Source of the DNA: Phycisphaerales bacterium
GTDB taxonomy: Bacteria; Planctomycetota; Phycisphaerae; Phycisphaerales; UBA1924
Direction of reading: 5' to 3'
NCBI GenBank assembly: GCA_040221175.1
Contig: JAVJVK010000019.1
Coordinates: 124,001-188,000, forward strand
Length of the DNA: 64,000 nucleotides
Under the pieces are notes generated by a model. The model did no database searches, was not told where the DNA came from, and was given only the letters and a program-made list of their open reading frames with translations. Within the stretch, counting starts at the first letter, position 1. Every line of letters starts with the position of its first letter. Shown here piece by piece: positions 1 through 64,000 of the stretch. Position numbers and translations under genes: made by a program.

Positions 1-843
1 TCGCCGGAAACGGCCCTTCGGATCACGTTTGCCTTGCTGGCCGTAGATGAATTCTGCACCGATGGTGGCGTGGCGTGGATGTCCGCGGAACACCTCGCAC
101 GCGACCTTCGTTGGCCGTACTCAGCAACGAGCAATGAGGCGGCCGACGTGACCAGGATCCCATGGGATCTCCCGCAGGTCAACTCTGAGCGCGATGATCC
201 AGCATCAGACTTTGTTCGAACCGGAAAGGAGGAGGCTGTTGTAGCGGCGGAGATTCGCAAAGGAAACCGCAACGAGAACACCCTAACAAACAGGATTTTT
301 TTTGCACGCCATCCTGGCCGTCGAGGCAAGCTGCTCTCGCGTTCTGAACCACAGTACGCGGCTTTGAGTGCCGAGTGGCTCTCGATTCGCAATGACATTG
401 TTCGCCCGGCCTTGATGAAGCAGAACCGCACGACGCGAGCGGGAATCCCCGACGACATCGTGACAGTCGAAGGCATACAGGTGCATCGGTCAATTGCGAG
501 CAATGTGCAGCGAATGGTTCGAGACGCTCGACGGGACGGCGTTGAGCTTAGGGGGGGAGGCTATCGGTCGCCCGACTCCCAGATTGCGCTACGACGCAAG
601 AATTGCGCGACCCGCCCAGGAGCGCCGACGGACTACGACATCTTTAAGAAGCCATCGTCGCAATGTACACCGCCAACTGCTCGTCCAGGGAGTTCCAATC
701 ACGAAAAGGGACTCGCCATCGACTTCGACTTCGGAAGCAATAGGAGTAGCTCCGGTTTTCGTTGGTTATCCAAGCACGCGAGCAAATATGGTCTCAAGAA
801 CTTTTCCAAGGAGCCATGGCACTGGTCTGTCGATGGCCGCTGA
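1..843 (+). CDS. M15-family metallopeptidase (D-Ala-D-Ala carboxypeptidase-like), 5' end outside the window
   Basis: The frame is open from base 1, and the first possible starts (TTG at 34, ATG at 79) have no convincing ribosome binding site, so the gene probably begins upstream. Numbering from the TTG at 34, the C-terminal half holds the M15/VanY zinc site: SSNHEKGLAID, with His223 and Asp230, and EPWHW, with Glu260 and His263. These enzymes trim peptidoglycan peptides. The middle part (NTLTNRIFFARHP...EWLSIRNDIVRPA) matches the lead-in commonly seen in such hydrolases. The extreme N-terminus (ALLAVDEFCTDGGVAW...LARDL) looks like a winged helix of replication-type proteins, so it may be a chimera. 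There is no signal peptide in the visible part. The gene is visibly less GC-rich than its neighbours and carries T8 and G7 runs. It ends tail to tail with the next gene, with no gap. Confidence 0.75.
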   Translation, partial: SPETALRITFALLAVDEFCTDGGVAWMSAEHLARDLRWPYSATSNEAADVTRIPWDLPQVNSERDDPASDFVRTGKEEAVVAAEIRKGNRNENTLTNRIFFARHPGRRGKLLSRSEPQYAALSAEWLSIRNDIVRPALMKQNRTTRAGIPDDIVTVEGIQVHRSIASNVQRMVRDARRDGVELRGGGYRSPDSQIALRRKNCATRPGAPTDYDIFKKPSSQCTPPTARPGSSNHEKGLAIDFDFGSNRSSSGFRWLSKHASKYGLKNFSKEPWHWSVDGR

Positions 844-2160
844 TCATCTGGACCTCCGCATCTGCACCGCCCGCTCACTCACTCCCAGCACCTCGGCCGC
901 TCGCCGAGAGTTCCCATCGGCGTCCTCGAGCGCGACGCGGAGGGCCAGCGCCTCCGCGTCGCGTCCGATCGCCTTCATGCCGTGTCCTTGCGCCAGGCCG
1001 CGACGGACCGTATCTTCGAACTGCTCGTCGGGCCAGTCCGCCCGGCGTGCATCCGACCGGTCCTCGGGCGGGATGTCACCGAGCGTGATCGGCCCGCCCC
1101 CCACGTGTCGGGTCATGACGCGGACCATGAGCTGGCGGAGCTCGCGAAGGTTGCCCGGGTACGCCCGCTGCACGAGCTGCCGCTCGACGGCCGGACAGAG
1201 CTCCACGGGCTCGGACCTGCCAGCGGCCATGGCGGCGAAGTGGCGTGCGAGGAGGGGGATGTCCTCGCTTCGCTCCCGCAGGCTCGGGAGGTGGACGTGC
1301 CACCCGATGGCCCGGTGGTAGAGGTCGAGCCTGAAGCGGCCCTCGCCCACGTCGTCGTCGAGGTTGCGATTGGTGGCGCACACCAGGCGGAAGTTGGCCC
1401 GCTTCCACTGGATGGCGCCCACGGGCTTGTAGGCCCCGTCCTCGAGGGCCCGGAGCATCTGGGCCTGGATCGACATCGGCAATTCACCGAACTCGTCGAG
1501 GAACAGCGTGCCGCCATCCGCGAGGGCAACCGCGCCCTCGCGCTCGGCGATGGCGCCGGTGTAGGCCCCGCGCACGTGCCCAAACAGCTCGCTCCCGGCC
1601 AACTCCGGCGACACGGTGCCGCAGTCGAGCACGACGAAGGGCCCGCGCTTGGGACGGCCGTCGAGCGCATGGATGAGTCTGGCGGCCAGTTCCTTGCCCG
1701 TGCCGCTCTCGCCGGTAATCAATACGTTGGCGTCGCTGAAGCGCGCGATCTCAACGATGCGTCGAAGGCACGATTTCCAGACCCGGCTAACGCCAAGGAC
1801 CGATTCGCGGACGTGCCGCGACGCCATGAGGCTCGCGATCTCATGGATCCTCTTGGCACGCGCCGCAACGACGAAGGCGGCCTCGTCGAAACTCATTCCG
1901 TCGATGACATCGCTGGCGCCCGCGGCGAGCCAAGCCGAAACGCGTAGGGGAGAGAGCGATCGCTCGCAAACCACGACGCAGGGACCCGGTATGGCTTCAA
2001 AGGGCGTGCCGTTGGCACCAGGCGAATCGGCGATCAATACTCGGAGGCAGTCCGCATCACCGCCTGGAGGCGTAATCGCAATACCCCCAGCCTCGAGCAA
2101 ATGCTCGAACCGTTCGACGAGTATCGGCGGCCCCTCGCACCGCACCCACACGCAGTCCAT
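844..2160 (-). CDS. Sigma-54-dependent transcriptional activator (AAA+ and Fis-type HTH)
   Basis: This 438-residue activator remodels sigma-54 RNA polymerase using ATP. Residues 1-110 look like a worn receiver-type fold (VLIADS near 41-46, GASDVI near 81-86) with no clear phosphorylation site set. The AAA+ module follows: Walker A GESGTGKE at 150-157, the sigma-54 contact loop GAYTGA at 198-203, Walker B GGTLFLDEF at 216-224, and an arginine-rich sensor region (RFRLDLYHR, LPSLRER, YPGNLREL). The C-terminus (about 400-438, RRAAEVLGVSERAVQ) is a Fis-type helix-turn-helix. No partner kinase lies next to it and its targets cannot be told from the window. The 234 bp upstream, to position 2394, hold no gene that I can support. 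Confidence 0.93.
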   Translation of the reverse strand: MDCVWVRCEGPPILVERFEHLLEAGGIAITPPGGDADCLRVLIADSPGANGTPFEAIPGPCVVVCERSLSPLRVSAWLAAGASDVIDGMSFDEAAFVVAARAKRIHEIASLMASRHVRESVLGVSRVWKSCLRRIVEIARFSDANVLITGESGTGKELAARLIHALDGRPKRGPFVVLDCGTVSPELAGSELFGHVRGAYTGAIAEREGAVALADGGTLFLDEFGELPMSIQAQMLRALEDGAYKPVGAIQWKRANFRLVCATNRNLDDDVGEGRFRLDLYHRAIGWHVHLPSLRERSEDIPLLARHFAAMAAGRSEPVELCPAVERQLVQRAYPGNLRELRQLMVRVMTRHVGGGPITLGDIPPEDRSDARRADWPDEQFEDTVRRGLAQGHGMKAIGRDAEALALRVALEDADGNSRRAAEVLGVSERAVQMRRSR

Positions 2161-2394
2161 CGCGAGCCCCCTGGTGCAGCCTCCACCCGGCGGCCACAGT
2201 CCTCGCGATGAATTCTATGCGGCGAACCATGGGTCTGGTGCAGGCCGGCGCGCACATTGCGCGAAGCGACCTTTCATGTCGCAGCGTTTGGCAGGCAAAA
2301 GCTAGTGATCAGGCCGGGAATTGAGAAGTAGCGACAGAGTCTACAAGAGCTTGGCCGGTTCTGCAAGGCAAGGCCCGGCCCAAGCAGCGCACCC

Positions 2395-3336
2395 TCAGCC
2401 CCGCGGCGAACCGTCGTCCATCGGAAGCCTCGCCCGCAGCTCGGAGATCTGCCTGGACATCTCCTGCAGCCCCCGCTCCATCGAGGCGAGCTGCGCGTCC
2501 AGGCCGTCGCCCTCGCCCTGCGCGCGGAGCATTGCCCTGGCGTTCTCGGCCTGGGCCTCGGTCATCGAGTTGATCACCACGCCGATGAACAGGTTGAGCA
2601 CGATCATCGTGCCGATGATCACGAAGCTGGCAAAGTACACCGTCGCGATGATGGGCATGGCCCTGGGCTCCGGCCCGGGCCCGGGGGCCCCCTCGATGCC
2701 GTAGCGGTCGCTGCCCATCGCCTGGATGTAGTACAGGTCGGTCCAGTCCTCGAGCGTCACCGTGCGCAGCAGGCTGAACATGCTGCGGTGCAGCGTGCCG
2801 AAGTGCATCGGGTCGTTGCCGGCGAACAGCACCGTGCCCATGACGGCGTACACATAGAACAGGATGAACAGCAGGATGGCCACATAGCTGATGCTGGGGA
2901 TCGCGTGCAGCAGTGCCATCACCAGCACCCGCAGCCGGGGGACGGCGGTGAGCAGGCGCAGCACACGCAGCACGCGGGCGAGCCGGAGCACCGCCGCGTA
3001 CGGCCCGCCCATCGGCAGCAGGCACACGGCAACGATCACAAAGTCGAAGACGTTCCAGCCGCTGAGAAAGAACCGCCAGGGCCGGGGCCAGTGGGCCCCG
3101 ATGCGGATGGCCAGCTCGACCACGAAGATGCCGATGATGATCTTGTCCAGCCCCAGCAGCAGCGGGCCGATTCGCTCCATGATCAGCGGATAGGTCTCCA
3201 GCCCAACGTTGATCGCCGCGACCAGGATGACGCCGACGACGAACGCGTGGAACCACCCAGCGCCCGCGATCTGCCTCAGACGGTGCACTAGCGAGCCCGG
3301 CCGGGCTTCGCCCACGTACTGGTCGGTCGCTTCCAT
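2395..3336 (-). CDS. Voltage-gated cation channel subunit (NaChBac/CavAb-like ion transport protein)
   Basis: This is a 313-residue single-domain six-helix channel. S1-S3 lie at about 30-46, 60-80 and 92-110. S4 carries arginines at every third position (118, 121, 124, 127). S5 is at about 145-170, S6 ends near IVLNLFIGVVINSM, and a charged helix suited to a C-terminal coiled coil follows (LASMERGLQEMSRQISEL). The pore signature is TLEDWTD at 194-200. Sodium-selective family members have TLESW there, and acidic residues after the glutamate favour calcium, so selectivity is uncertain. I chose the ATG at 3336 (MEATDQ) because it lies 4 bp after the preceding permease gene. The longer frame upstream overlaps that permease and reads as nonsense. 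Translational coupling to the transporter genes is likely. Confidence 0.9.
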   Translation of the reverse strand: MEATDQYVGEARPGSLVHRLRQIAGAGWFHAFVVGVILVAAINVGLETYPLIMERIGPLLLGLDKIIIGIFVVELAIRIGAHWPRPWRFFLSGWNVFDFVIVAVCLLPMGGPYAAVLRLARVLRVLRLLTAVPRLRVLVMALLHAIPSISYVAILLFILFYVYAVMGTVLFAGNDPMHFGTLHRSMFSLLRTVTLEDWTDLYYIQAMGSDRYGIEGAPGPGPEPRAMPIIATVYFASFVIIGTMIVLNLFIGVVINSMTEAQAENARAMLRAQGEGDGLDAQLASMERGLQEMSRQISELRARLPMDDGSPRG

Positions 3337-3340
3337 CGAG

Positions 3341-4348
3341 CTATGCGATCCTCGGATCGACCCAGCGATAGAGTACGTCGACCGCCAGATTGAACAAGAC
3401 CAGCATCGTCGCGAACACCAGCACAACGCCGATGATCAGGAACAGGTCCTTGTTCTGCACGCCGTTGACGAAGTGCTGGCCCATTCCCGGCACGTTGAAC
3501 ACACGCTCGACGATAAACGAGCCGGTCATGGCCAGCGCAGCCGCTGGTCCCAGGTAGCTCAGTACGGGCAAAAACGCGTTCTTCAGCGCATGCCGCAGCA
3601 GGACGAGGTTCTCGCTGACGCCCTTCGCTCGGGCCGTACGGACATAATCGGTGCTCAGGGCGTCGATCATCCCCATCCGCGTCAGCCGGGCGATGTACGC
3701 CGCGAATGGCAGGCTGAGTGTTATGGCCGGCAGCAGCATGTCCAGCGGTCCGGCACTGGAGCCCACCTCGCCGATGCCAAGCCACACGGGGAAGATCAAG
3801 AGCAGTACCGTGCCAATGACGAAGCTCGGCAGGCTGATGCCGATGAGCGCCACGACCAGGGTGCCCAGATCAACCAGCGAGTTTGGCTTCACCGCCCCGG
3901 CGATGCCCGCGACCACGCCTACGCCCAGCGCGATCAGGATCGCGATCGCGCCCAGCGTGATCGATACGGGTAGGGAGTCGCGAACGATCTCGTTAACCGT
4001 CCAGTCCTCGTACTGCAGGCTCGGCCCGAAGTCGAACACGTACCGCCTGGGGGGGGCCTGCCCTTCGGCCGTCGCTCGCTCGCGTTCCCGCTCCAACTCG
4101 CCGCTGAGCGCATCACTGGCATACGCCACGCCCGTCGCGTTGGCCAGGTACGACCAGTAGAAGTTCGGGAAGCTGTCCAGGTTGTACTGCCGCTTCATCG
4201 CCTCGATGACTTCGGGCTTGGGCTGGCGGCCCTCTGGGTTCTCGAGCGGATTGCCCGGAATAGCCCACGCCAGCGCGAGCGTCAGCGTGTAGATCACCAG
4301 CACGATGATCGGAAGCTGCACGAGCCGTCGGATGATCAGTCCAAGCAT
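3341..4348 (-). CDS. ABC transporter permease, DppB/OppB type
   Basis: This inner-membrane permease of a dipeptide/oligopeptide-type ABC importer has about 335 residues and starts at MLGLIIRRLVQLP, the usual N-terminus of the family, at 4348. It has the usual long periplasmic segment after the first helix, and further on the cytoplasmic EAA-type loop RTARAKGVSENLVLLRHALKN, which contacts the ATPase. The C-terminus (VLFNLAVDVLYRWVDPRI) is canonical for DppB. It begins 4 bp after the substrate-binding protein gene. The expected partners DppC and the two ATPases DppD and DppF are not in the window; the next gene is an ion channel instead. The partners would have to come from another locus. Confidence 0.93.
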   Translation of the reverse strand: MLGLIIRRLVQLPIIVLVIYTLTLALAWAIPGNPLENPEGRQPKPEVIEAMKRQYNLDSFPNFYWSYLANATGVAYASDALSGELERERERATAEGQAPPRRYVFDFGPSLQYEDWTVNEIVRDSLPVSITLGAIAILIALGVGVVAGIAGAVKPNSLVDLGTLVVALIGISLPSFVIGTVLLLIFPVWLGIGEVGSSAGPLDMLLPAITLSLPFAAYIARLTRMGMIDALSTDYVRTARAKGVSENLVLLRHALKNAFLPVLSYLGPAAALAMTGSFIVERVFNVPGMGQHFVNGVQNKDLFLIIGVVLVFATMLVLFNLAVDVLYRWVDPRIA

Positions 4349-4352
4349 GCGT

Positions 4353-6368
4353 TCAGTTCTCGTCCGAGGGCTTGGTCCGCAGCGCGAACAGGTCGTCCCG
4401 ATCCAGGATGGCCGTCTCGACTCCACGTGGGTCGAGTGCGGTGGTCGGCGAAGCCGGTGGCAGCAGCGGCATCGTGCGCACCTCGTCGGTCCCCTTGCCG
4501 TCGCCCAGCACGTCGAACAGGTACACGTTCTGCTCGGTCCTGGGGTGAGGATTCAGCCCGCTGAGTTCATCCGGGTCGAAGAGGTACACGGTCATGTAGT
4601 GGAACAGTGGGACCATCGGCAGGTCCTCGTCCATCGTGATCCGTTCGGCCTCGCTCAGCATGGCCATCCGCTTCTCTGGATCGAGTTCCACGGCTGCCTC
4701 GTCCAGGAGCTGCTCGTACCGCGGGTTGTGGTACTTGCGATCGTTGTTGCCGTCGTCGAAGCGGTTGATGTCCAGGAACGTGGTCGGGTCGCCGTAATCG
4801 CCGTACCAGCCCGCCCGGCTGACCATGTACCGCTGCTTTTTGAGGTCATCGCGGAAGACCTTGATCTCCTTCTGGGCCAGCCGAACGCTCACGCCCAGGT
4901 GCTCCTGCCAGTTCTTCATCACCACCTGGGCGATGAGGTCGTGCCCGCCGTCCTTATTGAACAGGATCTCGATGGTGGGCAGGTCTCCGGGCGTGGCGTA
5001 CCCCGCGTCACGCAAGAGCTGCCGGGCCTCTTCGATGATCGCCCGCTTCCGTTCTTCCGTCTGGGCATCGCTGATGCAGTCCAGTCCCGCCGGGCTCTCG
5101 TATCCGCCGATGGAGCCCTTGGGGATGATCGTCCGCGCGACCGGGTTGCCCAGTCGCTGCACGTCGTCCACGATGCTCTGCTTGTCGATGGTCATCGCGA
5201 ACGCCCGCCGCACGCGGGCGTCGGAGAACGGGTTCTTCCGTCCGTCGGGCAGCGTGGGCAGGCAGTTGAAGTTGTACCAGTACGTGCCGAAGGCGGGCAC
5301 GGCATGGATGTCCTTCCGCGGATCATCGGGCAACCGGCGATCGATCTCGAACATGTCGTAGCCCTGGGCCTTCAGCCGCTCGTATTCCTCGAAGTTCTCC
5401 CGGTAGAACGCCATCTTGTCGGCCAGCATGTCGGCCCGGTACGCTGGCGTCACGTCGCTGACCCAGTCGACCACGCCCGAGGTGTACGCCAGCACCGCTG
5501 CGTTGGGGTCGTTGATCGAGGGCGTACTGATCGTCTCCAGGTTCAGCGCGTCGCGATTCCAGTAGTGGGGGTTCTGCTCAAAGCGCATATCGCGCTTGAA
5601 TCGCCAGCTCGTGAGCATGAAGGGCCCGTTACTGACCAGCTCGGGCGGCTTGGTCCAACCCGTCTTGGCCTGGATCAGCCCGGTCTGCATGTCCACGCTC
5701 TCGTACTGGCGCACCAGCGGCGGATACACCGGGTAGAACACCGCGAAGGCCAACAAATCGAGGAAGTACGGCGTGGGCAGCTTCAGCTTCACCCACAGCG
5801 TTCGGTCGTCCACGGCCCGCAGCGCCACCATCTCGTCGAACTTCGCCTGCGCCTCGGTCCACGCCGCATCGGCAGCCAGGCGACGCTCCTCGCCGGTTAG
5901 CGGGCTCTCGGCGAACGCGTCGAGTTGGTCCTGCCGCCAGTCGGCAAACGCCGTTGCCCCGTCGATGAGCTGGAACAGCTTGGTGTAGTCTGCCGCCGTG
6001 TCGGGCAGGATCGCCCGCCGCCAGCTATACACGAAGTCGCTCGCCTTGACCGGCTCGCCATTGCTCCAGCGCGCGTCCTCGCGGATGTGGAAGGTGTACT
6101 CGAGTCCGTCGTCGCTCAGTTCCCACCGATCGGCCGCCGCCGGGATGATGGCGTAGTCGTGCGTGAACACGTCGTTGGCGACGAGGCCTTCGAACAGGAT
6201 CCTCGCCACGCGAAGGTCCTGCATCCAGCTCATCTTCTGAAGGTCCAGCGTGTTCACGTCGCCCCGGTTCACGAACGCGAAGTCGGCGCGAGGCATCGGG
6301 CGGTCGGTCACCAGCGTGGCGGCGACCACCAGCACCAGCAGGATCACGGGCGCGAGGATCTTCAGCAT
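4353..6368 (-). CDS. ABC transporter substrate-binding protein, family 5 (OppA/DppA-like)
   Basis: This extracytoplasmic solute-binding protein has 671 residues. The N-terminus (ILAPVILLVLVVAATLV) is a signal or anchor helix without a lipobox cysteine. Typical family-5 features follow: the FVNRGDVNTLDLQ opening, a YTFHIREDARWSNGEPVKASDF segment (residues about 90-110) that is the classic signature of the family, and the C-terminal DEDLPMVPLFHY region. The tail of about 40 residues after the domain (PLLPPASPTTALDPRG...) is unusual and probably flexible. The ligand is likely a peptide, but family 5 also binds nickel, sugars and other solutes. It is the first gene of a tightly packed operon (4-bp gaps) with the permease and the channel downstream. 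Confidence 0.93.
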   Translation of the reverse strand: MLKILAPVILLVLVVAATLVTDRPMPRADFAFVNRGDVNTLDLQKMSWMQDLRVARILFEGLVANDVFTHDYAIIPAAADRWELSDDGLEYTFHIREDARWSNGEPVKASDFVYSWRRAILPDTAADYTKLFQLIDGATAFADWRQDQLDAFAESPLTGEERRLAADAAWTEAQAKFDEMVALRAVDDRTLWVKLKLPTPYFLDLLAFAVFYPVYPPLVRQYESVDMQTGLIQAKTGWTKPPELVSNGPFMLTSWRFKRDMRFEQNPHYWNRDALNLETISTPSINDPNAAVLAYTSGVVDWVSDVTPAYRADMLADKMAFYRENFEEYERLKAQGYDMFEIDRRLPDDPRKDIHAVPAFGTYWYNFNCLPTLPDGRKNPFSDARVRRAFAMTIDKQSIVDDVQRLGNPVARTIIPKGSIGGYESPAGLDCISDAQTEERKRAIIEEARQLLRDAGYATPGDLPTIEILFNKDGGHDLIAQVVMKNWQEHLGVSVRLAQKEIKVFRDDLKKQRYMVSRAGWYGDYGDPTTFLDINRFDDGNNDRKYHNPRYEQLLDEAAVELDPEKRMAMLSEAERITMDEDLPMVPLFHYMTVYLFDPDELSGLNPHPRTEQNVYLFDVLGDGKGTDEVRTMPLLPPASPTTALDPRGVETAILDRDDLFALRTKPSDEN

Positions 6369-6417
6369 CGCAGACTGTACGACGCCAGAGCCGGCTCCGT
6401 TGGGCCGGATCCCTCGA

Positions 6418-7527
6418 TCAGTTGTCGAGGTTGAAGCGGTCGCGGCTCAGGCCGAAGTCTCCGTCCAAGAGCCTGATCAGGTCGTTGGTGGCCCGCTGGT
6501 AGCCGCTTCCGCCATCCTGCGCGGCCCTGGCGAAGTTGGATGCAAGATCCAGGGCACGCAGGCGATCCTGCACGCCACGATCAAGCGCCAGCAGCGTCGG
6601 CATGGTTCCCGAGACCCGCAAGGCGGTTTCGACGGTCGTACGGACGCTCTCGGCCTGTGCCCCGCCGAGCGCACCGGATCGCTCGGCTCGGACATACCGG
6701 AAACCTAATGCTCCGGCCTGCCCCAGCATCTGCATGAGCGCGTTCCGCCAACTCTGGGAAACATTGCCACGACGTTGCGTGACCTGCGTACGGATGTCGC
6801 CCATGCCCCGGATCAAGGGACGAAGGCGATCACCCAGGTGCTCATCGATGGGGAGGCTGTTTAAACGTACACCCACGGCCGACGTGAGCGTTTCCGCGGA
6901 CCGGGCGCCGAAGCCCGAAATGGCCTGGTCGGGAACCGACATGGCCTCGATCAACGACTTGACCGACGCGTCCAGCAGGCTTTGGTTATCCGCCGATTCC
7001 AGCACGTCCGCGAGTGCATCGACCGCGGCATTCCCAACCTGCGCCTGGAATGCCACCGGACCGATGCCCGCGACGCGGAAGGCATATCCCAGGCCCGAAA
7101 CCGATGCAAAGCGGATGGCGACCTTCTCGCTCTCCAATTCCTGTGTCAGCGCACGAACGGAGCGATCGGTGCCGATCCAACCCGAAAGCAGGGCGGCGTT
7201 CACGCCTCGGAAGACGTCGTCGCCGTTCATAGCGGCCTGCAGTTGGTCGGCCAGGGCACGATCCATTGCCAGGCGGAAGCCCGCGGACGTCTCGGCCGAA
7301 AGCAATGGCGCCACCAGGCGGCGGCGGGCTTCCCGAGATTCCACGGGTGCATCGGCCGAAATCATCGACCAGTTGCCCGTGGCCCAATCGGCGATCGATT
7401 GCTCCTCTGATGGGCTGAGGCTCGACTTGGTGGTGAGGCCATCGGGCAGATCGCCCTGACCAAACGCCGCCACGCCGGGCATGACCGCCAGCACGACCGC
7501 CAAGATCCGCGGCAGGGTTCCTCGCAA
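6418..7527 (-). CDS. Secreted alpha-helical repeat protein of unknown function
   Basis: The protein has 369 residues. The first 23 form a clean Sec signal peptide (LPRILAVVLAVMPGVAAFGQ). The mature part is almost entirely helical, with HEAT-like units such as VNAALLSGWIGTDRSVRALTQ and ASVSGLGYAFRVAG, so a protein-binding scaffold is a reasonable guess. No catalytic motif is visible and I do not recognise a named family. It lies 49 bp before the peptide-binding protein gene on the same strand and may be co-transcribed with it. The 216 bp between its start and the ferredoxin reductase gene hold no other gene and probably contain its promoter. Confidence 0.75.
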   Translation of the reverse strand: MRGTLPRILAVVLAVMPGVAAFGQGDLPDGLTTKSSLSPSEEQSIADWATGNWSMISADAPVESREARRRLVAPLLSAETSAGFRLAMDRALADQLQAAMNGDDVFRGVNAALLSGWIGTDRSVRALTQELESEKVAIRFASVSGLGYAFRVAGIGPVAFQAQVGNAAVDALADVLESADNQSLLDASVKSLIEAMSVPDQAISGFGARSAETLTSAVGVRLNSLPIDEHLGDRLRPLIRGMGDIRTQVTQRRGNVSQSWRNALMQMLGQAGALGFRYVRAERSGALGGAQAESVRTTVETALRVSGTMPTLLALDRGVQDRLRALDLASNFARAAQDGGSGYQRATNDLIRLLDGDFGLSRDRFNLDN

Positions 7528-7743
7528 GGGCTGGCTCCTTTACGCCAAACGCAATCCAGAAAGCGGGGCCAGCACGGCCCGGGCACAGATCGGCTCGAAC
7601 AGCTGGCAGAGGCTGTCCGGTACGCCAACCCCGGGCCTCACGGTTCCAGGGGGCCCCAAACCTAGTCGAACTGGGGCGCGCCGTCAATACGATGGCAACC
7701 GAGCCGATCGCTTCGCACCCAATCAAAAACCTTCCGAACTTAC

Positions 7744-8724
7744 CTAATACACCTCAAGGAACATCCGCCTGGTGGGCTTCACCTGACGGTGCACCATCTT
7801 TCGTGTCCATGAGTCAACATCGTCCGCGACCTCGGGGGCGATCGTCAGGTACCGATCCACCCATTCGGGCGGCAGAGACTTGGCGATGCCTTGAACGATG
7901 CCCAGATCCATGCCAAGAAGCCCGCAGACATAGACCAGCCCTCGCTCGCTGCACAGCAATTCACTCAGCGTACCGCGATCTCGCTCCAGGCGATCCTGGA
8001 CGTAGCAGCCCGGCGAAGCGTCTCGATGGGCGTGCCGGCTCACGGTTGGCAGATACGTAAATCGCTCGTGCTTCTTCGCCAACTCCGCGAACATCTCGTC
8101 ATACAGCAGGTCAGTCTCATACGGTGCGCCCATGACCAGGGCAATCCGGCTTTGCGGTGCAGACTTGATCAGGTCCAACACCATGCCCCTGAACGGCGCA
8201 ATACCCGTTCCCGTGGCGAAGAACACGTAGTCGTGCTCATCGGGCCTGGCGGGCAAGACGAATCGCTTGCCGTTCGGGCCACTCAGCCGAAGTTCATCAC
8301 CCGGCCTGAGGTCGCAAAGGTAGTTGCTGGTGACGCCGACATGAAGCCCGGGCCCCTCCGCATTCTCGTCGATCAATCGCTTCACGGTCGTGGCGATGAC
8401 GCCTCCGGCACCATCCTCACCTTGGCTGGGCGATGCGATCGAATACAGCCTCAGCGCATGCGGGCGGCCCCGATCATCGGTGCCGGGCGCGTGCACGCCG
8501 AAACTCTGCCCCGGCACGAAGGAGCCGGCCAGGGCAGTCTGAGATACATCGACTTCGATGTGGCGGACGAAACCGGCCGCTCGTCGCCCGGCCGTGCAAC
8601 GCTCGTTGCGCGTCACGATACCAACGGCCGGCTCCCGGGGGCCAGCCACGTGCATCTTCACCGGAGCGAGTTCTGGGCCTGGGTCGGCGTCGGTCACGTT
8701 TGCTGCTGTTTCAACGGTTGCCAT
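7744..8724 (-). CDS. Ferredoxin-NADP+ reductase, plant type
   Basis: This flavoenzyme of about 326 residues moves electrons between NADPH and ferredoxin or flavodoxin. The FAD-binding signature RLYSIAS is near residue 97. GVTSNYL matches the second flavin motif. GTGIAPFRGM is the NADP-binding motif, and YVCGLLGMD is the later nucleotide loop. The protein ends in a tyrosine (FLEVY), as plant-type reductases do, with that residue stacking on the flavin. I chose the ATG at 8724; a TTG three codons upstream is possible. The N-terminal extension of about 35 residues before the domain is not a signal peptide, so it acts in the cytoplasm. No ferredoxin gene lies nearby. Confidence 0.92.
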   Translation of the reverse strand: MATVETAANVTDADPGPELAPVKMHVAGPREPAVGIVTRNERCTAGRRAAGFVRHIEVDVSQTALAGSFVPGQSFGVHAPGTDDRGRPHALRLYSIASPSQGEDGAGGVIATTVKRLIDENAEGPGLHVGVTSNYLCDLRPGDELRLSGPNGKRFVLPARPDEHDYVFFATGTGIAPFRGMVLDLIKSAPQSRIALVMGAPYETDLLYDEMFAELAKKHERFTYLPTVSRHAHRDASPGCYVQDRLERDRGTLSELLCSERGLVYVCGLLGMDLGIVQGIAKSLPPEWVDRYLTIAPEVADDVDSWTRKMVHRQVKPTRRMFLEVY

Positions 8725-8799
8725 GGACCACAATCATAGGGTGAATGGCGTCGTTCGCACGGCTTTTGGCCCATGGAGCCACCGAATTAGACGGGTCGC

Positions 8800-10209
8800 T
8801 CAGCCTTGGTCATCCGTGCCGGATTGCTCATCTTCGGCTGCACCGCCGTCTTGGTCCACCGGTTCGGCTTCGCCGCTTCCGCCGCCAAGCCGGGCGATCG
8901 CAGCCTCGATGTCGTCGGCGGCCTTCTGGAGGGCGTCACGCGTCGAACCCTGGGCCCGTACGCGGCGCAACCCACTCACCGCCGACTCGTACGCGGAGAT
9001 CGCGTCGTCCCGCAGCGTGTCGGCTCGCTGGGACAACTCGCCCGCCAGGCCGCTCAGACGCCGTGCCTGTTCGCCGTCGCCCCGCTGGGCCAGCCCCGAG
9101 AACACGCTGGCGGTCTGTTCCAAGCTGGCAGCCCGACGGGCCAGCAGATCACCCAACGAACGGGAGGCGCCCGCGGCAACCAGGGTGCCATCGACGACCT
9201 CGGCACTGGCTCGACGGCCGGAAGAGGCGGCCTTCTCGAGGGCCTGACGCGCGCTCTCCAGAGCGGACTGGGCCTCGTCCTGATGGAGGGCCGAGACCTC
9301 GCTGGCCAGAGCAACGAGTTCGGCTGCGAATTCCTGGGCCATCTCGCGAGCTTCGCGAGCCTCCATCGTGGACCGCTGGGCCTGTGCCGTCACGGCCTCA
9401 CGGGCCTCGCTCAGGATCGCCAGGCGGGCGTTGATCGCATCGATCCGCACGTTGAGGGCTTCGATCTGCGGTCCGAGCACCGATCGCCGAGCATCGAGGT
9501 TGCTTGCCTGAACCTCCAAGCCGTCGGCCCGTCGGCCAACCTCTCGGGCTTCGATCGAGGTCTGAGCGGCTGCGATCGGCTCTTCACGCATCGCCCGATC
9601 GCGCAAGGCGCTCTCCTGGCCGCGGATCGTCGAGACCTGGCTCTCCAAGTCTGAGATCTGCGCATCCAGCGAGCGGACCTGCTCGGTCAGGCGCTGCTCC
9701 TCGGCCTGGGCATCGGCCAACTGCTGCTGCAACTGGGAGGCTTGCTGATCAATGGCGGTTCGCTCTGCGGAGGGGTCGTACGAGCCCAGGGCCTCAGCGG
9801 TCTGCTGGGCCGAAACGCGCGCGGTCTCCAGCGAGGTCATCCGCGTGAGCTTCATCCCAATCTGGTGCTCGAGTTCCGCCAGACGGGTCATTTCGGGGCG
9901 GGCGTTGCCGACCGCGATCTCTGCAGTCAGGATTGCGGCGATCGCCTTCTGGGCGTCGCTGCCGTCCCGGCTCGCGAGGTCCAACTTGCCAGAGGCAGTG
10001 CGGTACTTCGCCGTGGCAAATTCGTCGTTCGTCGGAGGAACCGAGCCCGGCGAGATCGTGCGGATCTGGATGGCGGCATCGGAGAGCGCGGTGGCGCTGG
10101 GGTCCTCCTGCTCGCAGCCACTCAGCAGCGTTGTGCCGGCGAGGCCTGCCAGGGCCAGAAAAGCTGCAATTCGGCTTCCGCCGGAACGATCTGCCACGCG
10201 ACCTGCCAT
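8800..10209 (-). CDS. Coiled-coil lipoprotein of unknown function
   Basis: The 469-residue protein starts with a lipoprotein signal ending in the lipobox LLSGC (cysteine near residue 32). From about 110 to 310 it is heptad-rich and dominated by Ala, Glu, Gln and Arg (for example QASQLQQQLADAQAEEQRL), which predicts a long coiled coil. A second helical part follows, then a low-complexity acidic tail (about 440-469, GGSGEAEPVDQDGG). It would be a periplasmic or outer-membrane-anchored rod. I recognise no named family. It is the last gene of the run that begins with queA or murE, after a 114-bp gap from the CX4CH protein, so an envelope-linked role is an inference from context only. Confidence 0.8.
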   Translation of the reverse strand: MAGRVADRSGGSRIAAFLALAGLAGTTLLSGCEQEDPSATALSDAAIQIRTISPGSVPPTNDEFATAKYRTASGKLDLASRDGSDAQKAIAAILTAEIAVGNARPEMTRLAELEHQIGMKLTRMTSLETARVSAQQTAEALGSYDPSAERTAIDQQASQLQQQLADAQAEEQRLTEQVRSLDAQISDLESQVSTIRGQESALRDRAMREEPIAAAQTSIEAREVGRRADGLEVQASNLDARRSVLGPQIEALNVRIDAINARLAILSEAREAVTAQAQRSTMEAREAREMAQEFAAELVALASEVSALHQDEAQSALESARQALEKAASSGRRASAEVVDGTLVAAGASRSLGDLLARRAASLEQTASVFSGLAQRGDGEQARRLSGLAGELSQRADTLRDDAISAYESAVSGLRRVRAQGSTRDALQKAADDIEAAIARLGGGSGEAEPVDQDGGAAEDEQSGTDDQG

Positions 10210-10323
10210 TCAAACGCCTCCAATTCCTGCTCGTGGGATTCCCACAATGTACGAGCGACATGCCCGGTGAGCCCGTCCGCCGTCTGTTCGCCCGGCAGAC
10301 CCGGACGGTTCTGGGCGGGCAGT

Positions 10324-11691
10324 CTAGGGCGGGCCCTCATTCGTCGCCGCCGCAGGAGGCCCACCCGTGGGCTCGGGGTTCCCTGCGGCCTCGGCCGGCG
10401 CGGGAGGATATTCAATGGGATATTCGGGACGGGGCTGGTACAGCGATCGGATCCAGGCAGTCGTCGCTCGCCACCGTGCATCTTCGGGCCGCGAGAACAC
10501 CTCACGCCATGCGTCGCCGTTGCCCTCATCGATGGGGACCTCGGGGTGCGGGTACCGGGAGCCCTCTCGCCGCAACCCGAGATGCAGCAGCGGGCTGTCG
10601 TCGGGTTCCTCCAGGTTTAACAACGGCGTTCCATCGGCCAGCGTGGACCGGGTCAGGATGAGGAAGTTGGTGTAGGCCTGCGCCTCGCCGCGTGCATTGC
10701 GATACGCCAGTCGCAACGACCCGGCTTCGACCCCGCCGTGGCACTGCGATGTCGCACATCCTGCCACCAGCCAGGCGGTCACGTCCCGCCTGAAGCGTTT
10801 CACCGTGTCCGGGTCATCCAGCACCCGGACCTTGTCGTAGTACTCCCGGGCCTTGAGCTCGAACATCAATCGCAGCACGTCGATCGGATCGCCGGCGATC
10901 ATCGCCTGGCGGCCTTCGGGCGTCTGGGGCACCCTCGGGTCGTCGCGATAGGCCAGGAGGAAGTCCTGGATGTCGCGCGGCGAGATGCGCACCCGCGGCG
11001 GGTCGAGCAGATCCAGTTCGTAGACCCGGATGAGGTTCACCTGGTCGCGCGAAAGCAGCGGTAGGGGCTTGTCGCTCTCGCGTGGTTCACGAGGCACCCC
11101 CTGGCCTCGCTGGTCGAACAACTCGGCCATGCCGCGCATCCGGCGCAAGAGTGCGTCGACCCTGGGGTCGCGCGGACGATTGACCGCGAGCTTTGCCGCC
11201 TCGTAGTGCGCCACGTGGTACAACTCTTCGCCAGCCAGCCACTGGATGAGCTGCTCGATGTGACCAACGTCGCTATCTTCGATCTCGCTGCGCCACTCCT
11301 GGTACCGGGTTGCCAGATCTGGCAGCCGCACCAGTCGCTCGATGCGAGCCTGCCCGAACGTGGTGCTGATGCCGGCGATCTTCAGTGTGACGTCTTCGGC
11401 GGTCTCGGAAACGAGTTCGCCATCGACGAACTCGCCAGTACGAAAGATCAGCCTGACCGGAGAGCGCAGTCCCTCGGCGCCCGCCAGTTGCTCCCTGGCC
11501 TTCTGTCGCAGCGATTCAAGATCTGTCCCCTCCTGCAAACCCGCTGGCGACAGCGATTGCCGCAATACGCCGGGCAAGGGCATGCCGACGAAGGCCGGAT
11601 ATCCGGCGGCCAGCACGAGGGTCAGGCTCAGCGCCAGGCTCCGCTTAGTGCGACATGAGCGAGCGGGCTTGTGGGTGGGTGCGTAGGTCAA
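10324..11691 (-). CDS. Secreted protein with a CX4CH haem-like motif
   Basis: This 455-residue protein has a signal or anchor segment at about 19-35 (LALSLTLVLAAGYPAFVG). Residues about 75-115 (RTGEFVDGELVSETAEDVTLKIAG) look like a small beta-barrel of SHD1/Sm-like type. Near residue 315 is GCATSQCHGG, a CX4CH arrangement. The usual covalent haem c motif is CX2CH, and CX4CH is known in some multihaem cytochromes. Planctomycete secreted proteins often carry such single motifs. The C-terminal tail is rich in Pro, Gly and Ala. It starts only 6 bp after mraY, so it should be co-transcribed with cell-wall genes. Function is unknown. Confidence 0.75.
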   Translation of the reverse strand: MTYAPTHKPARSCRTKRSLALSLTLVLAAGYPAFVGMPLPGVLRQSLSPAGLQEGTDLESLRQKAREQLAGAEGLRSPVRLIFRTGEFVDGELVSETAEDVTLKIAGISTTFGQARIERLVRLPDLATRYQEWRSEIEDSDVGHIEQLIQWLAGEELYHVAHYEAAKLAVNRPRDPRVDALLRRMRGMAELFDQRGQGVPREPRESDKPLPLLSRDQVNLIRVYELDLLDPPRVRISPRDIQDFLLAYRDDPRVPQTPEGRQAMIAGDPIDVLRLMFELKAREYYDKVRVLDDPDTVKRFRRDVTAWLVAGCATSQCHGGVEAGSLRLAYRNARGEAQAYTNFLILTRSTLADGTPLLNLEEPDDSPLLHLGLRREGSRYPHPEVPIDEGNGDAWREVFSRPEDARWRATTAWIRSLYQPRPEYPIEYPPAPAEAAGNPEPTGGPPAAATNEGPP

Positions 11692-11697
11692 GAGTCC

Positions 11698-12867
11698 TCA
11701 CCGAAGCTTGATCGATGCCAGCGCCAGTACCAGCAGCAACACCCCAATGATCCACAGTCGGACAACCACCTTGGGCTCGGCCAGCCCGCTCAGGTGCAGG
11801 TGGTGGTGGAAGGGCGCACACAGGAAGATCCGTTTGCCCTGACCCGAGCGCTTCGTCCACTTGAAATACCCGACTTGCAGCACGACGGATGCAATCTCGA
11901 GCAGAAACACCCCGCACATCAGCAGAACGACCGCTTCCTGCCGGGTGACAATCGCGACATACCCGAACAGGCCGCCAATCGCAAGAGAACCGGTGTCACC
12001 CATGAACACCTGTGCTGGATATCCATTCCACCATAGGAACCCAAGGCACGCTCCGAGCAAAGCCCCGGCGAGCACGCCCAGTTCCTGCGCCCCCGGCACG
12101 TAGGGCACGAGCAACTCCTGGGCCGTCGCTTGCCATCCCGCGATCATCGCCAGCACCACGATGCCAGCGGCTGCAATGGCGCTCAGCCCACCGGCCAGCC
12201 CATCCATGCCGTCGGTCATGTTCGTGGCATTGCTCAGGCCGGCAATCATCAATGTGCCCAGCACCACGAACACGCCCATGGGCAGGAAGAGCACGCCGGG
12301 GTTCACCTGTCCGCTGCCAGGAAGGGTCGTTCGCTGGAACGGCAGATTGAGCACGTGGGCAAAGTCCTGCCCCGACCCGTGCCGGTAGACGAAGTACGTG
12401 ATGAGCGCACCCACGCCGAGCTGGAACAGCAGCTTCTCCCAGCTGTGCAGTCCCTGCCGTCCGCCCTCGCGACGCGACGCGAGCATTTTCAGAACGTCGT
12501 CGGCGGCGCCCACGGCCGTCAGACTCACCATCAGGAGTAAGCCCGCGTTGACGTAGAAGTTGCTGAGGTCTCCCAGGAGGATCGTGGACAGAACCACAGC
12601 CGCGCTCGTCAGCACACCGCCCATCGTGGGCGTGTTCTTCTTGGAGGCCGCCCCCCGTCGCAGCGCTTCAGCGTCGGTCAGGCCCGAGTCTCCGATCTTG
12701 AACTTCACGAGCTGGGCGATCGTGGGCTTGCCGAAGATCAGCACGAGCGCGAAAGAAAGCACCGCGGCTGCAAGGGCCCGAAACTGCTCCTGATAGAAGA
12801 TTCGGAGCACCGCCATCATCCACTCGGGCAGGGCGCCGTCCAGCAGATTGGTCAACCAGTACAGCAC
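11698..12867 (-). CDS. mraY: Phospho-N-acetylmuramoyl-pentapeptide-transferase
   Basis: MraY moves phospho-MurNAc-pentapeptide from UDP onto undecaprenyl phosphate, making lipid I on the inner face of the cytoplasmic membrane. The 389 residues hold about ten membrane helices. Visible family motifs are KKNTPTMGG near residue 80, the catalytic SNATNMTDGMDGL near 215, GNTGS-like MGDTGSLAIGG near 290, and the histidine cluster APFHHHLHLSG near 350. The length is close to the usual 360-380. It follows murF after 3 bp, the common dcw-cluster order, but murD, ftsW and murG do not follow. A secreted CX4CH protein takes their place. Confidence 0.97.
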   Translation of the reverse strand: MLYWLTNLLDGALPEWMMAVLRIFYQEQFRALAAAVLSFALVLIFGKPTIAQLVKFKIGDSGLTDAEALRRGAASKKNTPTMGGVLTSAAVVLSTILLGDLSNFYVNAGLLLMVSLTAVGAADDVLKMLASRREGGRQGLHSWEKLLFQLGVGALITYFVYRHGSGQDFAHVLNLPFQRTTLPGSGQVNPGVLFLPMGVFVVLGTLMIAGLSNATNMTDGMDGLAGGLSAIAAAGIVVLAMIAGWQATAQELLVPYVPGAQELGVLAGALLGACLGFLWWNGYPAQVFMGDTGSLAIGGLFGYVAIVTRQEAVVLLMCGVFLLEIASVVLQVGYFKWTKRSGQGKRIFLCAPFHHHLHLSGLAEPKVVVRLWIIGVLLLVLALASIKLR

Positions 12868-12870
12868 GCC

Positions 12871-14169
12871 CTAGGCCACCGCTGCCTGTTGCATCGCTTC
12901 GAGCAGCGACTCGAGCTTCATGCCCCGAGAAGCCTTCAGCAGCAGGACGGACCCGGGCCGTGCTAGCTGCCCGGCAGCACATGCAGCCTCTGCAACAGTC
13001 GCGAACCAGGCCCCCGTGCCTGCGGCTTCGAACGCAGCCCGTGCCGATGGACCCACGAAGATGCACGTGTCGGCGCACGCGGCAGCCAACGCACCGATCT
13101 CGCGATGCCAGGCGAGCGAATCCGTGCCGAGTTCGAGCATGTCTCCGATGATCGCGACCTTGTGGCTGTCCTTGCCTACTCCTGCGAGCGTGTGCAGTGC
13201 CGCGGCCATGGAATCCGGGTTTGCGTTGTAACAGTCGACCAGCACGGACGCTCCGCCGATCTCGCGAACAGCCAGCCGCATCTCGGCGGGCTCGAACGCA
13301 TCCAGCCCTGCGGCAATGGATGCGTCCGGGACCCCCAGGCCCCGTGCCACCGCAATGACTGCCGACGCATTGGATGCGTTGTGGAGCCCGACCACCGGCA
13401 CCGACCACGTGCTTCCGTCAGCGAGTTCCAGGTGCGTTCGGCCTTCAGTGTGCCAGGCGCGCGTGATCCCGAAGGTTGTTCGACAGGGTGCGTGGAGCCA
13501 GGAAAGCTCATCGGGTACGAAGGCCTCGGCGTGCGACGCCATCGCGGCAAGTGCATCGGAGAATTCGCGCTGTACCGCCTCCATGCCACCCAGTTCGCCG
13601 ACGTGCGCCCGTCCCACGCTGGTCACCACTGCCATGTCGGGCTTGGCCAGCCCCGTGTATCGGGCCAACGCACCGGGCTCGCCTTCTCCTAACTCACACA
13701 CCAGGGCTTCGGCCTCCGACGAGCAATTCAGCAGCGTCAGGGGCAGACCCAGCGCATTGTTGAACGATCGGGCCGACGCGTGTGCGTGCATGGATTGGTT
13801 CAGGACGGAAGCCATCATCCGAACGGTGGTGGTCTTGCCATTGCTGCCCATGACGGCGATCACGCGGGCCGTCAGCCTTGCACGATACCACTCGGCCAGA
13901 TTCCATAGTGCAGTCCTGGTGCTGCTGACCAGCAGCACCGCCAAGCCTTCGGGCGGGGTGACCTCCCGCTCGACGATCGCTACGCCCGCACCCGCGTCGG
14001 TAGCCCGATCCAGGAATGCATGACCGTCGACGCGGGCGCCCGACATCGCGAAGAACGCCTGACCAGCAGCCAACGTGCGTGTGTCGATGCTCGCTCCGCG
14101 CAACGTACCAACGCCTGACGATAGCCAGCGGCCACCCAGCACTTCGGGGAGCACCTCGGTCGGGATCAT
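12871..14169 (-). CDS. murF: UDP-N-acetylmuramoyl-tripeptide--D-alanyl-D-alanine ligase
   Basis: MurF adds D-Ala-D-Ala to UDP-MurNAc-tripeptide in the cytoplasm. The 432 residues follow the Mur ligase plan: an N-terminal UDP-binding domain (STDTRTLAAGQAFFAM-type segment near residue 27), an ATP-binding core with MGSNGKTTTVRMM near 108, and a C-terminal domain with DCYNANPDSMAAAL near 312, the family's signature. GDMLELG near 341 is also typical. Its start codon overlaps the end of murE by 4 bp (ATGA), so the two are translationally coupled. Confidence 0.97.
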   Translation of the reverse strand: MIPTEVLPEVLGGRWLSSGVGTLRGASIDTRTLAAGQAFFAMSGARVDGHAFLDRATDAGAGVAIVEREVTPPEGLAVLLVSSTRTALWNLAEWYRARLTARVIAVMGSNGKTTTVRMMASVLNQSMHAHASARSFNNALGLPLTLLNCSSEAEALVCELGEGEPGALARYTGLAKPDMAVVTSVGRAHVGELGGMEAVQREFSDALAAMASHAEAFVPDELSWLHAPCRTTFGITRAWHTEGRTHLELADGSTWSVPVVGLHNASNASAVIAVARGLGVPDASIAAGLDAFEPAEMRLAVREIGGASVLVDCYNANPDSMAAALHTLAGVGKDSHKVAIIGDMLELGTDSLAWHREIGALAAACADTCIFVGPSARAAFEAAGTGAWFATVAEAACAAGQLARPGSVLLLKASRGMKLESLLEAMQQAAVA

Positions 14170-15650
14170 CGGGCGCCTCCGATGGCGCCGGACCGTGCAA
14201 GCAATGCCGCCCGGGCCACCAGACGATCATCGAAGTCTCGCTTGTGGGTCTCTCCGGAAGCGGCTCGGACGATCTGGTAGTCTTCGTGGCCCTTGCCGGC
14301 GATGACGATCACGTCTTCTGGGTCGGCCTGGGCGATGACGGCGTGAATCGCTGATTCTCGATCGGGGTCGCTGGCGTGCCAGACGCCGGTCGTGATGCCA
14401 GCAACCACTTCTCGAACGATGGCCGCCGGTTCCTCGGTTCGCGGGTTGTCGCTCGTCACGAACACACGATCGGCCAGGCGTGCAGCCACCGCGCCCATCC
14501 GTGGTCGCTTGGTGCGGTCTCGATCACCGCCGCAGCCAAACACGACCCATAGCTTGCCATCGCCCTTTCGACCGGCCACCGCCAGTAGGGCCTTCTCCAA
14601 CGCGTCGTCGGTGTGGGCATAGTCAACCAGCACCCGCGGCCCGGACACGCCGTCGATCGTCACCGGTTCGAGCCGCCCCGGTGGTGGACGGAGCGCTGGC
14701 AAGGCGCGCTCGATCGCCTCGGGGGACAGGCCAAGAGCGTGGGCCGCCGCAACGGCCTGGAGCGCGTTCATCGCGTTGTGGTCGCCCACGAGCGAGAGGG
14801 AGGCGGTCATCTCGCCCCAAGGACCGATCAACTCAACGCGGCTCTCAAGTCCTTCGGCCGAGACTCGAACCGTCGCATCTGCCTCGCTGCCGAGCGAGCA
14901 ACGCAGGACTCGAGCCCCACAGTCGCGCACCATGCGTTCGCTGGCATCGTCGTCGGCGTTCACGATGGCAAGGCCTTCGTGCGGTAGTCCCGCAAACAGC
15001 AGGGCCTTCGCATCCGCATAAGCGTCCATCGAGCCGTGATAGTCCAGATGGTCACCGCTCAAATTCGTGAATATGCCCACGCGGAAGGCAAGGCCCGCCA
15101 CGCGGTGCTGGTGGAGCGCGTGGCTGGACGCTTCCATGACCGCGAAATCGCATCCGTGGCCGATCATCCGAGCGAGTGATCCGCTGAGATCCTCGGCGGC
15201 AGGCGTGGTGAGGCTCGCAGGCTTGGACCCGGCCCCTTCATCGATCTCGATCGTGCCGATGAGCCCGCACTTGCGGCCCCCAAGGACAAGCAACTGACGC
15301 AGCAGCCACGCCACGGTGGTCTTGCCGTTCGTGCCCGTTACCCCGACAAGCCCCAGACGCCGCGATGGCGTGCCGTGCCATCGCTCTGCAAGGATGGCTC
15401 CCACCCGTGCCGGCTGCTGGCAAACCAGCGAGACCGGCGCCCCGACGCGATCGCCAGCGAGGACTGCGGCGGCGCCACGCTCGATGGCCTGCGTGATGAA
15501 GGCCTGCCCGTCGTGCTTCTTGCCCGGCCGGGCCGCGAACAACCAGCCCCCTTCGATCCGCCGACTGTCCTCCGAGACGCCACGAATCCGAACATCGGCC
15601 GAGCCATGAACGGTGACGGGGAGATCGTGGATGAGATCGCTCAGCAGCAT
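14166..15650 (-). CDS. murE: UDP-N-acetylmuramoyl-tripeptide synthetase, meso-DAP type
   Basis: MurE adds the third amino acid to UDP-MurNAc-L-Ala-D-Glu. The ATP-binding motif is GVTGTNGKTTVAWLL, and the domain opening is RIRGVSEDSRRI. The motif DNPRTEEP in the C-terminal domain is the DNPR box that selects meso-diaminopimelate over lysine, which fits the dapL gene at 20536. I chose the ATG at 15650 (MLLSDLIHD), giving about 494 residues, because the extra codons upstream do not resemble the family. The gene lies 73 bp downstream of queA and overlaps murF by 4 bp. Confidence 0.97.
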   Translation of the reverse strand: MLLSDLIHDLPVTVHGSADVRIRGVSEDSRRIEGGWLFAARPGKKHDGQAFITQAIERGAAAVLAGDRVGAPVSLVCQQPARVGAILAERWHGTPSRRLGLVGVTGTNGKTTVAWLLRQLLVLGGRKCGLIGTIEIDEGAGSKPASLTTPAAEDLSGSLARMIGHGCDFAVMEASSHALHQHRVAGLAFRVGIFTNLSGDHLDYHGSMDAYADAKALLFAGLPHEGLAIVNADDDASERMVRDCGARVLRCSLGSEADATVRVSAEGLESRVELIGPWGEMTASLSLVGDHNAMNALQAVAAAHALGLSPEAIERALPALRPPPGRLEPVTIDGVSGPRVLVDYAHTDDALEKALLAVAGRKGDGKLWVVFGCGGDRDRTKRPRMGAVAARLADRVFVTSDNPRTEEPAAIVREVVAGITTGVWHASDPDRESAIHAVIAQADPEDVIVIAGKGHEDYQIVRAASGETHKRDFDDRLVARAALLARSGAIGGAR

Positions 15651-15723
15651 GGAATTCTCGACGGTACGGCTGCTAGTGCATCGGTAAAGACCGGCCAAGA
15701 CGCGGAGATTTCACGCGGGCGGA

Positions 15724-16830
15724 TCACGGCAGCACCAGCATGGCGTCGCCGTACGAGTAGAACCGGTACCGGGCTGCGATGGCCGCGGCATACACCGCTT
15801 GCAACTGCTCCAGTCCGCCCGGCAGCAGGGCGGCCACCATGGCCATGAGCGTGGAACGGGGCAGGTGGAAGTTGGTGATCAAGCCGTTGACCAATTGCCA
15901 TTCGAATCCCGGCGTAATGAGCAGATCGGTCTCGATCCACTCGCCCGCGATCGCGGCACTTGCTTCGAGGGTTCGAGCCGCCGTTGTCCCTACGGCAATC
16001 ACGCGGCTTCCCTTTTGACGAGCCGCCCGGAGATCGCTGATCACGTCGGCTGAGGCGAAGCATAACTCGCGATGCATTGGATGGTCTTCGACGATCTCGG
16101 TTTCGACCTCCCGGAACGTTCCCGCACCTACATGCAGGGTTACGTCCCGGCGGACCACACCGAGCTTGGATAGGGCTTGCAGCACTGAGGGCGTGAAGTG
16201 CAGCCCAGCGGTGGGGGCTGCGACCGAACCGGACGAGGCGGGGTCGGCGTAGACGGTCTGGTAGCGGTCGACGTCCTCTCCCCATTCATCGGCCTGGCCG
16301 CCCTCACGTCGTGCGCTGCGTATGTATGGCGGCAGCGGAACGTGCCCAACATCGGCCAGCACGGCCATGCTTGCTGCCTTGAATTGATCGGGGTCGTCCC
16401 GGTCGCTCCCCGCGAGCGCGACGACCCACGCCCCGGGGATCTCGCCAGAGCGTTCGATCAGTTCGATGGCGTGGGGCGATGGGCTGCCATCGCGTCCATG
16501 CAGCGTGATCCGCGCCCCGGCCCTGAAACGCCTTGCCTTGACCATGCACAGCCACTGCCCGATCTCCGGTCCGAACGCCAGGAACAGGCCCTCGACCTTG
16601 CCGCCCGTGTCGTCCCGCCGACCGACGAGCCTGGCGGGTATGACCCGGCTCGTGTTCACCACCACTCGGTCTCCCCGATCGAGAAACGCAGGCAGGTCCC
16701 GGAACGTCGCGTGTTCCGGCTCGGCCTGACCACGCACCACGAGCAGCCGGGCGCTGTCCCGCGGCTCGGCCGGCGTGGTCGCGATCAGTTCGCGTGGCAG
16801 GTGGTATTCGAGGTCTCGAGTTCGCAGCAT
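15724..16830 (-). CDS. queA: S-adenosylmethionine:tRNA ribosyltransferase-isomerase
   Basis: QueA transfers and isomerises the ribosyl part of S-adenosylmethionine onto preQ1 in tRNA, making epoxyqueuosine. The N-terminus LEYHLPRELIATTPAEPRDSAR is the classic family opening. Later motifs are RVIPARLVGRR, TAGLHFTPSVL, LHVGAGTFRE and TNFHLPRSTLMAMVAAL. I chose the ATG at 16830 (MLRTRD), giving 368 residues; upstream in-frame ATGs at 16872/16869 and 16917 would add a nonconserved leader. It is the first gene of the run toward murE, murF and mraY and is divergent from a small gene at 16989, so the shared promoter region lies between them. Confidence 0.95.
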   Translation of the reverse strand: MLRTRDLEYHLPRELIATTPAEPRDSARLLVVRGQAEPEHATFRDLPAFLDRGDRVVVNTSRVIPARLVGRRDDTGGKVEGLFLAFGPEIGQWLCMVKARRFRAGARITLHGRDGSPSPHAIELIERSGEIPGAWVVALAGSDRDDPDQFKAASMAVLADVGHVPLPPYIRSARREGGQADEWGEDVDRYQTVYADPASSGSVAAPTAGLHFTPSVLQALSKLGVVRRDVTLHVGAGTFREVETEIVEDHPMHRELCFASADVISDLRAARQKGSRVIAVGTTAARTLEASAAIAGEWIETDLLITPGFEWQLVNGLITNFHLPRSTLMAMVAALLPGGLEQLQAVYAAAIAARYRFYSYGDAMLVLP

Positions 16831-16988
16831 GTCGCCCTCACGCAACGCCGTGATGTTGCGAGGCGGCATCATTGCATCGGCTTCGCGCCCTGACGCCCCG
16901 GCCTGACAGCATTGCAATGGCGACAGGGACGATATTATCGGGCCTTTAGCCAGTAGTGGGCTGGCATGCCGGTTTCAAGGTGTTCAGC

Positions 16989-17303
16989 GTGTCAGGCGTG
17001 GTCCATAGCACGAGCGGCTTCGATGCGGCGGCTTCTCAGCCGCTCCGATTCGGCGAGTTTCTTGCCCGAATCAACCGCGCTGAACAGATCGAGCGGGCGG
17101 CCGGGCGACGCAGCGTCGTGGCCACCGAAGGGGAGGGTTGCCGCCACGGATGCAGCGCCCCGGCCGCCTCGCAGGCCGATAGGCCGACGCTCGGCGAGGT
17201 CCGTCCGATCCCCGCGGCCTACGACCTTCCTATCCGCGCGACGCCACAGATCACGATCCAGCAGTTGCTGCCGATCGGCTCGATCATCGACGTGACGATC
17301 TGA
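16989..17303 (+). CDS. Small hypothetical protein
   Basis: This is an open frame of about 104 residues that I do not recognise. A GTG at 16989 (MSGVVHSTSG) follows AAGGTG about 5 bp upstream, which favours it over the ATG at 16956. The sequence starts with a Ser/Ala/Phe-rich stretch (FDAAASQPLRFGEFLARINRAEQI), has a short basic middle part, and ends in IRATPQITIQQLLPIGSIIDVTI, a plausible amphipathic, partly beta C-terminus. No signal peptide or membrane helix is evident. It sits between divergent queA and the gmhB-like gene. It may be real but could be a chance frame in GC-rich DNA. Confidence 0.45.
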   Translation: MSGVVHSTSGFDAAASQPLRFGEFLARINRAEQIERAAGRRSVVATEGEGCRHGCSAPAASQADRPTLGEVRPIPAAYDLPIRATPQITIQQLLPIGSIIDVTI

Positions 17304-17352
17304 CTCGTCAGAGAACTGAAGCCTTTCAGGCTTGCCCGGCTAAACTGGGCCG

Positions 17353-17970
17353 GTGGTTGTCTTCCCGCCCGAAATTCGCCCATTGCCAACCTCGAAACGG
17401 GGGTCAGGTTGCGCCAGGCCCGCGGTCTTCTTCGACCGCGACGACACGCTTATCGAAAACCGGACGCTGCCCGCCGAAGCCATGGCCGGCAAGGCCGGCG
17501 ACCTGGCCGATCCAGCGTGGGTTCGCCCGCTGCCCGGCGCCAGAGAGGCGTGCCAATGCGCTGTGCGGTTGGGCTACGCCGTGATCATTGTCACGAATCA
17601 GGGCGTCGCTGCCCGCGGCGGAGCCACGCTCGAGCAGGTGGAAGCGACGTGCCGACGCACCATCGAATTGCTCGGACCGGGCATCGAGGCGTGCCTGGCC
17701 TGCCCGTTCCATCCGCAGGGAATCGGGCCAATGAGTTTGCGGCGGGAGCATGCCTGGCGGAAGCCCCAGCCGGGAATGCTGTTGGCTGCTGCGGACCTGT
17801 TTGGCCTTGATCTGAAGCGCTCGTGGATGGTGGGCGATGCACCCCGAGACGTGCAGGCGGGCGTTGCGGCGGGGCTGCCTCCGGAGCGTTGCCTCAAAGT
17901 AGGGGTGAAGTTCGGACTTGGTCAGGCGATGGAAGTGATTTCGCAACGCACGGCGGGAGCACATGGATAA
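17353..17970 (+). CDS. gmhB: HAD-family phosphatase, D-glycero-D-manno-heptose-1,7-bisphosphate 7-phosphatase-like
   Basis: GmhB removes the 7-phosphate from heptose bisphosphate while ADP-heptose for LPS core is made. The 205 residues carry HAD motif I FFDRDDTL near 26-33, motif II VIIVTNQG near 77-84, RKPQPGM near 136, and motif IV MVGDAPRDVQAG near 157. The zinc loop of GmhB is altered: CPFHPQG is kept, but the later CxC pair is replaced by HAW just before RKP. Translation starts at GTG 17353. The histidinol-phosphate phosphatase branch has the same fold, so specificity rests partly on the next gene, a heptosyltransferase whose start overlaps this one by 8 bp. Confidence 0.8.
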   Translation: MVVFPPEIRPLPTSKRGSGCARPAVFFDRDDTLIENRTLPAEAMAGKAGDLADPAWVRPLPGAREACQCAVRLGYAVIIVTNQGVAARGGATLEQVEATCRRTIELLGPGIEACLACPFHPQGIGPMSLRREHAWRKPQPGMLLAAADLFGLDLKRSWMVGDAPRDVQAGVAAGLPPERCLKVGVKFGLGQAMEVISQRTAGAHG

Positions 17971-19096
17971 CCAATTGTTCCACGGGGACCGGCGACTGTT
18001 GATCGTTCTGCCGTCCTGGGTGGGTGACGCCGTGATGGCGACCCCTGCGCTGCGGTTGATCCGTCAGACGCTTCCGGGGTGGTACATCGGTGCCATATGC
18101 CGCCCGGGCGTCGATCAGGTGCTGGCCGGACTGGAAACGCTCGACGAAGTGCACGTCGCACCCATGACCGGTGTCCTGGGACCCAAGCGCGTTGCAGCGC
18201 AGCTCAGGCCCAGACGCTATCGCGCAGCGCTGTTGCTCACGAACTCGTTCTCCACGGCACTCGCCACTCGCATTGCCGGCGTACCGCTCCGCCTGGGCTA
18301 TGAGCGCGACGGTCGGGGCGTGCTGCTGACGCATCGCCTCGCCGTACCCCGACGTCCCGGTGGGGGGTGGGCCGTGGTTCCCGCCGCGGCGTACTACTAC
18401 CACGCCGCGCAGGCCCTGCTCGATGTCCTGGCTGATCGAACCGTCGATGCAAGGGCGCCCATCGATCCATTGCCCGCAGGGTGCCGCCTCGAACTCTCCG
18501 TCACCACCGATGACGAGCAGAGGGCAGCGCAGGTCCTGGAAAGCGCGGGCGTGCGATCCGAGGCGCCCCTCGCGGTGCTGAACCCCGGGGGCAACAACCC
18601 CGCGAAGCGGTGGCCCGCCGATCGGTTTGGCCAATTGGCCGACTGGCTGCTTGAGGCCCACGGCCTGCACAGCGTCGTGAACGCCTCGCCCGCCGAAGCC
18701 GAGATCGCGGCGGCGGTCAGGTCCAGCGCCGCGTGCGGGCCCCCGAGCCTGGCCGAGCACGGCGGTTCGCTCGGCTCGCTGAAGGGTGTCCTCGCCCGGG
18801 CGCAACTGATGGTGACCAACGACACCGGACCCCGACACATGGCTGCGGCGCTGGGCGTGCCCGTTGTGAGCCTGTTCGGGCCGACCGATCACCGCTGGAC
18901 CACGATCCCCGCACCGGCGGGCGAGCGTCTGGTTCTGGCGGATCCGGACCTTCCCGAGGGCCAGACGGCCAACGACGATCCCCAGCGGAGCAACGTTGAG
19001 CGGATTACCCTCGACCGCGTCCAGCGGGCCGTCGATGCGGTCCTCAACCGGGATCGCGCGCAAGCCGATGATGGTGGACTGGCCACGGGGCACTGA
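17963..19096 (+). CDS. Glycosyltransferase family 9, ADP-heptose:LPS heptosyltransferase-like
   Basis: This 377-residue cytoplasmic or membrane-associated glycosyltransferase should add heptose to lipid A-core. The N-terminus LLIVLPSWVGDAVMATPALRL is the family signature for the acceptor-side domain. LLLTNSFSTALATRIAGVPLRLGY continues it. AVLNPGGNNPAKRWP near 205 and VTNDTGPRHMAAALGVPVVSLFGPT near 285 are the nucleotide-sugar-binding motifs. WaaF-type enzymes fit best. It overlaps the phosphatase gene by 8 bp, so both are likely co-expressed. Together they argue for an LPS-bearing outer membrane. Confidence 0.92.
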   Translation: MDNQLFHGDRRLLIVLPSWVGDAVMATPALRLIRQTLPGWYIGAICRPGVDQVLAGLETLDEVHVAPMTGVLGPKRVAAQLRPRRYRAALLLTNSFSTALATRIAGVPLRLGYERDGRGVLLTHRLAVPRRPGGGWAVVPAAAYYYHAAQALLDVLADRTVDARAPIDPLPAGCRLELSVTTDDEQRAAQVLESAGVRSEAPLAVLNPGGNNPAKRWPADRFGQLADWLLEAHGLHSVVNASPAEAEIAAAVRSSAACGPPSLAEHGGSLGSLKGVLARAQLMVTNDTGPRHMAAALGVPVVSLFGPTDHRWTTIPAPAGERLVLADPDLPEGQTANDDPQRSNVERITLDRVQRAVDAVLNRDRAQADDGGLATGH

Positions 19097-19162
19097 GGCT
19101 GTTACTATCGTGGCCCTGCACGGGCGGCCCTAGCCGGTCCGGGCGACAATCAGGCAACTGTC

Positions 19163-19237
19163 GGGGGCGTAGCTCAGTTTTGGTAGAGCGCTTCCATGGC
19201 ATGGAAGAGGTCGTCGGTTCGAGTCCGGTCGCCTCCA
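19163..19237 (+). tRNA. tRNA-Ala (anticodon GGC)
   Basis: The full cloverleaf can be folded: a 7-bp acceptor GGGGGCG with CGCCTCC (one G-U pair), D-stem GCTC/GAGC, anticodon stem CTTCC/GGAAG around loop ATGGCAT with GGC at 19198-19200, a 5-nt variable loop, and a T-arm with loop TTCGAGT. The discriminator is A at 19237. CCA is not encoded, so it is added after transcription. The T-stem includes two G-U pairs. A terminator-like hairpin follows 8 bp later. Confidence 0.97.
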
Positions 19238-19245
19238 CTCGACAG

Positions 19246-19269
19246 CCGGGTCCGTTTGGGCCCGGTTTT
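19246..19269 (+). terminator. Rho-independent terminator after tRNA-Ala
   Basis: An 8-bp stem CCGGGTCC / GGGCCCGG (one G-U pair) with loop GTTT is followed by TTTTG. It lies just downstream of the tRNA and should end its transcript. Confidence 0.85.
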
Positions 19270-19291
19270 GTCTTGGGCCGATGGAATGGCG

Positions 19292-19564
19292 TTAACGTCG
19301 CCGCTGGGCGTCCCAACGCGCCTGGGTCTGGGCCAGCCGTTCCTCGAAGAGCGCATCGATGCGCTCCATGTACTCGTCCATCACGGCCATCTTGCACTCG
19401 ACGTCGTCGCCGCAGGCCTCGGTCTGGGCGACTCGCCACTGGTCGAGTTCGTCGAGCCTGGCGTCCCACTGGGCGTCGGTCATCACCTCGGGTAGCGGCT
19501 CGGCCGTTTGGCAGCCCGAGACGCTCATCGCTCCCACCACTAGCAGCATCGCGACGGTTCGCAT
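19292..19564 (-). CDS. Small lipoprotein of unknown function
   Basis: This 90-residue protein begins with a lipoprotein signal (TVAMLLVVGAMSVSGC; lipidated cysteine at 18). The mature part of about 70 residues is highly charged and helical, with two cysteines (EACGDDVECKMA) that could form a disulfide, and a repeated acidic-aromatic pattern (DAQWDARLDELDQW, LAQTQARWDAQRRR). I do not recognise a family. The start at 19564 is set by the signal peptide; a much longer frame through it overlaps the antiporter gene and is not real. It begins 8 bp after the antiporter gene and is probably co-transcribed with it. Confidence 0.8.
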   Translation of the reverse strand: MRTVAMLLVVGAMSVSGCQTAEPLPEVMTDAQWDARLDELDQWRVAQTEACGDDVECKMAVMDEYMERIDALFEERLAQTQARWDAQRRR

Positions 19565-19572
19565 GAGCGAGC

Positions 19573-20526
19573 CTACGCCATCGCCAGCAGCACGCCTACG
19601 TACACCACCCACAGGCACACGAGCACCGCCCCCTCGCCCCGGCTGATCCGCTTGCCGGTGGAGGCGAAGACGGCCAGCGCCAGGACCAGGCCCAGCATCA
19701 GCGGCGTATCGAGCCAGAGCGTCTGGGGGGCAATTCCCTGTGGCGTGATGATCGTTGCGACGCCCAGGATGCCCAGCAGGTTGAAGATGTTCGAACCCAG
19801 CACGTTGCCAAGGGCCAGCTCGGCGTGACCCTTGAGGGCCGCCACCACGCTGGTGACCAGCTCGGGCAGAGAGGTGCCCACCGCCACGATCGTCAGGCCG
19901 ATGACCAGCTCGCTCAGCCCCGCGGCCCGGGCGATCTCGACCGACGCGTCGACCAGCATCTTCGCGCCGCCCACCAGAAGCACCAGGCCGGCGATGCTGC
20001 CGATGATTCCCAAGACCAGGCTCCGGCCCGGCTCGACTTCCTCGGCCATGGCCTCGCCCAGCTTGGTCTCGGCGTCGTCCACCTTGCCGTGCCGGAACGA
20101 TCGCACGACGAAGGCCGCCAGACCCAGCAACATGAGCCCGCCCATCCACCGCGGCAACTCACCGCCGGCGAGCATCGAGAGCCAGGGGATCACGCTGACC
20201 GCGATGGCGACGGCCAGGTCGAAGCGGATGGCCCTGGGGTCGGTCTTGATCGGCCGGATCACCGCCGCCACGCCCAGCACCACGGCGACGTTGAAGATGT
20301 TCGAGCCCACGACGTTGCCCACGGCGATGTCGCTGGCCCCGCGCAGGGCGGCGACGGTCGAGGCGCTCAGCTCGGGCGTGCTGGTGCCGAAGCCCACGAT
20401 GATGGCGCCGATGACGAAGGGCGAGATGCCGATGCGCCGGGCCAGGCCGGCCGACGAGCGCACCAGCATCTCGGCGCCCATGGTCAGCAGGCCCAGTGAG
20501 AGGACGATCGGGAAGATGGTCGACAT
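19573..20526 (-). CDS. Calcium/sodium antiporter-type cation exchanger (CaCA superfamily, YrbG-like)
   Basis: This inner-membrane exchanger of 317 residues has about ten helices in two inverted halves. Each half carries the family alpha-repeat: GFGTSTPELSASTVAALRG near 45-63 and AVGTSLPELVTSVVAALKG near 215-233. The acidic residue in each repeat coordinates the cation. Each is followed by a matching VGSNIFN or LGSNIFN segment. A charged loop at about 140-165 (GKVDDAETKLGEAMAEEVE) joins the halves on the cytoplasmic side. It would export Ca2+ in exchange for Na+ or H+. It lies 9 bp downstream of dapL on the same strand. Confidence 0.94.
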   Translation of the reverse strand: MSTIFPIVLSLGLLTMGAEMLVRSSAGLARRIGISPFVIGAIIVGFGTSTPELSASTVAALRGASDIAVGNVVGSNIFNVAVVLGVAAVIRPIKTDPRAIRFDLAVAIAVSVIPWLSMLAGGELPRWMGGLMLLGLAAFVVRSFRHGKVDDAETKLGEAMAEEVEPGRSLVLGIIGSIAGLVLLVGGAKMLVDASVEIARAAGLSELVIGLTIVAVGTSLPELVTSVVAALKGHAELALGNVLGSNIFNLLGILGVATIITPQGIAPQTLWLDTPLMLGLVLALAVFASTGKRISRGEGAVLVCLWVVYVGVLLAMA

Positions 20527-20535
20527 CGGCGGGCC

Positions 20536-21783
20536 CTACTTGCCCCAGTCGATCTTCGCCACGCGGTCGAACGCCTCGGCGATTCTTTCGGCCTCCACGG
20601 TCATGGCGATGCGGAACCAGAATTTTCCGTCCTCACCGAAGCCCGCCCCGGGCACCAGGCTCACGCCGGCCTCGTCGATGCAGCGCATGGCGAAGTCCCA
20701 GCTCTCCATGGGCGCGCCGCCCTTGCCCGCCGGGCACTGGGCCCACACGAACAGCCCCGCCCTGGGCCGCTCGGCCCTGGCACCGATCTTCTTCACGCCC
20801 TCCATGGTCGCGTCGAGGCGCTGCACGTACATGGCCCGCAGGGCGTCCATGTCGTCGTGGTCGTAGTTCTCCAGCGCCACGATGCCGGCTTCCTGCACGG
20901 CCGTGAACGCGCCGCTGTCGATGGGGCCCTTGGCCTTGGCCAGCGCATCGATCACCGCCTGGTTCCCGACGGCGAAGCCGATGCGCCAGCCGGTCATGTT
21001 GAAGCCCTTGCTCAGGCTGTGGAACTCGATGAAGGGGTCGCGCTCGATGTCCGTCCCGTCCGCCTTCCACAGGCTGTCGGGCGTGTCCTTTTCGTAGTAG
21101 AGCTCGCTGTACGCCTGGTCGCTGGCCAGGATGATGCCGTTGTCGCGGGCGAACGTCGCCGCCTGCGAATAGAAGTCCAGCGGCACCGATGCGCCGGTGG
21201 GGTTGTTCGGATAGTTCACCCACATCAGCGCCGCGTTCTCGACGTCGGCGGGCGCGACCTCCTCCCACAGGGGCGTCCACCCGCTGGCGGCCCGCATGGG
21301 CATGCTCACCGGCTTGGCATCGGCCAGGATCGCCCCGGCGTGGTACACCGGGTAGCCCAGGCTCGGGCACAGGACCGCCCGCCCGGGGTCGACGACCGCC
21401 AGGGGCAGGTGGGCGATGCCCTCCTTGGAGCCGATGCACGCCAGCACGTGCCGGTCGGCGTCGACCTGCACGCCGAAGCGCCGCTCCATGAACCGGGCGG
21501 CCGCCTCGCGGAACTTCTCGCTGCCCTTGCTGGCGGGGTAGCGGTGGGTCGTGGGGTCCTTCACGGCCTGGCGCAGGGCGCTGACGATGAAGTCCGGGGT
21601 TGGCCGGTCGGGGTCGCCCACGCCCAGGTCGATCAGGGGCTCGCCCGGTCCGCGGGCGCGGTAGTCGGCCTTGGCCTTGTCCAGGCGGTGGAAGAGGTAC
21701 GTGGGCAGCGCGGCGAGGCGCTGAGACTGGATGCTGGCAAGCGTGGGGGTGGTGGGGGAGGCGGCGGGGTCGGTGGCTGTCAT
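20536..21783 (-). CDS. dapL: LL-diaminopimelate aminotransferase-like PLP enzyme
   Basis: This 415-residue class I/II aminotransferase fits the DapL type, which makes LL-diaminopimelate directly from tetrahydrodipicolinate. The PLP lysine is in SLSKGFNMTGWRIGF near 265. Other family marks are LIDLGVGDPDRPTPDFIV near 45, ACIGSKEGIAHLPLAVVDPG near 115, the conserved WVNYPNNPTGA near 186, and SDQAYSELYYE near 222. I chose the ATG at 21783 (MTATDPAAS); the longer frame reads as nonsense. DapL fits the meso-DAP MurE at 14166. Related enzymes act on other amino acids, so specificity is likely but not certain. Confidence 0.88.
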   Translation of the reverse strand: MTATDPAASPTTPTLASIQSQRLAALPTYLFHRLDKAKADYRARGPGEPLIDLGVGDPDRPTPDFIVSALRQAVKDPTTHRYPASKGSEKFREAAARFMERRFGVQVDADRHVLACIGSKEGIAHLPLAVVDPGRAVLCPSLGYPVYHAGAILADAKPVSMPMRAASGWTPLWEEVAPADVENAALMWVNYPNNPTGASVPLDFYSQAATFARDNGIILASDQAYSELYYEKDTPDSLWKADGTDIERDPFIEFHSLSKGFNMTGWRIGFAVGNQAVIDALAKAKGPIDSGAFTAVQEAGIVALENYDHDDMDALRAMYVQRLDATMEGVKKIGARAERPRAGLFVWAQCPAGKGGAPMESWDFAMRCIDEAGVSLVPGAGFGEDGKFWFRIAMTVEAERIAEAFDRVAKIDWGK

Positions 21784-21850
21784 GGCGCGGGCATCGTAGG
21801 GTGGGAGATTCGCCGTGCCCCGCGTACCGCTTCCTAAGGAGAGCCCCTGC

Positions 21851-22054
21851 ATGTCCGAAGCCCCCAAGACCATCCGCGCCGAGAAGCTCCTCGCCGAGCT
21901 CAACCGCCTGCGCCAGGACCTGGACAAGGACCCCGCCGACCTCGAGTGGGTCACCCTGCACCACGCCTTCTGCTTCATCAGCTACAAGACCGGCGAGTTC
22001 CAGAAGTACCTGGACGAGGAGGCGAAGAAGGGGGCGTTCGACGAGCTGGAGTAG
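21851..22054 (+). CDS. Small acidic helical protein of unknown function
   Basis: The 67-residue protein starts at ATG 21851, 9 bp after AAGGAG, a good ribosome binding site. It is charged and helical (APKTIRAEKLLAELNRLRQD, KKGAFDELE) with an aromatic middle part (WVTLHHAFCFISYKTGEFQKYL). No signal peptide, membrane helix or known motif is visible. It is divergent from dapL with a 67-bp promoter gap and ends 3 bp from the convergent gene for the dockerin-like protein. The strong start and the codon pattern support a real gene. Confidence 0.7.
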   Translation: MSEAPKTIRAEKLLAELNRLRQDLDKDPADLEWVTLHHAFCFISYKTGEFQKYLDEEAKKGAFDELE

Positions 22055-22057
22055 TAG

Positions 22058-24055
22058 CTATGGGCAGCCGGCGTCGAATCGATTCTGGAACACCAGAAAG
22101 TCGAAGATCGTCAGCTCGCCGTCGCCGTCCAGGTCGGCCCGTGCGTCGCCCGCGTCGAACTGGTTCTGGTACTCGAGGAAGTCGAAGATGGTCAATTCGC
22201 CATCGCCGTCGCGGTCGGCGGCGCAGATGACGATCAGGACCGAGTCGCCCGTGTACACGACGTGCGCGGGGCCGATTGCGCCCACCGGCTCGATGCTCGT
22301 GCTGGCGAACGTGCCGCCGACGGCCGCCGCGCGGATGATCTCGAAGCGGTCGCGGCCATCGGGCGCGTAGTCGTGGGCGAAGCCGACCTCGAGGCTGCCG
22401 TCGAGCTCGATGACGGCGGTGACGGGATCGGGGAAGACCTCGGCGCCCTCGAGGCGGTCGAACTGGTCCTCGCCGGTTCCCGCCAGGTCGATCTGGAGGC
22501 GCGAGCGCGGCGTGAGCGTGAGCGCGGGCCCGGTGAATTCGACAAGGCCAACGGGGCTGGTCGCGTCGCCCGGGGAGATCGTTGCCCCGGTGGTCCACGA
22601 GCCGCTGAGCTTGCCGTTGGCGCCCGTGATGATCGCGTCGGGCCCGAGCGCGTGGGTGTCGCCGAGCCCGATGATCTCGCTGCCCTCGGTGCCCGCCAGG
22701 CGGATCGGGAAGTTGAGCGTCACGCCGTTCACGACGTAGAGCTGGGTCGCGGCGGCGACGCCGGGCGCGTTGATCGTCAGGCTGTCCTGTACCTGCACGC
22801 CGAAGTCGAACGTGAGGCGCTGGCCGCTCACGAGGGTGTAATCGCCCACGATGGTGGTGTCCGACACGGTGGTGTCGCGCGTCGTGCGGAAGCTGCCGCC
22901 CGGCCCGGCCTCGATGGTGGCGTTGATGATCGTGGCGCCGGCGATGTCCAGCCGCCCGCCGTTGCTGGCGTGCAGCGTGCCGCCGACGATGTTGAGGCCC
23001 GAGAGGCCGAAGCCGCCCGGCCCATCCTTGATGATCGTCGCCTCGCTGGTCCACGGCCCGACGATCGCCCCGCGCTCGCCGGTGATGACCGCATCGGGCC
23101 CCAGGAAATGCTCGTCGCCCAGCCCGATGATCTGCCCGCCCGTGGTTGCGCCTTCCAGCCGGATGGGGCCGCTCAGCGTCACGCGATCCTCGACGAAGAG
23201 CCGGGCATTGCCGCTGCCGCCGGGGTCGTTGATGATCAGGCCGTCTGTCAGGAAGACGCCGCCGCCGAATGTGATGTCCTGCCCGCCGCGGATCGTGAAC
23301 TCGCCCTCGAAGGTCGAGGCCGAGACGACCGTGCCCTGGTTGGTCACGAACCGGGAATCGGGCTCGACCTCGAAGGTCGCGCCGGTTACGGTCGCGTTGC
23401 CGAGGATCAGCAGCCCGCCGTCGGTGCTGCGCAGCGTACCGCCGATGATGTCCAGCCCGCTGGCGTTCAGCGTGCCGGGCCCATCCTTGATGATCGTCGC
23501 CTGGCTGGTCCACGGCCCGACGATGGAGCCGCTCTCCCCGCTCGCGGCGGTGATCACCGCGTTGCGGCCGAGGGTGTGCGACGAGCCGAGCCCGCGGATC
23601 CGGGCCCGGTCCGTCCTCGTTCCGCCAAGGCGGATGCTTATGTCGATGGTCGCGCTGTCCTCAACCAGCAATTCGGCGCTGCTGGTGCTCGTGCCGTCGC
23701 TGATGCGCAGCTCCCCTGCGCCCCTCAGCCCGCCAACGGTGAGCGATGCGCCGGGCCGGATCAGCAGTGACGCTTCGCGATTCTCCAGCAGAATTTCGCC
23801 AACCGGCGTCGGCGCACTGACGGTCACCGAGTACGGTCCGAAGCCGGCAAGCACAGCAGTGTCCATCGACCCCGGCACGGCCATTGGCAGCCAATTGCTG
23901 GCGACGGCGAAATCGCCATCGACGGGGTTGGCCCACTGGAAAGTGCTCTGTGCGAAAGAGGACGGGGCGGCGGCGAAGGCCCCCATGCCAGCGACGGCCA
24001 TCAGAGCGAGCGGCGTGCGCGCACGGATCGCTGGTGCGGTTGGGAATTGCGGCAT
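22058..24055 (-). CDS. Secreted beta-repeat protein with C-terminal dockerin-like EF-hand pair
   Basis: The protein has 665 residues. The signal peptide covers about 1-36 (TPLALMAVAGMGAFAAAPSSFAQ). The body has about 130-residue repeats of beta-helix character: GPWTSQATIIKDGPG and GPWTSEATIIKDGPG, GLDIIGGTLRSTDGG and GLNIVGGTLHASNGG, and a third looser copy ending GSWTTGATISPGD. The C-terminal 55 residues hold two near-identical calcium loops, DRDGDGELTIFDFLEYQNQF and DLDGDGELTIFDFLVFQNRF, typical of planctomycete dockerin-like tails, then end in FDAGCP. Likely extracellular or surface-bound; the ligand is unknown. The ATG at 24055 precedes the signal peptide and has GAGAG upstream. A hairpin (24121-24137) lies in its 5' leader. 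Confidence 0.88.
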   Translation of the reverse strand: MPQFPTAPAIRARTPLALMAVAGMGAFAAAPSSFAQSTFQWANPVDGDFAVASNWLPMAVPGSMDTAVLAGFGPYSVTVSAPTPVGEILLENREASLLIRPGASLTVGGLRGAGELRISDGTSTSSAELLVEDSATIDISIRLGGTRTDRARIRGLGSSHTLGRNAVITAASGESGSIVGPWTSQATIIKDGPGTLNASGLDIIGGTLRSTDGGLLILGNATVTGATFEVEPDSRFVTNQGTVVSASTFEGEFTIRGGQDITFGGGVFLTDGLIINDPGGSGNARLFVEDRVTLSGPIRLEGATTGGQIIGLGDEHFLGPDAVITGERGAIVGPWTSEATIIKDGPGGFGLSGLNIVGGTLHASNGGRLDIAGATIINATIEAGPGGSFRTTRDTTVSDTTIVGDYTLVSGQRLTFDFGVQVQDSLTINAPGVAAATQLYVVNGVTLNFPIRLAGTEGSEIIGLGDTHALGPDAIITGANGKLSGSWTTGATISPGDATSPVGLVEFTGPALTLTPRSRLQIDLAGTGEDQFDRLEGAEVFPDPVTAVIELDGSLEVGFAHDYAPDGRDRFEIIRAAAVGGTFASTSIEPVGAIGPAHVVYTGDSVLIVICAADRDGDGELTIFDFLEYQNQFDAGDARADLDGDGELTIFDFLVFQNRFDAGCP

Positions 24056-24389
24056 GTCTCTCTCCCCTTCTATGGCTGTACGAACGGATCCAGGGACCGG
24101 GCGTGAAGCCATCGAGCGTTGTCGGTCGAGCACCGACGCACATCGTTAGAATGCATACTCGACATACCGACGGTTCGTCCCGCTGCAGACGGCGGATCCA
24201 CAGGAGTCCGATAGGGAAGTTGGTAGAGCTATGAGGGCGTCTCTGGATGTGGACGGGATTTCGGGCGGGATCGCGGACCCATGGCGTGGTTCGCCCCTTT
24301 CTCTTGCCGATTGCCCAGTACCGGATGCCGTCGGGAACCCGCGTCACCGACTCAGCGTACAAGCACATGCTTCCGCGAAGCGCACGCCG
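24056..24389. other. Intergenic stretch upstream of the structured region
   Basis: There is no gene I can support here. It holds the leader of the minus-strand secreted protein, including a perfect 6-bp hairpin GTCGGT/ACCGAC at 24121-24137. A 97-codon plus-strand frame from 24231 lacks a family match and runs into the hairpin-rich region, so it is not called. Promoters for both directions probably lie here, but I see no clear -35/-10 pair. Confidence 0.5.
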
Positions 24390-24575
24390 CGGGGCACGGG
24401 ACCAAGGCCCGTGCCTTCCGGCGAGAGCGGCCGCGGCGACTGGCCGGTGTACGTCGGTCAGGCGGTGTGCCCGGGGTGTCGATCCCGGGGGAAGAGTCCG
24501 GCGGTGGTGTTGCTTCAACCCTGAAGGGCAAGCACCATGGCGGCCGGGCGGGTCGGCCCGAAGGGGCCCGTGCAC

Positions 24576-24589
24576 AAAGGAGGTGGTCC
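24576..24589 (+). promoter_or_regulatory. Extreme Shine-Dalgarno sequence
   Basis: AAAGGAGGTGGTCC can pair along all 14 bases with the usual 3' end of 16S rRNA (GGATCACCTCCTTT), with a single G-U wobble. Ordinary sites in this window pair over 4-6 bases. It sits 5-8 bp before a GTG/ATG at 24591/24594 and sets the start of the micro-ORF. Confidence 0.8.
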
Positions 24590-24593
24590 AGTG

Positions 24594-24647
24594 ATGAATC
24601 TCAGTCAGGACTTCGTGATGGAGTCCAACGACGGATTACTGCGCTGA
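24594..24647 (+). CDS. Micro-ORF, 17 codons, behind the extreme Shine-Dalgarno sequence
   Basis: It reads MNLSQDFVMESNDGLLR and stops at TGA 24645. A GTG directly before the ATG is an alternative start. The peptide is too short for a fold and is not rich in any one amino acid, so it does not look like a classic amino-acid attenuator leader, although it ends Leu-Leu-Arg. Three hairpins and a terminator follow at once, so translation of this ORF could control RNA folding downstream. It could also be a conserved tiny protein. The strength of the ribosome binding site is the main evidence that it is translated. Confidence 0.55.
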   Translation: MNLSQDFVMESNDGLLR

Positions 24648-24727
24648 CGACGGACCCGACGGGGTCCGGACCGCGCGGTAGTCGCGCGGGAACGGCTCCT
24701 GCGGAAGCACAGGACGCGTATCCCAAC

Positions 24728-24758
24728 GGCCGGCGCTCCTCGGAGCGCCGGCCTTTTT
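24728..24758 (+). terminator. Strong rho-independent terminator
   Basis: A perfect 12-bp stem GGCCGGCGCTCC / GGAGCGCCGGCC, closed by TC, is followed by TTTTT at 24754-24758. It is the strongest terminator in the window. It lies about 60 bp before the dehydratase start, so it either ends a separate RNA or acts as an attenuator. Confidence 0.93.
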
Positions 24759-24816
24759 CGTGCGCGCCAGCGTATCCTCGGGCATGCCCGTGACCCATGA
24801 GGGATCGAAGCCGGAC

Positions 24817-25818
24817 ATGTCCCTGGCCGATGCCGTCACCTTCGAAGACGTGCGCGCGGCGGCCGAGCGCATCGCCGGCCGCGTGCGGCGGACGCCGGTG
24901 CTCGACCGCACGCCGCTGGACGACGTGCTGGCCCGCCAACTGAAGGGCGCGCCGGCCCGGGTCTTCCTCAAGTGCGAGGGCCTGCAGCACACCGGGGCCT
25001 TCAAGCTGCGCGGGGCGACGAATGCCTTGCTGCAACTGGAGCCGGGTACGCGCGGGGTGCTGACGTACAGCAGCGGCAACCACGCCCAGGCGATTGCTCG
25101 CGCTGGGGCGGACCTTGGCGTCCCGACCGTGATCGTCATGCCGAGCAACGCGCCGAGGATCAAGCTGGAGGCAACCCAGCGGGAGGTCCGGCGGGGACAC
25201 GGGCAGTCGAGGATCGTCCAGTACGACCCGGCGACGCAGGTCCGCGAGGAGGTCGGCGGCGCGATCGCACAGGCCGAGGGGCTGACGATCATCCCGCCCT
25301 ACGACCACCCGCACGTCATCGCCGGCCAGGGGACGGCGGCGCTCGAACTGTTCGAGGAGGTTGGCGAGCTGGACCTGCTGCTGACCCCCTGCGGCGGCGG
25401 GGGCTTGCTCAGCGGCTCGGCGATCGCGGCCAGGGCCGTGAACCCCGGCTGCCAGGTGATCGGCGTCGAGCCCGCGGCCGCCGACGACGCGGCGCGGAGC
25501 TTCCGAAGCGGCGTGCTGCACGCGGTGCGCAACCCCGACACCATCGCCGACGGGACGCGCACGCCATCGCTGGGTCGCTACACCTTCCCGCTGGTGCTCG
25601 CCAGCGTCGACCGCTTCGTGACGGTCGAGGAAGACGAGATCCTCGCGGCGATGCGGCTGTGCCTGGAGCGGTTCAAGCTGGTCGTCGAGCCCTCGGGCGC
25701 CCTAGGCGTCGCTGGCCTGCTCCGGCTCGCGCACGATGAGCCGGGCGCGGTCGCCGGGCGTCGCATCGGCGTCATCCTGAGCGGGGGCAACGTTGACCTG
25801 GGCTCGCTGGATCTCTGA
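24817..25818 (+). CDS. Threonine/serine dehydratase-like PLP enzyme (TdcB/serine racemase type)
   Basis: This fold-type II PLP enzyme of 333 residues deaminates threonine or serine to an oxo acid, or racemises serine. The PLP lysine is in HTGAFKLRGATNAL near 55. SSGNHAQAIARAG near 86 binds the substrate carboxylate, and the phosphate loop is PCGGGGLLSG near 190. SGGNVD near the C-terminus is also typical. There is no C-terminal ACT-type regulatory domain, so it is unlike biosynthetic IlvA and nearer to catabolic or racemase types. I chose the ATG at 24817 (MSLADAVTFEDV), which has GAGGGA upstream; ATG 24784 is possible. The preceding terminator suggests control by readthrough. Confidence 0.9.
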   Translation: MSLADAVTFEDVRAAAERIAGRVRRTPVLDRTPLDDVLARQLKGAPARVFLKCEGLQHTGAFKLRGATNALLQLEPGTRGVLTYSSGNHAQAIARAGADLGVPTVIVMPSNAPRIKLEATQREVRRGHGQSRIVQYDPATQVREEVGGAIAQAEGLTIIPPYDHPHVIAGQGTAALELFEEVGELDLLLTPCGGGGLLSGSAIAARAVNPGCQVIGVEPAAADDAARSFRSGVLHAVRNPDTIADGTRTPSLGRYTFPLVLASVDRFVTVEEDEILAAMRLCLERFKLVVEPSGALGVAGLLRLAHDEPGAVAGRRIGVILSGGNVDLGSLDL

Positions 25819-25922
25819 GAGGCGGGGGGCGCGGCGCCTGAGCGTGGATTCACAACGCGTTCATGGGGGGATCACCGTCGCCAGATAGCGTGGTGGGATT
25901 ACCAACTGATTGGAGTTCCACC

Positions 25923-26753
25923 ATGGCGACCGCGACGATGAGCGCCCACGGGGCGAGCGAGCACAAGAACAGCCTCGAGATGGCCGCCCGGCTGGGGTAC
26001 GCGGCACACGGTCTGGTGTACGCCCTGATCGCGGTCTTCGCGATCGACGCGGCCCTCGGCGGCGGAGGCGAGCAAGCCCAGGGGGCCAAGGGCTCGATCT
26101 CGGCGATCGCCGGCACCGCCTGGGGCACGGCGCTGCTGGTGATCCTGGCGATCGGGCTGGCGGCGTACGCGGCGATGAGGTTGTGGCAGGGGCTGGCCGA
26201 CCCGGCGAACCACGGCACCGATGCGAAGGGCCTGGGGAAGCGTGCCGGCCGGGTGGGCAGCGGGCTGATGGAACTCGGCCTGGCGTTCTACGCGCTGAGC
26301 ATCGCCTTCGGCTGGTTCGGTGGCGGTGGCAGCGGGGGTGCCCAGGGGCTCTCGGCCAAGGTCATGTCCTGGCCCGGCGGCACGTGGCTTGTCGGGCTCA
26401 TCGGCGTTGGCATCGCCATCGGCGGTTTCGTGCAACTCAAGAAGGCCATCACCGCGGACTTCATGGACGAGCTGTCTCCAAAGGCCAAGGACAAGTCGTG
26501 GGTCGAGCCCACCGGGCGCGCGGGCTTTGCCGCACGCTTCGTGGTGTTCCTGATCGTGGGCGTCTTCCTGGTCATAGCCGCCGTGCAGAGCAATCCCGAC
26601 CAAGCCCGCGGCCTGGGCGGCGCGCTGCAGACGCTCCGCGAGCAGCCGTTCGGTCCATGGCTTCTGGGCCTGGTCGCACTCGGGTTGCTGGCCTTTGCGG
26701 TGACCCGCGGCATCTTCGCGTGGTACAAGCAACTGCCGATCGAAGACAACTGA
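25923..26753 (+). CDS. DUF1206 membrane protein
   Basis: This is a 276-residue inner-membrane protein with about six helices in three two-helix repeats, the DUF1206 arrangement. The repeats open with similar segments: AARLGYAAHGLVYALIAVFAID, GKRAGRVGSGLMELGLAFYALS and TGRAGFAARFVVFLIVGVFLV. The charged stretch DFMDELSPKAKDKSW joins repeats two and three. I chose the ATG at 25923 (MATATMSAHG). No function is established for the family. It lies 104 bp after the dehydratase and 10 bp before a VTT-domain gene, so the two membrane proteins may be co-transcribed. Confidence 0.88.
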   Translation: MATATMSAHGASEHKNSLEMAARLGYAAHGLVYALIAVFAIDAALGGGGEQAQGAKGSISAIAGTAWGTALLVILAIGLAAYAAMRLWQGLADPANHGTDAKGLGKRAGRVGSGLMELGLAFYALSIAFGWFGGGGSGGAQGLSAKVMSWPGGTWLVGLIGVGIAIGGFVQLKKAITADFMDELSPKAKDKSWVEPTGRAGFAARFVVFLIVGVFLVIAAVQSNPDQARGLGGALQTLREQPFGPWLLGLVALGLLAFAVTRGIFAWYKQLPIEDN

Positions 26754-26763
26754 CGGCGCTGCA

Positions 26764-27345
26764 GTGTTCAAGGGTCTCAAGAGCCGGCTGGAATCGATGA
26801 TGGAGTCAGAGCACGCCGGCAAGGGCGTGTTTCTGGCTTCGCTGGCCGAGTCGACGTTCGTGCCGATCCCGCTCGAGGTCGTGCTGCTTCCGGTCATGAT
26901 CAGCCAGCGGCAGAAGGCGTGGAAATATGCTGCCCTCGCTCTGGCCGGCTGCCTGCTGGGCGCCTCACTCGGCTACTTCGTCGGTTTGCTGGCGTACGAA
27001 ACCGTGGGTGAGTGGTTCGTTGGCGCCATGGGCCTGCAAGACCGGATGGACGATGTGCAGGCCCGCATCGAGGATCGCGGCTTCTGGTACGTACTCTTCG
27101 TCGCCGTCTCGCCGGTGCCATTCCAACTGGGATATCTCGGAGCCGGCCTCACCGGCTATTCGTTCGGCATGTTCCTGCTTGCCTCCGCGATCGGGCGCGG
27201 GGTGCGATACTTCGGCCTGGTCGTGCTCGTGCTCGCCTTTGGTAAGGCGGCGGGCCCGTTGCTCAAGGAGCACCAGACCGAGATCGCCGTCGGTGTGACG
27301 GTGGCGTTCATCGCGATCTATGTCGCGGTGTCGCTGTTCGTGTAG
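26764..27345 (+). CDS. VTT/DedA-family membrane protein (YqaA-like)
   Basis: The 193-residue integral membrane protein starts at GTG 26764. The VTT (SNARE-associated) pattern is present: an amphipathic re-entrant start (ASLAESTFVPIPLEVVLLPVM), GASLGYFVGLLAYETVGEW, and the FVAVSPVPFQLGYLGAG turn that matches the conserved F-P-G-x-x-x-x-G region. Family members move or flip lipid carriers such as undecaprenyl phosphate or phospholipids, but the role here is not shown. It ends 3 bp from the convergent DUF1801 gene. Confidence 0.88.
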   Translation: MFKGLKSRLESMMESEHAGKGVFLASLAESTFVPIPLEVVLLPVMISQRQKAWKYAALALAGCLLGASLGYFVGLLAYETVGEWFVGAMGLQDRMDDVQARIEDRGFWYVLFVAVSPVPFQLGYLGAGLTGYSFGMFLLASAIGRGVRYFGLVVLVLAFGKAAGPLLKEHQTEIAVGVTVAFIAIYVAVSLFV

Positions 27346-27347
27346 CC

Positions 27348-27932
27348 CTACCGCTTTCTTGTCGCGGTTCTTGTTCCGGTCTTCTTCGACGCCGGCTTCC
27401 GTACGGTCTTTATCGATACCTGCTGTGCGGTCTTCTTCGCGGCTGGCTTCTTCACGCCGACGCCCTGCGGGCCATCGGGCCGCACGCTGTCGTACTGGGC
27501 GATGAATGGCTTGGCCTTCATCTTCTTGATCGCCTTGCTCAGCACGTCTAGCGGTACGTCCTCAAGCTTCTTGACACGGATGCAACTCTTGCCCATGTCG
27601 AGCTTCTTGCCCGTGGCCTTCCAGGCGTCAACGAACCAGTCCCGCAGTTCGGAATCCTGGTAGATGCAGAACAGGTAGATGCCCACGTGGTTCTTCTGGC
27701 TCGCCACGCTTGCAAACGGCAATGGCTGCTTCGGATCACAGTGGTAGCCTGCCGGATAGATCGCATGCGGCACGTACCAGGCGGGCATGTTGTACTGCAT
27801 GCCCTCTTCAAACAACGGATCGAGGTTCGCATTGACCGCATCGCGGATGGCCTGAACCATCTCGCGGCGCTCGGGTGAAAGAGACTTCATGTATGCGGCG
27901 ATGTTTGTCGGCGCTGCGGTCTTGGTTGGCAT
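27348..27932 (-). CDS. DUF1801 protein with a histone-like basic tail
   Basis: The protein has 194 residues. Positions about 10-135 form a DUF1801 (YdhG-like) domain: SPERREMVQAIRDAV, YNMPAWYV, and ASQKNHVGIYLFCIY with the later KLDMGKSCIRVKKLED. After about 150 comes a Lys/Ala/Thr-rich tail with KKPAAKK and RKPASKK motifs, similar to histone H1-type tails, so nucleic-acid binding is plausible. DUF1801 proteins have no settled activity. I chose the ATG at 27932, with AGAGGGA upstream. It is divergent from the H-box protein at 28050. Confidence 0.88.
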   Translation of the reverse strand: MPTKTAAPTNIAAYMKSLSPERREMVQAIRDAVNANLDPLFEEGMQYNMPAWYVPHAIYPAGYHCDPKQPLPFASVASQKNHVGIYLFCIYQDSELRDWFVDAWKATGKKLDMGKSCIRVKKLEDVPLDVLSKAIKKMKAKPFIAQYDSVRPDGPQGVGVKKPAAKKTAQQVSIKTVRKPASKKTGTRTATRKR

Positions 27933-28049
27933 GAATGGTCCCTCTTGCTGCCGAGCAGCCGATCGTGCCCGGCCCACGCTGCGAAACGCTACGCTTGAGC
28001 AAGCACCCTGGCCATGATCGACCCCGTCGCGATGCTCGAAAGGACCGCT

Positions 28050-28307
28050 ATGCACGACGCCAGTTCGAAATCACAAGCCGAGAGCCCGCCGGCGCCCGAT
28101 GCACGCCTGCGCAAGCTCAGGCACGACATGCTGAACGTCATCGGCGTCGTGCAACTGGAAATGCACATGCTCAAGCGTCATGCCGGCGATCAGGGTGCGC
28201 AGGTCGCGCAATCGATCCAGGAACAGGTCGACATGCTCCAGCCCATGCTCGACGAACTGTGCGATGAAGCCCGCGAGATGGCAAGGCGGGCTTCCACGGG
28301 TGACTAA
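28050..28307 (+). CDS. Orphan small protein with a histidine-kinase-type H-box
   Basis: The 85-residue protein starts at ATG 28050, after GAAAGGA at the right spacing; ATG 28014 would add 12 codons. After a disordered start, the helix LRKLRHDMLNVIGVVQLEMH at about 27-46 contains HDxxN, as in the dimerisation/phosphotransfer helix of histidine kinases. A second helix of similar length follows (SIQEQVDMLQPMLDELCDEA), giving a helical hairpin. There is no ATPase domain. It might act as a phosphotransfer protein or as a decoy for a receiver, but this is inference. It overlaps the convergent MscS gene by 4 bp. Confidence 0.7.
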   Translation: MHDASSKSQAESPPAPDARLRKLRHDMLNVIGVVQLEMHMLKRHAGDQGAQVAQSIQEQVDMLQPMLDELCDEAREMARRASTGD

Positions 28308-30013
28308 TCGGCCTCGGTCTTGGGGTCGTCGCCGGAGTCTTGGGACAGCCGCGCGACGTCGATGCGTTGGCGCGGCAACCAGCGACCATCTTCGACCTTC
28401 TGCAGCCATTCGATCATCTGCTCACGGATCCGACAGTGCAGATCCCAAGCCGTGCCGGGGTTCTTGGCGGCGCACGTCAGGCGAACGATCAGTGACTCTT
28501 CCTTGGCCTCGTAGGCGAGCACCGTTGGTTCGTCGCGATCGCTCGCCCACGCCTCGTCGGCTTCCACGAGTTCGATGAACTTCTGCCGAATGGCGTCGAT
28601 GCTGGCGCTGTAGTCAACGTGCAGGTAGATGGGCTTGGCGAGGAAGGCGTCCCGCAGGCTCCAATTCTCGAACCAATTGGCGATGAAGTACCGGATGGGA
28701 ATGACCATGCGGCGGTAGTCCCACGTACGAACGATGACATAGGTGTACGTGATATCTTCGATCGTGCCGTAGTTGTCCTCGATATAGACCGAGTCGCCGA
28801 GCGTAAAGGGTTGGGTCAGGGCAATCTGGAGCCCGGCGATCAGGTTGCCAAGTACGGCGTGCCCCGCGATGCCCACGATGAGCGCGACGGCCCCGGCGGA
28901 GGAAAGCAGCGCGATGCCGATCGAACGAAAGCCGCTCAGTTGCGAGAGCACGATGCCCAGTGCGGCGGCCGCGATCACGAGGATCAGCACGTGTCGGACG
29001 ATGGTGATCGTGGTCAGGACGCTCTGCTGAGCGGCCTCGTCGTCGTGGGAGTGCCGTACGGCGCGCTTGGCGACGTTCTCGACCACGAAATTCATGGCGC
29101 GCATGGCGATCCACGCGCCCGTTGCGGCGATCAGGAGCAGCACCAGCGGGTCAACGATGGTCGCAATATTCCCCGGGAGCGACAGGCCCACGCTGAAGGC
29201 CAGCGAGATGAGGATCGCCGCGATGAAGCACGTGACCGGCCAGTGCAGCGCGTCGTAGATCCCAATTGATGGCACGGGGCTTCGCTTGAGAACCCACTTG
29301 AGGCACCAGGTGCCGGCCCATGCCATTGCCGGTGCGAGCAGGAACGCCAGGATCATGGCGATCAGTTGCCAGACCATCACGCCGCCCCAGCCGCGCACGC
29401 GGGCCCACTCGGGCATGCGATCGTCCAGCCAGCCCGGGCCGTGGGCTTCGTACATCGCTTCGATGTGCTGGACGGTGAATGGCGAGATCAGCCAGCGTGG
29501 GGTCTCGCCCTGGGCGTCGGTGGTGACGCGTTGCAGGCGCAGCGTTACTTCCCGACTGCCGAGATCGATCGAGCCGATCGGGATGCTCTTGCGGGCCCGG
29601 CCGATCATTGGCCCTGAACCGTTCAGCGGGGCGCTGTCGTCCATGCCGTCGGGTCGATCGGGAAGCGATTCCCAGTCGATCCAGAGTTCCTGGTTGATGA
29701 CGAAGAAGAGTTGCTCGGCAAGCCGGGCGGCCTCGTCGGGCGAGACCTGCGGATTCAGCCGGAAGTTGAGGGCGTGCGCGGCGCGACCGAAGTCGTCGTC
29801 TTCGCATGCCAACATGAAGAACTCGAAGGCCGACTGCGGCGTCTCGAGCACCGGCGGCGGATCGAGCCGACCGAGCATCGGGTTGATCTGATCCTGAACG
29901 TAGACCGGCTCGGACGAATCGGACGACTGGGCGTGCGCCATGCTCGCCAGCGCGAGAAGCACGGCCAGGAACCAGGCCGCCGGACGCGATGGCAGCGTCT
30001 CAGGCGAGAACAC
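28304..30013 (-). CDS. MscS-family mechanosensitive ion channel with a periplasmic N-domain
   Basis: The 569-residue protein begins with a signal peptide (WFLAVLLALASMAHA) and a soluble domain of about 180 residues. Helices lie at about 200-230, 250-275, 280-305 and 330-350. The pore helix is the Gly/Ala-rich GIALLSSAGAVALIVGIAGH, then the MscS beta-domain QPFTLGDSVYIEDNYGTIEDI and a cytoplasmic cage region follow. It would release solutes when the membrane is stretched. Its start overlaps gspE by 14 bp on the same strand, so it is the last gene of the gspD-gspE operon. Confidence 0.93.
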   Translation of the reverse strand: MFSPETLPSRPAAWFLAVLLALASMAHAQSSDSSEPVYVQDQINPMLGRLDPPPVLETPQSAFEFFMLACEDDDFGRAAHALNFRLNPQVSPDEAARLAEQLFFVINQELWIDWESLPDRPDGMDDSAPLNGSGPMIGRARKSIPIGSIDLGSREVTLRLQRVTTDAQGETPRWLISPFTVQHIEAMYEAHGPGWLDDRMPEWARVRGWGGVMVWQLIAMILAFLLAPAMAWAGTWCLKWVLKRSPVPSIGIYDALHWPVTCFIAAILISLAFSVGLSLPGNIATIVDPLVLLLIAATGAWIAMRAMNFVVENVAKRAVRHSHDDEAAQQSVLTTITIVRHVLILVIAAAALGIVLSQLSGFRSIGIALLSSAGAVALIVGIAGHAVLGNLIAGLQIALTQPFTLGDSVYIEDNYGTIEDITYTYVIVRTWDYRRMVIPIRYFIANWFENWSLRDAFLAKPIYLHVDYSASIDAIRQKFIELVEADEAWASDRDEPTVLAYEAKEESLIVRLTCAAKNPGTAWDLHCRIREQMIEWLQKVEDGRWLPRQRIDVARLSQDSGDDPKTEAD

Positions 30014-31685
30014 GCCTGATCTCGGCCTCGTCGGTCATGCCCTTGGCCGCCTTCATCTTCGCGTCCTCGATCATGGGCTTGAAGCCGGCGCGCTTGGCGG
30101 CTTCCATGAGCAGCACGCCGTCGGCACGCTGGGCAGTCAGGGTGCGCAGCTCATCGTTCATGCGCATGAGTTCGTAGACGCCCATTCGTCCCTTGTAGGT
30201 CTGGCCGGTCTCCTCACGTTCCTCGGGCGTCGCCAGGCGACGCACCAGCCGCTGGGCCATCACGCCCAGGAGCGAACTGGTCACCAGGAATGGCTCGATG
30301 CCGATGTCCAGCAATCGAGGGATGGCGCTCGGTGCATCGTTGGTGTGCAATGTCGCCAGCACGAGGTGGCCGGTCAGGCTGGCCTGGACGGCGAGCTGAG
30401 CCGTTTCGTGGTCGCGCACCTCGCCCACGAGGATCACGTCGGGGTCCTGCCGCAGCAGGCTGCGCAGGCCGGCGGCGAAGGTGACGCCGCGCTTGACGTT
30501 GACCTGCATCTGACTGATGCCTTCGAGCCGGTATTCGACCGGGTCCTCGATGGTCATGACATTTCGCGAGTTGCGGTCGACCATGCCCAGGGCCGAGTAG
30601 AGCGTGGTGGTCTTGCCCGAGCCGGTGGGGCCGGTGACCAGCAGCATGCCGTTGGGCCGGTCGACCGTGTCCTTGAGCTCCTGCTGCATCTCCTGGGTCA
30701 TCCCCAGAGTGTCCAGGCTCAGCTTGTTCTGGCCCTGGTCGAGCAAGCGCATCACGAGGCGTTCGCCGTGCACGGTCGGGATGACGCTCAGACGGATATC
30801 GACCTTGTGGCTGCCCACGCGGACGGTGGTCTGGCCGTCCTGCGGGCTGTGGCGGTTGGCGATGTCCAGCTCGGTCATGACCTTCAGGCGGCTGCTGATC
30901 GCCGGGGCCAGACTGAGCGGCGGGCTGAAGGCATCCACCAGCATGCCATCGACGCGCAGGCGGATGTTGAGCCGCGTCTCCTCGGGGTGCACATGGACGT
31001 CGCTCGCTCGCCGGCGCAGCGCCTCGAAGAGGATCATATTCACCAGCCGGATGACCGGTCCCTGGCGCGCGAGCGCGAGCAGGTCATTGCCGCTGCCGAT
31101 CGAGCCGGCCGCGCTGGCGATAGCCCCCTCGTCGAGGGGCATTTCCTCGATGATCTCGGTGACAAGGTCCTGCCGCTTCTCGTAGCCGCGGTTGACCAGG
31201 CTCTGCACGACGGCCCGGGGCGTGAGCACCAGCCGCAGCGGCATGCCCAGGTGCTCTTCGAGCTGGGCGAAGAACGCCGGCTGCATGGGCTGGGCGGTGG
31301 CGACCGTCATCGTGCGCCCGTCGCTCTCGACCCCGCCCACGTGCCGCTCACGCGCCACGTTCGGGGGGACCAACTCGTAGAAACGCAGGGCGCTCTCGTT
31401 CAGCCTGGGCTCGGCGACGAACGGAAGGCCGGTGCGCTCGGCCAACAGCTTGAGCGAGCTCTGCTCGTCGGTGGCCATCGCGCTGATGAGCATGTCCCAG
31501 GGCTCGGTGTCCGAGCCAGGCATCTCGCGGAACGCGCGCAAGGCGTCGGCGGTCAGGCGCGGAACGCGGAGGGCCCGAGCCACGCCGGGCAGCGCATCGC
31601 CCGACGCACGTGCATTGATTGCATCGGCGGTGGCGCCGTCCTTCTTCGAGCCGCTCTTGTTGCCCCGCAGGGTCAGCTTGCTCAT
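30000..31685 (-). CDS. gspE: Type II secretion / type IV pilus assembly ATPase
   Basis: This hexameric cytoplasmic ATPase powers pseudopilus assembly. The 561 residues hold an N-terminal GspE-N domain (about 75-150), then the ATPase: Walker A GPTGSGKTTTLYSAL near 325, the Asp box TIEDPVEYRLEG, Walker B LLRQDPDVILVGEVRDHETA, and the His box LVLATLHTNDAPSAIPRL. GspE and PilB usually have a tetracysteine zinc module between RLVRRL and GRMGVYEL. Here that stretch is only about 16 residues (ATPEEREETGQTYK) with no cysteine. It is 3 bp downstream of gspD. GspE and PilB are hard to separate; the neighbouring secretin supports secretion. Confidence 0.92.
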   Translation of the reverse strand: MSKLTLRGNKSGSKKDGATADAINARASGDALPGVARALRVPRLTADALRAFREMPGSDTEPWDMLISAMATDEQSSLKLLAERTGLPFVAEPRLNESALRFYELVPPNVARERHVGGVESDGRTMTVATAQPMQPAFFAQLEEHLGMPLRLVLTPRAVVQSLVNRGYEKRQDLVTEIIEEMPLDEGAIASAAGSIGSGNDLLALARQGPVIRLVNMILFEALRRRASDVHVHPEETRLNIRLRVDGMLVDAFSPPLSLAPAISSRLKVMTELDIANRHSPQDGQTTVRVGSHKVDIRLSVIPTVHGERLVMRLLDQGQNKLSLDTLGMTQEMQQELKDTVDRPNGMLLVTGPTGSGKTTTLYSALGMVDRNSRNVMTIEDPVEYRLEGISQMQVNVKRGVTFAAGLRSLLRQDPDVILVGEVRDHETAQLAVQASLTGHLVLATLHTNDAPSAIPRLLDIGIEPFLVTSSLLGVMAQRLVRRLATPEEREETGQTYKGRMGVYELMRMNDELRTLTAQRADGVLLMEAAKRAGFKPMIEDAKMKAAKGMTDEAEIRRVLA

Positions 31686-31688
31686 GGC

Positions 31689-34208
31689 TTACAGGCCCTG
31701 GCTCTCGGGCTCGATGATCTCGATGCCGTACTCGTCCGCCGGCGTGCGCTCGCTCGTGCCCTCGGCGAACTCCTTGGGCACCATGACGCGAAGCATGAAG
31801 GTCTCGAGCTCCGGCACGTCGTCGTCGAGTTCGGCGACGCGACGCGGGCCCTCGGTCAGCAGTTCATAGTCGGTAATGGTGGGTTCGTAGAGCACCTTGG
31901 GCGTGATGAATACGTACAGGGTCGTCTTGGCGTCGTTCCAGTTCGTGTCGGCGAACAGGTAGCCAAGGATGGGGATGCTCCCCAGGAGCGGCACGCGGAC
32001 CTGCGTCTTGCCATCGTTCTCGATCGTGATGCCACCGACGATGATCGTCGAATCGCTGGGGATCGTGACCGACTCGCTCGTGACGGTCCGCTCCTGGCGG
32101 GGCGGGGGAATGCCGTCGCTGCCCGAGCCCACGAAGTTCGAGAGCGTCAGGTCGTACTCGAGGGTCACGAACCCGCCCGGGTTGATGCGTGGGCGAACGG
32201 TGAGCTGCGGACCGGCGTCCTCGAAGCCGCCAAAGCCCGTCTGCGTGCTGGTGCCGTCCTGGCTGGTGGTCTGGAAGGGCTGGCTCTCGACGCTGGCGAT
32301 GGTCGACTCGGTGTTGTTGTCCACCAGCAGCTGCGGGCTGGCCAGGATGCGACCGTTCACGTTGCGCTGGAAGGCGTTGATCACGATCGGCACGTAGTTG
32401 CTGCGGATGACCGCCGAGGTAAAGCCAAGCAGGCCGTCATCGACGATGTTGGGGTCCGTCGCGTCGCCGCTGGGCTCGGTCAGCCCGAAGTTGGTCTGGA
32501 AGAGCCCATCGCTGCCGCCGGAGTTGATGATCTGGCTCTCGAAGGCCAGCCGCATGTCGTCGGTCCAGGTGACCGCTAGGATCTTGGCCTCGATGAACAC
32601 CTGCGGGCGGCGCTTGTCGATGGTCTCGATGATGCGGCGGAATTCCGCCTGCATGTTCAAGGGCGCTCGGACCATGACCTGGTTGGTGGCCTCGTCGAAG
32701 GTCACGAACGCCTCGGGGCTCTGGATGTCGCCAAAGGCGTCATCGGGCGTCGCGAACTGGTCCGGCGTGCGCGGCTGCCGGGCCGTGGCCTGGCGGCCCG
32801 TCTGGCCCGACCCGGGAAGCAGGTCTCCCGTCGCCGCGGCCGACGCGCCCTCGATCAATTCGGTCAGCAGGGTCGAGACCTCTTCGGCCTTTGCCCAGTC
32901 GAGCTCGTAGCTGCGGATGACCACCTGTTCGTCGCCCGGGTCGTACTCGTTCACCAGCGCGGCAAACTGCTCGTGCTGCTGGGGCGTGCCGTAGAAGACG
33001 ATGCTCTGGCCCACCTCGTCGACCACGATCGCCGACCCGCCCTGCACCTGCGGCTGCTGCTGCAAGCCACCTGCCTGGCCGGGGAACTGGGTTCCCTGCC
33101 GGCCGCCGAAGCTGCCGAGCCCGCCCTGGTCGTTCATGCTCGAGAACTGGATGACGCTGCCCAGGCCCCGCTGCTCGGCCAGCGCCGCCACGTTGGCCGT
33201 CGCCGAGCCCGTGCGATAGCGCGTGGGCTGGAGGTCGTCCTTGACGTCGACGATGCTGATGAGCTCCGCGACGCGGTCGGCCTCGTCCTCGGTGCCGCGG
33301 AAGAGCAGCCGGTTGCCCGAGGGCGCCACGATGAGTCGCTGGCCCAGGTTGCTGAGCGCCGTCGCGACGAACGATCCGCCGCCCTCGGGCTGGCCGCCGC
33401 GGGCCCTGGGGTCGGGGACGCCGGGGGTGGCCGAATCCTCGAGCACGCCGGCAAGGCGGAGCACCTGGTCGCGGCCTGCGCCCGCGGCGATATGCGTCAA
33501 CTCGAAGGGAATCAGCTTCTGCTCGTCGCGCTCGGCCAGGATGCGGTTGACCAAGTCGCGGATCTCCATCGCGGTGCCGGGCGAGGCGGTGACGATGAGC
33601 ACGCCCAGTTCGTCCAGCGCGGCGATGCGGGAGCCGTCAGTCGACGTCTGGCTGACGATGGCCTGCTGGAGCACGCTGGGCTTGGTGTTGGGCGTGCGGA
33701 TCACCAGCGTGGTGGCCAGGTCGCCGCCCGGCTTGGCGGGCACGCTGGCCTTGGGTACGACCTGGTAGAACCCGTCGATGGCCCCGGGCACCATCGCGAA
33801 GCCGTTCTGCTCCAGGAAGGAGTTGAGCAGCCGTAGGTATTGCTCGGGCGGAATGCGCAGCTCCTGGGTGATCATCACGCTGCCGGTCAGGCTCGTATCG
33901 ACCGCCAACTGCACGCCCAGGCGCGCCACGGCGATATCCAGCAGCGTGCGCAGCTGCACGGGCTCGGCGAAGGGCCCGATGATGATCGGCTCGTCGGACT
34001 GGGTCGCGCCGCCCTGCTGGCCGTCCTGTCCGCCGCCTTCGGCCCCCGGCTCGGGCACGAGCGCGGGCGAGCGTTCGCCGGCGGGGCTGCCCTGGGGTTG
34101 GTTCTGGGCCATGGCGGCGGCGGTGGCGAGCGAGATCGCCAGTCCGGCGGCCATGCCCAGCAGCAGGCCTGGGCGGGTGTCGTGTGTGCTCGGTTTCCGC
34201 TGGGGCAT
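31689..34208 (-). CDS. gspD: Type II secretion secretin
   Basis: This outer-membrane channel subunit has 839 residues. The signal peptide covers about 1-34 (LAISLATAAAMAQ). N-domains follow with the usual long Gln/Gly-rich loops (about 360-395). The secretin core starts near VFIEAKILAVTW and ends with the hallmark VPLLGSIPILGYLFADTNWN. KTTLYVFITPKVL closes the barrel. The tail of about 60 residues ends GIEIIEPESQGL. It is the first gene of a run with gspE and the MscS channel. Other type II secretion genes (gspF, gspG and so on) are not in the window. Confidence 0.95.
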   Translation of the reverse strand: MPQRKPSTHDTRPGLLLGMAAGLAISLATAAAMAQNQPQGSPAGERSPALVPEPGAEGGGQDGQQGGATQSDEPIIIGPFAEPVQLRTLLDIAVARLGVQLAVDTSLTGSVMITQELRIPPEQYLRLLNSFLEQNGFAMVPGAIDGFYQVVPKASVPAKPGGDLATTLVIRTPNTKPSVLQQAIVSQTSTDGSRIAALDELGVLIVTASPGTAMEIRDLVNRILAERDEQKLIPFELTHIAAGAGRDQVLRLAGVLEDSATPGVPDPRARGGQPEGGGSFVATALSNLGQRLIVAPSGNRLLFRGTEDEADRVAELISIVDVKDDLQPTRYRTGSATANVAALAEQRGLGSVIQFSSMNDQGGLGSFGGRQGTQFPGQAGGLQQQPQVQGGSAIVVDEVGQSIVFYGTPQQHEQFAALVNEYDPGDEQVVIRSYELDWAKAEEVSTLLTELIEGASAAATGDLLPGSGQTGRQATARQPRTPDQFATPDDAFGDIQSPEAFVTFDEATNQVMVRAPLNMQAEFRRIIETIDKRRPQVFIEAKILAVTWTDDMRLAFESQIINSGGSDGLFQTNFGLTEPSGDATDPNIVDDGLLGFTSAVIRSNYVPIVINAFQRNVNGRILASPQLLVDNNTESTIASVESQPFQTTSQDGTSTQTGFGGFEDAGPQLTVRPRINPGGFVTLEYDLTLSNFVGSGSDGIPPPRQERTVTSESVTIPSDSTIIVGGITIENDGKTQVRVPLLGSIPILGYLFADTNWNDAKTTLYVFITPKVLYEPTITDYELLTEGPRRVAELDDDVPELETFMLRVMVPKEFAEGTSERTPADEYGIEIIEPESQGL

Positions 34209-34424
34209 TGGTCCAATCTCCTGCCGGCCGCTCGTGCCGCTGTAGGCCCTCGGGGGAGGGGCTAGGGTTGTATGAGCTTCGCGCCGCCGAAGCCACCGTT
34301 CGCGTGGGCCCGCGGCCCCGCGCAGAGCCCTTCCAGCCGCCGACCGGCACGGCCATCGGGGGGCTCATCGGCCCGATGGGGCTCGATCGTGCAGCCGGAC
34401 TCCATCGAGAGGGCCTCGACCGCC

Positions 34425-35423
34425 ATGCGAATCGTCAGCCTGCTGCCCTCGGCCACCGAGATCCTCTGCCTGGTGGGCGGGGGCGACCTGCTGGTCGGCC
34501 GCAGCCACGAGTGCGACTATCCCGAGGGCCTGGACCACCTGCCCGTGCTGACCGCCGCCCGGACCGCCTACGCCGGTGGTCCAGGTTCCGTTGGGGCGGC
34601 GGCCGACGTCGATCGGCAGGTCCGCGAAACGCTGTCTGATTCGTCCTCGCTGTACGAGTTGGACACGGAGATGCTCGAGTCGCTGCGGCCCGACATCATC
34701 CTCACGCAAAACCTCTGCGACGTGTGCTCGATCGCCTTACCGGAAGTGCAGGCGGCGGCCCGGCGCATCGGCGAGAAGACGGGAACCGAGCCCACCGTCA
34801 TCAGCCTCGACCCCCACACGCTCGAGCAGGTCTACGACGACTGCCTGACGATCGGTGCGGCCATCGGCAAGGAAGACGGAGCCACGCACGCCGTGGCCAC
34901 GCTCCGTGAGCGCTTCTATGCAGCCGCGGAGATCGTGCCGAGCTTCGCGTATGCGCCTGTTGTTGGCTTCCTGGAGTGGACCGACCCGCTCTTCATCGCC
35001 GGCCACTGGACGGTGCAGCTCATCGAACGCGCCGGCGGGCGGCACCCCCTGAACGAGACCATCGCCAAGGACGACGCCGGCGCCGCGGCCGGCGCCATGC
35101 ACAGCGAGCGCGTGGCGGGCAAGTCCATCGCCGTCCCGCCCGAGGTCTTCGTCGCCACCGCCCCCGAGGCGCTCGTGATCGCTCCGTGCGGACTCAACCT
35201 CGAGCAGACCCGCCACGCGACCGCCGAGATCGCCGGGCAGGACTGGTTCCGCTCGCTCCCCGCCGTCCAGAACGGCAAGGTCGCGCTCGTCGACGGCAAC
35301 CAGTACTTCAACCGGCCGGGGCCGAGGCTGGTCGACGCGTTCGAGTGGCTGGTGGCGTGGTTGCATGGGCGGGAGGATCGGATGCCGGATGGGTTCGCCT
35401 GGGAGCGATGGAAAGAGTCTTGA
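34425..35423 (+). CDS. Cobalamin-binding-type substrate-binding protein, no signal peptide (BtuF-like)
   Basis: This 332-residue class III periplasmic-binding fold protein opens with IVSLLPSATEILCLVGGGDLLVGRSHECD, the usual BtuF-like opening. LRPDIILTQNLCDVCSI near 100 and VALVDGNQYFNRPGPRLVDAFEWL near the C-terminus are also typical. I chose the ATG at 34425, so there is no signal peptide, as in several proteins annotated as cobalamin-binding from this group. Upstream codons from 34272 look like random GC-rich frame. It may bind corrinoids in the cytoplasm, or the ligand may be different. No cobalamin riboswitch is visible in the 216-bp gap to gspD. No ABC partner is adjacent. Confidence 0.82.
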   Translation: MRIVSLLPSATEILCLVGGGDLLVGRSHECDYPEGLDHLPVLTAARTAYAGGPGSVGAAADVDRQVRETLSDSSSLYELDTEMLESLRPDIILTQNLCDVCSIALPEVQAAARRIGEKTGTEPTVISLDPHTLEQVYDDCLTIGAAIGKEDGATHAVATLRERFYAAAEIVPSFAYAPVVGFLEWTDPLFIAGHWTVQLIERAGGRHPLNETIAKDDAGAAAGAMHSERVAGKSIAVPPEVFVATAPEALVIAPCGLNLEQTRHATAEIAGQDWFRSLPAVQNGKVALVDGNQYFNRPGPRLVDAFEWLVAWLHGREDRMPDGFAWERWKES

Positions 35424-35453
35424 TCGCATCCGGCGGCACTACCATTTGGAGCG

Positions 35454-35885
35454 ATGACGCGATGCCCGAAGTGCCGTTACGACGCCGCCATCCCGGACGC
35501 CACGTCCCGGGTTGTGTGCCCGGAGTGTGGCTTCGAGTACCTGCCCGCGGAGTCGTCGGATGCCATATCAAGCACGAATCGATCCGCGTTGGCCGCGATG
35601 CTGTTCACGGTCGTGTTGGCCGCGACGGCTGGCCTTGGCGCCTTGGCGTGGCTCCTGAACGACGACGTGTTCGCGCGTGACAGGATGCCGTGGTGGTACG
35701 CCGCCGTTCCGGCAAGCATCGTCGCGGCTTATGCGCTGATCGTCCGCGTGTTTTCTGACCTGTTCAACAAGTGCTGGCCGAGACCAAACCCCGGGCTCAT
35801 CGTGTACTTGTTGTTTGCCACTGGTTCCTACGCCGTGATCGCGATCGGGTTGCTCTGGCTCCGCGGCGTCGCGGCGCAGTCGTAG
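35454..35885 (+). CDS. Zinc-ribbon membrane protein of unknown function
   Basis: The 143-residue protein begins with a zinc ribbon (CPKCRYD at 4-10 and CPECGFEY at 22-29), followed by three likely membrane helices (about 45-65, 80-100 and 115-138). Such zinc-ribbon membrane proteins are common in planctomycetes, and their role is not known. It starts 31 bp after the BtuF-like gene on the same strand. Codon use and length look normal. I do not recognise a named family. Confidence 0.8.
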   Translation: MTRCPKCRYDAAIPDATSRVVCPECGFEYLPAESSDAISSTNRSALAAMLFTVVLAATAGLGALAWLLNDDVFARDRMPWWYAAVPASIVAAYALIVRVFSDLFNKCWPRPNPGLIVYLLFATGSYAVIAIGLLWLRGVAAQS

Positions 35886-35895
35886 CAGCAAGTGA

Positions 35896-36054
35896 AACAC
35901 GAGCCGGCGTCAGGCGCACGTGCAGCGCGCGACCGAGCTGGGCGCGAGCGTGCTGGTGCCCGCGCAGGACTTGCCCGAGGGCGAGCGGATGGCCGTGCTG
36001 CGAGACCCCGAGGGTGTGCCCTTCGTCGTCATGCAGCCGGCGCCCCGGGGCTGA
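35896..36054 (+). pseudogene. Remnant of a VOC (glyoxalase/bleomycin resistance) family gene
   Basis: From a stop at 35893-35895 to TGA 36052 the frame reads ...QRATELGASVLVPAQDLPEG, then ERMAVLRDPEGVPFVVMQPAP. This is the C-terminal beta-alpha-beta-beta unit of a VOC-domain protein, including the usual LRDPxG-F-V ending. The N-terminal half, which must pair with it to make an active site, is absent. No ribosome binding site is visible. It lies 10 bp after the zinc-ribbon gene, so it looks like a truncated relic left by a deletion. Confidence 0.7.
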
Positions 36055-36223
36055 GGGGCGGCGGGGGGTCTTCGGCGAGCAGCGCTGCGGCCGGGCAACG
36101 GGGGCCTCCCGTCCCGTCTGCCATCACGCCGCCCATCCCGGCTGCATTGCCAGCGGCCCGCCCCGGCCCAGGAGCCGCTCTCGGAACGCCCGCCGCGACC
36201 GAGGGCGTGGACGACGGCCCGGA
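36055..36223. other. Non-coding spacer before the first 21-bp array
   Basis: This is very GC-rich sequence with no gene I can support. Open frames across it exist only because stop codons are rare at this composition. Faint traces of the array pattern (GGAACGCCCG near 36183) suggest that decayed units extend the array to the left. Confidence 0.5.
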
Positions 36224-36412
36224 GGACGCGTCCGGGCATGCCGCGAACGCGTCCTGGAGCCCCGCAAACGCGTTCTGGGGGCGCCGGAACGCTGTCCCGG
36301 CACTCGGGACAGCGTTCCGAGGGGCTCGGACCGCGTTCTGGGGGCGTGCGAACACGGGCCGGGCGTGGCCGGACGCGTCCGGGGGCGACCAGGACGCCCG
36401 CCGGGCGGTCCA
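36224..36412. repeat. Array of nine 21-bp units with a palindromic core (first array)
   Basis: Nine units start at exactly 36224, 36245, 36266, 36287, 36308, 36329, 36350, 36371 and 36392. Each has a core of about 10 bp close to the perfect palindrome GGACGCGTCC, followed by about 11 bp that vary between units. The first and eighth cores are perfect; others are GAACGCGTCC, AAACGCGTTC and similar. The array sits between the VOC relic and the convergent end of the gene at 36434. Because 21 is a multiple of 3, all frames stay open across it, but no start codon or ribosome site suggests translation. Confidence 0.85.
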
Positions 36413-36433
36413 TCGCGGACTGTGAATCGTTGC

Positions 36434-37192
36434 TCAGCGGCCCTCGAGGGCGGCCCGGGTCTCCACGGCCAGGGCCGAGGCACGCTCGATGCAGTCGCGG
36501 GCCTCCTCGTCCACCGCGTCGGCGGCGGCCGACCAGGCCCGGTTGACTTGGCGTTCCATGGCGGCGAAGCGGTCCATGATGGCCGCGTAGCCCGAGAGCC
36601 CGTGGGCCGAGACGATCCGCTCACGGGTGTCCACGAAGGCCGGCACGTGCACGGCCTGCACCTCGCCCAGCCGCTCGATGATGGCGGCCTCGCGGTCGTG
36701 CTCGGTGGTCATGTGCGGCAGGTCGCGCCGCAGGCCCTCGATCGCGTCGATGATCGCCGCCAGCGAGGCCTCGGGCGAGTTCGTGCCGGGTGTCAGGCCC
36801 TCGCCCTCTCGTGATGCGGCCAGGCGCTGGCGCATGTCCATCCGCACGAGCGCCGCGCCCGCCAGCAGGCCGACCACCGCCAGCAGGAACCACCACCGGC
36901 CCGTCCAGCGCCCGAAGGCGAACTCCTTGACGCGGACGCGCTCGACGCCGGCGGCGCGGAGCTCGGCCAGCAGTTCGGCGGTCAGCTCGGTGTTCGCCGT
37001 CGCGATGGGCTCGCCCGGGGCCGCGGGATCGGCCGGCGGTTCGGCGGGCGTGGTCTCGCCCGCGGGCGCATTGAGCGTCAGGCCGACGAGCTGCTCGTCG
37101 GGCAGGTCCAGCGGCGGCACGTACGCGGTTGGCGCGAAGGACACGCCCAACACGAGGGCGGCGGTGATGATGAGGAAGCCGAGGATCTTCAT
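36434..37192 (-). CDS. Two-helix membrane protein next to the OPT transporter
   Basis: The 252-residue protein starts with a membrane helix (ILGFLIITAALVLGVSFAP), then a Pro/Ala/Glu-rich linker (about 40-70), a second helix at about 102-120 (WWFLLAVVGLLAGAALV), and a helical cytoplasmic domain of about 130 residues (AIIDAIEGLRRDLPHM, ASALAVETRAALEG). I do not recognise a family. I chose the ATG at 37192 because the hydrophobic segment follows at once. It begins 31 bp after the OPT transporter gene, so it may be an accessory subunit. Its 3' end faces the first 21-bp array. Confidence 0.75.
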   Translation of the reverse strand: MKILGFLIITAALVLGVSFAPTAYVPPLDLPDEQLVGLTLNAPAGETTPAEPPADPAAPGEPIATANTELTAELLAELRAAGVERVRVKEFAFGRWTGRWWFLLAVVGLLAGAALVRMDMRQRLAASREGEGLTPGTNSPEASLAAIIDAIEGLRRDLPHMTTEHDREAAIIERLGEVQAVHVPAFVDTRERIVSAHGLSGYAAIMDRFAAMERQVNRAWSAAADAVDEEARDCIERASALAVETRAALEGR

Positions 37193-37223
37193 GGCTGTGC
37201 TCCTCACGAGCGTGTGGTGGGGG

Positions 37224-39473
<2,250 letters not shown>

Positions 39474-39585
39474 CAGCGGCCTCCACGGGAATCTCCAAAC
39501 GTACGCCGCCCGGAACGCCAAGAAAAACTTGATGCGGCGCAAACCGAACGGCCCCGGGCCCGGTCTAATCCATCAGGACGCCCGC

Positions 39586-40185
39586 ATGACCATCGACCGA
39601 TCGCCAATCGAGGCCGCAGAGAACGCCCACGCCCACGCCGACGTGGGAGTGAGCGACGAACGTTTGCTCGCCCGATTCGCCCGCGATCGTGGCGACTCGA
39701 GCGCGGCCCTGCAGGAACTCGCCCGCCGCCACGAGCGCCGGCTGCTGGGCCTGTCGCTGGGCTTGTGCAACGGACGCGAGGACCTGACACGCGAGGCCGT
39801 GCAGGAGACCTGGGTGCGCGTCATCCGGCACGCCGGCACGTTCAAGGGCAAGAGCAGCTTCGCGACGTGGGTGTACCGCATCGCGGTGCATCGGTGCCGC
39901 GACGTGATGGCCAGGGAGCGGGCGCTGGCTCGCCGTGGGGGCCGCGCGAGCGAGCCGCCCACGGTCCGAGCGTCCGACGCAGACCTCGCGTGGACACGGA
40001 GCGTGGTCGGCGGCCTGCCGCAGCATGAACGGGAAGTCGTGCTGCTGTGCCACATGCGCGGCATGACCCACGAGCAGGCGGCGGCCGTGCTGGGCATCCC
40101 GCCGGGCACGCTCAAGACGCGGATGACTCGGGCGATGGGGCGGCTGCGCGACGTGATGGGCGAAGATCGGGGAGGCGACGCGTGA
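39586..40185 (+). CDS. ECF-type RNA polymerase sigma factor
   Basis: The 199-residue sigma factor has region 2 at about 28-100 (LLARFARDRGDSSAALQEL... EAVQETWVRVIRHAGTFKG...SFATWVYRIAVHRCRD) and region 4 at about 135-190 (LPQHEREVVLLCHMRGMTHE, then AAAVLGIPPGTLKTRMTRAM). The ATG at 39586 (MTIDRSPIEA) gives a normal length. The stop overlaps the start of the next gene (GTGA), so the two are coupled, as with a sigma factor and its regulator. Its promoter region faces the OPT transporter. Confidence 0.94.
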   Translation: MTIDRSPIEAAENAHAHADVGVSDERLLARFARDRGDSSAALQELARRHERRLLGLSLGLCNGREDLTREAVQETWVRVIRHAGTFKGKSSFATWVYRIAVHRCRDVMARERALARRGGRASEPPTVRASDADLAWTRSVVGGLPQHEREVVLLCHMRGMTHEQAAAVLGIPPGTLKTRMTRAMGRLRDVMGEDRGGDA

Positions 40186-41225
40186 ACGAGCGACCAAACG
40201 AACTGGAAGACCGCCTCGCCTCGCTGACCGAGTGGCGCGCCGAGCACGAGCCGGCGCTCTGGGAGAGCGCGCTCCGGCAGTCCAAGGAGCCCCCGGCCGA
40301 CGAGCCGCGGACGCTGCGCATCGCACCGAAGCACGTGGCGGGCATCGCGGCCGCGCTCACGATCGCGGCGGTGGGGCTGTGGGCGTCGATGGGGGTGCTC
40401 GGTCAGTCCAGATCGGCGGCGCCCGGCTTGGCGCCTGCCTTGTCGCGAGCACCGAGTGCGATGGATCTCGCCGAGTCGCGTGCATTTCCCGCCGGCGAGC
40501 GCGCCTTTGCGATGGGCCAGGACATGCACGCGTTCGACCTCGAACCACGCGCCATCCAACGCTCGGCCGCGATGGAACTCACAACCGACGCCGTCCGCCC
40601 GCTGTTCGATCGCGTCACCGCGCTCATCGATCCCGGCCTGGGCGAGTTCGTCGAGAATGCCTCGGCGGGCGAGGGCCGTGCCGACGCGACGCTGCGGGTC
40701 TCGGCCCAGCGTTTGGAAGCCGTCATGCGATCCATTCGCGACATGGACGGCGTGGCCGAGGTGGTGCGCGAGGAGCTGTCGGCGGTCGACGCGACGGATC
40801 GGCGGGCCGACCTCACAGCGCGGCTGGCAAACGAGCGTCGCATCGAGGTCGAGCTGCTCGAGCTCATCGACACGCGGCCCGACGCCCCGCTGGCCGACGT
40901 GCTGCGTGTGCGCGATGCACTGCGCGAGGTCCGGCTGAACATCGAACGCCTCGACGCCCAGCGCGCGACGCTCAACGAGCGGGTGGAGCTGGCGACGCTG
41001 CGCGTGAGCATCGTGCAGCTCGACGAGGAAGACCAGCCCGAGCCCGACGCCAGCGGCTTCCTGGACGACCTGGGCGACGCGTTCGTCCGCGGCGGCCGCA
41101 CGCTGGCCGGCTCGGCGGCGTGGATCGTCGAAGCGTTGATCGGCGGCTTGATCGCGTGGGTGATCCTGGCCGCCGCTGGCGTGTGGGCCTACCGAACGCT
41201 GCGCTGGCGGGCGACGTGGGCGTAG
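40182..41225 (+). CDS. DUF4349 membrane protein, possible anti-sigma factor
   Basis: The 347-residue protein starts at GTG 40182 within the sigma-factor stop. Residues 1-40 are charged and cytoplasmic, a helix lies at about 48-66 (VAGIAAALTIAAVGLWASM), a DUF4349 region at about 165-285 (RLEAVMRSIRDMDGVAEV, LADVLRVRDALREVRLNIER, RVELATLRVSIVQL), and a C-terminal helix at about 316-340. The cytoplasmic N-terminus before a single helix is the plan of an anti-sigma factor, but no zinc ZAS motif (HxxxCxxC) is present. That role is inferred from the gene pair only. Confidence 0.85.
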   Translation: MNERPNELEDRLASLTEWRAEHEPALWESALRQSKEPPADEPRTLRIAPKHVAGIAAALTIAAVGLWASMGVLGQSRSAAPGLAPALSRAPSAMDLAESRAFPAGERAFAMGQDMHAFDLEPRAIQRSAAMELTTDAVRPLFDRVTALIDPGLGEFVENASAGEGRADATLRVSAQRLEAVMRSIRDMDGVAEVVREELSAVDATDRRADLTARLANERRIEVELLELIDTRPDAPLADVLRVRDALREVRLNIERLDAQRATLNERVELATLRVSIVQLDEEDQPEPDASGFLDDLGDAFVRGGRTLAGSAAWIVEALIGGLIAWVILAAAGVWAYRTLRWRATWA

Positions 41226-41251
41226 GCCTTGGGGCCGGGTTCATACACCAC

Positions 41252-42739
41252 TCAACCGTCCGGTGATTCGCCCGAGGGCCGCAAGTACGACTCGTCGAGC
41301 ACGTAGAAACCCGGCTCGAGCATCTCCAGCGGGCGTGCCGAGGGCAACATGCCACGCCGCGGGGATTCGCTTGTCGTGTCTTCCCTGGCGCTATCGTTGC
41401 CAGCGGGCTTCAGCCCATCGCGGATCACCATGATCATGTCCGACAACGCCGCGGGGTGCTCGAAGAGGTAGGCGTGCGTGCTCACGCCGCCCACGCGGCA
41501 CTCGACGATCTCGATGCCCGGCAGGTCGTTGATGAGCGACCGGCTGATCGGGTCGAAGTCGTCCAGCTGCGCATCGCCCAGGCGGCCGCGGCTGGCGAAG
41601 AACAGGCGGGCGAGCCCCAGGGCGCCGTCCTCCTTCGACGTGTACACGACGACCCGCCGCGCGATGCGCATGACCCGTTCGGATAGGAACCGCTGGGTGA
41701 AGATGTCCAGGTCCAGGTCGGGCGCCACGAGCACGAGCGTCTCGAGCTTGAGCACGTCCGAGGGCCGCAACCCTTCGGCGAACGATGGCTCGACGAACTC
41801 GACCCGCTCGCCCAGGGTCTGGTGCGTGCGCTGGCTGAAGAACGTCCGGCCCTGGGCCGCCTCGATCTCGGCGGCGATCTCGCGCAGCGCCGTCGTCGTC
41901 ACGTCGGTGCCGCGGCTGTGGGCGACCAAGTGGATGCGGTCGATGTCCTCGTTGGCGGCCAGGGCCATCAGCAGCGTCTTGAGCTGCAGCACGCTGAACT
42001 CGCCCGACTCGCGGTCGTGGTTGTACGCCACGGGCTTGAAGAACGCGTCGAAGCCGGCCGGCCACGTGAACGCGATCGGGACGCCCTGCCGCCCCGCCGC
42101 GTGCCAGGTCTGGCCCAGGCGCAGGATGGCGTCATCGAAGGTGTTGTTGAACCCGTGCACGAAGACGATCGCCGCGTTGCCCTCTGGCCCATCGGTCAGG
42201 AAGGGCGCCAGCGTCGCGCGAAAGTCGGCCAGGTCCTGGGCGAAGGCGGCCGACGCCCCGGCGGGGTAGACCACCTCGCCGCCCTCGACGCGCAGCCGCC
42301 CCTCAAGCGACGCGATGGTGCCGGTCCGCTCGACCGACTCGACGCGCAGGGTGTAGTCACGGGGCCGGTCCGCGCTCGTGCTGTCGTCGACCAGTTGCTC
42401 CCAGGTCGGCTCGGGCAGCAGGCCAACCCGCGCCACGCCGAAGTTGATGTCCTGGCTGCGCTGGCTGCCGTAGTCGGGCATCGCGAAGGGGTCGTCGCTG
42501 TCGAGCGTGCGATCGCGGCGATCGGTGAAGTAGACGACCGGGATGTCGGGCGTCCGCAGGTGCTCGGGCACGGCCGAGTACACCTGCCCGCCGCGCTCGC
42601 CGACCATCACGCGCGGCGTATCGACCAGGCGCGTCTCGTGCCGGCAGCCGACGCCGGCGACGACGAGCGTGCACGCGAGCATCCAGAAGATGGCGGGGTA
42701 GTTGGCGGGAACGGCGAGGCGGCGCGGTCGTCTCGTCAT
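41252..42739 (-). CDS. DUF900 alpha/beta hydrolase, probable lipoprotein
   Basis: The protein has about 495 residues. The N-terminus has a hydrophobic helix ending in a lipobox-like VVAGVGC (cysteine near 32). The DUF900 hydrolase core begins IPVVYFTDRRDR near 66. The oxyanion region is IVFVHGFNNTFDDA near 193, the nucleophile elbow AHSRGTD near 272, and a later acid in VLVAPDLDLDIF. A Ser-Asp-His triad fits, with the histidine most likely at STHAYLF near 430. Esterase activity on an unknown substrate is likely. I chose the ATG at 42739. The gene is convergent with the DUF4349 gene (26 bp). Confidence 0.87.
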   Translation of the reverse strand: MTRRPRRLAVPANYPAIFWMLACTLVVAGVGCRHETRLVDTPRVMVGERGGQVYSAVPEHLRTPDIPVVYFTDRRDRTLDSDDPFAMPDYGSQRSQDINFGVARVGLLPEPTWEQLVDDSTSADRPRDYTLRVESVERTGTIASLEGRLRVEGGEVVYPAGASAAFAQDLADFRATLAPFLTDGPEGNAAIVFVHGFNNTFDDAILRLGQTWHAAGRQGVPIAFTWPAGFDAFFKPVAYNHDRESGEFSVLQLKTLLMALAANEDIDRIHLVAHSRGTDVTTTALREIAAEIEAAQGRTFFSQRTHQTLGERVEFVEPSFAEGLRPSDVLKLETLVLVAPDLDLDIFTQRFLSERVMRIARRVVVYTSKEDGALGLARLFFASRGRLGDAQLDDFDPISRSLINDLPGIEIVECRVGGVSTHAYLFEHPAALSDMIMVIRDGLKPAGNDSAREDTTSESPRRGMLPSARPLEMLEPGFYVLDESYLRPSGESPDG

Positions 42740-42757
42740 GGGCAAGCCTAGCGATGG

Positions 42758-44053
42758 CTACGCGCCCGCGCGGATAAACCACGTGGCCATGAATACCAGC
42801 GCGAAGGCCGTCCAGAACGCGATCCCCGCCCAGCTCAGCACGATGAGCCACCGGGCCGGCTTGTGCTCGGCGGGCACGGCGGTGCTCGTCATCGCGCGGT
42901 GGTTGAAGTACGCGATCGCCGGCGTGCCAAGGAAGCTCAGGGTCGTCGCGAGATCGACCATGTCCGACAGCGATCGCAGGAACACCGCGAGGATCACGAT
43001 TGCCCCGGCCGCGAGCACGGCCAGCCAGACCCAGTAGCCGCGGTTGCCCTTTGGCTCAACGCCGCGGAACTCGCCAAACAGCGCCGACATGGTGCGCGGG
43101 ATGGCGTCGAGCACGGTAATGGTCGTGCTGAACATGACGGCGATGGCGCAGGTGGCGATGAGCGGGCGGGACCATTGGCCCAGCGAATCGGTATACAGCC
43201 CGATGAGCTGGTTGGCAAAGCCGCCCGCGCCCGCCGCCGGCTCGACGCCCGTGCCGTAGAGCAGGGCCGCCCCGAGCACGACGAAGGCCAGCGCCAGCAC
43301 GACGCACAGCGCAAAGCCGATATAAAAATCCAGCTCGCACTCGCGCTTGCTGGCGGCGTGGCCGGTCTGCCTGTTCCTGGCCAGGCTCCAGAGCGAATGC
43401 CACACGGTGATGTCCAGCGGCGCGGGCATCCAGCCCACCAGGGCGACCGCGAACACGAGCAAGGCCAGGTTCCACTGCGTCGGCCACACGGGCGTCGCGC
43501 CCAGGTCCAGGTTGGGCACTTGCATCGCCGCGGCGAAGACGGTGCTGACCGCCATCACGAGCATGAGCGCCTTCACCACGCGGTCGAGCCATTTGAAACC
43601 GCCGCAAGCCAGCAGCCCGATGCACACAAGCAAGATGCCCGCGGCGACGACCCAGAGCGGCGCCCCGGACTCGGCAATGCCAGCTCGCGCCAGCAGCGGA
43701 TCGACGACCAGGGGCTTGACGAGCGCCGCCGTCACGGCCGTGACCGCCGCCTGGATGGTGAACATCGTGCCCACCTGGATGGCCGCGAATGCCCCCAGCG
43801 TCGCCGGCCCCTGGGCCCGGTAGGCGTGCAGCAGCGAACGTCCCGTCGCCGCGGCGTACCTGGGCCCGAACAGCATCGCCGGGAGTTTCATGAGGTGGGC
43901 CAGAACAACCAGCAGCACCAGCGACAGCCCATAGACCGCGCCCGCCCGCGTCGACTGCACGAGATGGCTGACGCCGATGGCCGCCCCGGCGAAGAGGATG
44001 CCCGGGCCGAGGGCCTTGAGGAAATTCGGCGTCGCCGGGGTAGGAGGGGGCAT
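42758..44053 (-). CDS. Nramp-related metal or cation transporter
   Basis: This 431-residue membrane protein has about eleven helices. The Nramp-family opening LGPGILFAGAAIGVSHLV is present, as is the conserved G-rich helix MQVP...VPT-type region. The usual metal-site motifs are changed: the first-helix DPGN is GAAIGVSH, and the sixth-helix MPH is MPAPLD. So the classic Mn/Fe ligands (Asp, Asn and Met) are only partly kept, and the substrate may not be a divalent metal. It could be an Nramp-related transporter for another cation. The 444-bp gap upstream holds the second 21-bp array. Confidence 0.8.
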   Translation of the reverse strand: MPPPTPATPNFLKALGPGILFAGAAIGVSHLVQSTRAGAVYGLSLVLLVVLAHLMKLPAMLFGPRYAAATGRSLLHAYRAQGPATLGAFAAIQVGTMFTIQAAVTAVTAALVKPLVVDPLLARAGIAESGAPLWVVAAGILLVCIGLLACGGFKWLDRVVKALMLVMAVSTVFAAAMQVPNLDLGATPVWPTQWNLALLVFAVALVGWMPAPLDITVWHSLWSLARNRQTGHAASKRECELDFYIGFALCVVLALAFVVLGAALLYGTGVEPAAGAGGFANQLIGLYTDSLGQWSRPLIATCAIAVMFSTTITVLDAIPRTMSALFGEFRGVEPKGNRGYWVWLAVLAAGAIVILAVFLRSLSDMVDLATTLSFLGTPAIAYFNHRAMTSTAVPAEHKPARWLIVLSWAGIAFWTAFALVFMATWFIRAGA

Positions 44054-44259
44054 GACCGTCAGGGTAGCGGGGCGTTCGGTGCCGCCGGGCGGCCCTCCTT
44101 GATCCAGAGCTTCTGCCTACAGAGTCTCTTGATCCCGCCCTTCTCGGTCCAGAGCTTCTCGGTCCACGAGAACCACGGCCCGGCCAGATTCTCCACCAGT
44201 ATCGCCGGTTTCAGCCCCAACGCGGACGTGCGGCGGGGTTCGGGCGGCGGCGTTTTTCT
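44054..44259. other. Non-coding spacer upstream of the Nramp-related gene
   Basis: No gene is supported. A short region (44101-44166) has loose 15-bp-spaced copies of CTTCTCGGTCC and CCAGAGCTTCT, which may be decayed repeats. The promoter for the minus-strand transporter should lie here, but I cannot identify it. Confidence 0.5.
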
Positions 44260-44457
44260 GATCAGGTCTGGAGCATCTCCCGCTTCCTGAGGAGCATCTC
44301 CGATCAGGTCTGGAGCATTTCCTGCTTCCGGCGGAGCATCTCCGATCGGGTTTAGAGCATTTCCTGCTTCCGGCAGAGCATCTCCGATCGGGTTTGGAAC
44401 ATTTCCTGCTTCCGGCAGAGCATCTCTGATGGGGTTTGGAGCATCTCCTGCTTCCCG
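44260..44457. repeat. Tandem array with 42-bp units built from 21-bp half units (second array)
   Basis: Four complete 42-bp copies start at 44260, 44302, 44344 and 44386, with a partial fifth at 44428. Each copy is two 21-bp half units. Both end in GGAGCATCTCC or a near variant, a core with the inverted repeat GGAG/CTCC. One half begins GATCAGGTCT or similar, the other TGCTTCCGGC or similar. That gives nine cores at exact 21-bp spacing. It lies between the Nramp-related gene's promoter and the 3' end of the alcohol dehydrogenase gene. One minus frame reads a heptad (SEMLCRK, QEMFQTR), but a stop inside the third copy breaks it. Confidence 0.9.
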
Positions 44458-44497
44458 CGGGCGTCCGGGAACGCGCCGGGGGCTTCTCGGACTGTGC

Positions 44498-45556
44498 CTA
44501 AGACAGGCTCGCCATGTCGATCACGAAGCGGTACTTCACGTCGCTCTTGAGCATCCGTTCGTACGCCTCGTTGATCTGGTCCATGCGGATCATCTCGATC
44601 TCGCACTGGATGTTCTCTTTGCCGCAGAAGTCGAGCATCTCCTGGGTCTCGGCGATGCCGCCGATGAGCGAGCCGGCGAGCGTGCGGCGCGGGGCGACCA
44701 GGCCGAAGACCGCGACCGGCTGGGGGTTGGGCGGGATACCGACGAGGACCAGCGTGCCGTCGAGCTTGAGCTGGTTGAGGTACATGTTCAGGTCATGGTC
44801 GGCGCTGACGGTGTCGAGGATCAGGTCGAAGCTGCCGGCGTGGGCCTGCATTTCTTCTTCGTTCCTGGAGATCACCACCTCGTCAGCGCCCAGCTTCTTG
44901 CCGTCGGCGACCTTGCCCGGGCTGGTAGTGAACAGCACGGTGTGCGCGCCCATGGCGTGGGCGAACTTGACGCCCATGTGGCCCAGGCCACCGAGACCAA
45001 CCACGCCCACCTTCTTGCCCTTGCCGGCGCCCCAGCGCTTCAGCGGCGAGTACGTCGTGATGCCCGCGCACAGCAGCGGGGCGGCGGCGGCGGGGTCGAG
45101 GTTCTTTGGGACCTGGAGCGTGAACTTCTCGTCGCACACCACGCGCTGCGAGTAGCCGCCGTAGGTCATGCCGCCGAGGTGCTTGTCGGGTCCGTTGTAG
45201 GTAAAGATCGCGCCCTGCTCGCAGTACTGCTCCTCGTCCTGCTTGCAGTTGGCGCACGTGCCGCACGAGTCGACCATGCAGCCCACCGCCGCCAGGTCGC
45301 CCTCCTTGAAGCGCGTGACCTTCGAGCCCACGCGCGTGACGCGGCCGAGGATCTCGTGGCCCGGCACCACGGGGTAGGTCGTGCCGCCCCATTCGTTGCG
45401 GGCGAAGTGCAGGTCGCTGTGGCACACCCCGCAGTAGAGGATCTCGATCTCGACGTCCGTCGGCGTCGGCTCGCGACGCTGGATGTCGAAGGGGCCTAGC
45501 GGGCTGGTGGCGGACTGGGCGGCGTAGGCCTTCGTGGGGGTGGTGGGGGTGGTCAT
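44498..45556 (-). CDS. Zinc-dependent alcohol dehydrogenase (YahK/cinnamyl-type)
   Basis: This cytosolic NADP(H)-dependent medium-chain dehydrogenase has 352 residues. The catalytic zinc ligands are in CGVCHSDLH near 42 and GHEILGRV near 66, and the structural zinc cysteines are in CGTCANCKQDEEQYC near 99. The nucleotide fold has VVGLGGLGHMGVKFA near 185. It would interconvert aldehydes and primary alcohols, probably in the reducing direction. The ATG at 45556 begins MTTPTTP. It lies 62 bp downstream of fabG on the same strand and 41 bp upstream of the second array. Confidence 0.95.
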   Translation of the reverse strand: MTTPTTPTKAYAAQSATSPLGPFDIQRREPTPTDVEIEILYCGVCHSDLHFARNEWGGTTYPVVPGHEILGRVTRVGSKVTRFKEGDLAAVGCMVDSCGTCANCKQDEEQYCEQGAIFTYNGPDKHLGGMTYGGYSQRVVCDEKFTLQVPKNLDPAAAAPLLCAGITTYSPLKRWGAGKGKKVGVVGLGGLGHMGVKFAHAMGAHTVLFTTSPGKVADGKKLGADEVVISRNEEEMQAHAGSFDLILDTVSADHDLNMYLNQLKLDGTLVLVGIPPNPQPVAVFGLVAPRRTLAGSLIGGIAETQEMLDFCGKENIQCEIEMIRMDQINEAYERMLKSDVKYRFVIDMASLS

Positions 45557-45618
45557 GGCGTCAGGATAGAACCCTGACAGCGGGCGAGTCCGACCACCCC
45601 CCGGACCTGAATTGCGAA

Positions 45619-46365
45619 TCAGCACATCGTCAGCCCGCCGTCCACGCAGATGACCTGCCCGGTCAGGAACCCCGCCTCGTCGCTGCTGGCATAGCTGACG
45701 GCCGCGGCGATGTCCTCGGGGGCGCCCAGGCGGGGAACGCTCATGGCCTTCAGAACCGTCTGGCCGACCTCCTCGGGCAGGCCGCTGGTCATGTCGGTCT
45801 CGATGAAGCCCGGGGCGATCACGTTGGCGGTCACGCCCTTGGAGCCAAGCTCCCTCGCGAGGGTGCGCGTGAGGCCGATCAGGCCGGCCTTGGCCGCCGC
45901 GTAGTTGGCCTGGCCGGCGTTGCCGACGACGCCCGACGTGCTGGCGATGTTCACGATGCGGCCGAAGCGGTTCTTCATCATCGGCCGGGCGGCGGCGCGG
46001 CAGGCGGCGAAAGCACTGGTGAGGTTCACATTGATCACCTCGTCCCACTGCTCGTCGGTCATGCGCATCAGCAGGCCGTCACGCGTGATGCCGGCGTTGT
46101 TAACCAGGACGTCCAGCCGGCCCAGGTCCTTGATCACGCCCTCGATGGCGCTGGCGAAGGAAGCGCGGTCGCCCACGTCGACGGCCAGCGTCGTGGCCTG
46201 GCCACCCTTGCCTTCGATCTCGCTCTTGAGCTCGTCTAACGGGCCCTGCGAGCGGGCGGCGAGCACCACGTGGCGGCCGTCGGCGGCCAGGCGGGTGGCG
46301 ATGGCGCGGCCGATGCCGCGGCTGGCGCCGGTGACGAGGGCAACTCGAGGAGGCGTGTCGGACAT
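45619..46365 (-). CDS. fabG: 3-oxoacyl-ACP reductase
   Basis: FabG reduces 3-oxoacyl-ACP with NADPH in fatty-acid elongation. The 248 residues have the short-chain dehydrogenase set: VTGASRGIGRAIA near 11, NNAGITRDGLLMRM near 87 (the FabG-type loop), and the catalytic S-Y-K in IASTSGVVGN, NYAAAKAGLIG near 153-163. PGFIETDM follows. It is the last of the fatty-acid genes in this cluster, separated from fabD by a lipoprotein gene and a terminator (46384-46416), so it likely has its own promoter. It could act on other substrates, but sequence and context agree. Confidence 0.95.
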   Translation of the reverse strand: MSDTPPRVALVTGASRGIGRAIATRLAADGRHVVLAARSQGPLDELKSEIEGKGGQATTLAVDVGDRASFASAIEGVIKDLGRLDVLVNNAGITRDGLLMRMTDEQWDEVINVNLTSAFAACRAAARPMMKNRFGRIVNIASTSGVVGNAGQANYAAAKAGLIGLTRTLARELGSKGVTANVIAPGFIETDMTSGLPEEVGQTVLKAMSVPRLGAPEDIAAAVSYASSDEAGFLTGQVICVDGGLTMC

Positions 46366-46383
46366 GGGAGCGTTCTCCAGAGC

Positions 46384-46416
46384 AGGAAAGAAAGCGGGGC
46401 GCTCGCCGCGCCCCGT
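46384..46416 (-). terminator. Probable terminator between the lipoprotein gene and fabG
   Basis: Read on the minus strand, GGGGCG / CGCCCC with a 7-nt loop (46396-46414) is followed by GCTTTCTTTCC. The T-tract is broken, so strength is moderate. Confidence 0.6.
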
Positions 46417-46455
46417 GGGAGTGTCTTAGTTTAGCGAATCGAGAGCCAACTCGCC

Positions 46456-47742
46456 TTAGCCGCCACCGGGAATCGTGATCGGCCCGCGGGGCGTGCGACG
46501 CACGGTGTCCTTGGGCTCCTCTTCCTCTTCTCCCTCGGGCTCGGGCTCGTCCATCGCCACCGGCAGCGTGCTGCGATCGATCGCGTCCGACCGGCCCAGT
46601 GCCGAGAAGTCGATGGTAAAGTTGTTCGGCCCGATCTGCCCATCGAGTTCCGAGGCGCGAGCGACGGTCGGCGCACTCGTGGGAGCGCCACCGAAGACGT
46701 ACGACCCACCCGCCGGAATGATCGACCAGCCAAGCACGTAGGCCTCGCCGGGCGTTTGGATGGCGATCGCCAGGGCTCCCGGCGTGTCGTCGCCCGAGGC
46801 AAACGTGGATCGCGGCGCGCTCGCGGCACCTGCGCCCCCGGTTTCCTGCATGGCCGTGAACATCTTCTGGGCGCCCGAGGCCATCTGCTTGATCGCATCG
46901 GGGGCCTCGTCCGACGCCTGGATCGCCTCGAACAGGCGGTTCATGACCGCAAGGGTCTGCTCATCCATGTCCTGGTTCTGGCCGCCGTCCATGGCCTCAA
47001 GCTGCTGAAGCACCGTAGCCGGGTCGATCTCCCCCTCCAGCCCCATCGCGCGGCCCAGGTCGGTCGCCAGCTGCGGGTCGTCCTCGAGCACGGCGGTGAT
47101 CGCGCCGGTGAACTCCGCGTCCAGTCGCGATTGGTCGCCGCCGTAGGCCTGCATGGCGCCCATCATCTCGGCGAAGCCTTCCATGACGCCCGGAGGCATG
47201 GCGTCCATCATCTGCTGGCCCATGCCCTGAGCGAGCGCGTCCATCGAGCCGGCGTCGAAGGAACCGGCGGCGCTCATGGCCCCCATGGCCCCCAGCGACG
47301 CGGCCGACGCGACCTCGATGCCCTCACCCGGTGCGTCGGCGGTCATGTAGACGATGCGCACCTGTTCGATGTTCTCGACCGCGTCGTACCACTGTCCCCC
47401 GAAGCGCAGGTCGTCGAGGATGGTCCGTGCGTCGGCGCTGAGCATGCCTTCCAGTTCAAGGTCATCGCCCTTGGCGATCGCGTCGGCGAACTGGATCGCG
47501 GCCCGCACCATGGGCTCATCCTCTTCCAGCACGCTGAGGTTGTTCGCGGTCTGCACGCGGGCATCCACGCCTTCCATCGAGGCCAGAACCTGCTGCACGT
47601 CGACCCTCGCCGGCGGCGGGGGTGGTGGTGGCGGCGGGGGTGGTGGCGGCGGGGGTGGCGGTTCCTTGCAGGCGGTCAGCACTACCGGGATGGCCAGCAG
47701 CGACAGCTTCACTGCCTTTCGCGCGAACGTGCGACTCTTCAT
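46456..47742 (-). CDS. Lipoprotein with a 17-proline run, function unknown
   Basis: The 428-residue protein has a lipoprotein signal ending in VVLTAC (cysteine near 25), then KE and 17 consecutive prolines, a flexible spacer that would need elongation factor P to translate. The middle part is helical and Met/Gln-rich (GAMGAMSAAGSFDAGSMDA, MMDAMPPGVMEGFAEMMGAM), the C-terminal part more beta-like (AIQTPGEAYVLGWSIIPAGG), and the end acidic then basic (EGEEEEEPKDTVRRTP). No family is recognised. It lies between fabD and fabG, with a terminator after it, and may not belong functionally to fatty-acid synthesis. Confidence 0.8.
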   Translation of the reverse strand: MKSRTFARKAVKLSLLAIPVVLTACKEPPPPPPPPPPPPPPPPPARVDVQQVLASMEGVDARVQTANNLSVLEEDEPMVRAAIQFADAIAKGDDLELEGMLSADARTILDDLRFGGQWYDAVENIEQVRIVYMTADAPGEGIEVASAASLGAMGAMSAAGSFDAGSMDALAQGMGQQMMDAMPPGVMEGFAEMMGAMQAYGGDQSRLDAEFTGAITAVLEDDPQLATDLGRAMGLEGEIDPATVLQQLEAMDGGQNQDMDEQTLAVMNRLFEAIQASDEAPDAIKQMASGAQKMFTAMQETGGAGAASAPRSTFASGDDTPGALAIAIQTPGEAYVLGWSIIPAGGSYVFGGAPTSAPTVARASELDGQIGPNNFTIDFSALGRSDAIDRSTLPVAMDEPEPEGEEEEEPKDTVRRTPRGPITIPGGG

Positions 47743-47892
47743 GCGTAGCTCCGTCTGAGTGGAATCCCGGGCACCTGCGAGCGGGTTTCGAGCCCGCAGA
47801 GTGATTCGTACGCCCGATCCGGATGGTTCGGTGGCTCTTATCTCAGGCTAGGGCGTTGGTTGTGCCCACGTTACCCGGCTCGGCAGGGCATA

Positions 47893-48834
47893 TCAGGGCG
47901 CGTCGTGCATCGAGACGCCCACCGAGCGATCGATCCGCTTCATCATGCCCGTCAGGCTCTTACCCGGCGCCAATTCGTGCCAGGTAGCGTCCTCGCCCAG
48001 GCCGTCCGCGACCATGTTCTGGCAGCCCTGGGCCCAGCGCACCGGGTGGGTTAACTGCTCGGCAAGTCGCGCGCGGATGCTCTGGGCGTCGTGTTCGTGC
48101 GGCTTGGCGGTGACGTTCGAGTACACCGGGCACGCGCTCAGGGCCTCGGCATTGATCGGGGTGTTGGCCAGAGCCTGGGCGAGACGGTCGGCAGCGGGCT
48201 CCATCAGCGGGCTATGGAACGCCCCGGCGACCGGCAGCGGCGTGGCCCTCAGGCCGGCATCCTTCGCTGCGGTCTCTGCACGCCCGATGGCGTCGGCATC
48301 GCCGCTGAGTACGACCTGGCCCGGTGCATTGAAGTTGGCGCAGACGAGAACGCCACCCTCTCGGGCCGCGTCGCACACGTCGTTTGCCTGCGCCTCTTCG
48401 CACCCGATGAGCGCCAGCATGCCCCCAGGAATCGCTTCGGCGGCGTCCTGCATCGCCCGGCCGCGCAGGGTCACCAGCCGCAGGCCTTCCTCGAAGCTCA
48501 GCACACCGGCCAGGTGCAGCGCCGTGTATTCGCCAAGGCTCAGGCCCGCTGCCGCCCGAAGCGTGGGGACGTTTCCACGAGTTTCGGACAACCCGCGCCA
48601 CGATGCGACCGAGCACGCGTAGATGGCCGGCTGGCTGACATCGGTTCGGTTCAGGGTCTCGGCGGGGCCGTCGAAGCACAAGGCGCTCAGCGGGGCGCCC
48701 AGTTCGCCCGCGAGGATCTTGTCGGCTTCCTCAAAAGTACGGCGGGCGGCCTCGCTCGCGTCGGCCCACGCGCGCCCCATGCCAACGGTCTGTGCGCCCT
48801 GGCCGGGACAAAGGACAATCACGCGCTCGCTCAT
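47893..48834 (-). CDS. fabD: Malonyl-CoA:ACP transacylase
   Basis: FabD loads malonyl onto acyl carrier protein. The 313 residues have the opening LCPGQGAQTVGMG, the nucleophile GLSLGEYTALHLAG near 95 and the catalytic-base histidine in PVAGAFHSPLMEPA near 200, followed by VYSNVTA near 233. The length is normal. It is 34 bp after fabH on the same strand, part of the rpmF-plsX-fabH-fabD run. Confidence 0.96.
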   Translation of the reverse strand: MSERVIVLCPGQGAQTVGMGRAWADASEAARRTFEEADKILAGELGAPLSALCFDGPAETLNRTDVSQPAIYACSVASWRGLSETRGNVPTLRAAAGLSLGEYTALHLAGVLSFEEGLRLVTLRGRAMQDAAEAIPGGMLALIGCEEAQANDVCDAAREGGVLVCANFNAPGQVVLSGDADAIGRAETAAKDAGLRATPLPVAGAFHSPLMEPAADRLAQALANTPINAEALSACPVYSNVTAKPHEHDAQSIRARLAEQLTHPVRWAQGCQNMVADGLGEDATWHELAPGKSLTGMMKRIDRSVGVSMHDAP

Positions 48835-48868
48835 GGGCAGGGCTCCGAAAGGATCGATCCGAGAATGT

Positions 48869-49933
48869 TCAAAGACGCCAGAGGCTGCTGCCCCAGGTCA
48901 GGCCGGCGCCAAAACCAAGGAACATGACGAGCTGACCGGGCTTGATGCGGCCGGCGGCCTTGAGCTCCGCGAAGCACAGGGCCACGGAGGCGGCGACGGT
49001 GTTGCCGTAGCGGTCGATGTTGATGTGCAGCTTTTCTTCGGGCAGGCCGAAGCGTTCGCGGGCCGCGTCGAGGATCCGCTTGTTGGACTGATGGCAGACA
49101 TAGTGGTCCACGTCTTCCGGACGCAGGCCGACCTTGTCGAGCGTCTCCTGGATGAGATCGCTGAAGGTGCTGACGGCGAACTTGAAGACCGCCCGGCCAT
49201 TCATGTGCAGGCAGCTCATCTCGACCCCGTCGGCATCGGGATCGAAGTCGGACGGATAGTCCTCCTCGACGCGAGGGATGAACAGATCGACCCACCGGCT
49301 TCCGTCGGTGTGCATGGCGCGGGCAAGCACGCCGGTATCCGGATCATCGCTGCCGGAGACGACAAACGCGCCCGCGCCATCGCCGAAGAGGATGCTCGTG
49401 CCGCGGCCCCGGTTGGAGTAGTCCACGTGGCGGGTGATGATGTCGGCGCCCACGACGCCGACGTTCCTGGCGTTGCCCGAACGGATGAGCGCGTCGACGG
49501 TATTGAGCGCGAACACGAATCCCGAGCACGCCGCGTTCAGGTCAAAGGCCGCGATGTTGCCCGCGCCAAGGTTCGACGCGATCTGGCATGCGGCCGACGG
49601 CGTCGGCATGTCGGCCGTCAACGTGGCGACGACGATCTGGTCCAGATCGGTCGGTTGCATGCCGGCATCGTCCAGCGCTGCCTGCAGCGCTCGCGTGCCC
49701 AGTGCTGCCGTTGTTTCGCCCAGATCGCGCTTGGCGATCCGCCGCTGCACGATGCCCGTCCGCTGGCGGATCCACTCGTCGCTCGTATCCATCAGGCGTT
49801 CGAGATCGGCGTTGCTCAGCACCGTCTTGGGCAGCGCCATGCCCGCGCCGCGAATGGTGGCGCCCACGCAGGCGCCTCCGGCGGTGTGGACCGAAGACTT
49901 ATCGACCCGACCGTGTGTGTTCTGATCATTCAT
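48869..49933 (-). CDS. fabH: 3-oxoacyl-ACP synthase III
   Basis: FabH starts fatty-acid synthesis by condensing acetyl-CoA with malonyl-ACP. The 354 residues have SDEWIRQRTGIVQRR near 50, the active-site cysteine in NAACSGFVFALN near 140, the histidine and its partner in HYVCHQSNKRILDAA near 275, and the C-terminal GFGAGLTWGSSLWRL, a family hallmark. I chose the ATG at 49933 (MNDQNTHG); upstream codons overlap plsX. The ATGA overlap with plsX (49930-49933) couples them. Confidence 0.96.
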   Translation of the reverse strand: MNDQNTHGRVDKSSVHTAGGACVGATIRGAGMALPKTVLSNADLERLMDTSDEWIRQRTGIVQRRIAKRDLGETTAALGTRALQAALDDAGMQPTDLDQIVVATLTADMPTPSAACQIASNLGAGNIAAFDLNAACSGFVFALNTVDALIRSGNARNVGVVGADIITRHVDYSNRGRGTSILFGDGAGAFVVSGSDDPDTGVLARAMHTDGSRWVDLFIPRVEEDYPSDFDPDADGVEMSCLHMNGRAVFKFAVSTFSDLIQETLDKVGLRPEDVDHYVCHQSNKRILDAARERFGLPEEKLHINIDRYGNTVAASVALCFAELKAAGRIKPGQLVMFLGFGAGLTWGSSLWRL

Positions 49934-50997
49934 GCTCTGACAGACTCGCGCAGCAGGTCCGAATCGATCGAGGATTCGACGTCGGCGATGCGTTGCATCA
50001 ACACGTCGTTGAGGCCAAGCCGCAGGTATTCGAATCCATTCCGAATACTCGCACAAATCGTCTTTGCCTTGCTCGAGCCGTGGGCGATGATGTACGTGCC
50101 GTTGACCCCCAGCAGCGGTGCGCCGCCCAACTCCTCGTAGTCGCTCTTGGCGTACAACGCCTTGATCGCCGGCTCGATCCGCAGCGCCAGTTCCGCGTCC
50201 TCGGCAAAGATTGCCTGCGCGATGGCCCCAAACAGGCTGCGGGCCAGGCCTTCGGCCATCTTCAGCACCGTGTTGCCCACGAAGCCGTCGGTCACCACGA
50301 CGTCGGCGGCGCCGTCAAAGAAATCTCGTCCCTCGATGTAGCCTGTGAAGTTAATGCCCGGCGTCGCGGCCAGCAGGTCGCGGGTCTTCTGGATGAGATC
50401 CGTGCCCTTGCCCTCTTCGGCGCCGATGTTCATCAGGGCCACGCGCGGCTTGTCGATGTGCAGCACCGTTCGGGCGTATGCCTCGGCCATCACGCCGTAT
50501 TGCCACAGGTGCGTCGGCTGCGGCTCAGGGTTGGCGCCGGCGTCGCACAGGATGATCGGGCCCTGGAAGCCCGGGATCGTCACCGCGATGCCCGGGCGAT
50601 GTACGCCGGGGAGCCGCTTGAGGTGCATGATCGCCGCCGATACGCAGGCGCCGGTGTTGCCCGCGCTCAGAATGGCATCGACGTGCTCGGGCGTGCCGGC
50701 CGCCTTGGGTGAACCCATGCGCGCCGATCGCACGATGGACGAATCGGCCTTGGATCGCACCGCCTTGGCGGGGCTTTCGCCCATGGCGATCACTTCTGTC
50801 GTGGGAACCAGGTCAAAGGTTGAAGGGTCGACCCCGTGTTCACGTGCGACGTCCAGAATGGCGGCCTCGTCGCCGACCAGCACCAGGCGCCCGCCCTCGG
50901 GAATGGCGCCGCTGGAAGGGTCGAGTGCACGAAAGCAACCGGCCAGAATCGCATCGGGCGCGTGGTCGCCGCCCATCACGTCGACGGCAAGGCGCAT
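49930..50997 (-). CDS. plsX: Phosphate acyltransferase
   Basis: PlsX makes acyl-phosphate from acyl-ACP, the first step of phospholipid synthesis through PlsY. The 355 residues open with LAVDVMGGDHAPDAIL, the family signature, and include VLSAGNTGA-like DAILSAGNTGACVSAA near 110, ILCDAGANPEPQPTHL near 160 and NIGAEEGKGTDLIQ near 200. Length is usual. It follows rpmF after 66 bp and overlaps fabH by 4 bp. It is a peripheral membrane enzyme with no signal peptide. Confidence 0.96.
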   Translation of the reverse strand: MRLAVDVMGGDHAPDAILAGCFRALDPSSGAIPEGGRLVLVGDEAAILDVAREHGVDPSTFDLVPTTEVIAMGESPAKAVRSKADSSIVRSARMGSPKAAGTPEHVDAILSAGNTGACVSAAIMHLKRLPGVHRPGIAVTIPGFQGPIILCDAGANPEPQPTHLWQYGVMAEAYARTVLHIDKPRVALMNIGAEEGKGTDLIQKTRDLLAATPGINFTGYIEGRDFFDGAADVVVTDGFVGNTVLKMAEGLARSLFGAIAQAIFAEDAELALRIEPAIKALYAKSDYEELGGAPLLGVNGTYIIAHGSSKAKTICASIRNGFEYLRLGLNDVLMQRIADVESSIDSDLLRESVRA

Positions 50998-51063
50998 TAC
51001 GCCGCTCCTCGGCGAAGTGTGCTCAACCGAGAAACAATGCTGAAGCTGGGGATGGAATAAGCC

Positions 51064-51264
51064 TCAGTCACGCTCGACGCCGATCCCGAGCTTGGGAACG
51101 ACGATGGTCAGGCCGGGGCGGTAGTACCCCGACTGGCGGCACGCGCGATGGTGGTTCTTGGGCATGCTCGTGACCGGGCACAGGGTGACCGTCAGGCCCT
51201 TCAGCGAGTCGTGGGCCCGGCGGCGGCGCGTCCGACCGTGCGACTGGCGATGCGTAGGAAGCAT
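51064..51264 (-). CDS. rpmF: Ribosomal protein bL32
   Basis: The 66-residue bL32 protein of the large subunit starts MLPTHRQSHGRTRRRRAHDS, close to the family opening. A zinc-type pattern of spaced Cys/His is partly visible (TLCPVTSMPKNHHRACRQSGYY), giving one Cys, a His pair and another Cys. The rpmF-plsX-fabH-fabD order is a classic conserved cluster and supports the call. The usual upstream neighbour, the DUF177 gene yceD, is absent here, and recQ is divergent. Confidence 0.93.
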   Translation of the reverse strand: MLPTHRQSHGRTRRRRAHDSLKGLTVTLCPVTSMPKNHHRACRQSGYYRPGLTIVVPKLGIGVERD

Positions 51265-51456
51265 GTCAATTCACCCTTTCGAAGGAGCAAATCGGCGTCG
51301 GCCGAGCCCCGTTGGCCATGTGTTGTGCATACCAGATGCCGGACGATGGAGCGGTCCGCCCATCCAGGAACGAATCCAGACCCTCACGATAAGCGCCAAG
51401 CCCCGTCGCGTCAACGAACTCCGGCGTGCGTGAGGCCGCAAGCATAGGCTCCGTGC

Positions 51457-53388
51457 GTGCCTGACGGAACCTGTACATCTACCCAACCCGGACTCCCCGA
51501 AGAGGCGATGGCGGCCCTGCGTCGAGTCTGGGGTTTTGACGCCCTTCGGCCCATGCAGGCCGCGGCCGTCCGAGCCGCCCTTAACGGCCGCGATGCCCTC
51601 GTCGTCTTGCCCACCGGCGGCGGAAAGAGCCTGTGCTACCAACTCCCGCCCCTGGTCAGTGGTAAGGCCACCGTGGTCGTCAGCCCCTTGATCGCGCTCA
51701 TGCGAGATCAGGTCCGGGGGCTCGAGCTCAACGGCTATCCGGCCGCCGCTCTGCACTCGGCCGTCGAGTTCGAGGACGCCCGGCAGATCGAAGCCCAGCT
51801 GGTCTCGGGCGAGATCAACTTGCTGCTGGCTGCTCCAGAACGCATGGTCACCGCCAGCTTCCGGGGGCTGCTGGCCCGCCTGGCCGACGCGGGCCGCTTG
51901 GGCGCGATCGCCGTCGACGAGGCCCACTGCATCAGCCAGTGGGGCCATGATTTCCGGCCCGAGTACCGCCGCCTTGCCGAGCTCCGTGAGGTCGTCCCGG
52001 GCACGCCCATGCAGGCCTTCACCGCCACTGCCACGCCGCGGGTTCGCCAGGACATCATTAACCAACTTGGCCTGCACGATCCTGAATTGCTGGTAGGGAC
52101 GTTTGACCGACCAAATCTGACCTATCGCGTCCGCGCCCGCCAGCCGGGTGGCCGTGCCATCGATCAAGCCGCCGAGGCCATCCGCAAGCACATCGACGCC
52201 GGCGAAGGCGGCGCCATCGTCTACTGCATCAGCAGGAAAGAAACCGAAGACTTCGCCGATGGCCTGCGAGGAATGGGTCTGGACGCTCAGGCCTACCACG
52301 CCGGCTTAAAGCCCAATCAGCGTGATAACGTCGAGCGAGCCTTCACCAACGAAGAGCTCGACGTCGTATGCGCCACGGTCGCCTTCGGCATGGGCATCGA
52401 CCGCAGCAACGTACGCCTCGTGGTCCATGCCGCCTGCCCAAAGAGCGTCGAGGCCTACCAGCAGGAGGCCGGCCGAGCGGGCCGCGACGGTGAACCCGCC
52501 GAGTGCCTGCTGCTCTACGGCCCCGGTGACGCCGGTCGCTGGACGAGGCTCATCATGGGCGAGCAGCGTTTTGGTCAATCGCTCACTGAATCCACGCGGG
52601 CCCAACTCGAACTCATCCGCGAGGCCCAGCGGTTCGTCGCGCTCATGGAGTGCCGCCACAAGGCCTTGAGCGAGCACTTCGGCCAGGAGTACGAGCCCCC
52701 GCCCGGCCGGCACAACTGCGGCGCATGCGACGTATGCCTGGGCGAAACCGAGATTGAGCAGGACTCGACCCGCGTCGCCCAGATCATCATGAGTGCCGTC
52801 GCCAGGCTCGAGCAGCGGTGGGGCGCCGGCCACCTCGTCGACGTCCTCCGCGGCGGCAGCACCGAGCGCATCAAGAGCAACGCCCACGACCAGCTCAGCG
52901 TTTATGGCATGCTGCGAGACCACGCTAAGGGCGAGGTGCAGATGTTCGTAGAGCAGCTCATCGCCGCCGGGGCCCTCCAGCGGCACGCTTCGCCCACCGA
53001 GGCCGGCGGCATGATCGAAACCATCCGCTTCGGCGAGCACGGCAACGCCGTCATGAAGGCCGAAATGCCCGTGACGCTGGCCAGACCGATGGGCTCGGGC
53101 TCGCTGCGGAAAGAACGTGGCCGCCGGTCGACCAAGGCTGCTGCCGAAGTCGTGATTCTGGACGCCGATGAGAAGGCCCTGTTCGAGAGGCTCCGTAGCG
53201 TCCGCATGGAGATCGCCCGGGAAGACTCCATCCCCCCCTACATGGTCTTCAATGACGCAACCCTTCGTGAGATGGCCAAGCGAAGGCCCTCGACTGACCG
53301 CGAGATGCTGTCGATCAAGGGCGTGGGGCAGGCAAAGCTCGACGCGTTCGGCCGGCGATTCCTGGAGGCGGTGCAGGAACAAACCTGA
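51457..53388 (+). CDS. recQ: ATP-dependent DNA helicase RecQ
   Basis: RecQ unwinds DNA 3'-5' in repair and recombination. The 643 residues hold Walker A VLPTGGGKSLCYQLP near 49, the DEAH box VDEAHCISQWGHDFRPEY near 149, motif III TATAT, and motif VI QQEAGRAGRDG near 335. A four-cysteine zinc-binding region follows (CRHKALSEHF...CGACDVC), then a winged helix and a C-terminal HRDC domain (about 575-640, LREMAKRRPSTDREMLSIKG). Start is GTG 51457. It is divergent from rpmF and ends 28 bp before the DUF4328 gene. Confidence 0.96.
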   Translation: MPDGTCTSTQPGLPEEAMAALRRVWGFDALRPMQAAAVRAALNGRDALVVLPTGGGKSLCYQLPPLVSGKATVVVSPLIALMRDQVRGLELNGYPAAALHSAVEFEDARQIEAQLVSGEINLLLAAPERMVTASFRGLLARLADAGRLGAIAVDEAHCISQWGHDFRPEYRRLAELREVVPGTPMQAFTATATPRVRQDIINQLGLHDPELLVGTFDRPNLTYRVRARQPGGRAIDQAAEAIRKHIDAGEGGAIVYCISRKETEDFADGLRGMGLDAQAYHAGLKPNQRDNVERAFTNEELDVVCATVAFGMGIDRSNVRLVVHAACPKSVEAYQQEAGRAGRDGEPAECLLLYGPGDAGRWTRLIMGEQRFGQSLTESTRAQLELIREAQRFVALMECRHKALSEHFGQEYEPPPGRHNCGACDVCLGETEIEQDSTRVAQIIMSAVARLEQRWGAGHLVDVLRGGSTERIKSNAHDQLSVYGMLRDHAKGEVQMFVEQLIAAGALQRHASPTEAGGMIETIRFGEHGNAVMKAEMPVTLARPMGSGSLRKERGRRSTKAAAEVVILDADEKALFERLRSVRMEIAREDSIPPYMVFNDATLREMAKRRPSTDREMLSIKGVGQAKLDAFGRRFLEAVQEQT

Positions 53389-53416
53389 CGCGGACGGCCC
53401 GCGGTATCATGGTCGC

Positions 53417-54118
53417 ATGAGCACAGCGGCCCTGCCCTCGCCCACCAAGTACAGGTACAAGCCCGGTGGCGGAATCGCCGTCACCACGATCGTGCTGCTG
53501 GTGCTCAGCATGACCTTCCAACTTGGTATCCTGGCCGGCGAACTGGTGATGCTGACGGGGGCGCTGAACCGCGATATTGAGCAGGCAGACGCCGGGCTTG
53601 TCATCTCGGCTCTGGCGGTCATCGGACAGGTCTTGACGGTCACCATTCCGCTCATCGTGTTCTTCTGCATCTGGACGCATCGCGTGGCCGCGAACGTCCG
53701 CGCGTTGGGCGCCAGTGGTCTGCGTCACAGCCCCGGCTGGGCCGTCGGCTGGTTCTTCATCCCCGTCGCAAACCTCTTCATGCCCTTTTCGGTCTTCCGT
53801 GAGATCGATCGCGCCAGCCAACCCACTGGTTATGTCGATACCGAGGCATGGAAGAGAAATGCTCCGGGCGTGGTCATCACGTTTTGGTGGCTCACCTGGT
53901 TCCTGCAGACCATCATTGGCGGTGTTGGCAACATCCTCACGAAGCGTTTCCCGCCGGAAATGGGTCCGGCGGTGACGGCCGGCGTCATGTGCGATGTCGC
54001 GGCCTCTTTCCTGTTACTCGGCTGTGGGGTATTCGCGATCCTGATGATCCGCCGCATCGACCGCCTGCAAATCCAGGCTTGGCAAGCAAGGGCCCTGCAC
54101 GCGCCGCCCATAGCCTGA
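53417..54118 (+). CDS. DUF4328 membrane protein
   Basis: The 233-residue protein has about five membrane helices (20-45, 60-85, 105-125, 160-180 and 195-215). The DUF4328 signature is the segment GLRHSPGWAVGWFFIPVANLFMPF near 100-123, followed by a reentrant start of REIDRAS. It begins MSTAALPSPTKYRY at ATG 53417. The function of the family is not known. It is 28 bp after recQ and 57 bp before the CoA-transferase gene, so partial co-transcription is possible. Confidence 0.85.
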   Translation: MSTAALPSPTKYRYKPGGGIAVTTIVLLVLSMTFQLGILAGELVMLTGALNRDIEQADAGLVISALAVIGQVLTVTIPLIVFFCIWTHRVAANVRALGASGLRHSPGWAVGWFFIPVANLFMPFSVFREIDRASQPTGYVDTEAWKRNAPGVVITFWWLTWFLQTIIGGVGNILTKRFPPEMGPAVTAGVMCDVAASFLLLGCGVFAILMIRRIDRLQIQAWQARALHAPPIA

Positions 54119-54175
54119 CCGCCGGCCCGTTCGCCTACGCTGTTCCAGACGCACCCGACCCGGAGGCCCGCTGCC

Positions 54176-54955
54176 ATGCCCCAAGCCGACAAGTCAGCCG
54201 TCACGAGCAAGCAGATTTCCACGGCCGCCGAGGCCTTCCAGGACCTCAAGGACAAGGGCATCCTCTACGACGGCTGCACGATCCATGTTGGCGGCTTCGG
54301 CCTGTGCGGCATCCCCGAACAGCTCATCATCGCCCTCCGTGACACCGGCGTGAAGGACCTGACTTGCGTCAGCAACAACGCCGGCGTCGACGACTGGGGC
54401 CTGGGCCTGCTGCTCCAGACCCGGCAGATCAGGAAGATGGTCTCCAGCTACGTGGGCGAGAACGATACCTTCGCCAAGCAGTTCCTCAGCGGCGAGCTCG
54501 AGGTCGAGTTCAACCCGCAGGGCACGCTGGCCGAGCGCATCCGCGCGGGCGGGGCCGGCATCCCGGCGTTCTTCACCGCCACCGGCGCCGGTACGCAGAT
54601 CGCCGAGGGCAAAGAGACGCGGACGTTCATGCCCACCCCCGCCCAGGCCCGCGTGAACAAGGACGTGTTCCAGGAGCGCGAGTTCGTGATGGAGACCGGC
54701 ATCTACGCCGACCTCGCGCTGGTCAAGGCCGAGACCGCCGACCCCTTCGGCAATCTGATCTACAACAAGACCGCCCGCAACTTCAACCCCATGATGGCCA
54801 CCGCCGCGGCCTACACCATCGCCGAAGTGGACCGCGTCGTGGAGCTTGGCGAGCTCGACCCCGACCAGATCCACACGCCGGGCAGCTTCGTCGACCGTTT
54901 CATCGTCAGCAAGAGCGAGAAGCGAATCGAGCAGCGGACGACACGCGAAGGCTGA
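54176..54955 (+). CDS. scoA: 3-oxoacid CoA-transferase, subunit A
   Basis: Subunit A of succinyl-CoA:3-oxoacid (or similar) CoA-transferase has 259 residues. The CoA-binding opening GCTIHVGGFGLCGIPEQLI is at about 33-51. LTCVSNNAGVDDWGLGLLL, FNPQGTLAERIRAGGAGIPAFFTATG and the ending TPGSFVDRFIVS also match the family. The B subunit, which carries the catalytic glutamate, normally follows directly, but the next gene is a convergent ribosomal gene. Either B is elsewhere or the enzyme is incomplete. The family could also be acetate CoA-transferase. Confidence 0.93.
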   Translation: MPQADKSAVTSKQISTAAEAFQDLKDKGILYDGCTIHVGGFGLCGIPEQLIIALRDTGVKDLTCVSNNAGVDDWGLGLLLQTRQIRKMVSSYVGENDTFAKQFLSGELEVEFNPQGTLAERIRAGGAGIPAFFTATGAGTQIAEGKETRTFMPTPAQARVNKDVFQEREFVMETGIYADLALVKAETADPFGNLIYNKTARNFNPMMATAAAYTIAEVDRVVELGELDPDQIHTPGSFVDRFIVSKSEKRIEQRTTREG

Positions 54956-54978
54956 GGCTGATCAGCACAATATACGAA

Positions 54979-55012
54979 ACGCCGCGACGGGCCTTCTGGC
55001 ACGCCGCGGCGT
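54979..55012. terminator. Hairpin between scoA and rplI, possible two-way terminator
   Basis: ACGCCGCG (54979-54986) pairs with CGCGGCGT (55005-55012) across an 18-nt loop, and 55001-55012 is itself a palindrome. It lies between two convergent genes. T-runs beside it are weak on both strands, so the call is tentative. Confidence 0.45.
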
Positions 55013-55039
55013 CTGTTCATGTTGATCGCGAAGAAAGGC

Positions 55040-55624
55040 TTACTCGCCAGCGGCAGGCGCGGAGGCCTCGGTCGACTCGGCGGCCTTCTCGCTCTTCTTG
55101 CTACCCGGCTCGATGAGGTTGCCCTCGTTGTCGAACTCCATCTCCTCGCGCTCGTCTTCGTCGATCGTGCGATCGGGTTCGACGAACACCCGGATGTGGC
55201 TCTCCAGATCGTTGGCGAACTTCAGCAGCACCTCGTAGTTGTCGATGCGCTTCATCGCATAAGGCAGGCGCACCTCGCGGGGCTTGACGTCGAAGCCCAG
55301 GGTCTGCAGGGCGCTGGCGATGTCCTGCTGCGTCACAGCGCCATACAGCACGCCTTGGTCGTTGCAGGCCCGAACCATCGTGATCTCCTGGCCGTCGAGC
55401 TTCTTGGCCATGTCTTCACGATTGGCGCGAAGTGCGGCGACATCCTTCTCAGCCTCCGCCCGCTTGTCGGCCAACTGCTTGATCAACTGATCGTCGGGCT
55501 CGGTCGCCAGGCCGCGGGGCAGCAGGAAGTTGCGGGCGTACCCAGCCCGAACCTTGACCACATCCCCGACGATGCCAAGGTTATCGACGTTCTCAAAAAG
55601 CAGCAGATTCAGATCACGAGCCAT
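55040..55624 (-). CDS. rplI: Ribosomal protein bL9
   Basis: bL9 of the large subunit is 194 residues here, longer than the usual 150. The N-domain LLLFENVDNLGIVGDVVKVR is canonical, with RAGYARNFLLPRGLA next. The connecting helix is at 45-80 and the C-domain at about 85-150. The extra C-terminus (about 155-194, EEMEFDNEGNLIEPGSKKSE...ASAPAAGE) is acidic and Ala-rich. It is the last gene of the glmU-prs-rplY-pth-rpsF-ssb-rplI run. The S18 gene (rpsR), usually between ssb and rplI, is absent; the 123-bp gap is too short for it. Confidence 0.95.
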   Translation of the reverse strand: MARDLNLLLFENVDNLGIVGDVVKVRAGYARNFLLPRGLATEPDDQLIKQLADKRAEAEKDVAALRANREDMAKKLDGQEITMVRACNDQGVLYGAVTQQDIASALQTLGFDVKPREVRLPYAMKRIDNYEVLLKFANDLESHIRVFVEPDRTIDEDEREEMEFDNEGNLIEPGSKKSEKAAESTEASAPAAGE

Positions 55625-55747
55625 GGTCGCTGTCCTTTCCGCCCAAAGTCGGGCCGGGAAGTTAAGGAGCCGATCAAGCGGTGATCGGCCCCAGCGTGGG
55701 CCCCGCGGGCCGTCCGCAGGGCGAGCCGCAAGTTTAGGCGGCTTGGG

Positions 55748-56212
55748 TCAGAACGGGATGTCGTCGTCCGGGGGCACCGGGTCGCTGTCGTAGCTCCCGC
55801 CGCCGCCGTAGCTGCCGCCTCCGCCCTGATTGCCACCGCCGCCGGAGTATCCCCCGCCTCCGCCTCCGCCCCCGCCTTGGCCGCTGTCGATGAACTGGAA
55901 GCTCTCGATCACGACCTTGAGCTTGCTGCGGTTGTTCCCCTGCTGATCCTGCCATTGATCCAGCTTGAGGCGACCTTCGATGAACACCGGACGACCCTTG
56001 CGGAGGTACTGGGCCATGACCTCGGCGGTCCGTCCGAACGCATCGCAATCGACGAACGTCACTTCCTCGCGCTGCTCGCCGTCCTGCGTGCGAAACCGCC
56101 GATTCACGGCCAGCCCGATCTGGGCAACGGCCGTGTTCTTGGGCGTATGACGCAGTTCGATGTCTCGGGTCAGGTTGCCCATGAGCAACACGCGGTTGTA
56201 GCTGCCTGCCAT
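55748..56212 (-). CDS. ssb: Single-stranded DNA-binding protein
   Basis: SSB coats single-stranded DNA. The 154 residues have an OB fold at 1-110 (NRVLLMGNLTRDIELRHTP, EEVTFVDCDAFGRTAEVM, GRPVFIEGRLKLDQWQDQQG), a glycine-rich linker including nine glycines in a row, and the acidic tip PPDDDIPF, which binds partner proteins. It sits between rpsF and rplI, a conserved neighbourhood. Confidence 0.97.
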   Translation of the reverse strand: MAGSYNRVLLMGNLTRDIELRHTPKNTAVAQIGLAVNRRFRTQDGEQREEVTFVDCDAFGRTAEVMAQYLRKGRPVFIEGRLKLDQWQDQQGNNRSKLKVVIESFQFIDSGQGGGGGGGGGYSGGGGNQGGGGSYGGGGSYDSDPVPPDDDIPF

Positions 56213-56263
56213 GGCGATCCTCCCAGATGGGTTCGGCTTCGGGTTGGGCTGAGCCTAGCCGGC

Positions 56264-56803
56264 TCAGGCCTTGGCGGGCTGCTCGGCCGAGGTGTCCTGG
56301 TCGGTGGCGTTGGAATCATCGTCCTGGCCGCCCTCGCCCTCTTCCTTGGCTCCGGTGTGATCCAGCGGAGTGTCCTCGACGGGACGGCCCATCCGCACGC
56401 CGGTGTCCTTCTCTTCCTCGGCCTCGTTGGCCTTCTCGGCACGCAGCTTGGCCTCGCCCATCAGGGCGTCACGCGCGTCGGCAGCCTGCATCTCTTCGAG
56501 GGTCAGGTGGTCGGCCCTGGTCACGAGCGCGCGCATGATGGTCTCGCTCATCTGCGTGTCGCGATCGAGTTGCTGGATGTTCTGCGCCGGGGCCTCGAAG
56601 TATGTGAGGATGTACAGGCCACGCTTCTGCTTATCGATCTCGAAGGCCAGACGACGCTCGTCCCACTTGGCCATGGCAACGAGCTTCGCGCCACAACGCT
56701 CGAGCAACTCGTCGATATGCGTGATGACGGCGCCGAGATCGGCGGCGGTCGACTGGCCAATCAGGAACATGGCTTCGTAGTGATAGCTGCGCTCTGGGGG
56801 CAT
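56264..56803 (-). CDS. rpsF: Ribosomal protein bS6
   Basis: bS6 of the small subunit has about 179 residues; the core is the first 100 (YHYEAMFLIGQSTAADLGAV, WDERRLAFEIDKQKRGLYIL, YFEAPAQNIQQLDRD). A 75-residue C-terminal tail rich in Glu, Asp and Ala (AEEEKDTGVRMGRP...DDDSNATDQDT) is longer than typical. I chose ATG 56803 (MPPERSYHYE), 1 bp after the pth stop. It is followed by ssb after 51 bp. Confidence 0.95.
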   Translation of the reverse strand: MPPERSYHYEAMFLIGQSTAADLGAVITHIDELLERCGAKLVAMAKWDERRLAFEIDKQKRGLYILTYFEAPAQNIQQLDRDTQMSETIMRALVTRADHLTLEEMQAADARDALMGEAKLRAEKANEAEEEKDTGVRMGRPVEDTPLDHTGAKEEGEGGQDDDSNATDQDTSAEQPAKA

Positions 56804-56804
56804 G

Positions 56805-57539
56805 TCAGGAGTCCTTTGCCGGTTTGTGCGGCGATTGGTGACCGGCCTGGACTTCGTCGCCCGGGCCATGGGGTTGATCACTGGGGGCCTCGCTCGAGGC
56901 ATCCCCGGGACGATTCGATGTGGTGGGTTGTTCGTCGGCCTTGGGCGTCCGGCCCTTGGCCTTCTTCTCGTCGGGGGTGTTGAATCGGTTCATCGCCTCG
57001 ACGATGCCGTCCTTCACCCAGCACTCGGCCGCGTCCGCGGCGTTCGAGAGCGCGGGCTTGAGTGCGTCATTCTGCTCTTGCGTAAAACGGCCCAGCACGT
57101 AACCCACCTGGCTTGCGCCGGCAGGCTTGCTGTCCACGCCGACGCGCAGCCGCGCATAGGCATCGCCGCCACTGGCGCGGGCAACGTCGGCCAGGCCGTT
57201 GTGCCCGCCGTCACCACCCCGCGCCCGCAGGCGGATCCCACCAAGCGGCAGATTGACGTCGTCGACGATGATGAGCAGATCGCTCGCGGGCTCGAGCTTG
57301 TAGAACCGAAGGGCTTCGCCCACGGTCAATCCGCTCTTGTTCATGAAGGTCGTGGGCTTGGCAAGCATGACCTTTTCGCCGGCAATCATGCATTCCAGCG
57401 TGGCGGCGTGGAAGCGTCCACGCGCCACGGCCCCGCCGGCGTGACGCCGAGCGAGCTCGTCGAGCACCATGAACCCCGCGTTATGCCGCGTGTTCTCGTA
57501 CTCGCTTCCGGGATTGCCAAGGCCGACGATGATCTTCAT
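56805..57539 (-). CDS. pth: Peptidyl-tRNA hydrolase
   Basis: Pth releases peptides from dropped-off peptidyl-tRNA. The 244 residues begin MKIIVGLGNPGSEYENTRHNAG, with the conserved asparagine and histidine of the active site, then KPTTFMNKSGLTV and the IVDDVNLPLGGIRLRARGGDGGHNGL region. The C-terminal 50 residues (after about 185) are a disordered Pro/Gly/Ser-rich tail (TSNRPGDASSEAPSD...). The ATG at 57539 is the family start; the longer upstream frame overlaps rplY. Confidence 0.96.
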   Translation of the reverse strand: MKIIVGLGNPGSEYENTRHNAGFMVLDELARRHAGGAVARGRFHAATLECMIAGEKVMLAKPTTFMNKSGLTVGEALRFYKLEPASDLLIIVDDVNLPLGGIRLRARGGDGGHNGLADVARASGGDAYARLRVGVDSKPAGASQVGYVLGRFTQEQNDALKPALSNAADAAECWVKDGIVEAMNRFNTPDEKKAKGRTPKADEQPTTSNRPGDASSEAPSDQPHGPGDEVQAGHQSPHKPAKDS

Positions 57540-57564
57540 GCGTGTCTTGCGGCCAGACGAGGCA

Positions 57565-58221
57565 TCAGTCCTCGTCCTTCTCGCCCTCTTCCTTCTTCTC
57601 GGTGATGACTTCGGGCGAAGCGGCGGCATCCACTTCGCTGCCCTCGCTGGTCTCTTCAATCTCGGCCTTGACGAAGATGCTCACCACCCGCGTGTCGGGC
57701 GGGGTCAGCAGCTTCATCGTTTCCTTGGGCAGGGGGATCTCCCCGGCCGTGATCATCTCGTCGACGCCCAGGTTGCTGATGTCCACCTCGAGCACGTCTG
57801 GAAGGTTCGTGACCGCGCACTCAAGGTGCAACTCGGTCACCGGGTGGGTCAGCACCGCGCCGGCGGTCTTCAGGCCCTTGGCGTTGCCGACGAACTCCAG
57901 CGGAACGGTGACTTCCACACGCTCGGACAGATCCACCCGGCGGAAGTCGGCATGGATGATGTGCGTGCCGAGGTGATCGAACTGGAGGTCCTGGAGGAGC
58001 ACGAACTCGTTGTCCGCGCCCTCCATCTCCAGCACGAACACACGCTCGCCCTTGGAGAAGTGGATGTTGGCCTCGTGGGCGTCGAATTCGACCGACAGCG
58101 GGTCCTGGCCGTGGCCATAGACGATGGCCGGCAGGCCGCCGCGATCGCGCAAGCGCTTGGCGTAGCGCGAGCCCATCCGCTCACGCTTGCGGGCCGGCAG
58201 GGTTGGGGCGTCTTCATGCAT
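57565..58221 (-). CDS. rplY: Ribosomal protein bL25 (general stress protein Ctc type)
   Basis: bL25 binds 5S rRNA. The 218 residues are the long CTC/TL5 type. The N-domain covers about 1-90 (LPARKRERMGSRYAKRLRDRG, GHGQDPLSVEFD, DLQFDHLGTHIIHADFRRVD) and a TL5-like C-domain about 95-190 (VEVTVPLEFVGNAKGLKTAG, LEVDISNLGVDEMI). The tail is acidic and Lys/Glu-rich (TEKKEEGEKDED). It lies between prs and pth, the same order as in Bacillus (gcaD-prs-ctc-pth). Confidence 0.96.
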   Translation of the reverse strand: MHEDAPTLPARKRERMGSRYAKRLRDRGGLPAIVYGHGQDPLSVEFDAHEANIHFSKGERVFVLEMEGADNEFVLLQDLQFDHLGTHIIHADFRRVDLSERVEVTVPLEFVGNAKGLKTAGAVLTHPVTELHLECAVTNLPDVLEVDISNLGVDEMITAGEIPLPKETMKLLTPPDTRVVSIFVKAEIEETSEGSEVDAAASPEVITEKKEEGEKDED

Positions 58222-58266
58222 CGGAAACTCTCCTGGGCGATGCGTCGCACCGCCTGCTGTCGTGGG

Positions 58267-59247
58267 TTATCGCTTGGCGCCGGCGGCATCGCGCAGCAGC
58301 GCACTGACGGATTGATCGTGGTGAATGTTGTGGATCGCATCGCCCAGCAGCTCGCCCAGGCAGAGCTCAACGAGCTTGCCCTCCAGCCGCTTGGCCCGAT
58401 CGCTCAGGGGAATCGTGTTGGTCACGATGATCTGGCTGATGGGGCTCTCGATCAGGCGATCGATCGCAGGGCCCACCAGCACCGGGTGCGTCGCGGCGAC
58501 CATCACTTCCTTGGCGCCCTGGTCCATCACGAACCGGGCGGCCTCGCAGACGGTGCCGGCGGTGGAAATCATGTCGTCGAACATCAGCACCGTCTTGCCC
58601 TTGACGTTGCCGATCAGCGTGTCCGTCACGACCTCGCTGCCGCTGACACGCTTCTTATTGATGATCGCCAGGTCGGCCTCGAGCAGGTTCTGCATCGCTT
58701 CGGCCATCTTCACGTTGCCAACATCGGGGCTGACCAGGCACAGATCCCCCAGTCGATCGCGATGGGCCCGGAAGTAGTCCAGGAACACCGGTGTCGCCGA
58801 GAGGTGGTCGGTGGGCAGGTCGAAGAAGCCCTGGATCTGCGCCGCGTGCAGGTCGATCGCCAGCACGCGATCCGCGCCCGCTGCCGTGATGAGGTTGGCC
58901 ACCAGCTTCGCCGTGATGGGCACCCGTCCCTCGTCCTTGCGGTCCTGCCGGCCATAGCCGAAGTAGGGGATGACAAGCGTGATCCGCTTCGCCGACGCCC
59001 GCCGCAGGCAGTCGATGAAGATGAACAGCTCCATCATGTTGTCGTTCACGGGGTGGCAGGTCGAGAGGATCACGAAGCAGTCGCGACCACGCACGTCCTC
59101 GTCCAGCTTCACCAGCAGTTCGTCATCGGGGAAGGCCATCGTGCGAGCCTTCCCCAGCGGCAGGTCCAGGTGAGCGCACACGCGCTCGGCCAGCTCTTTG
59201 CTATAGCGGCCACAGAAGATCTTCAGTTGATTCGGATCGATCTTCAT
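58267..59247 (-). CDS. prs: Ribose-phosphate pyrophosphokinase
   Basis: Prs makes PRPP from ribose-5-phosphate and ATP for nucleotide, histidine and tryptophan synthesis. The 326 residues have the opening LKIFCGRYSKELAERVCAHL, FPDDELLVKLDEDVRG near 40, the catalytic region FGYGRQDRKDEGRVPITAKL near 100, and the PRPP loop TVLMFDDMISTAGTVCEAA near 215. Length is normal. Its start overlaps the GlmU-type gene by 4 bp (ATGA), so they are coupled. Confidence 0.97.
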   Translation of the reverse strand: MKIDPNQLKIFCGRYSKELAERVCAHLDLPLGKARTMAFPDDELLVKLDEDVRGRDCFVILSTCHPVNDNMMELFIFIDCLRRASAKRITLVIPYFGYGRQDRKDEGRVPITAKLVANLITAAGADRVLAIDLHAAQIQGFFDLPTDHLSATPVFLDYFRAHRDRLGDLCLVSPDVGNVKMAEAMQNLLEADLAIINKKRVSGSEVVTDTLIGNVKGKTVLMFDDMISTAGTVCEAARFVMDQGAKEVMVAATHPVLVGPAIDRLIESPISQIIVTNTIPLSDRAKRLEGKLVELCLGELLGDAIHNIHHDQSVSALLRDAAGAKR

Positions 59248-60041
59248 GCACGGGTTCCTTCCGCGGCTCCGTGCCGCTCGCGATAGATCCGATCAACCTC
59301 GGCAAGTTGTGCCGGGGTGTTGATGCTCAGTACGTCCTCAGCCGGAACGGCGTCGACGACCTCCACACGAGCTCCGCCGGCCAGCAAGAGCGCCGGCACG
59401 TCGGTCAAGTAGTACTCACCCGTCTTGGGGTTCCGCTCGACACGCCGGAGCGCTTCCATGAGCGGCCCGAGCTTGAAGCAGTAGTAGCTCGGATTGATTT
59501 CACGGATTCCCAGTTCCGCCTCGCTCGCGTTCTTCTGCTCCACGATGCGGGCGAAGCGGCCCTCGTCGTCGCGCACGATCCGTCCATAGCCGGCAGGGTC
59601 GTCGACGACCGCCGTTGCCAGAGTCGCCGCGGCGTTCACCCGGCGGTGGGTCTCCAGCAGCGTGCGGATCGTGTCTTCGCGGATTAGCGGACCATCGCCA
59701 CACAGCACGAGCACATCGGCGTCCACCGAAGCGTCTGTCAACGCCGACTCAGCCGCCAGCACGGCGTGCCCCGTGCCGAGTTGTTCGGCCTGCAGTGCGA
59801 ACCGCACCTCGCCCGCGGCGCCTTCCAGAGCCCGCTCCACGTGCTCGCGCCCGTGGCCAACGACGGCCACCACGGGTGAGCACCCCACGGCGTGGCACGC
59901 CTGGGCCACGATGGACACCATCGGACGACCACCCACCGGATGCACGACCTTGGGCAGGTCGCTGCCCATGCGCGTGCCCTTGCCGGCGGCGAGGATGATC
60001 GCGCACGGCCGGGGGCTCGAGTTGGAAGCGGTATCGCTCAC
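59244..60041 (-). CDS. UDP-N-acetylglucosamine pyrophosphorylase domain protein (GlmU N-half)
   Basis: This nucleotidyltransferase of 265 residues has the GlmU opening AIILAAGKGTRMGSDLPKVV, then QLGTGHAVLA near 88, and VLCGDGPLIREDT near 112. EINPSYYCFKLGPLMEAL and GEYYLTDVPAL near 200-215 match the uridylyltransferase part of GlmU. The C-terminal left-handed beta-helix acetyltransferase domain is missing, so acetylation of glucosamine-1-phosphate must be done by another protein. The position before prs is the same as gcaD in Bacillus, which supports the call. tRNA-Gln lies 52 bp upstream. Confidence 0.9.
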   Translation of the reverse strand: MSDTASNSSPRPCAIILAAGKGTRMGSDLPKVVHPVGGRPMVSIVAQACHAVGCSPVVAVVGHGREHVERALEGAAGEVRFALQAEQLGTGHAVLAAESALTDASVDADVLVLCGDGPLIREDTIRTLLETHRRVNAAATLATAVVDDPAGYGRIVRDDEGRFARIVEQKNASEAELGIREINPSYYCFKLGPLMEALRRVERNPKTGEYYLTDVPALLLAGGARVEVVDAVPAEDVLSINTPAQLAEVDRIYRERHGAAEGTRA

Positions 60042-60093
60042 GCGGCTCCAAACCTGGAGGCATCGACGCGGGCGAGCGGGGCACCGGGAAAAA

Positions 60094-60164
60094 CTACCCG
60101 ACCAGGATTCGAACCTGGACTTTCAGTACCAAAAACTGAAGTGCTACCATTACACCATCGGGCA
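60094..60164 (-). tRNA. tRNA-Gln (anticodon TTG)
   Basis: The cloverleaf on the minus strand has acceptor TGCCCGA with TCGGGTA (one G-T pair), D-stem GTGT/GCAC, anticodon stem TCAGT/ACTGA with loop TTTTGGT, T-arm CCAGG/CCTGG with loop TTCGAAT, and discriminator G. CCA is not encoded. A TTTTT run follows at once (60090-60094 region), which may end transcription before the GlmU-type gene. Confidence 0.96.
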
Positions 60165-60515
60165 GTGAAACGTCTGCTCGGTGCGCTCGCGGCCGGCGGT
60201 GCTCCTTGCCAGTCGTGCGAAAAGCACGATTCCCATGCCTGCAATTCACGTCCGGACCATCCGGCCGTGGCGGTGGCACGGGGCGATGCGAAGAGCCCGG
60301 GCACAGCCACCCAGACCGATCGCACGCTGGCTTCCAGAGCTGGATCCCCGGTCTGGGCTCTCACCCGCCGGCAACCCCTGCCTGCGCCTCGCCGCCGATG
60401 GCCCACATGGGCGATCCTTGGCTCATCGCAGCCGGCTCCCGTCCTGCCGCTTCGCGAGGGGGATGGTAGCACGCATCCCCACGCCCAGCCAAGGTGGTTC
60501 TATCGTTGCCTCGCC
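60165..60515. other. Gap between tRNA-Gln and the EEP-family gene
   Basis: No gene is supported in this 351-bp divergent promoter region. A perfect 6-bp hairpin TCGTGC/GCACGA with loop GAAAA lies at 60213-60229. Open frames across it are antisense shadows or N-terminal extensions without support. Confidence 0.55.
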
Positions 60516-61730
60516 ATGATCCGCCGAGCCTGCCTGATCCTCCTCGCCGCCGCCACGGCCGCCTACGCCCTCGGGCAGACGGGCGACGACGTCGAGATCC
60601 GAGTGGCCACGTTTAATATCGAAGACGTGTCCACCACGGATCTGCTGATCAATGACCAGCCACGCGTCCAGCGGATCGCCGAGGTCATCCAGCGGCTGCG
60701 GCCGACCGTCCTGCTGGTCAACGAGATCGCGTTCGACTGGCATGGTGTGCCGGGCGTCCCGGTCGACGAGCCGGAGGGGTCCAACGGTCGCCGCTTCGTC
60801 GACCATTATCTGGAAGTCAGCCAGGGGGCCGGCCTGGAACCGCTGCGGTACCGCGCGGTGATGCTGCCTTCCAACACCGGACGCCCGAGTGGCTTCGACT
60901 TGGACAACAACGGCGAGGTCGTGACAGCCTACCCACGCCCCACGCGGGCTTCGCGATCCGGAGAGGTCCCGCCGCAGTCCGAAGAAGGCAGGGCGTTCGG
61001 CAACGATTGCTGGGGCTTTGGCGCCTACCCGGGTCAATACGCCATGGCCCTGCTGGTCGACCACCGCCTCGACGTGCTGGACGAGGAGATCCGTTCGTTT
61101 CGCCTGCTCCCCTGGAGCGCGATGCCCGATGCCCGCATGCCGATCGACCAGGACGGCACGCCCTGGTACGACCAGGAGGAATGGGCGGCGATGCGGCTCA
61201 GCTCGAAGAGCCATTGGGACATCCCCGTGAAGCTGCCCAACGGCACCGTCGTGCACTTCCTCTGCAGCCACCCCACGCCGCCCGCCTTTGATGGCTCAGA
61301 ACAACGCAACAAGGCCCGCAACCACGACGAAATCCGATTCTGGGATGACTACCTGGACAACCGCGGATGGATCGCCTCGGACGATGGTGAAACCGGCGGG
61401 CTTGCGCGCGGCGAGCTGTTCGTAATCCTGGGAGACCTCAACGCCGATCCGACGAAGGGCAGCGACGTCGGCGAAGCCATAGATCGTCTCCTGAAGCACC
61501 CGCGCGTGCAGCGACTGAAACCCCCGCGTCATGACGAGCCCGTTCCGGACCTGGAGCCGACCGATACCGCACGATTCGGGCTGCGGGTCGACTACGTGCT
61601 TCCCAGCAAGGGCATGGAGGTTCTCCGCTCTGGCATCTGGACCACCCCGCCCGCGGAGCGGCTGGGCAGTCGAGGCTTCCCGAGCGACCACTTCCCGGTG
61701 TGGGCCGAGATCTCGGTGCCGGGCTGGTGA
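60516..61730 (+). CDS. Secreted endonuclease/exonuclease/phosphatase-family protein
   Basis: The 404-residue protein starts at ATG 60516 with a signal peptide (ACLILLAAATAAYALGQ). The EEP fold is shown by IRVATFNIEDVS near 30, the metal-binding VLLVNEIAFDW near 68, FLCSHPTPPAFDGSE near 250, the catalytic VILGDLNADPTKGSD near 305, and SDHFPVWAEISV at the end. The substrate is unknown; secreted members cut nucleic acids or dephosphorylate sugars and lipids. It is followed by ctaB after 98 bp. Confidence 0.9.
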   Translation: MIRRACLILLAAATAAYALGQTGDDVEIRVATFNIEDVSTTDLLINDQPRVQRIAEVIQRLRPTVLLVNEIAFDWHGVPGVPVDEPEGSNGRRFVDHYLEVSQGAGLEPLRYRAVMLPSNTGRPSGFDLDNNGEVVTAYPRPTRASRSGEVPPQSEEGRAFGNDCWGFGAYPGQYAMALLVDHRLDVLDEEIRSFRLLPWSAMPDARMPIDQDGTPWYDQEEWAAMRLSSKSHWDIPVKLPNGTVVHFLCSHPTPPAFDGSEQRNKARNHDEIRFWDDYLDNRGWIASDDGETGGLARGELFVILGDLNADPTKGSDVGEAIDRLLKHPRVQRLKPPRHDEPVPDLEPTDTARFGLRVDYVLPSKGMEVLRSGIWTTPPAERLGSRGFPSDHFPVWAEISVPGW

Positions 61731-61828
61731 CGCCCGCAAAACCGCCATGCGAGGTGGACTCTTTTCGGCCAGACCGCAAAGATTCCGGTGAGGCAGCAGT
61801 TTCTGCCCTCCCTTCCCCGGAGTCCCCA

Positions 61829-62800
61829 GTGCAGACGACCCGCATGCAGCCCCAGGTCGCGTCGGTGGCATTGACGCCGGCGGACGCCCGAAGCGCCAGC
61901 CTGGCGGCGCTGTACGAGACGACCAAGCCCCGCATCACGCGATTGGTGACCATCACCAGCGCCCTGGGCTTCGGGCTGGGCGCGCTGTCGTATCGCCCTG
62001 CCACTGCAGAGCTGGTCATGGGGTTCGTGGCCGCCATCTTCGGGGCCGGGCTGGCCGCGGCCGGCGCCAACACGCTCAATCAATGGATGGAGCGAACCCG
62101 CGACGCCCGGATGGCCCGGACGAGCAATCGTCCCCTGCCAACCAGCCGGGTGACGCCGCGGGCGGTGCTGCTGTTCGGCATCGAACTGTGCGCGCTCGGC
62201 GTCGCCCTGGCCTGGGCCCTGGCCGGCATTGCCCCGGCCGCGCTGATCGCCGCCACGGTGCTCAGCTACCTCTTTGTATACACGCCCAGCAAGCCCGGGC
62301 TCTGGAGCAGCACGTGGATTGGCGCCGTGCCTGGCGCGCTTCCGCCGGTGATTGGCTGGGCATGCGCCGGAGGTACGTGGGCGTCGCTGGCCGAGATCGG
62401 CCCCTGGGCGCTGTTCACCATCATGTTCGTCTGGCAGATCCCGCACTTCCTGGCGATCGCGTGGATGTACAAGGACGACTACGCCGCCGGCGGCTACAGC
62501 GTGCTGCCCGTGGTCGATCGCAGCGGCCGGTGGACGTGGGCCATGATGGTCCTCTGGGCGGCAATCCTGCTTCCGGTCACCATCCTTCCGCCCATGGTCA
62601 TGGACGTGACGCCGGGCTTCGTCGCGGTGCCCGTTGGCGCGGTCGCGGGCGTGTGGTTCCTGCTCTTGACTATCCGGGTCGCCAGGACACGAACGCGCGC
62701 CGATGCGCGGCGGGTGCTGATCGGTTCGGTCATCTACCTGCCCATCCTCCTGGCTGCCTTGGTGGTCGATGCGGGTCTGGGGGCCGCGCTGGGGTGGTAG
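61829..62800 (+). CDS. ctaB: Protohaem IX farnesyltransferase (haem o synthase)
   Basis: CtaB adds a farnesyl tail to haem b, making haem o for terminal oxidases. The 323 residues form nine membrane helices. The family motif is present but varied: AGANTLNQWMERTRDARMAR followed by TSNRPLP, where the usual second acidic position reads E. A second motif is PHFLAIAWMYKDDYAAGGY near 210. I chose GTG 61829, with GGAG 7 bp upstream; ATG 61844 is close behind. It overlaps the start of the ABC ATPase gene by 7 bp. No oxidase genes are in the window. Confidence 0.95.
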   Translation: MQTTRMQPQVASVALTPADARSASLAALYETTKPRITRLVTITSALGFGLGALSYRPATAELVMGFVAAIFGAGLAAAGANTLNQWMERTRDARMARTSNRPLPTSRVTPRAVLLFGIELCALGVALAWALAGIAPAALIAATVLSYLFVYTPSKPGLWSSTWIGAVPGALPPVIGWACAGGTWASLAEIGPWALFTIMFVWQIPHFLAIAWMYKDDYAAGGYSVLPVVDRSGRWTWAMMVLWAAILLPVTILPPMVMDVTPGFVAVPVGAVAGVWFLLLTIRVARTRTRADARRVLIGSVIYLPILLAALVVDAGLGAALGW

Positions 62801-63696
62801 CCGACACCGACTGGCTCGTGCGTATCGAAGATGGCGTCGTCGAACATCGCACGCGGCGAGGCACGCCAAGGCGTGCCCTGGCGGGCGTCGATCTCGAACT
62901 GCGCCCCGGTGACGCGATTGCCCTGCTTGGGCCCAACGGCTCTGGAAAGTCCACGCTGCTGCGCACGATCGCGGGGCTTCAGTCGCTCGCGTCCGGCCGC
63001 GTCCACGCCCGCGCCGGGCTGCGCCTGGGCGTGGTCTTCCAGCACCCAGCCCTCGATCCGCTCCTGACCGTCCGCGAGAACCTGCGTCTCCAGGCGGCGC
63101 TCTTCGGGATCCCCGATACGGCAGGCCGCATCGAGCGGCTGTGCGGCGAGCAGGCCATCGACGACCGGCTGGATGATCGAGTCCGGACGCTCTCGGGCGG
63201 ACTCGTGCGACGCGTCGAATTCACGCGGGCGATCCTGGCCGAGCCGGACGTCCTGCTCCTGGATGAACCCACGGTCGGGCTGGACCTGCCCGCCCGAGCC
63301 GGGCTCCTGGGCGCCATCGATTCGTTGCGCGCTCATCGCCCGGACCTTGCCGTGGTCATGAGCACGCACCTGATGTCCGATGCCGAGCGCACTTCGACGG
63401 TCATGATGATGCACGAGGGCCGCATCGTGGCGTCCGGCGCTCCCGGCGACCTCGTCGCCAACCTGGGCTCGCTGCTCATCACGATTCCCCCCGGCGTTGA
63501 CGTGCCCGAGCCGGTTGAGTTCGAGCGTCGAGCCGACGGATCGGGCGTGGCTCGGCCCGCGGACGAATCACAACTCGCCGCGTGGACCGCCCGGCTTGCC
63601 GCACGGGGCATCGCCTTCAGCGTTCGTCCGCCCACGCTCGCCGACGCGTACCTGCACCTGGCCCGGGCGCCGCTGGATGGGGAGGTCGCGGCGTGA
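62794..63696 (+). CDS. ABC transporter ATP-binding protein
   Basis: This 300-residue ATPase has Walker A LLGPNGSGKSTLLRTI near 50, a Q-loop VVFQHPALDPLLTVRENL near 84, the signature LSGGLVRRVEF near 133, Walker B DVLLLDEPTVGLDLPARAG near 153 and the H-loop STHLMSDAE near 190. It lacks extra domains. The C-terminal 80 residues are typical of drug/NatA-type exporter ATPases. GTG 62794 is the start, inside the end of ctaB. It is followed (GTGA overlap) by a permease gene. Confidence 0.94.
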   Translation: MVADTDWLVRIEDGVVEHRTRRGTPRRALAGVDLELRPGDAIALLGPNGSGKSTLLRTIAGLQSLASGRVHARAGLRLGVVFQHPALDPLLTVRENLRLQAALFGIPDTAGRIERLCGEQAIDDRLDDRVRTLSGGLVRRVEFTRAILAEPDVLLLDEPTVGLDLPARAGLLGAIDSLRAHRPDLAVVMSTHLMSDAERTSTVMMMHEGRIVASGAPGDLVANLGSLLITIPPGVDVPEPVEFERRADGSGVARPADESQLAAWTARLAARGIAFSVRPPTLADAYLHLARAPLDGEVAA

Positions 63697-64000
63697 GTGG
63701 CGCGGGCGCGGCCATCGCGCTCGCCGGGCGCGAGGTGCGCCGACTGGTGCGCCAGCCGCTGCGCATTGCCGTGGCGATCGCCACGCCGGCGATGATGTGG
63801 TTGTTCGTGGCCAGCGGCTTTGCCGGCAGCATCCGCCCCGAGTCGCTGGGCGATGACGCAGCCTCGCTATCGCTCTACCTGGTGCCCGGCATGGCGTCGC
63901 TGGTCGTGCTGTTCAACGCGATCTTCGTCTCGATCTCGCTGATCGAGGATCGCCACGAGGGGTTTCTCCAGGCGGTGCTGGTCAGCCCGGCGCCGCGGTG
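63693..64000 (+). CDS. ABC-2 type transporter permease, 3' end outside the window
   Basis: The visible 102 residues begin at GTG 63693 and open MSGAGAAIALAGREVRRLVR, the amphipathic start of ABC-2 permeases. The first helix is IAVAIATPAMMWLFVASGF. LYLVPGMASLVVLFNAIF and SISLIEDRHEGFLQAVLVSP match the second helix and the E-R-E-G-T-like loop that contacts the ATPase. It pairs with the ATPase gene just before it. The role beside ctaB may be export linked to haem or oxidase assembly, but this is not shown. Confidence 0.88.
   Translation, partial: MSGAGAAIALAGREVRRLVRQPLRIAVAIATPAMMWLFVASGFAGSIRPESLGDDAASLSLYLVPGMASLVVLFNAIFVSISLIEDRHEGFLQAVLVSPAPR

What the first reader, a model, noticed from the sequence alone, without database searches (positions are those of the whole stretch)
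36224..44457. Two arrays with different cores but one geometry
The arrays are 8 kb apart, share no core sequence, yet both have nine complete units of 21 bp with a 10-11-bp palindromic core and a 10-11-bp spacer. Equal geometry with different sequence suggests a common generating process or a family of binding proteins with different specificities.
Basis: partly seen in the sequence, partly recalled or inferred. Interest (0 to 1): 0.7.

Follow-up and report, generated by a model that had tools for sequence, protein, structure and literature searches.

The report
21-bp arrays with interchangeable sequences
The two repeat arrays belong to a previously unnoticed class of roughly a hundred non-coding arrays in this planctomycete genome that all repeat every 21 bp (two turns of DNA) although their sequences differ, and across the phylum such arrays sit again and again just upstream of one uncharacterised gene family.

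Summary
Array A (36224-36412) is nine 21-bp units. Array B (44260-44457) is a 42-bp repeat of two 21-bp half-units that share one core. Both are far above chance. Pooled over 15 genomes the counts are 52 at lag 21, 0 at lag 20 and 1 at lag 22. The arrays are not coding. They have a conserved, often palindromic core and a freer spacer. They occur 5' of one uncharacterised protein family (helical domain plus fibronectin-III-like domain, about 45 copies here): 18 of 29 genes against 40 of 1540 others (p = 3e-20). The link recurs in seven planctomycete families at GC 0.41-0.73, with a 21n period. Orthologous genes keep an array at the same place, sometimes with the same core, sometimes with another. 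The two window arrays are "solo" arrays in segments absent from the closest relative; A has the same core as a family-linked array. Most likely these are rows of protein-binding sites phased by two helical turns, upstream of sigma-28-like promoters. The binding protein is unknown.

The parts
36224..36412 (.). Array A: nine 21-bp units, core GGAACGCGTTCC-like (ACGCGT), spacer ~9 bp
   Evidence: same core family at five further loci in four species
36286..36318 (.). Centre of array A: inverted asymmetric pair GGAACGCTGTCCCG-N5-CGGGACAGCGTTCC, two sites in opposite orientation one 21-bp period apart
   Evidence: present in all six A-type arrays in four species with different loops
35406..36443 (.). 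Segment with array A that is absent from the closest relative G005 (20 bp remain between the two homologous flanks there)
44260..44457 (.). Array B: 42-bp unit = two 21-bp half-units sharing GGAGCATYTCC, with alternating spacers (ATCRGGTYTG / GCTTCCGGCR)
44054..44497 (.). Segment with array B between the zinc alcohol dehydrogenase stop and the NRAMP-like start; G005 has only ~10 bp here, and G001 has a different 42-bp array of another sequence upstream of the same NRAMP gene
42758..44053 (-). NRAMP-like metal transporter gene (431 aa) downstream of array B; anchor for synteny (function named from sequence, own knowledge)
44498..45556 (-). zinc-dependent alcohol dehydrogenase-like gene (352 aa) on the other side of array B (function named from sequence, own knowledge)
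36434..37192 (-). conserved 252-aa membrane protein gene whose 3' end is next to array A

Best explanation
Arrays A and B are two members of a class of non-coding tandem arrays in Planctomycetota. SHOWN: the period is 21 bp (or 42/63/84 as higher-order copies) while the sequence differs between arrays; each unit tends to have a contiguous conserved core with dyad symmetry and a freer spacer; arrays change length in whole units; one clade of a helical+FN3-like gene family carries them 5' of the gene and passes them on vertically; the core is kept for a while and then turns over at a constant period. INFERRED: each unit is a binding site for a dimeric DNA-binding protein, the 21-bp spacing puts all sites on one face of the double helix so that proteins bind side by side, and the array is an upstream control or assembly element for genes that share a flagellin-type (sigma-28-like) promoter motif 120-230 bp downstream of the array. 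The many different cores would mean several diverging binding proteins, or a binder that follows its array. Solo arrays such as A and B would be extra targets of such factors, or arrays left behind after the linked gene was lost; A has the same core as the family-linked array at G000:C1:120227.
For: Period: best lag 21n in 32 of 37 non-coding periodic windows; pooled counts lag 21 = 52, lag 42 = 47, next best lag 14 = 6, lag 20 = 0, lag 22 = 1. Core/spacer: six A-type arrays in four species, core columns 0.81 and spacer 0.61 conserved, central inverted pair kept in all six; mismatches unevenly spread over columns in 72 arrays (mean z 1.41, contiguity z 0.63); excess dyad symmetry (13.9 v 12.1, 0 of 300 permutations); 10.5-bp purine periodicity (p = 7e-4 v intergenic DNA). 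Linkage: 18/29 family genes v 40/1540 others have an upstream array, p = 2.5e-20, downstream only 1/29; 38/66 upstream regions (two counted twice) at lag 21n v 0 at lags 17, 19, 20, 22, 23, 25; 22/33 wider-family loci in seven planctomycete families; array presence clusters on the gene tree (9 changes v 21 shuffled, 0/500) and agrees in 12/13 ortholog pairs. Solo and linked arrays with one core in one genome: L059/L064, L050/window A, G001 C182/C141. Shared promoter motif with a flagellin gene.
Against: No DNA-binding protein was identified. The linked proteins are acidic and match no DNA-binding domain. Some arrays show no dyad symmetry (e.g. G025 L184:16039). Arrays in general are not enriched near promoters: flanking-gene orientation matches the genomic baseline, and array A lies between convergent genes. 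About half of the family genes, mainly one clade, have no array. Three linked/solo pairs do not show that every solo array has a linked partner; none was found for B.
Confidence: 0.42

Rival explanations
1. Selfish or neutral minisatellites: an ancestral 21-bp array was duplicated together with the gene family; units mutate and are homogenised by slippage and unequal exchange, which keeps the period without any function.
For: Higher-order periods 42/63/84 and length changes of exactly 21 and 42 bp between G000 and G005 at an orthologous array are typical of unequal exchange; array presence follows the gene tree; many arrays are solo with no orientation bias.
Against: Sequence has turned over completely while the period has not drifted to 20 or 22, which needs constraint if indels occur at ordinary rates. 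Core is conserved over spacer. An asymmetric central pair is kept in six arrays. Position is strictly 5' of the family.
Confidence: 0.27
2. Arrays are recombination or integration sites: variable gene segments are gained and lost at them, as at an attachment site.
For: Both window arrays lie in segments (~1.04 kb, ~0.44 kb) absent from G005, and the L056 array lies with a family gene and secreted-protein genes in a 5-kb segment replaced by 111 bp in G005; G001 has another array and another gene at the site of B.
Against: No integrase, no shared ends and no common sequence between arrays were seen. Orthologous arrays stay in place across species. Gain was not separated from loss.
Confidence: 0.13
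3. The arrays act as RNA: transcribed rows of small hairpins, for instance a separate non-coding RNA or a leader.
For: Folding energies are lower than for column-shuffled arrays (mean z -1.7 on + and -1.6 on -).
Against: No strand preference: mean sense minus antisense -0.012 kcal/mol per nt in 18 linked arrays, as expected from double-stranded palindromes. No systematic terminator between array and gene (2/36).
Confidence: 0.08
4. The arrays are missed protein-coding heptad repeats (21 bp = 7 codons, coiled coil).
For: Some frames read as heptads (e.g. TRQELLP, QNRFTAL, PAFRETL) and the period is a multiple of three.
Against: No third-position excess of variation (p = 0.7, lower at the putative third position). 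Codon likelihood far below genes (median -0.08 v 0.33). Open frames and 3-bp composition period equal those of ordinary intergenic DNA. Array B is cut by stops in the two frames examined.
Confidence: 0.03

Closest known systems
Plasmid/phage iterons and other direct-repeat protein-binding arrays
   Same: Direct repeats of ~17-22 bp whose spacing of about two helical turns places bound proteins on one face (own knowledge)
   Different: One sequence per replicon and a linked replication initiator; here dozens of chromosomal arrays per genome, most with their own sequence, and no initiator or partition gene seen next to them
Bacterial minisatellites / VNTRs ('Satellites in the prokaryote world', PMC6749651)
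   Same: Head-to-tail copies, length changes in whole units, higher-order units
   Different: The passages read of that survey describe no class of non-coding arrays with one constant period and different sequences tied to a gene family; it reads multiples of 3 as coding, whereas these are multiples of 3 and non-coding
REP/BIME elements (GTAG/CGTC-tagged palindromes, PMC3733652)
   Same: Intergenic, palindromic, many per genome
   Different: REPs share one sequence across the genome; here period, not sequence, is shared
CRISPR arrays
   Same: Regular repeats with variable intervening sequence
   Different: 21-bp period, spacers of ~9 bp, core differs per array, no cas-like genes noticed at the arrays
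Upstream operator clusters (e.g. ARG boxes, 21 bp centre to centre; own knowledge)
   Same: Dimer sites 21 bp apart on one helical face upstream of a promoter
   Different: Two sites of one regulator with one consensus; here 5-15 sites and dozens of different consensus sequences

Membership tests
Bacterial minisatellite (VNTR) | head-to-tail units with changes in unit number | tested here: met
   TRF; indels of exactly 21 and 42 bp between orthologous arrays
Bacterial minisatellite (VNTR) | unit length is specific to each locus | tested here: not met
   the same 21-bp period at unrelated loci, species and families
Iteron origin / centromere | linked replication-initiator or partition gene | tested here: not met
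   neighbours of 30 arrays were listed and clustered; the recurrent neighbour is the FN3-like family, not a Rep/Par gene
Iteron origin / centromere | one sequence bound by one protein | tested here: not met
   sequence part only: 74 arrays gave few pairs with similar cores; binding itself was not testable
REP/BIME | one shared palindrome genome-wide | tested here: not met
   array B has no DNA relative in its genome, array A few
CRISPR | constant repeat with unique ~30-bp spacers and cas genes | tested here: not met
   21-bp period with ~9-bp spacers; no cas gene noted among flanks
Coding heptad repeat | open frame with codon-like variation | tested here: not met
Tandem operator array | conserved core, variable spacer, fixed phase | tested here: met
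   phase
Tandem operator array | a protein binds the units | not testable with these tools
   needs DNA-binding experiments
sigma-28-like promoter downstream of linked arrays | motif shared with a flagellin gene | tested here: inconclusive
   strict pattern 8/56 family genes v 5/887 others (p = 1e-7), one of those 5 being a flagellin gene; the pattern also lies upstream of the G005 copy, a near variant in G004

The most novel reading that the evidence does not exclude
A phylum-wide cis-element whose conserved property is its period (two helical turns) and not its sequence: each array is read by its own fast-diverging dimeric protein, so that array cores and binding proteins co-evolve at constant spacing, upstream of a large sigma-28-type gene family.
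Probability: 0.33. Interest if true: 0.87.

Novelty: categorically new. Interest (0 to 1): 0.72.

Why it matters
Regulatory DNA is normally recognised by a conserved sequence. Here the conserved property is a spacing of two helical turns, kept across a phylum while the sequence is exchanged, next to a large paralogous family without any annotation. It gives a handle on that family (about 45 copies in this 3.4-Mb genome) and a natural experiment on how binding sites change specificity while keeping geometry. It also cautions against reading every repeat length that is a multiple of three as coding. 'Categorically new' refers to the class as defined by period, position and gene linkage; as bare repeats they are minisatellites. 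Only an open-access literature library could be searched.

Tried and rejected
1) Coding heptad repeats: suspected from open frames, a 3-bp composition period and heptad-like translations; rejected after an intergenic control gave the same signals. 2) Enrichment in divergent promoters: suspected from the first 30 arrays, rejected, since orientation equals the genome baseline. 3) RNA hairpins: foldable, but no strand preference. 4) Systematic intrinsic terminator between array and gene: seen in examples, not general (2/36). 5) FN3-family protein as the DNA binder: weakened by acidic pI and no DNA-binding match. 6) Defence or phage origin: PADLOC and PHROG scans gave only weak hits; no plasmid match and no viral relative. 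9) Ten literature searches found no description of the class.

Full report
OBSERVATION. The window is G000:C19:124001-188000 of a 3.44-Mb assembly. The nearest named records are Phycisphaerae (Planctomycetota) metagenome genomes. Array A (36224-36412) consists of nine 21-bp units; lag-21 identity is 0.595 over 168 bp against a window mean of 0.319 (sd 0.043), a maximum elsewhere of 0.464 and a shuffle maximum of 0.435. Array B (44260-44457) is a 42-bp repeat (lag-42 identity 0.90) made of two 21-bp halves that share GGAGCATYTCC and alternate two spacers.

A CLASS, NOT A PAIR. In 928 kb of this genome, 32 of 37 non-coding periodic windows have best lag 21, 42, 63 or 84; the others are 14 (3), 17 and 34. 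Periodic coding windows are mostly lag 81, a C-terminal dockerin-like repeat. Forty stretches chosen without regard to array hits (799 kb) hold 24 arrays, 3.0 per 100 kb, or roughly 100 per genome. Pooled over 15 genomes the counts are lag 21 = 52, lag 42 = 47, next best lag 14 = 6, lag 20 = 0 and lag 22 = 1. Their sequences differ: in 74 arrays only a few pairs share a core. A block-shuffled control gave two windows at other lags.

ANATOMY. The arrays are not coding. Substitutions show no third-position excess; codon likelihood lies far below genes; the apparent 3-bp composition period and the open frames equal those of ordinary intergenic DNA. The 21-bp consensus has more dyad symmetry than permuted columns (13.9 v 12.1, 0 of 300) and a 10.5-bp purine periodicity (p = 7e-4). 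Mismatches cluster in a spacer, leaving a contiguous core (72 arrays, mean z 1.41 and 0.63); in the linked array of L203 the core TCATCGCGGTGA is almost invariant while the 9-bp spacers vary. Part of the unevenness also comes from the alternating half-units of 42-bp arrays such as B. Growth is by whole units: an orthologous array in G000 and G005 differs by gaps of exactly 42 and 21 bp. Folding is symmetric between strands.

A-TYPE ARRAYS. The core of array A recurs at five other loci in four species. In 21-bp register the core is conserved 0.81 and the spacer 0.61, and all six arrays have at the centre the inverted asymmetric pair ACGCTGTCCC-N7-GGGACAGCGT (one mismatch in G001 C141, one G-U type change in G006) with different loops. 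Four of the six lie upstream of orthologous genes (61-69% identity to the G000 copy) of the family described next; array A and G001 C141 are solo.

LINKED GENE FAMILY. Many arrays lie 5' of a ~220-aa protein family: a helical N-terminal domain followed by a fibronectin-III-like domain (PDB 3mpc, E 1.5e-7). No Pfam or NCBIfam family passes its cut-off. G000 has 45 matches, G004 43, G002 of the same genus 2. An array lies within 600 bp upstream of 18/29 family genes against 40/1540 others (p = 2.5e-20), and downstream of only 1/29. With more genes it is 38/66 upstream regions (two genes counted twice; 36/64 without them), against zero at lags 17, 19, 20, 22, 23 and 25. A wider branch of the family in other planctomycete families shows the same: in 33 loci (families f1, f2, f4, f6, f8, f9, f20, f32, f57; GC 0.41-0.73) 22 have an upstream array at lag 21, 42 or 63, in f1, f2, f4, f6, f20, f32 and f57. 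Genomes with few family genes had no arrays in the stretches read: G002 0 in 200 kb, G021 and G056 0 in 100 kb each.

INHERITANCE. On the gene tree array presence needs 9 changes against 21 for shuffled labels (0/500), with one array-rich and one mostly array-less clade. Of 13 reciprocal-best pairs G000/G004, 12 agree in presence. Of seven with arrays in both, three share a core clearly; the others keep the position and the 21-bp period with cores that no longer match significantly, although L203, L217 and their paralogue L037 still share an ATCGCG element. Cores thus drift and turn over while the period stays. Solo arrays can share the core of a linked array in the same genome: L059/L064 (z 9.9), L050/array A (z 7.4), G001 C182/C141 (z 5.9).

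THE TWO WINDOW LOCI. The closest relative G005 lacks 35406-36443 (array A) and has about 10 bp instead of the ~440 bp holding array B, between an alcohol-dehydrogenase gene and an NRAMP-like gene. G001 has, upstream of the same NRAMP gene, a different gene and a different 42-bp array, 97% regular. Gain and loss were not distinguished. B has no recognisable relative in its genome or in 150 family genomes apart from short matches.

HOW IT MAY WORK. Conserved core, free spacer, dyad symmetry and exact two-turn spacing are the signature of rows of dimer-binding sites on one face of DNA. Downstream of the linked arrays the family shares a motif (CTGAAGTCGCCC-N~12-CCGTCGAT/CCCGAT) that also precedes a flagellin gene in G000 and G005 (close variant in G004) and resembles sigma-28 promoters (the resemblance to sigma-28 is own knowledge). 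From the positions the arrays end about 120-230 bp upstream of it. The inferred model is an upstream nucleoprotein element controlling or marking these genes. The binder is unknown; the family proteins are acidic. The main rival is a non-functional satellite inherited with the genes; it does not explain why no 20- or 22-bp arrays arose while sequences turned over, nor the core/spacer contrast.

LIMITS. Genes were called by a simple codon-likelihood script. Stretches were samples, and four (L047-L050) were chosen because they held hits, so rates were taken from the 799-kb set. Literature was searched only in an open-access library; the passages read of a survey of prokaryotic satellites (PMC6749651) do not describe the class.

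Noticed in passing
L030:12011-12898 (-), L299, L300, L301; family upstream regions: A flagellin gene and many FN3-like family genes share a sigma-28-like promoter motif, so the family may belong to the flagellar regulon of the swarmer cell.
   Followed up: partly
window 44094-44167: Next to array B lies a degenerate run of ~15-bp repeats (AGAAGCTCTGGACCG type on the - strand) inside the segment that G005 lacks.
   Followed up: no
window 35913-36055 (+): Open fragment ending ...TELGASVLVPAQDLPEGERMAVLRDPEGVPFVVMQPAPRG, like the C-terminal end of a glyoxalase/VOC protein without its start: probably a gene remnant beside array A.
   Followed up: no
window 22067-22219 and ~60 coding places in the sampled stretches: 81-bp coding repeat ('DLDGDGELTIFDFLAFQNAFDA'), a dockerin-like C-terminal tail on very many secreted proteins; about 60 lag-81 windows in 928 kb.
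   Followed up: no
L056:10470-15524: A ~5-kb segment with a family gene, its array and secreted-protein genes is replaced by 111 bp in G005.
   Followed up: partly
L079:1271 and L172:5467: Rare exceptions: repeats with period 23 (G012) and 28 (G006) near family genes or 21-bp arrays.
   Followed up: no
L141:8085-9041: In G001 the gene between the SDR gene and NRAMP is unrelated to the alcohol dehydrogenase found there in G000 and G005: a variable gene position beside the array.
   Followed up: no
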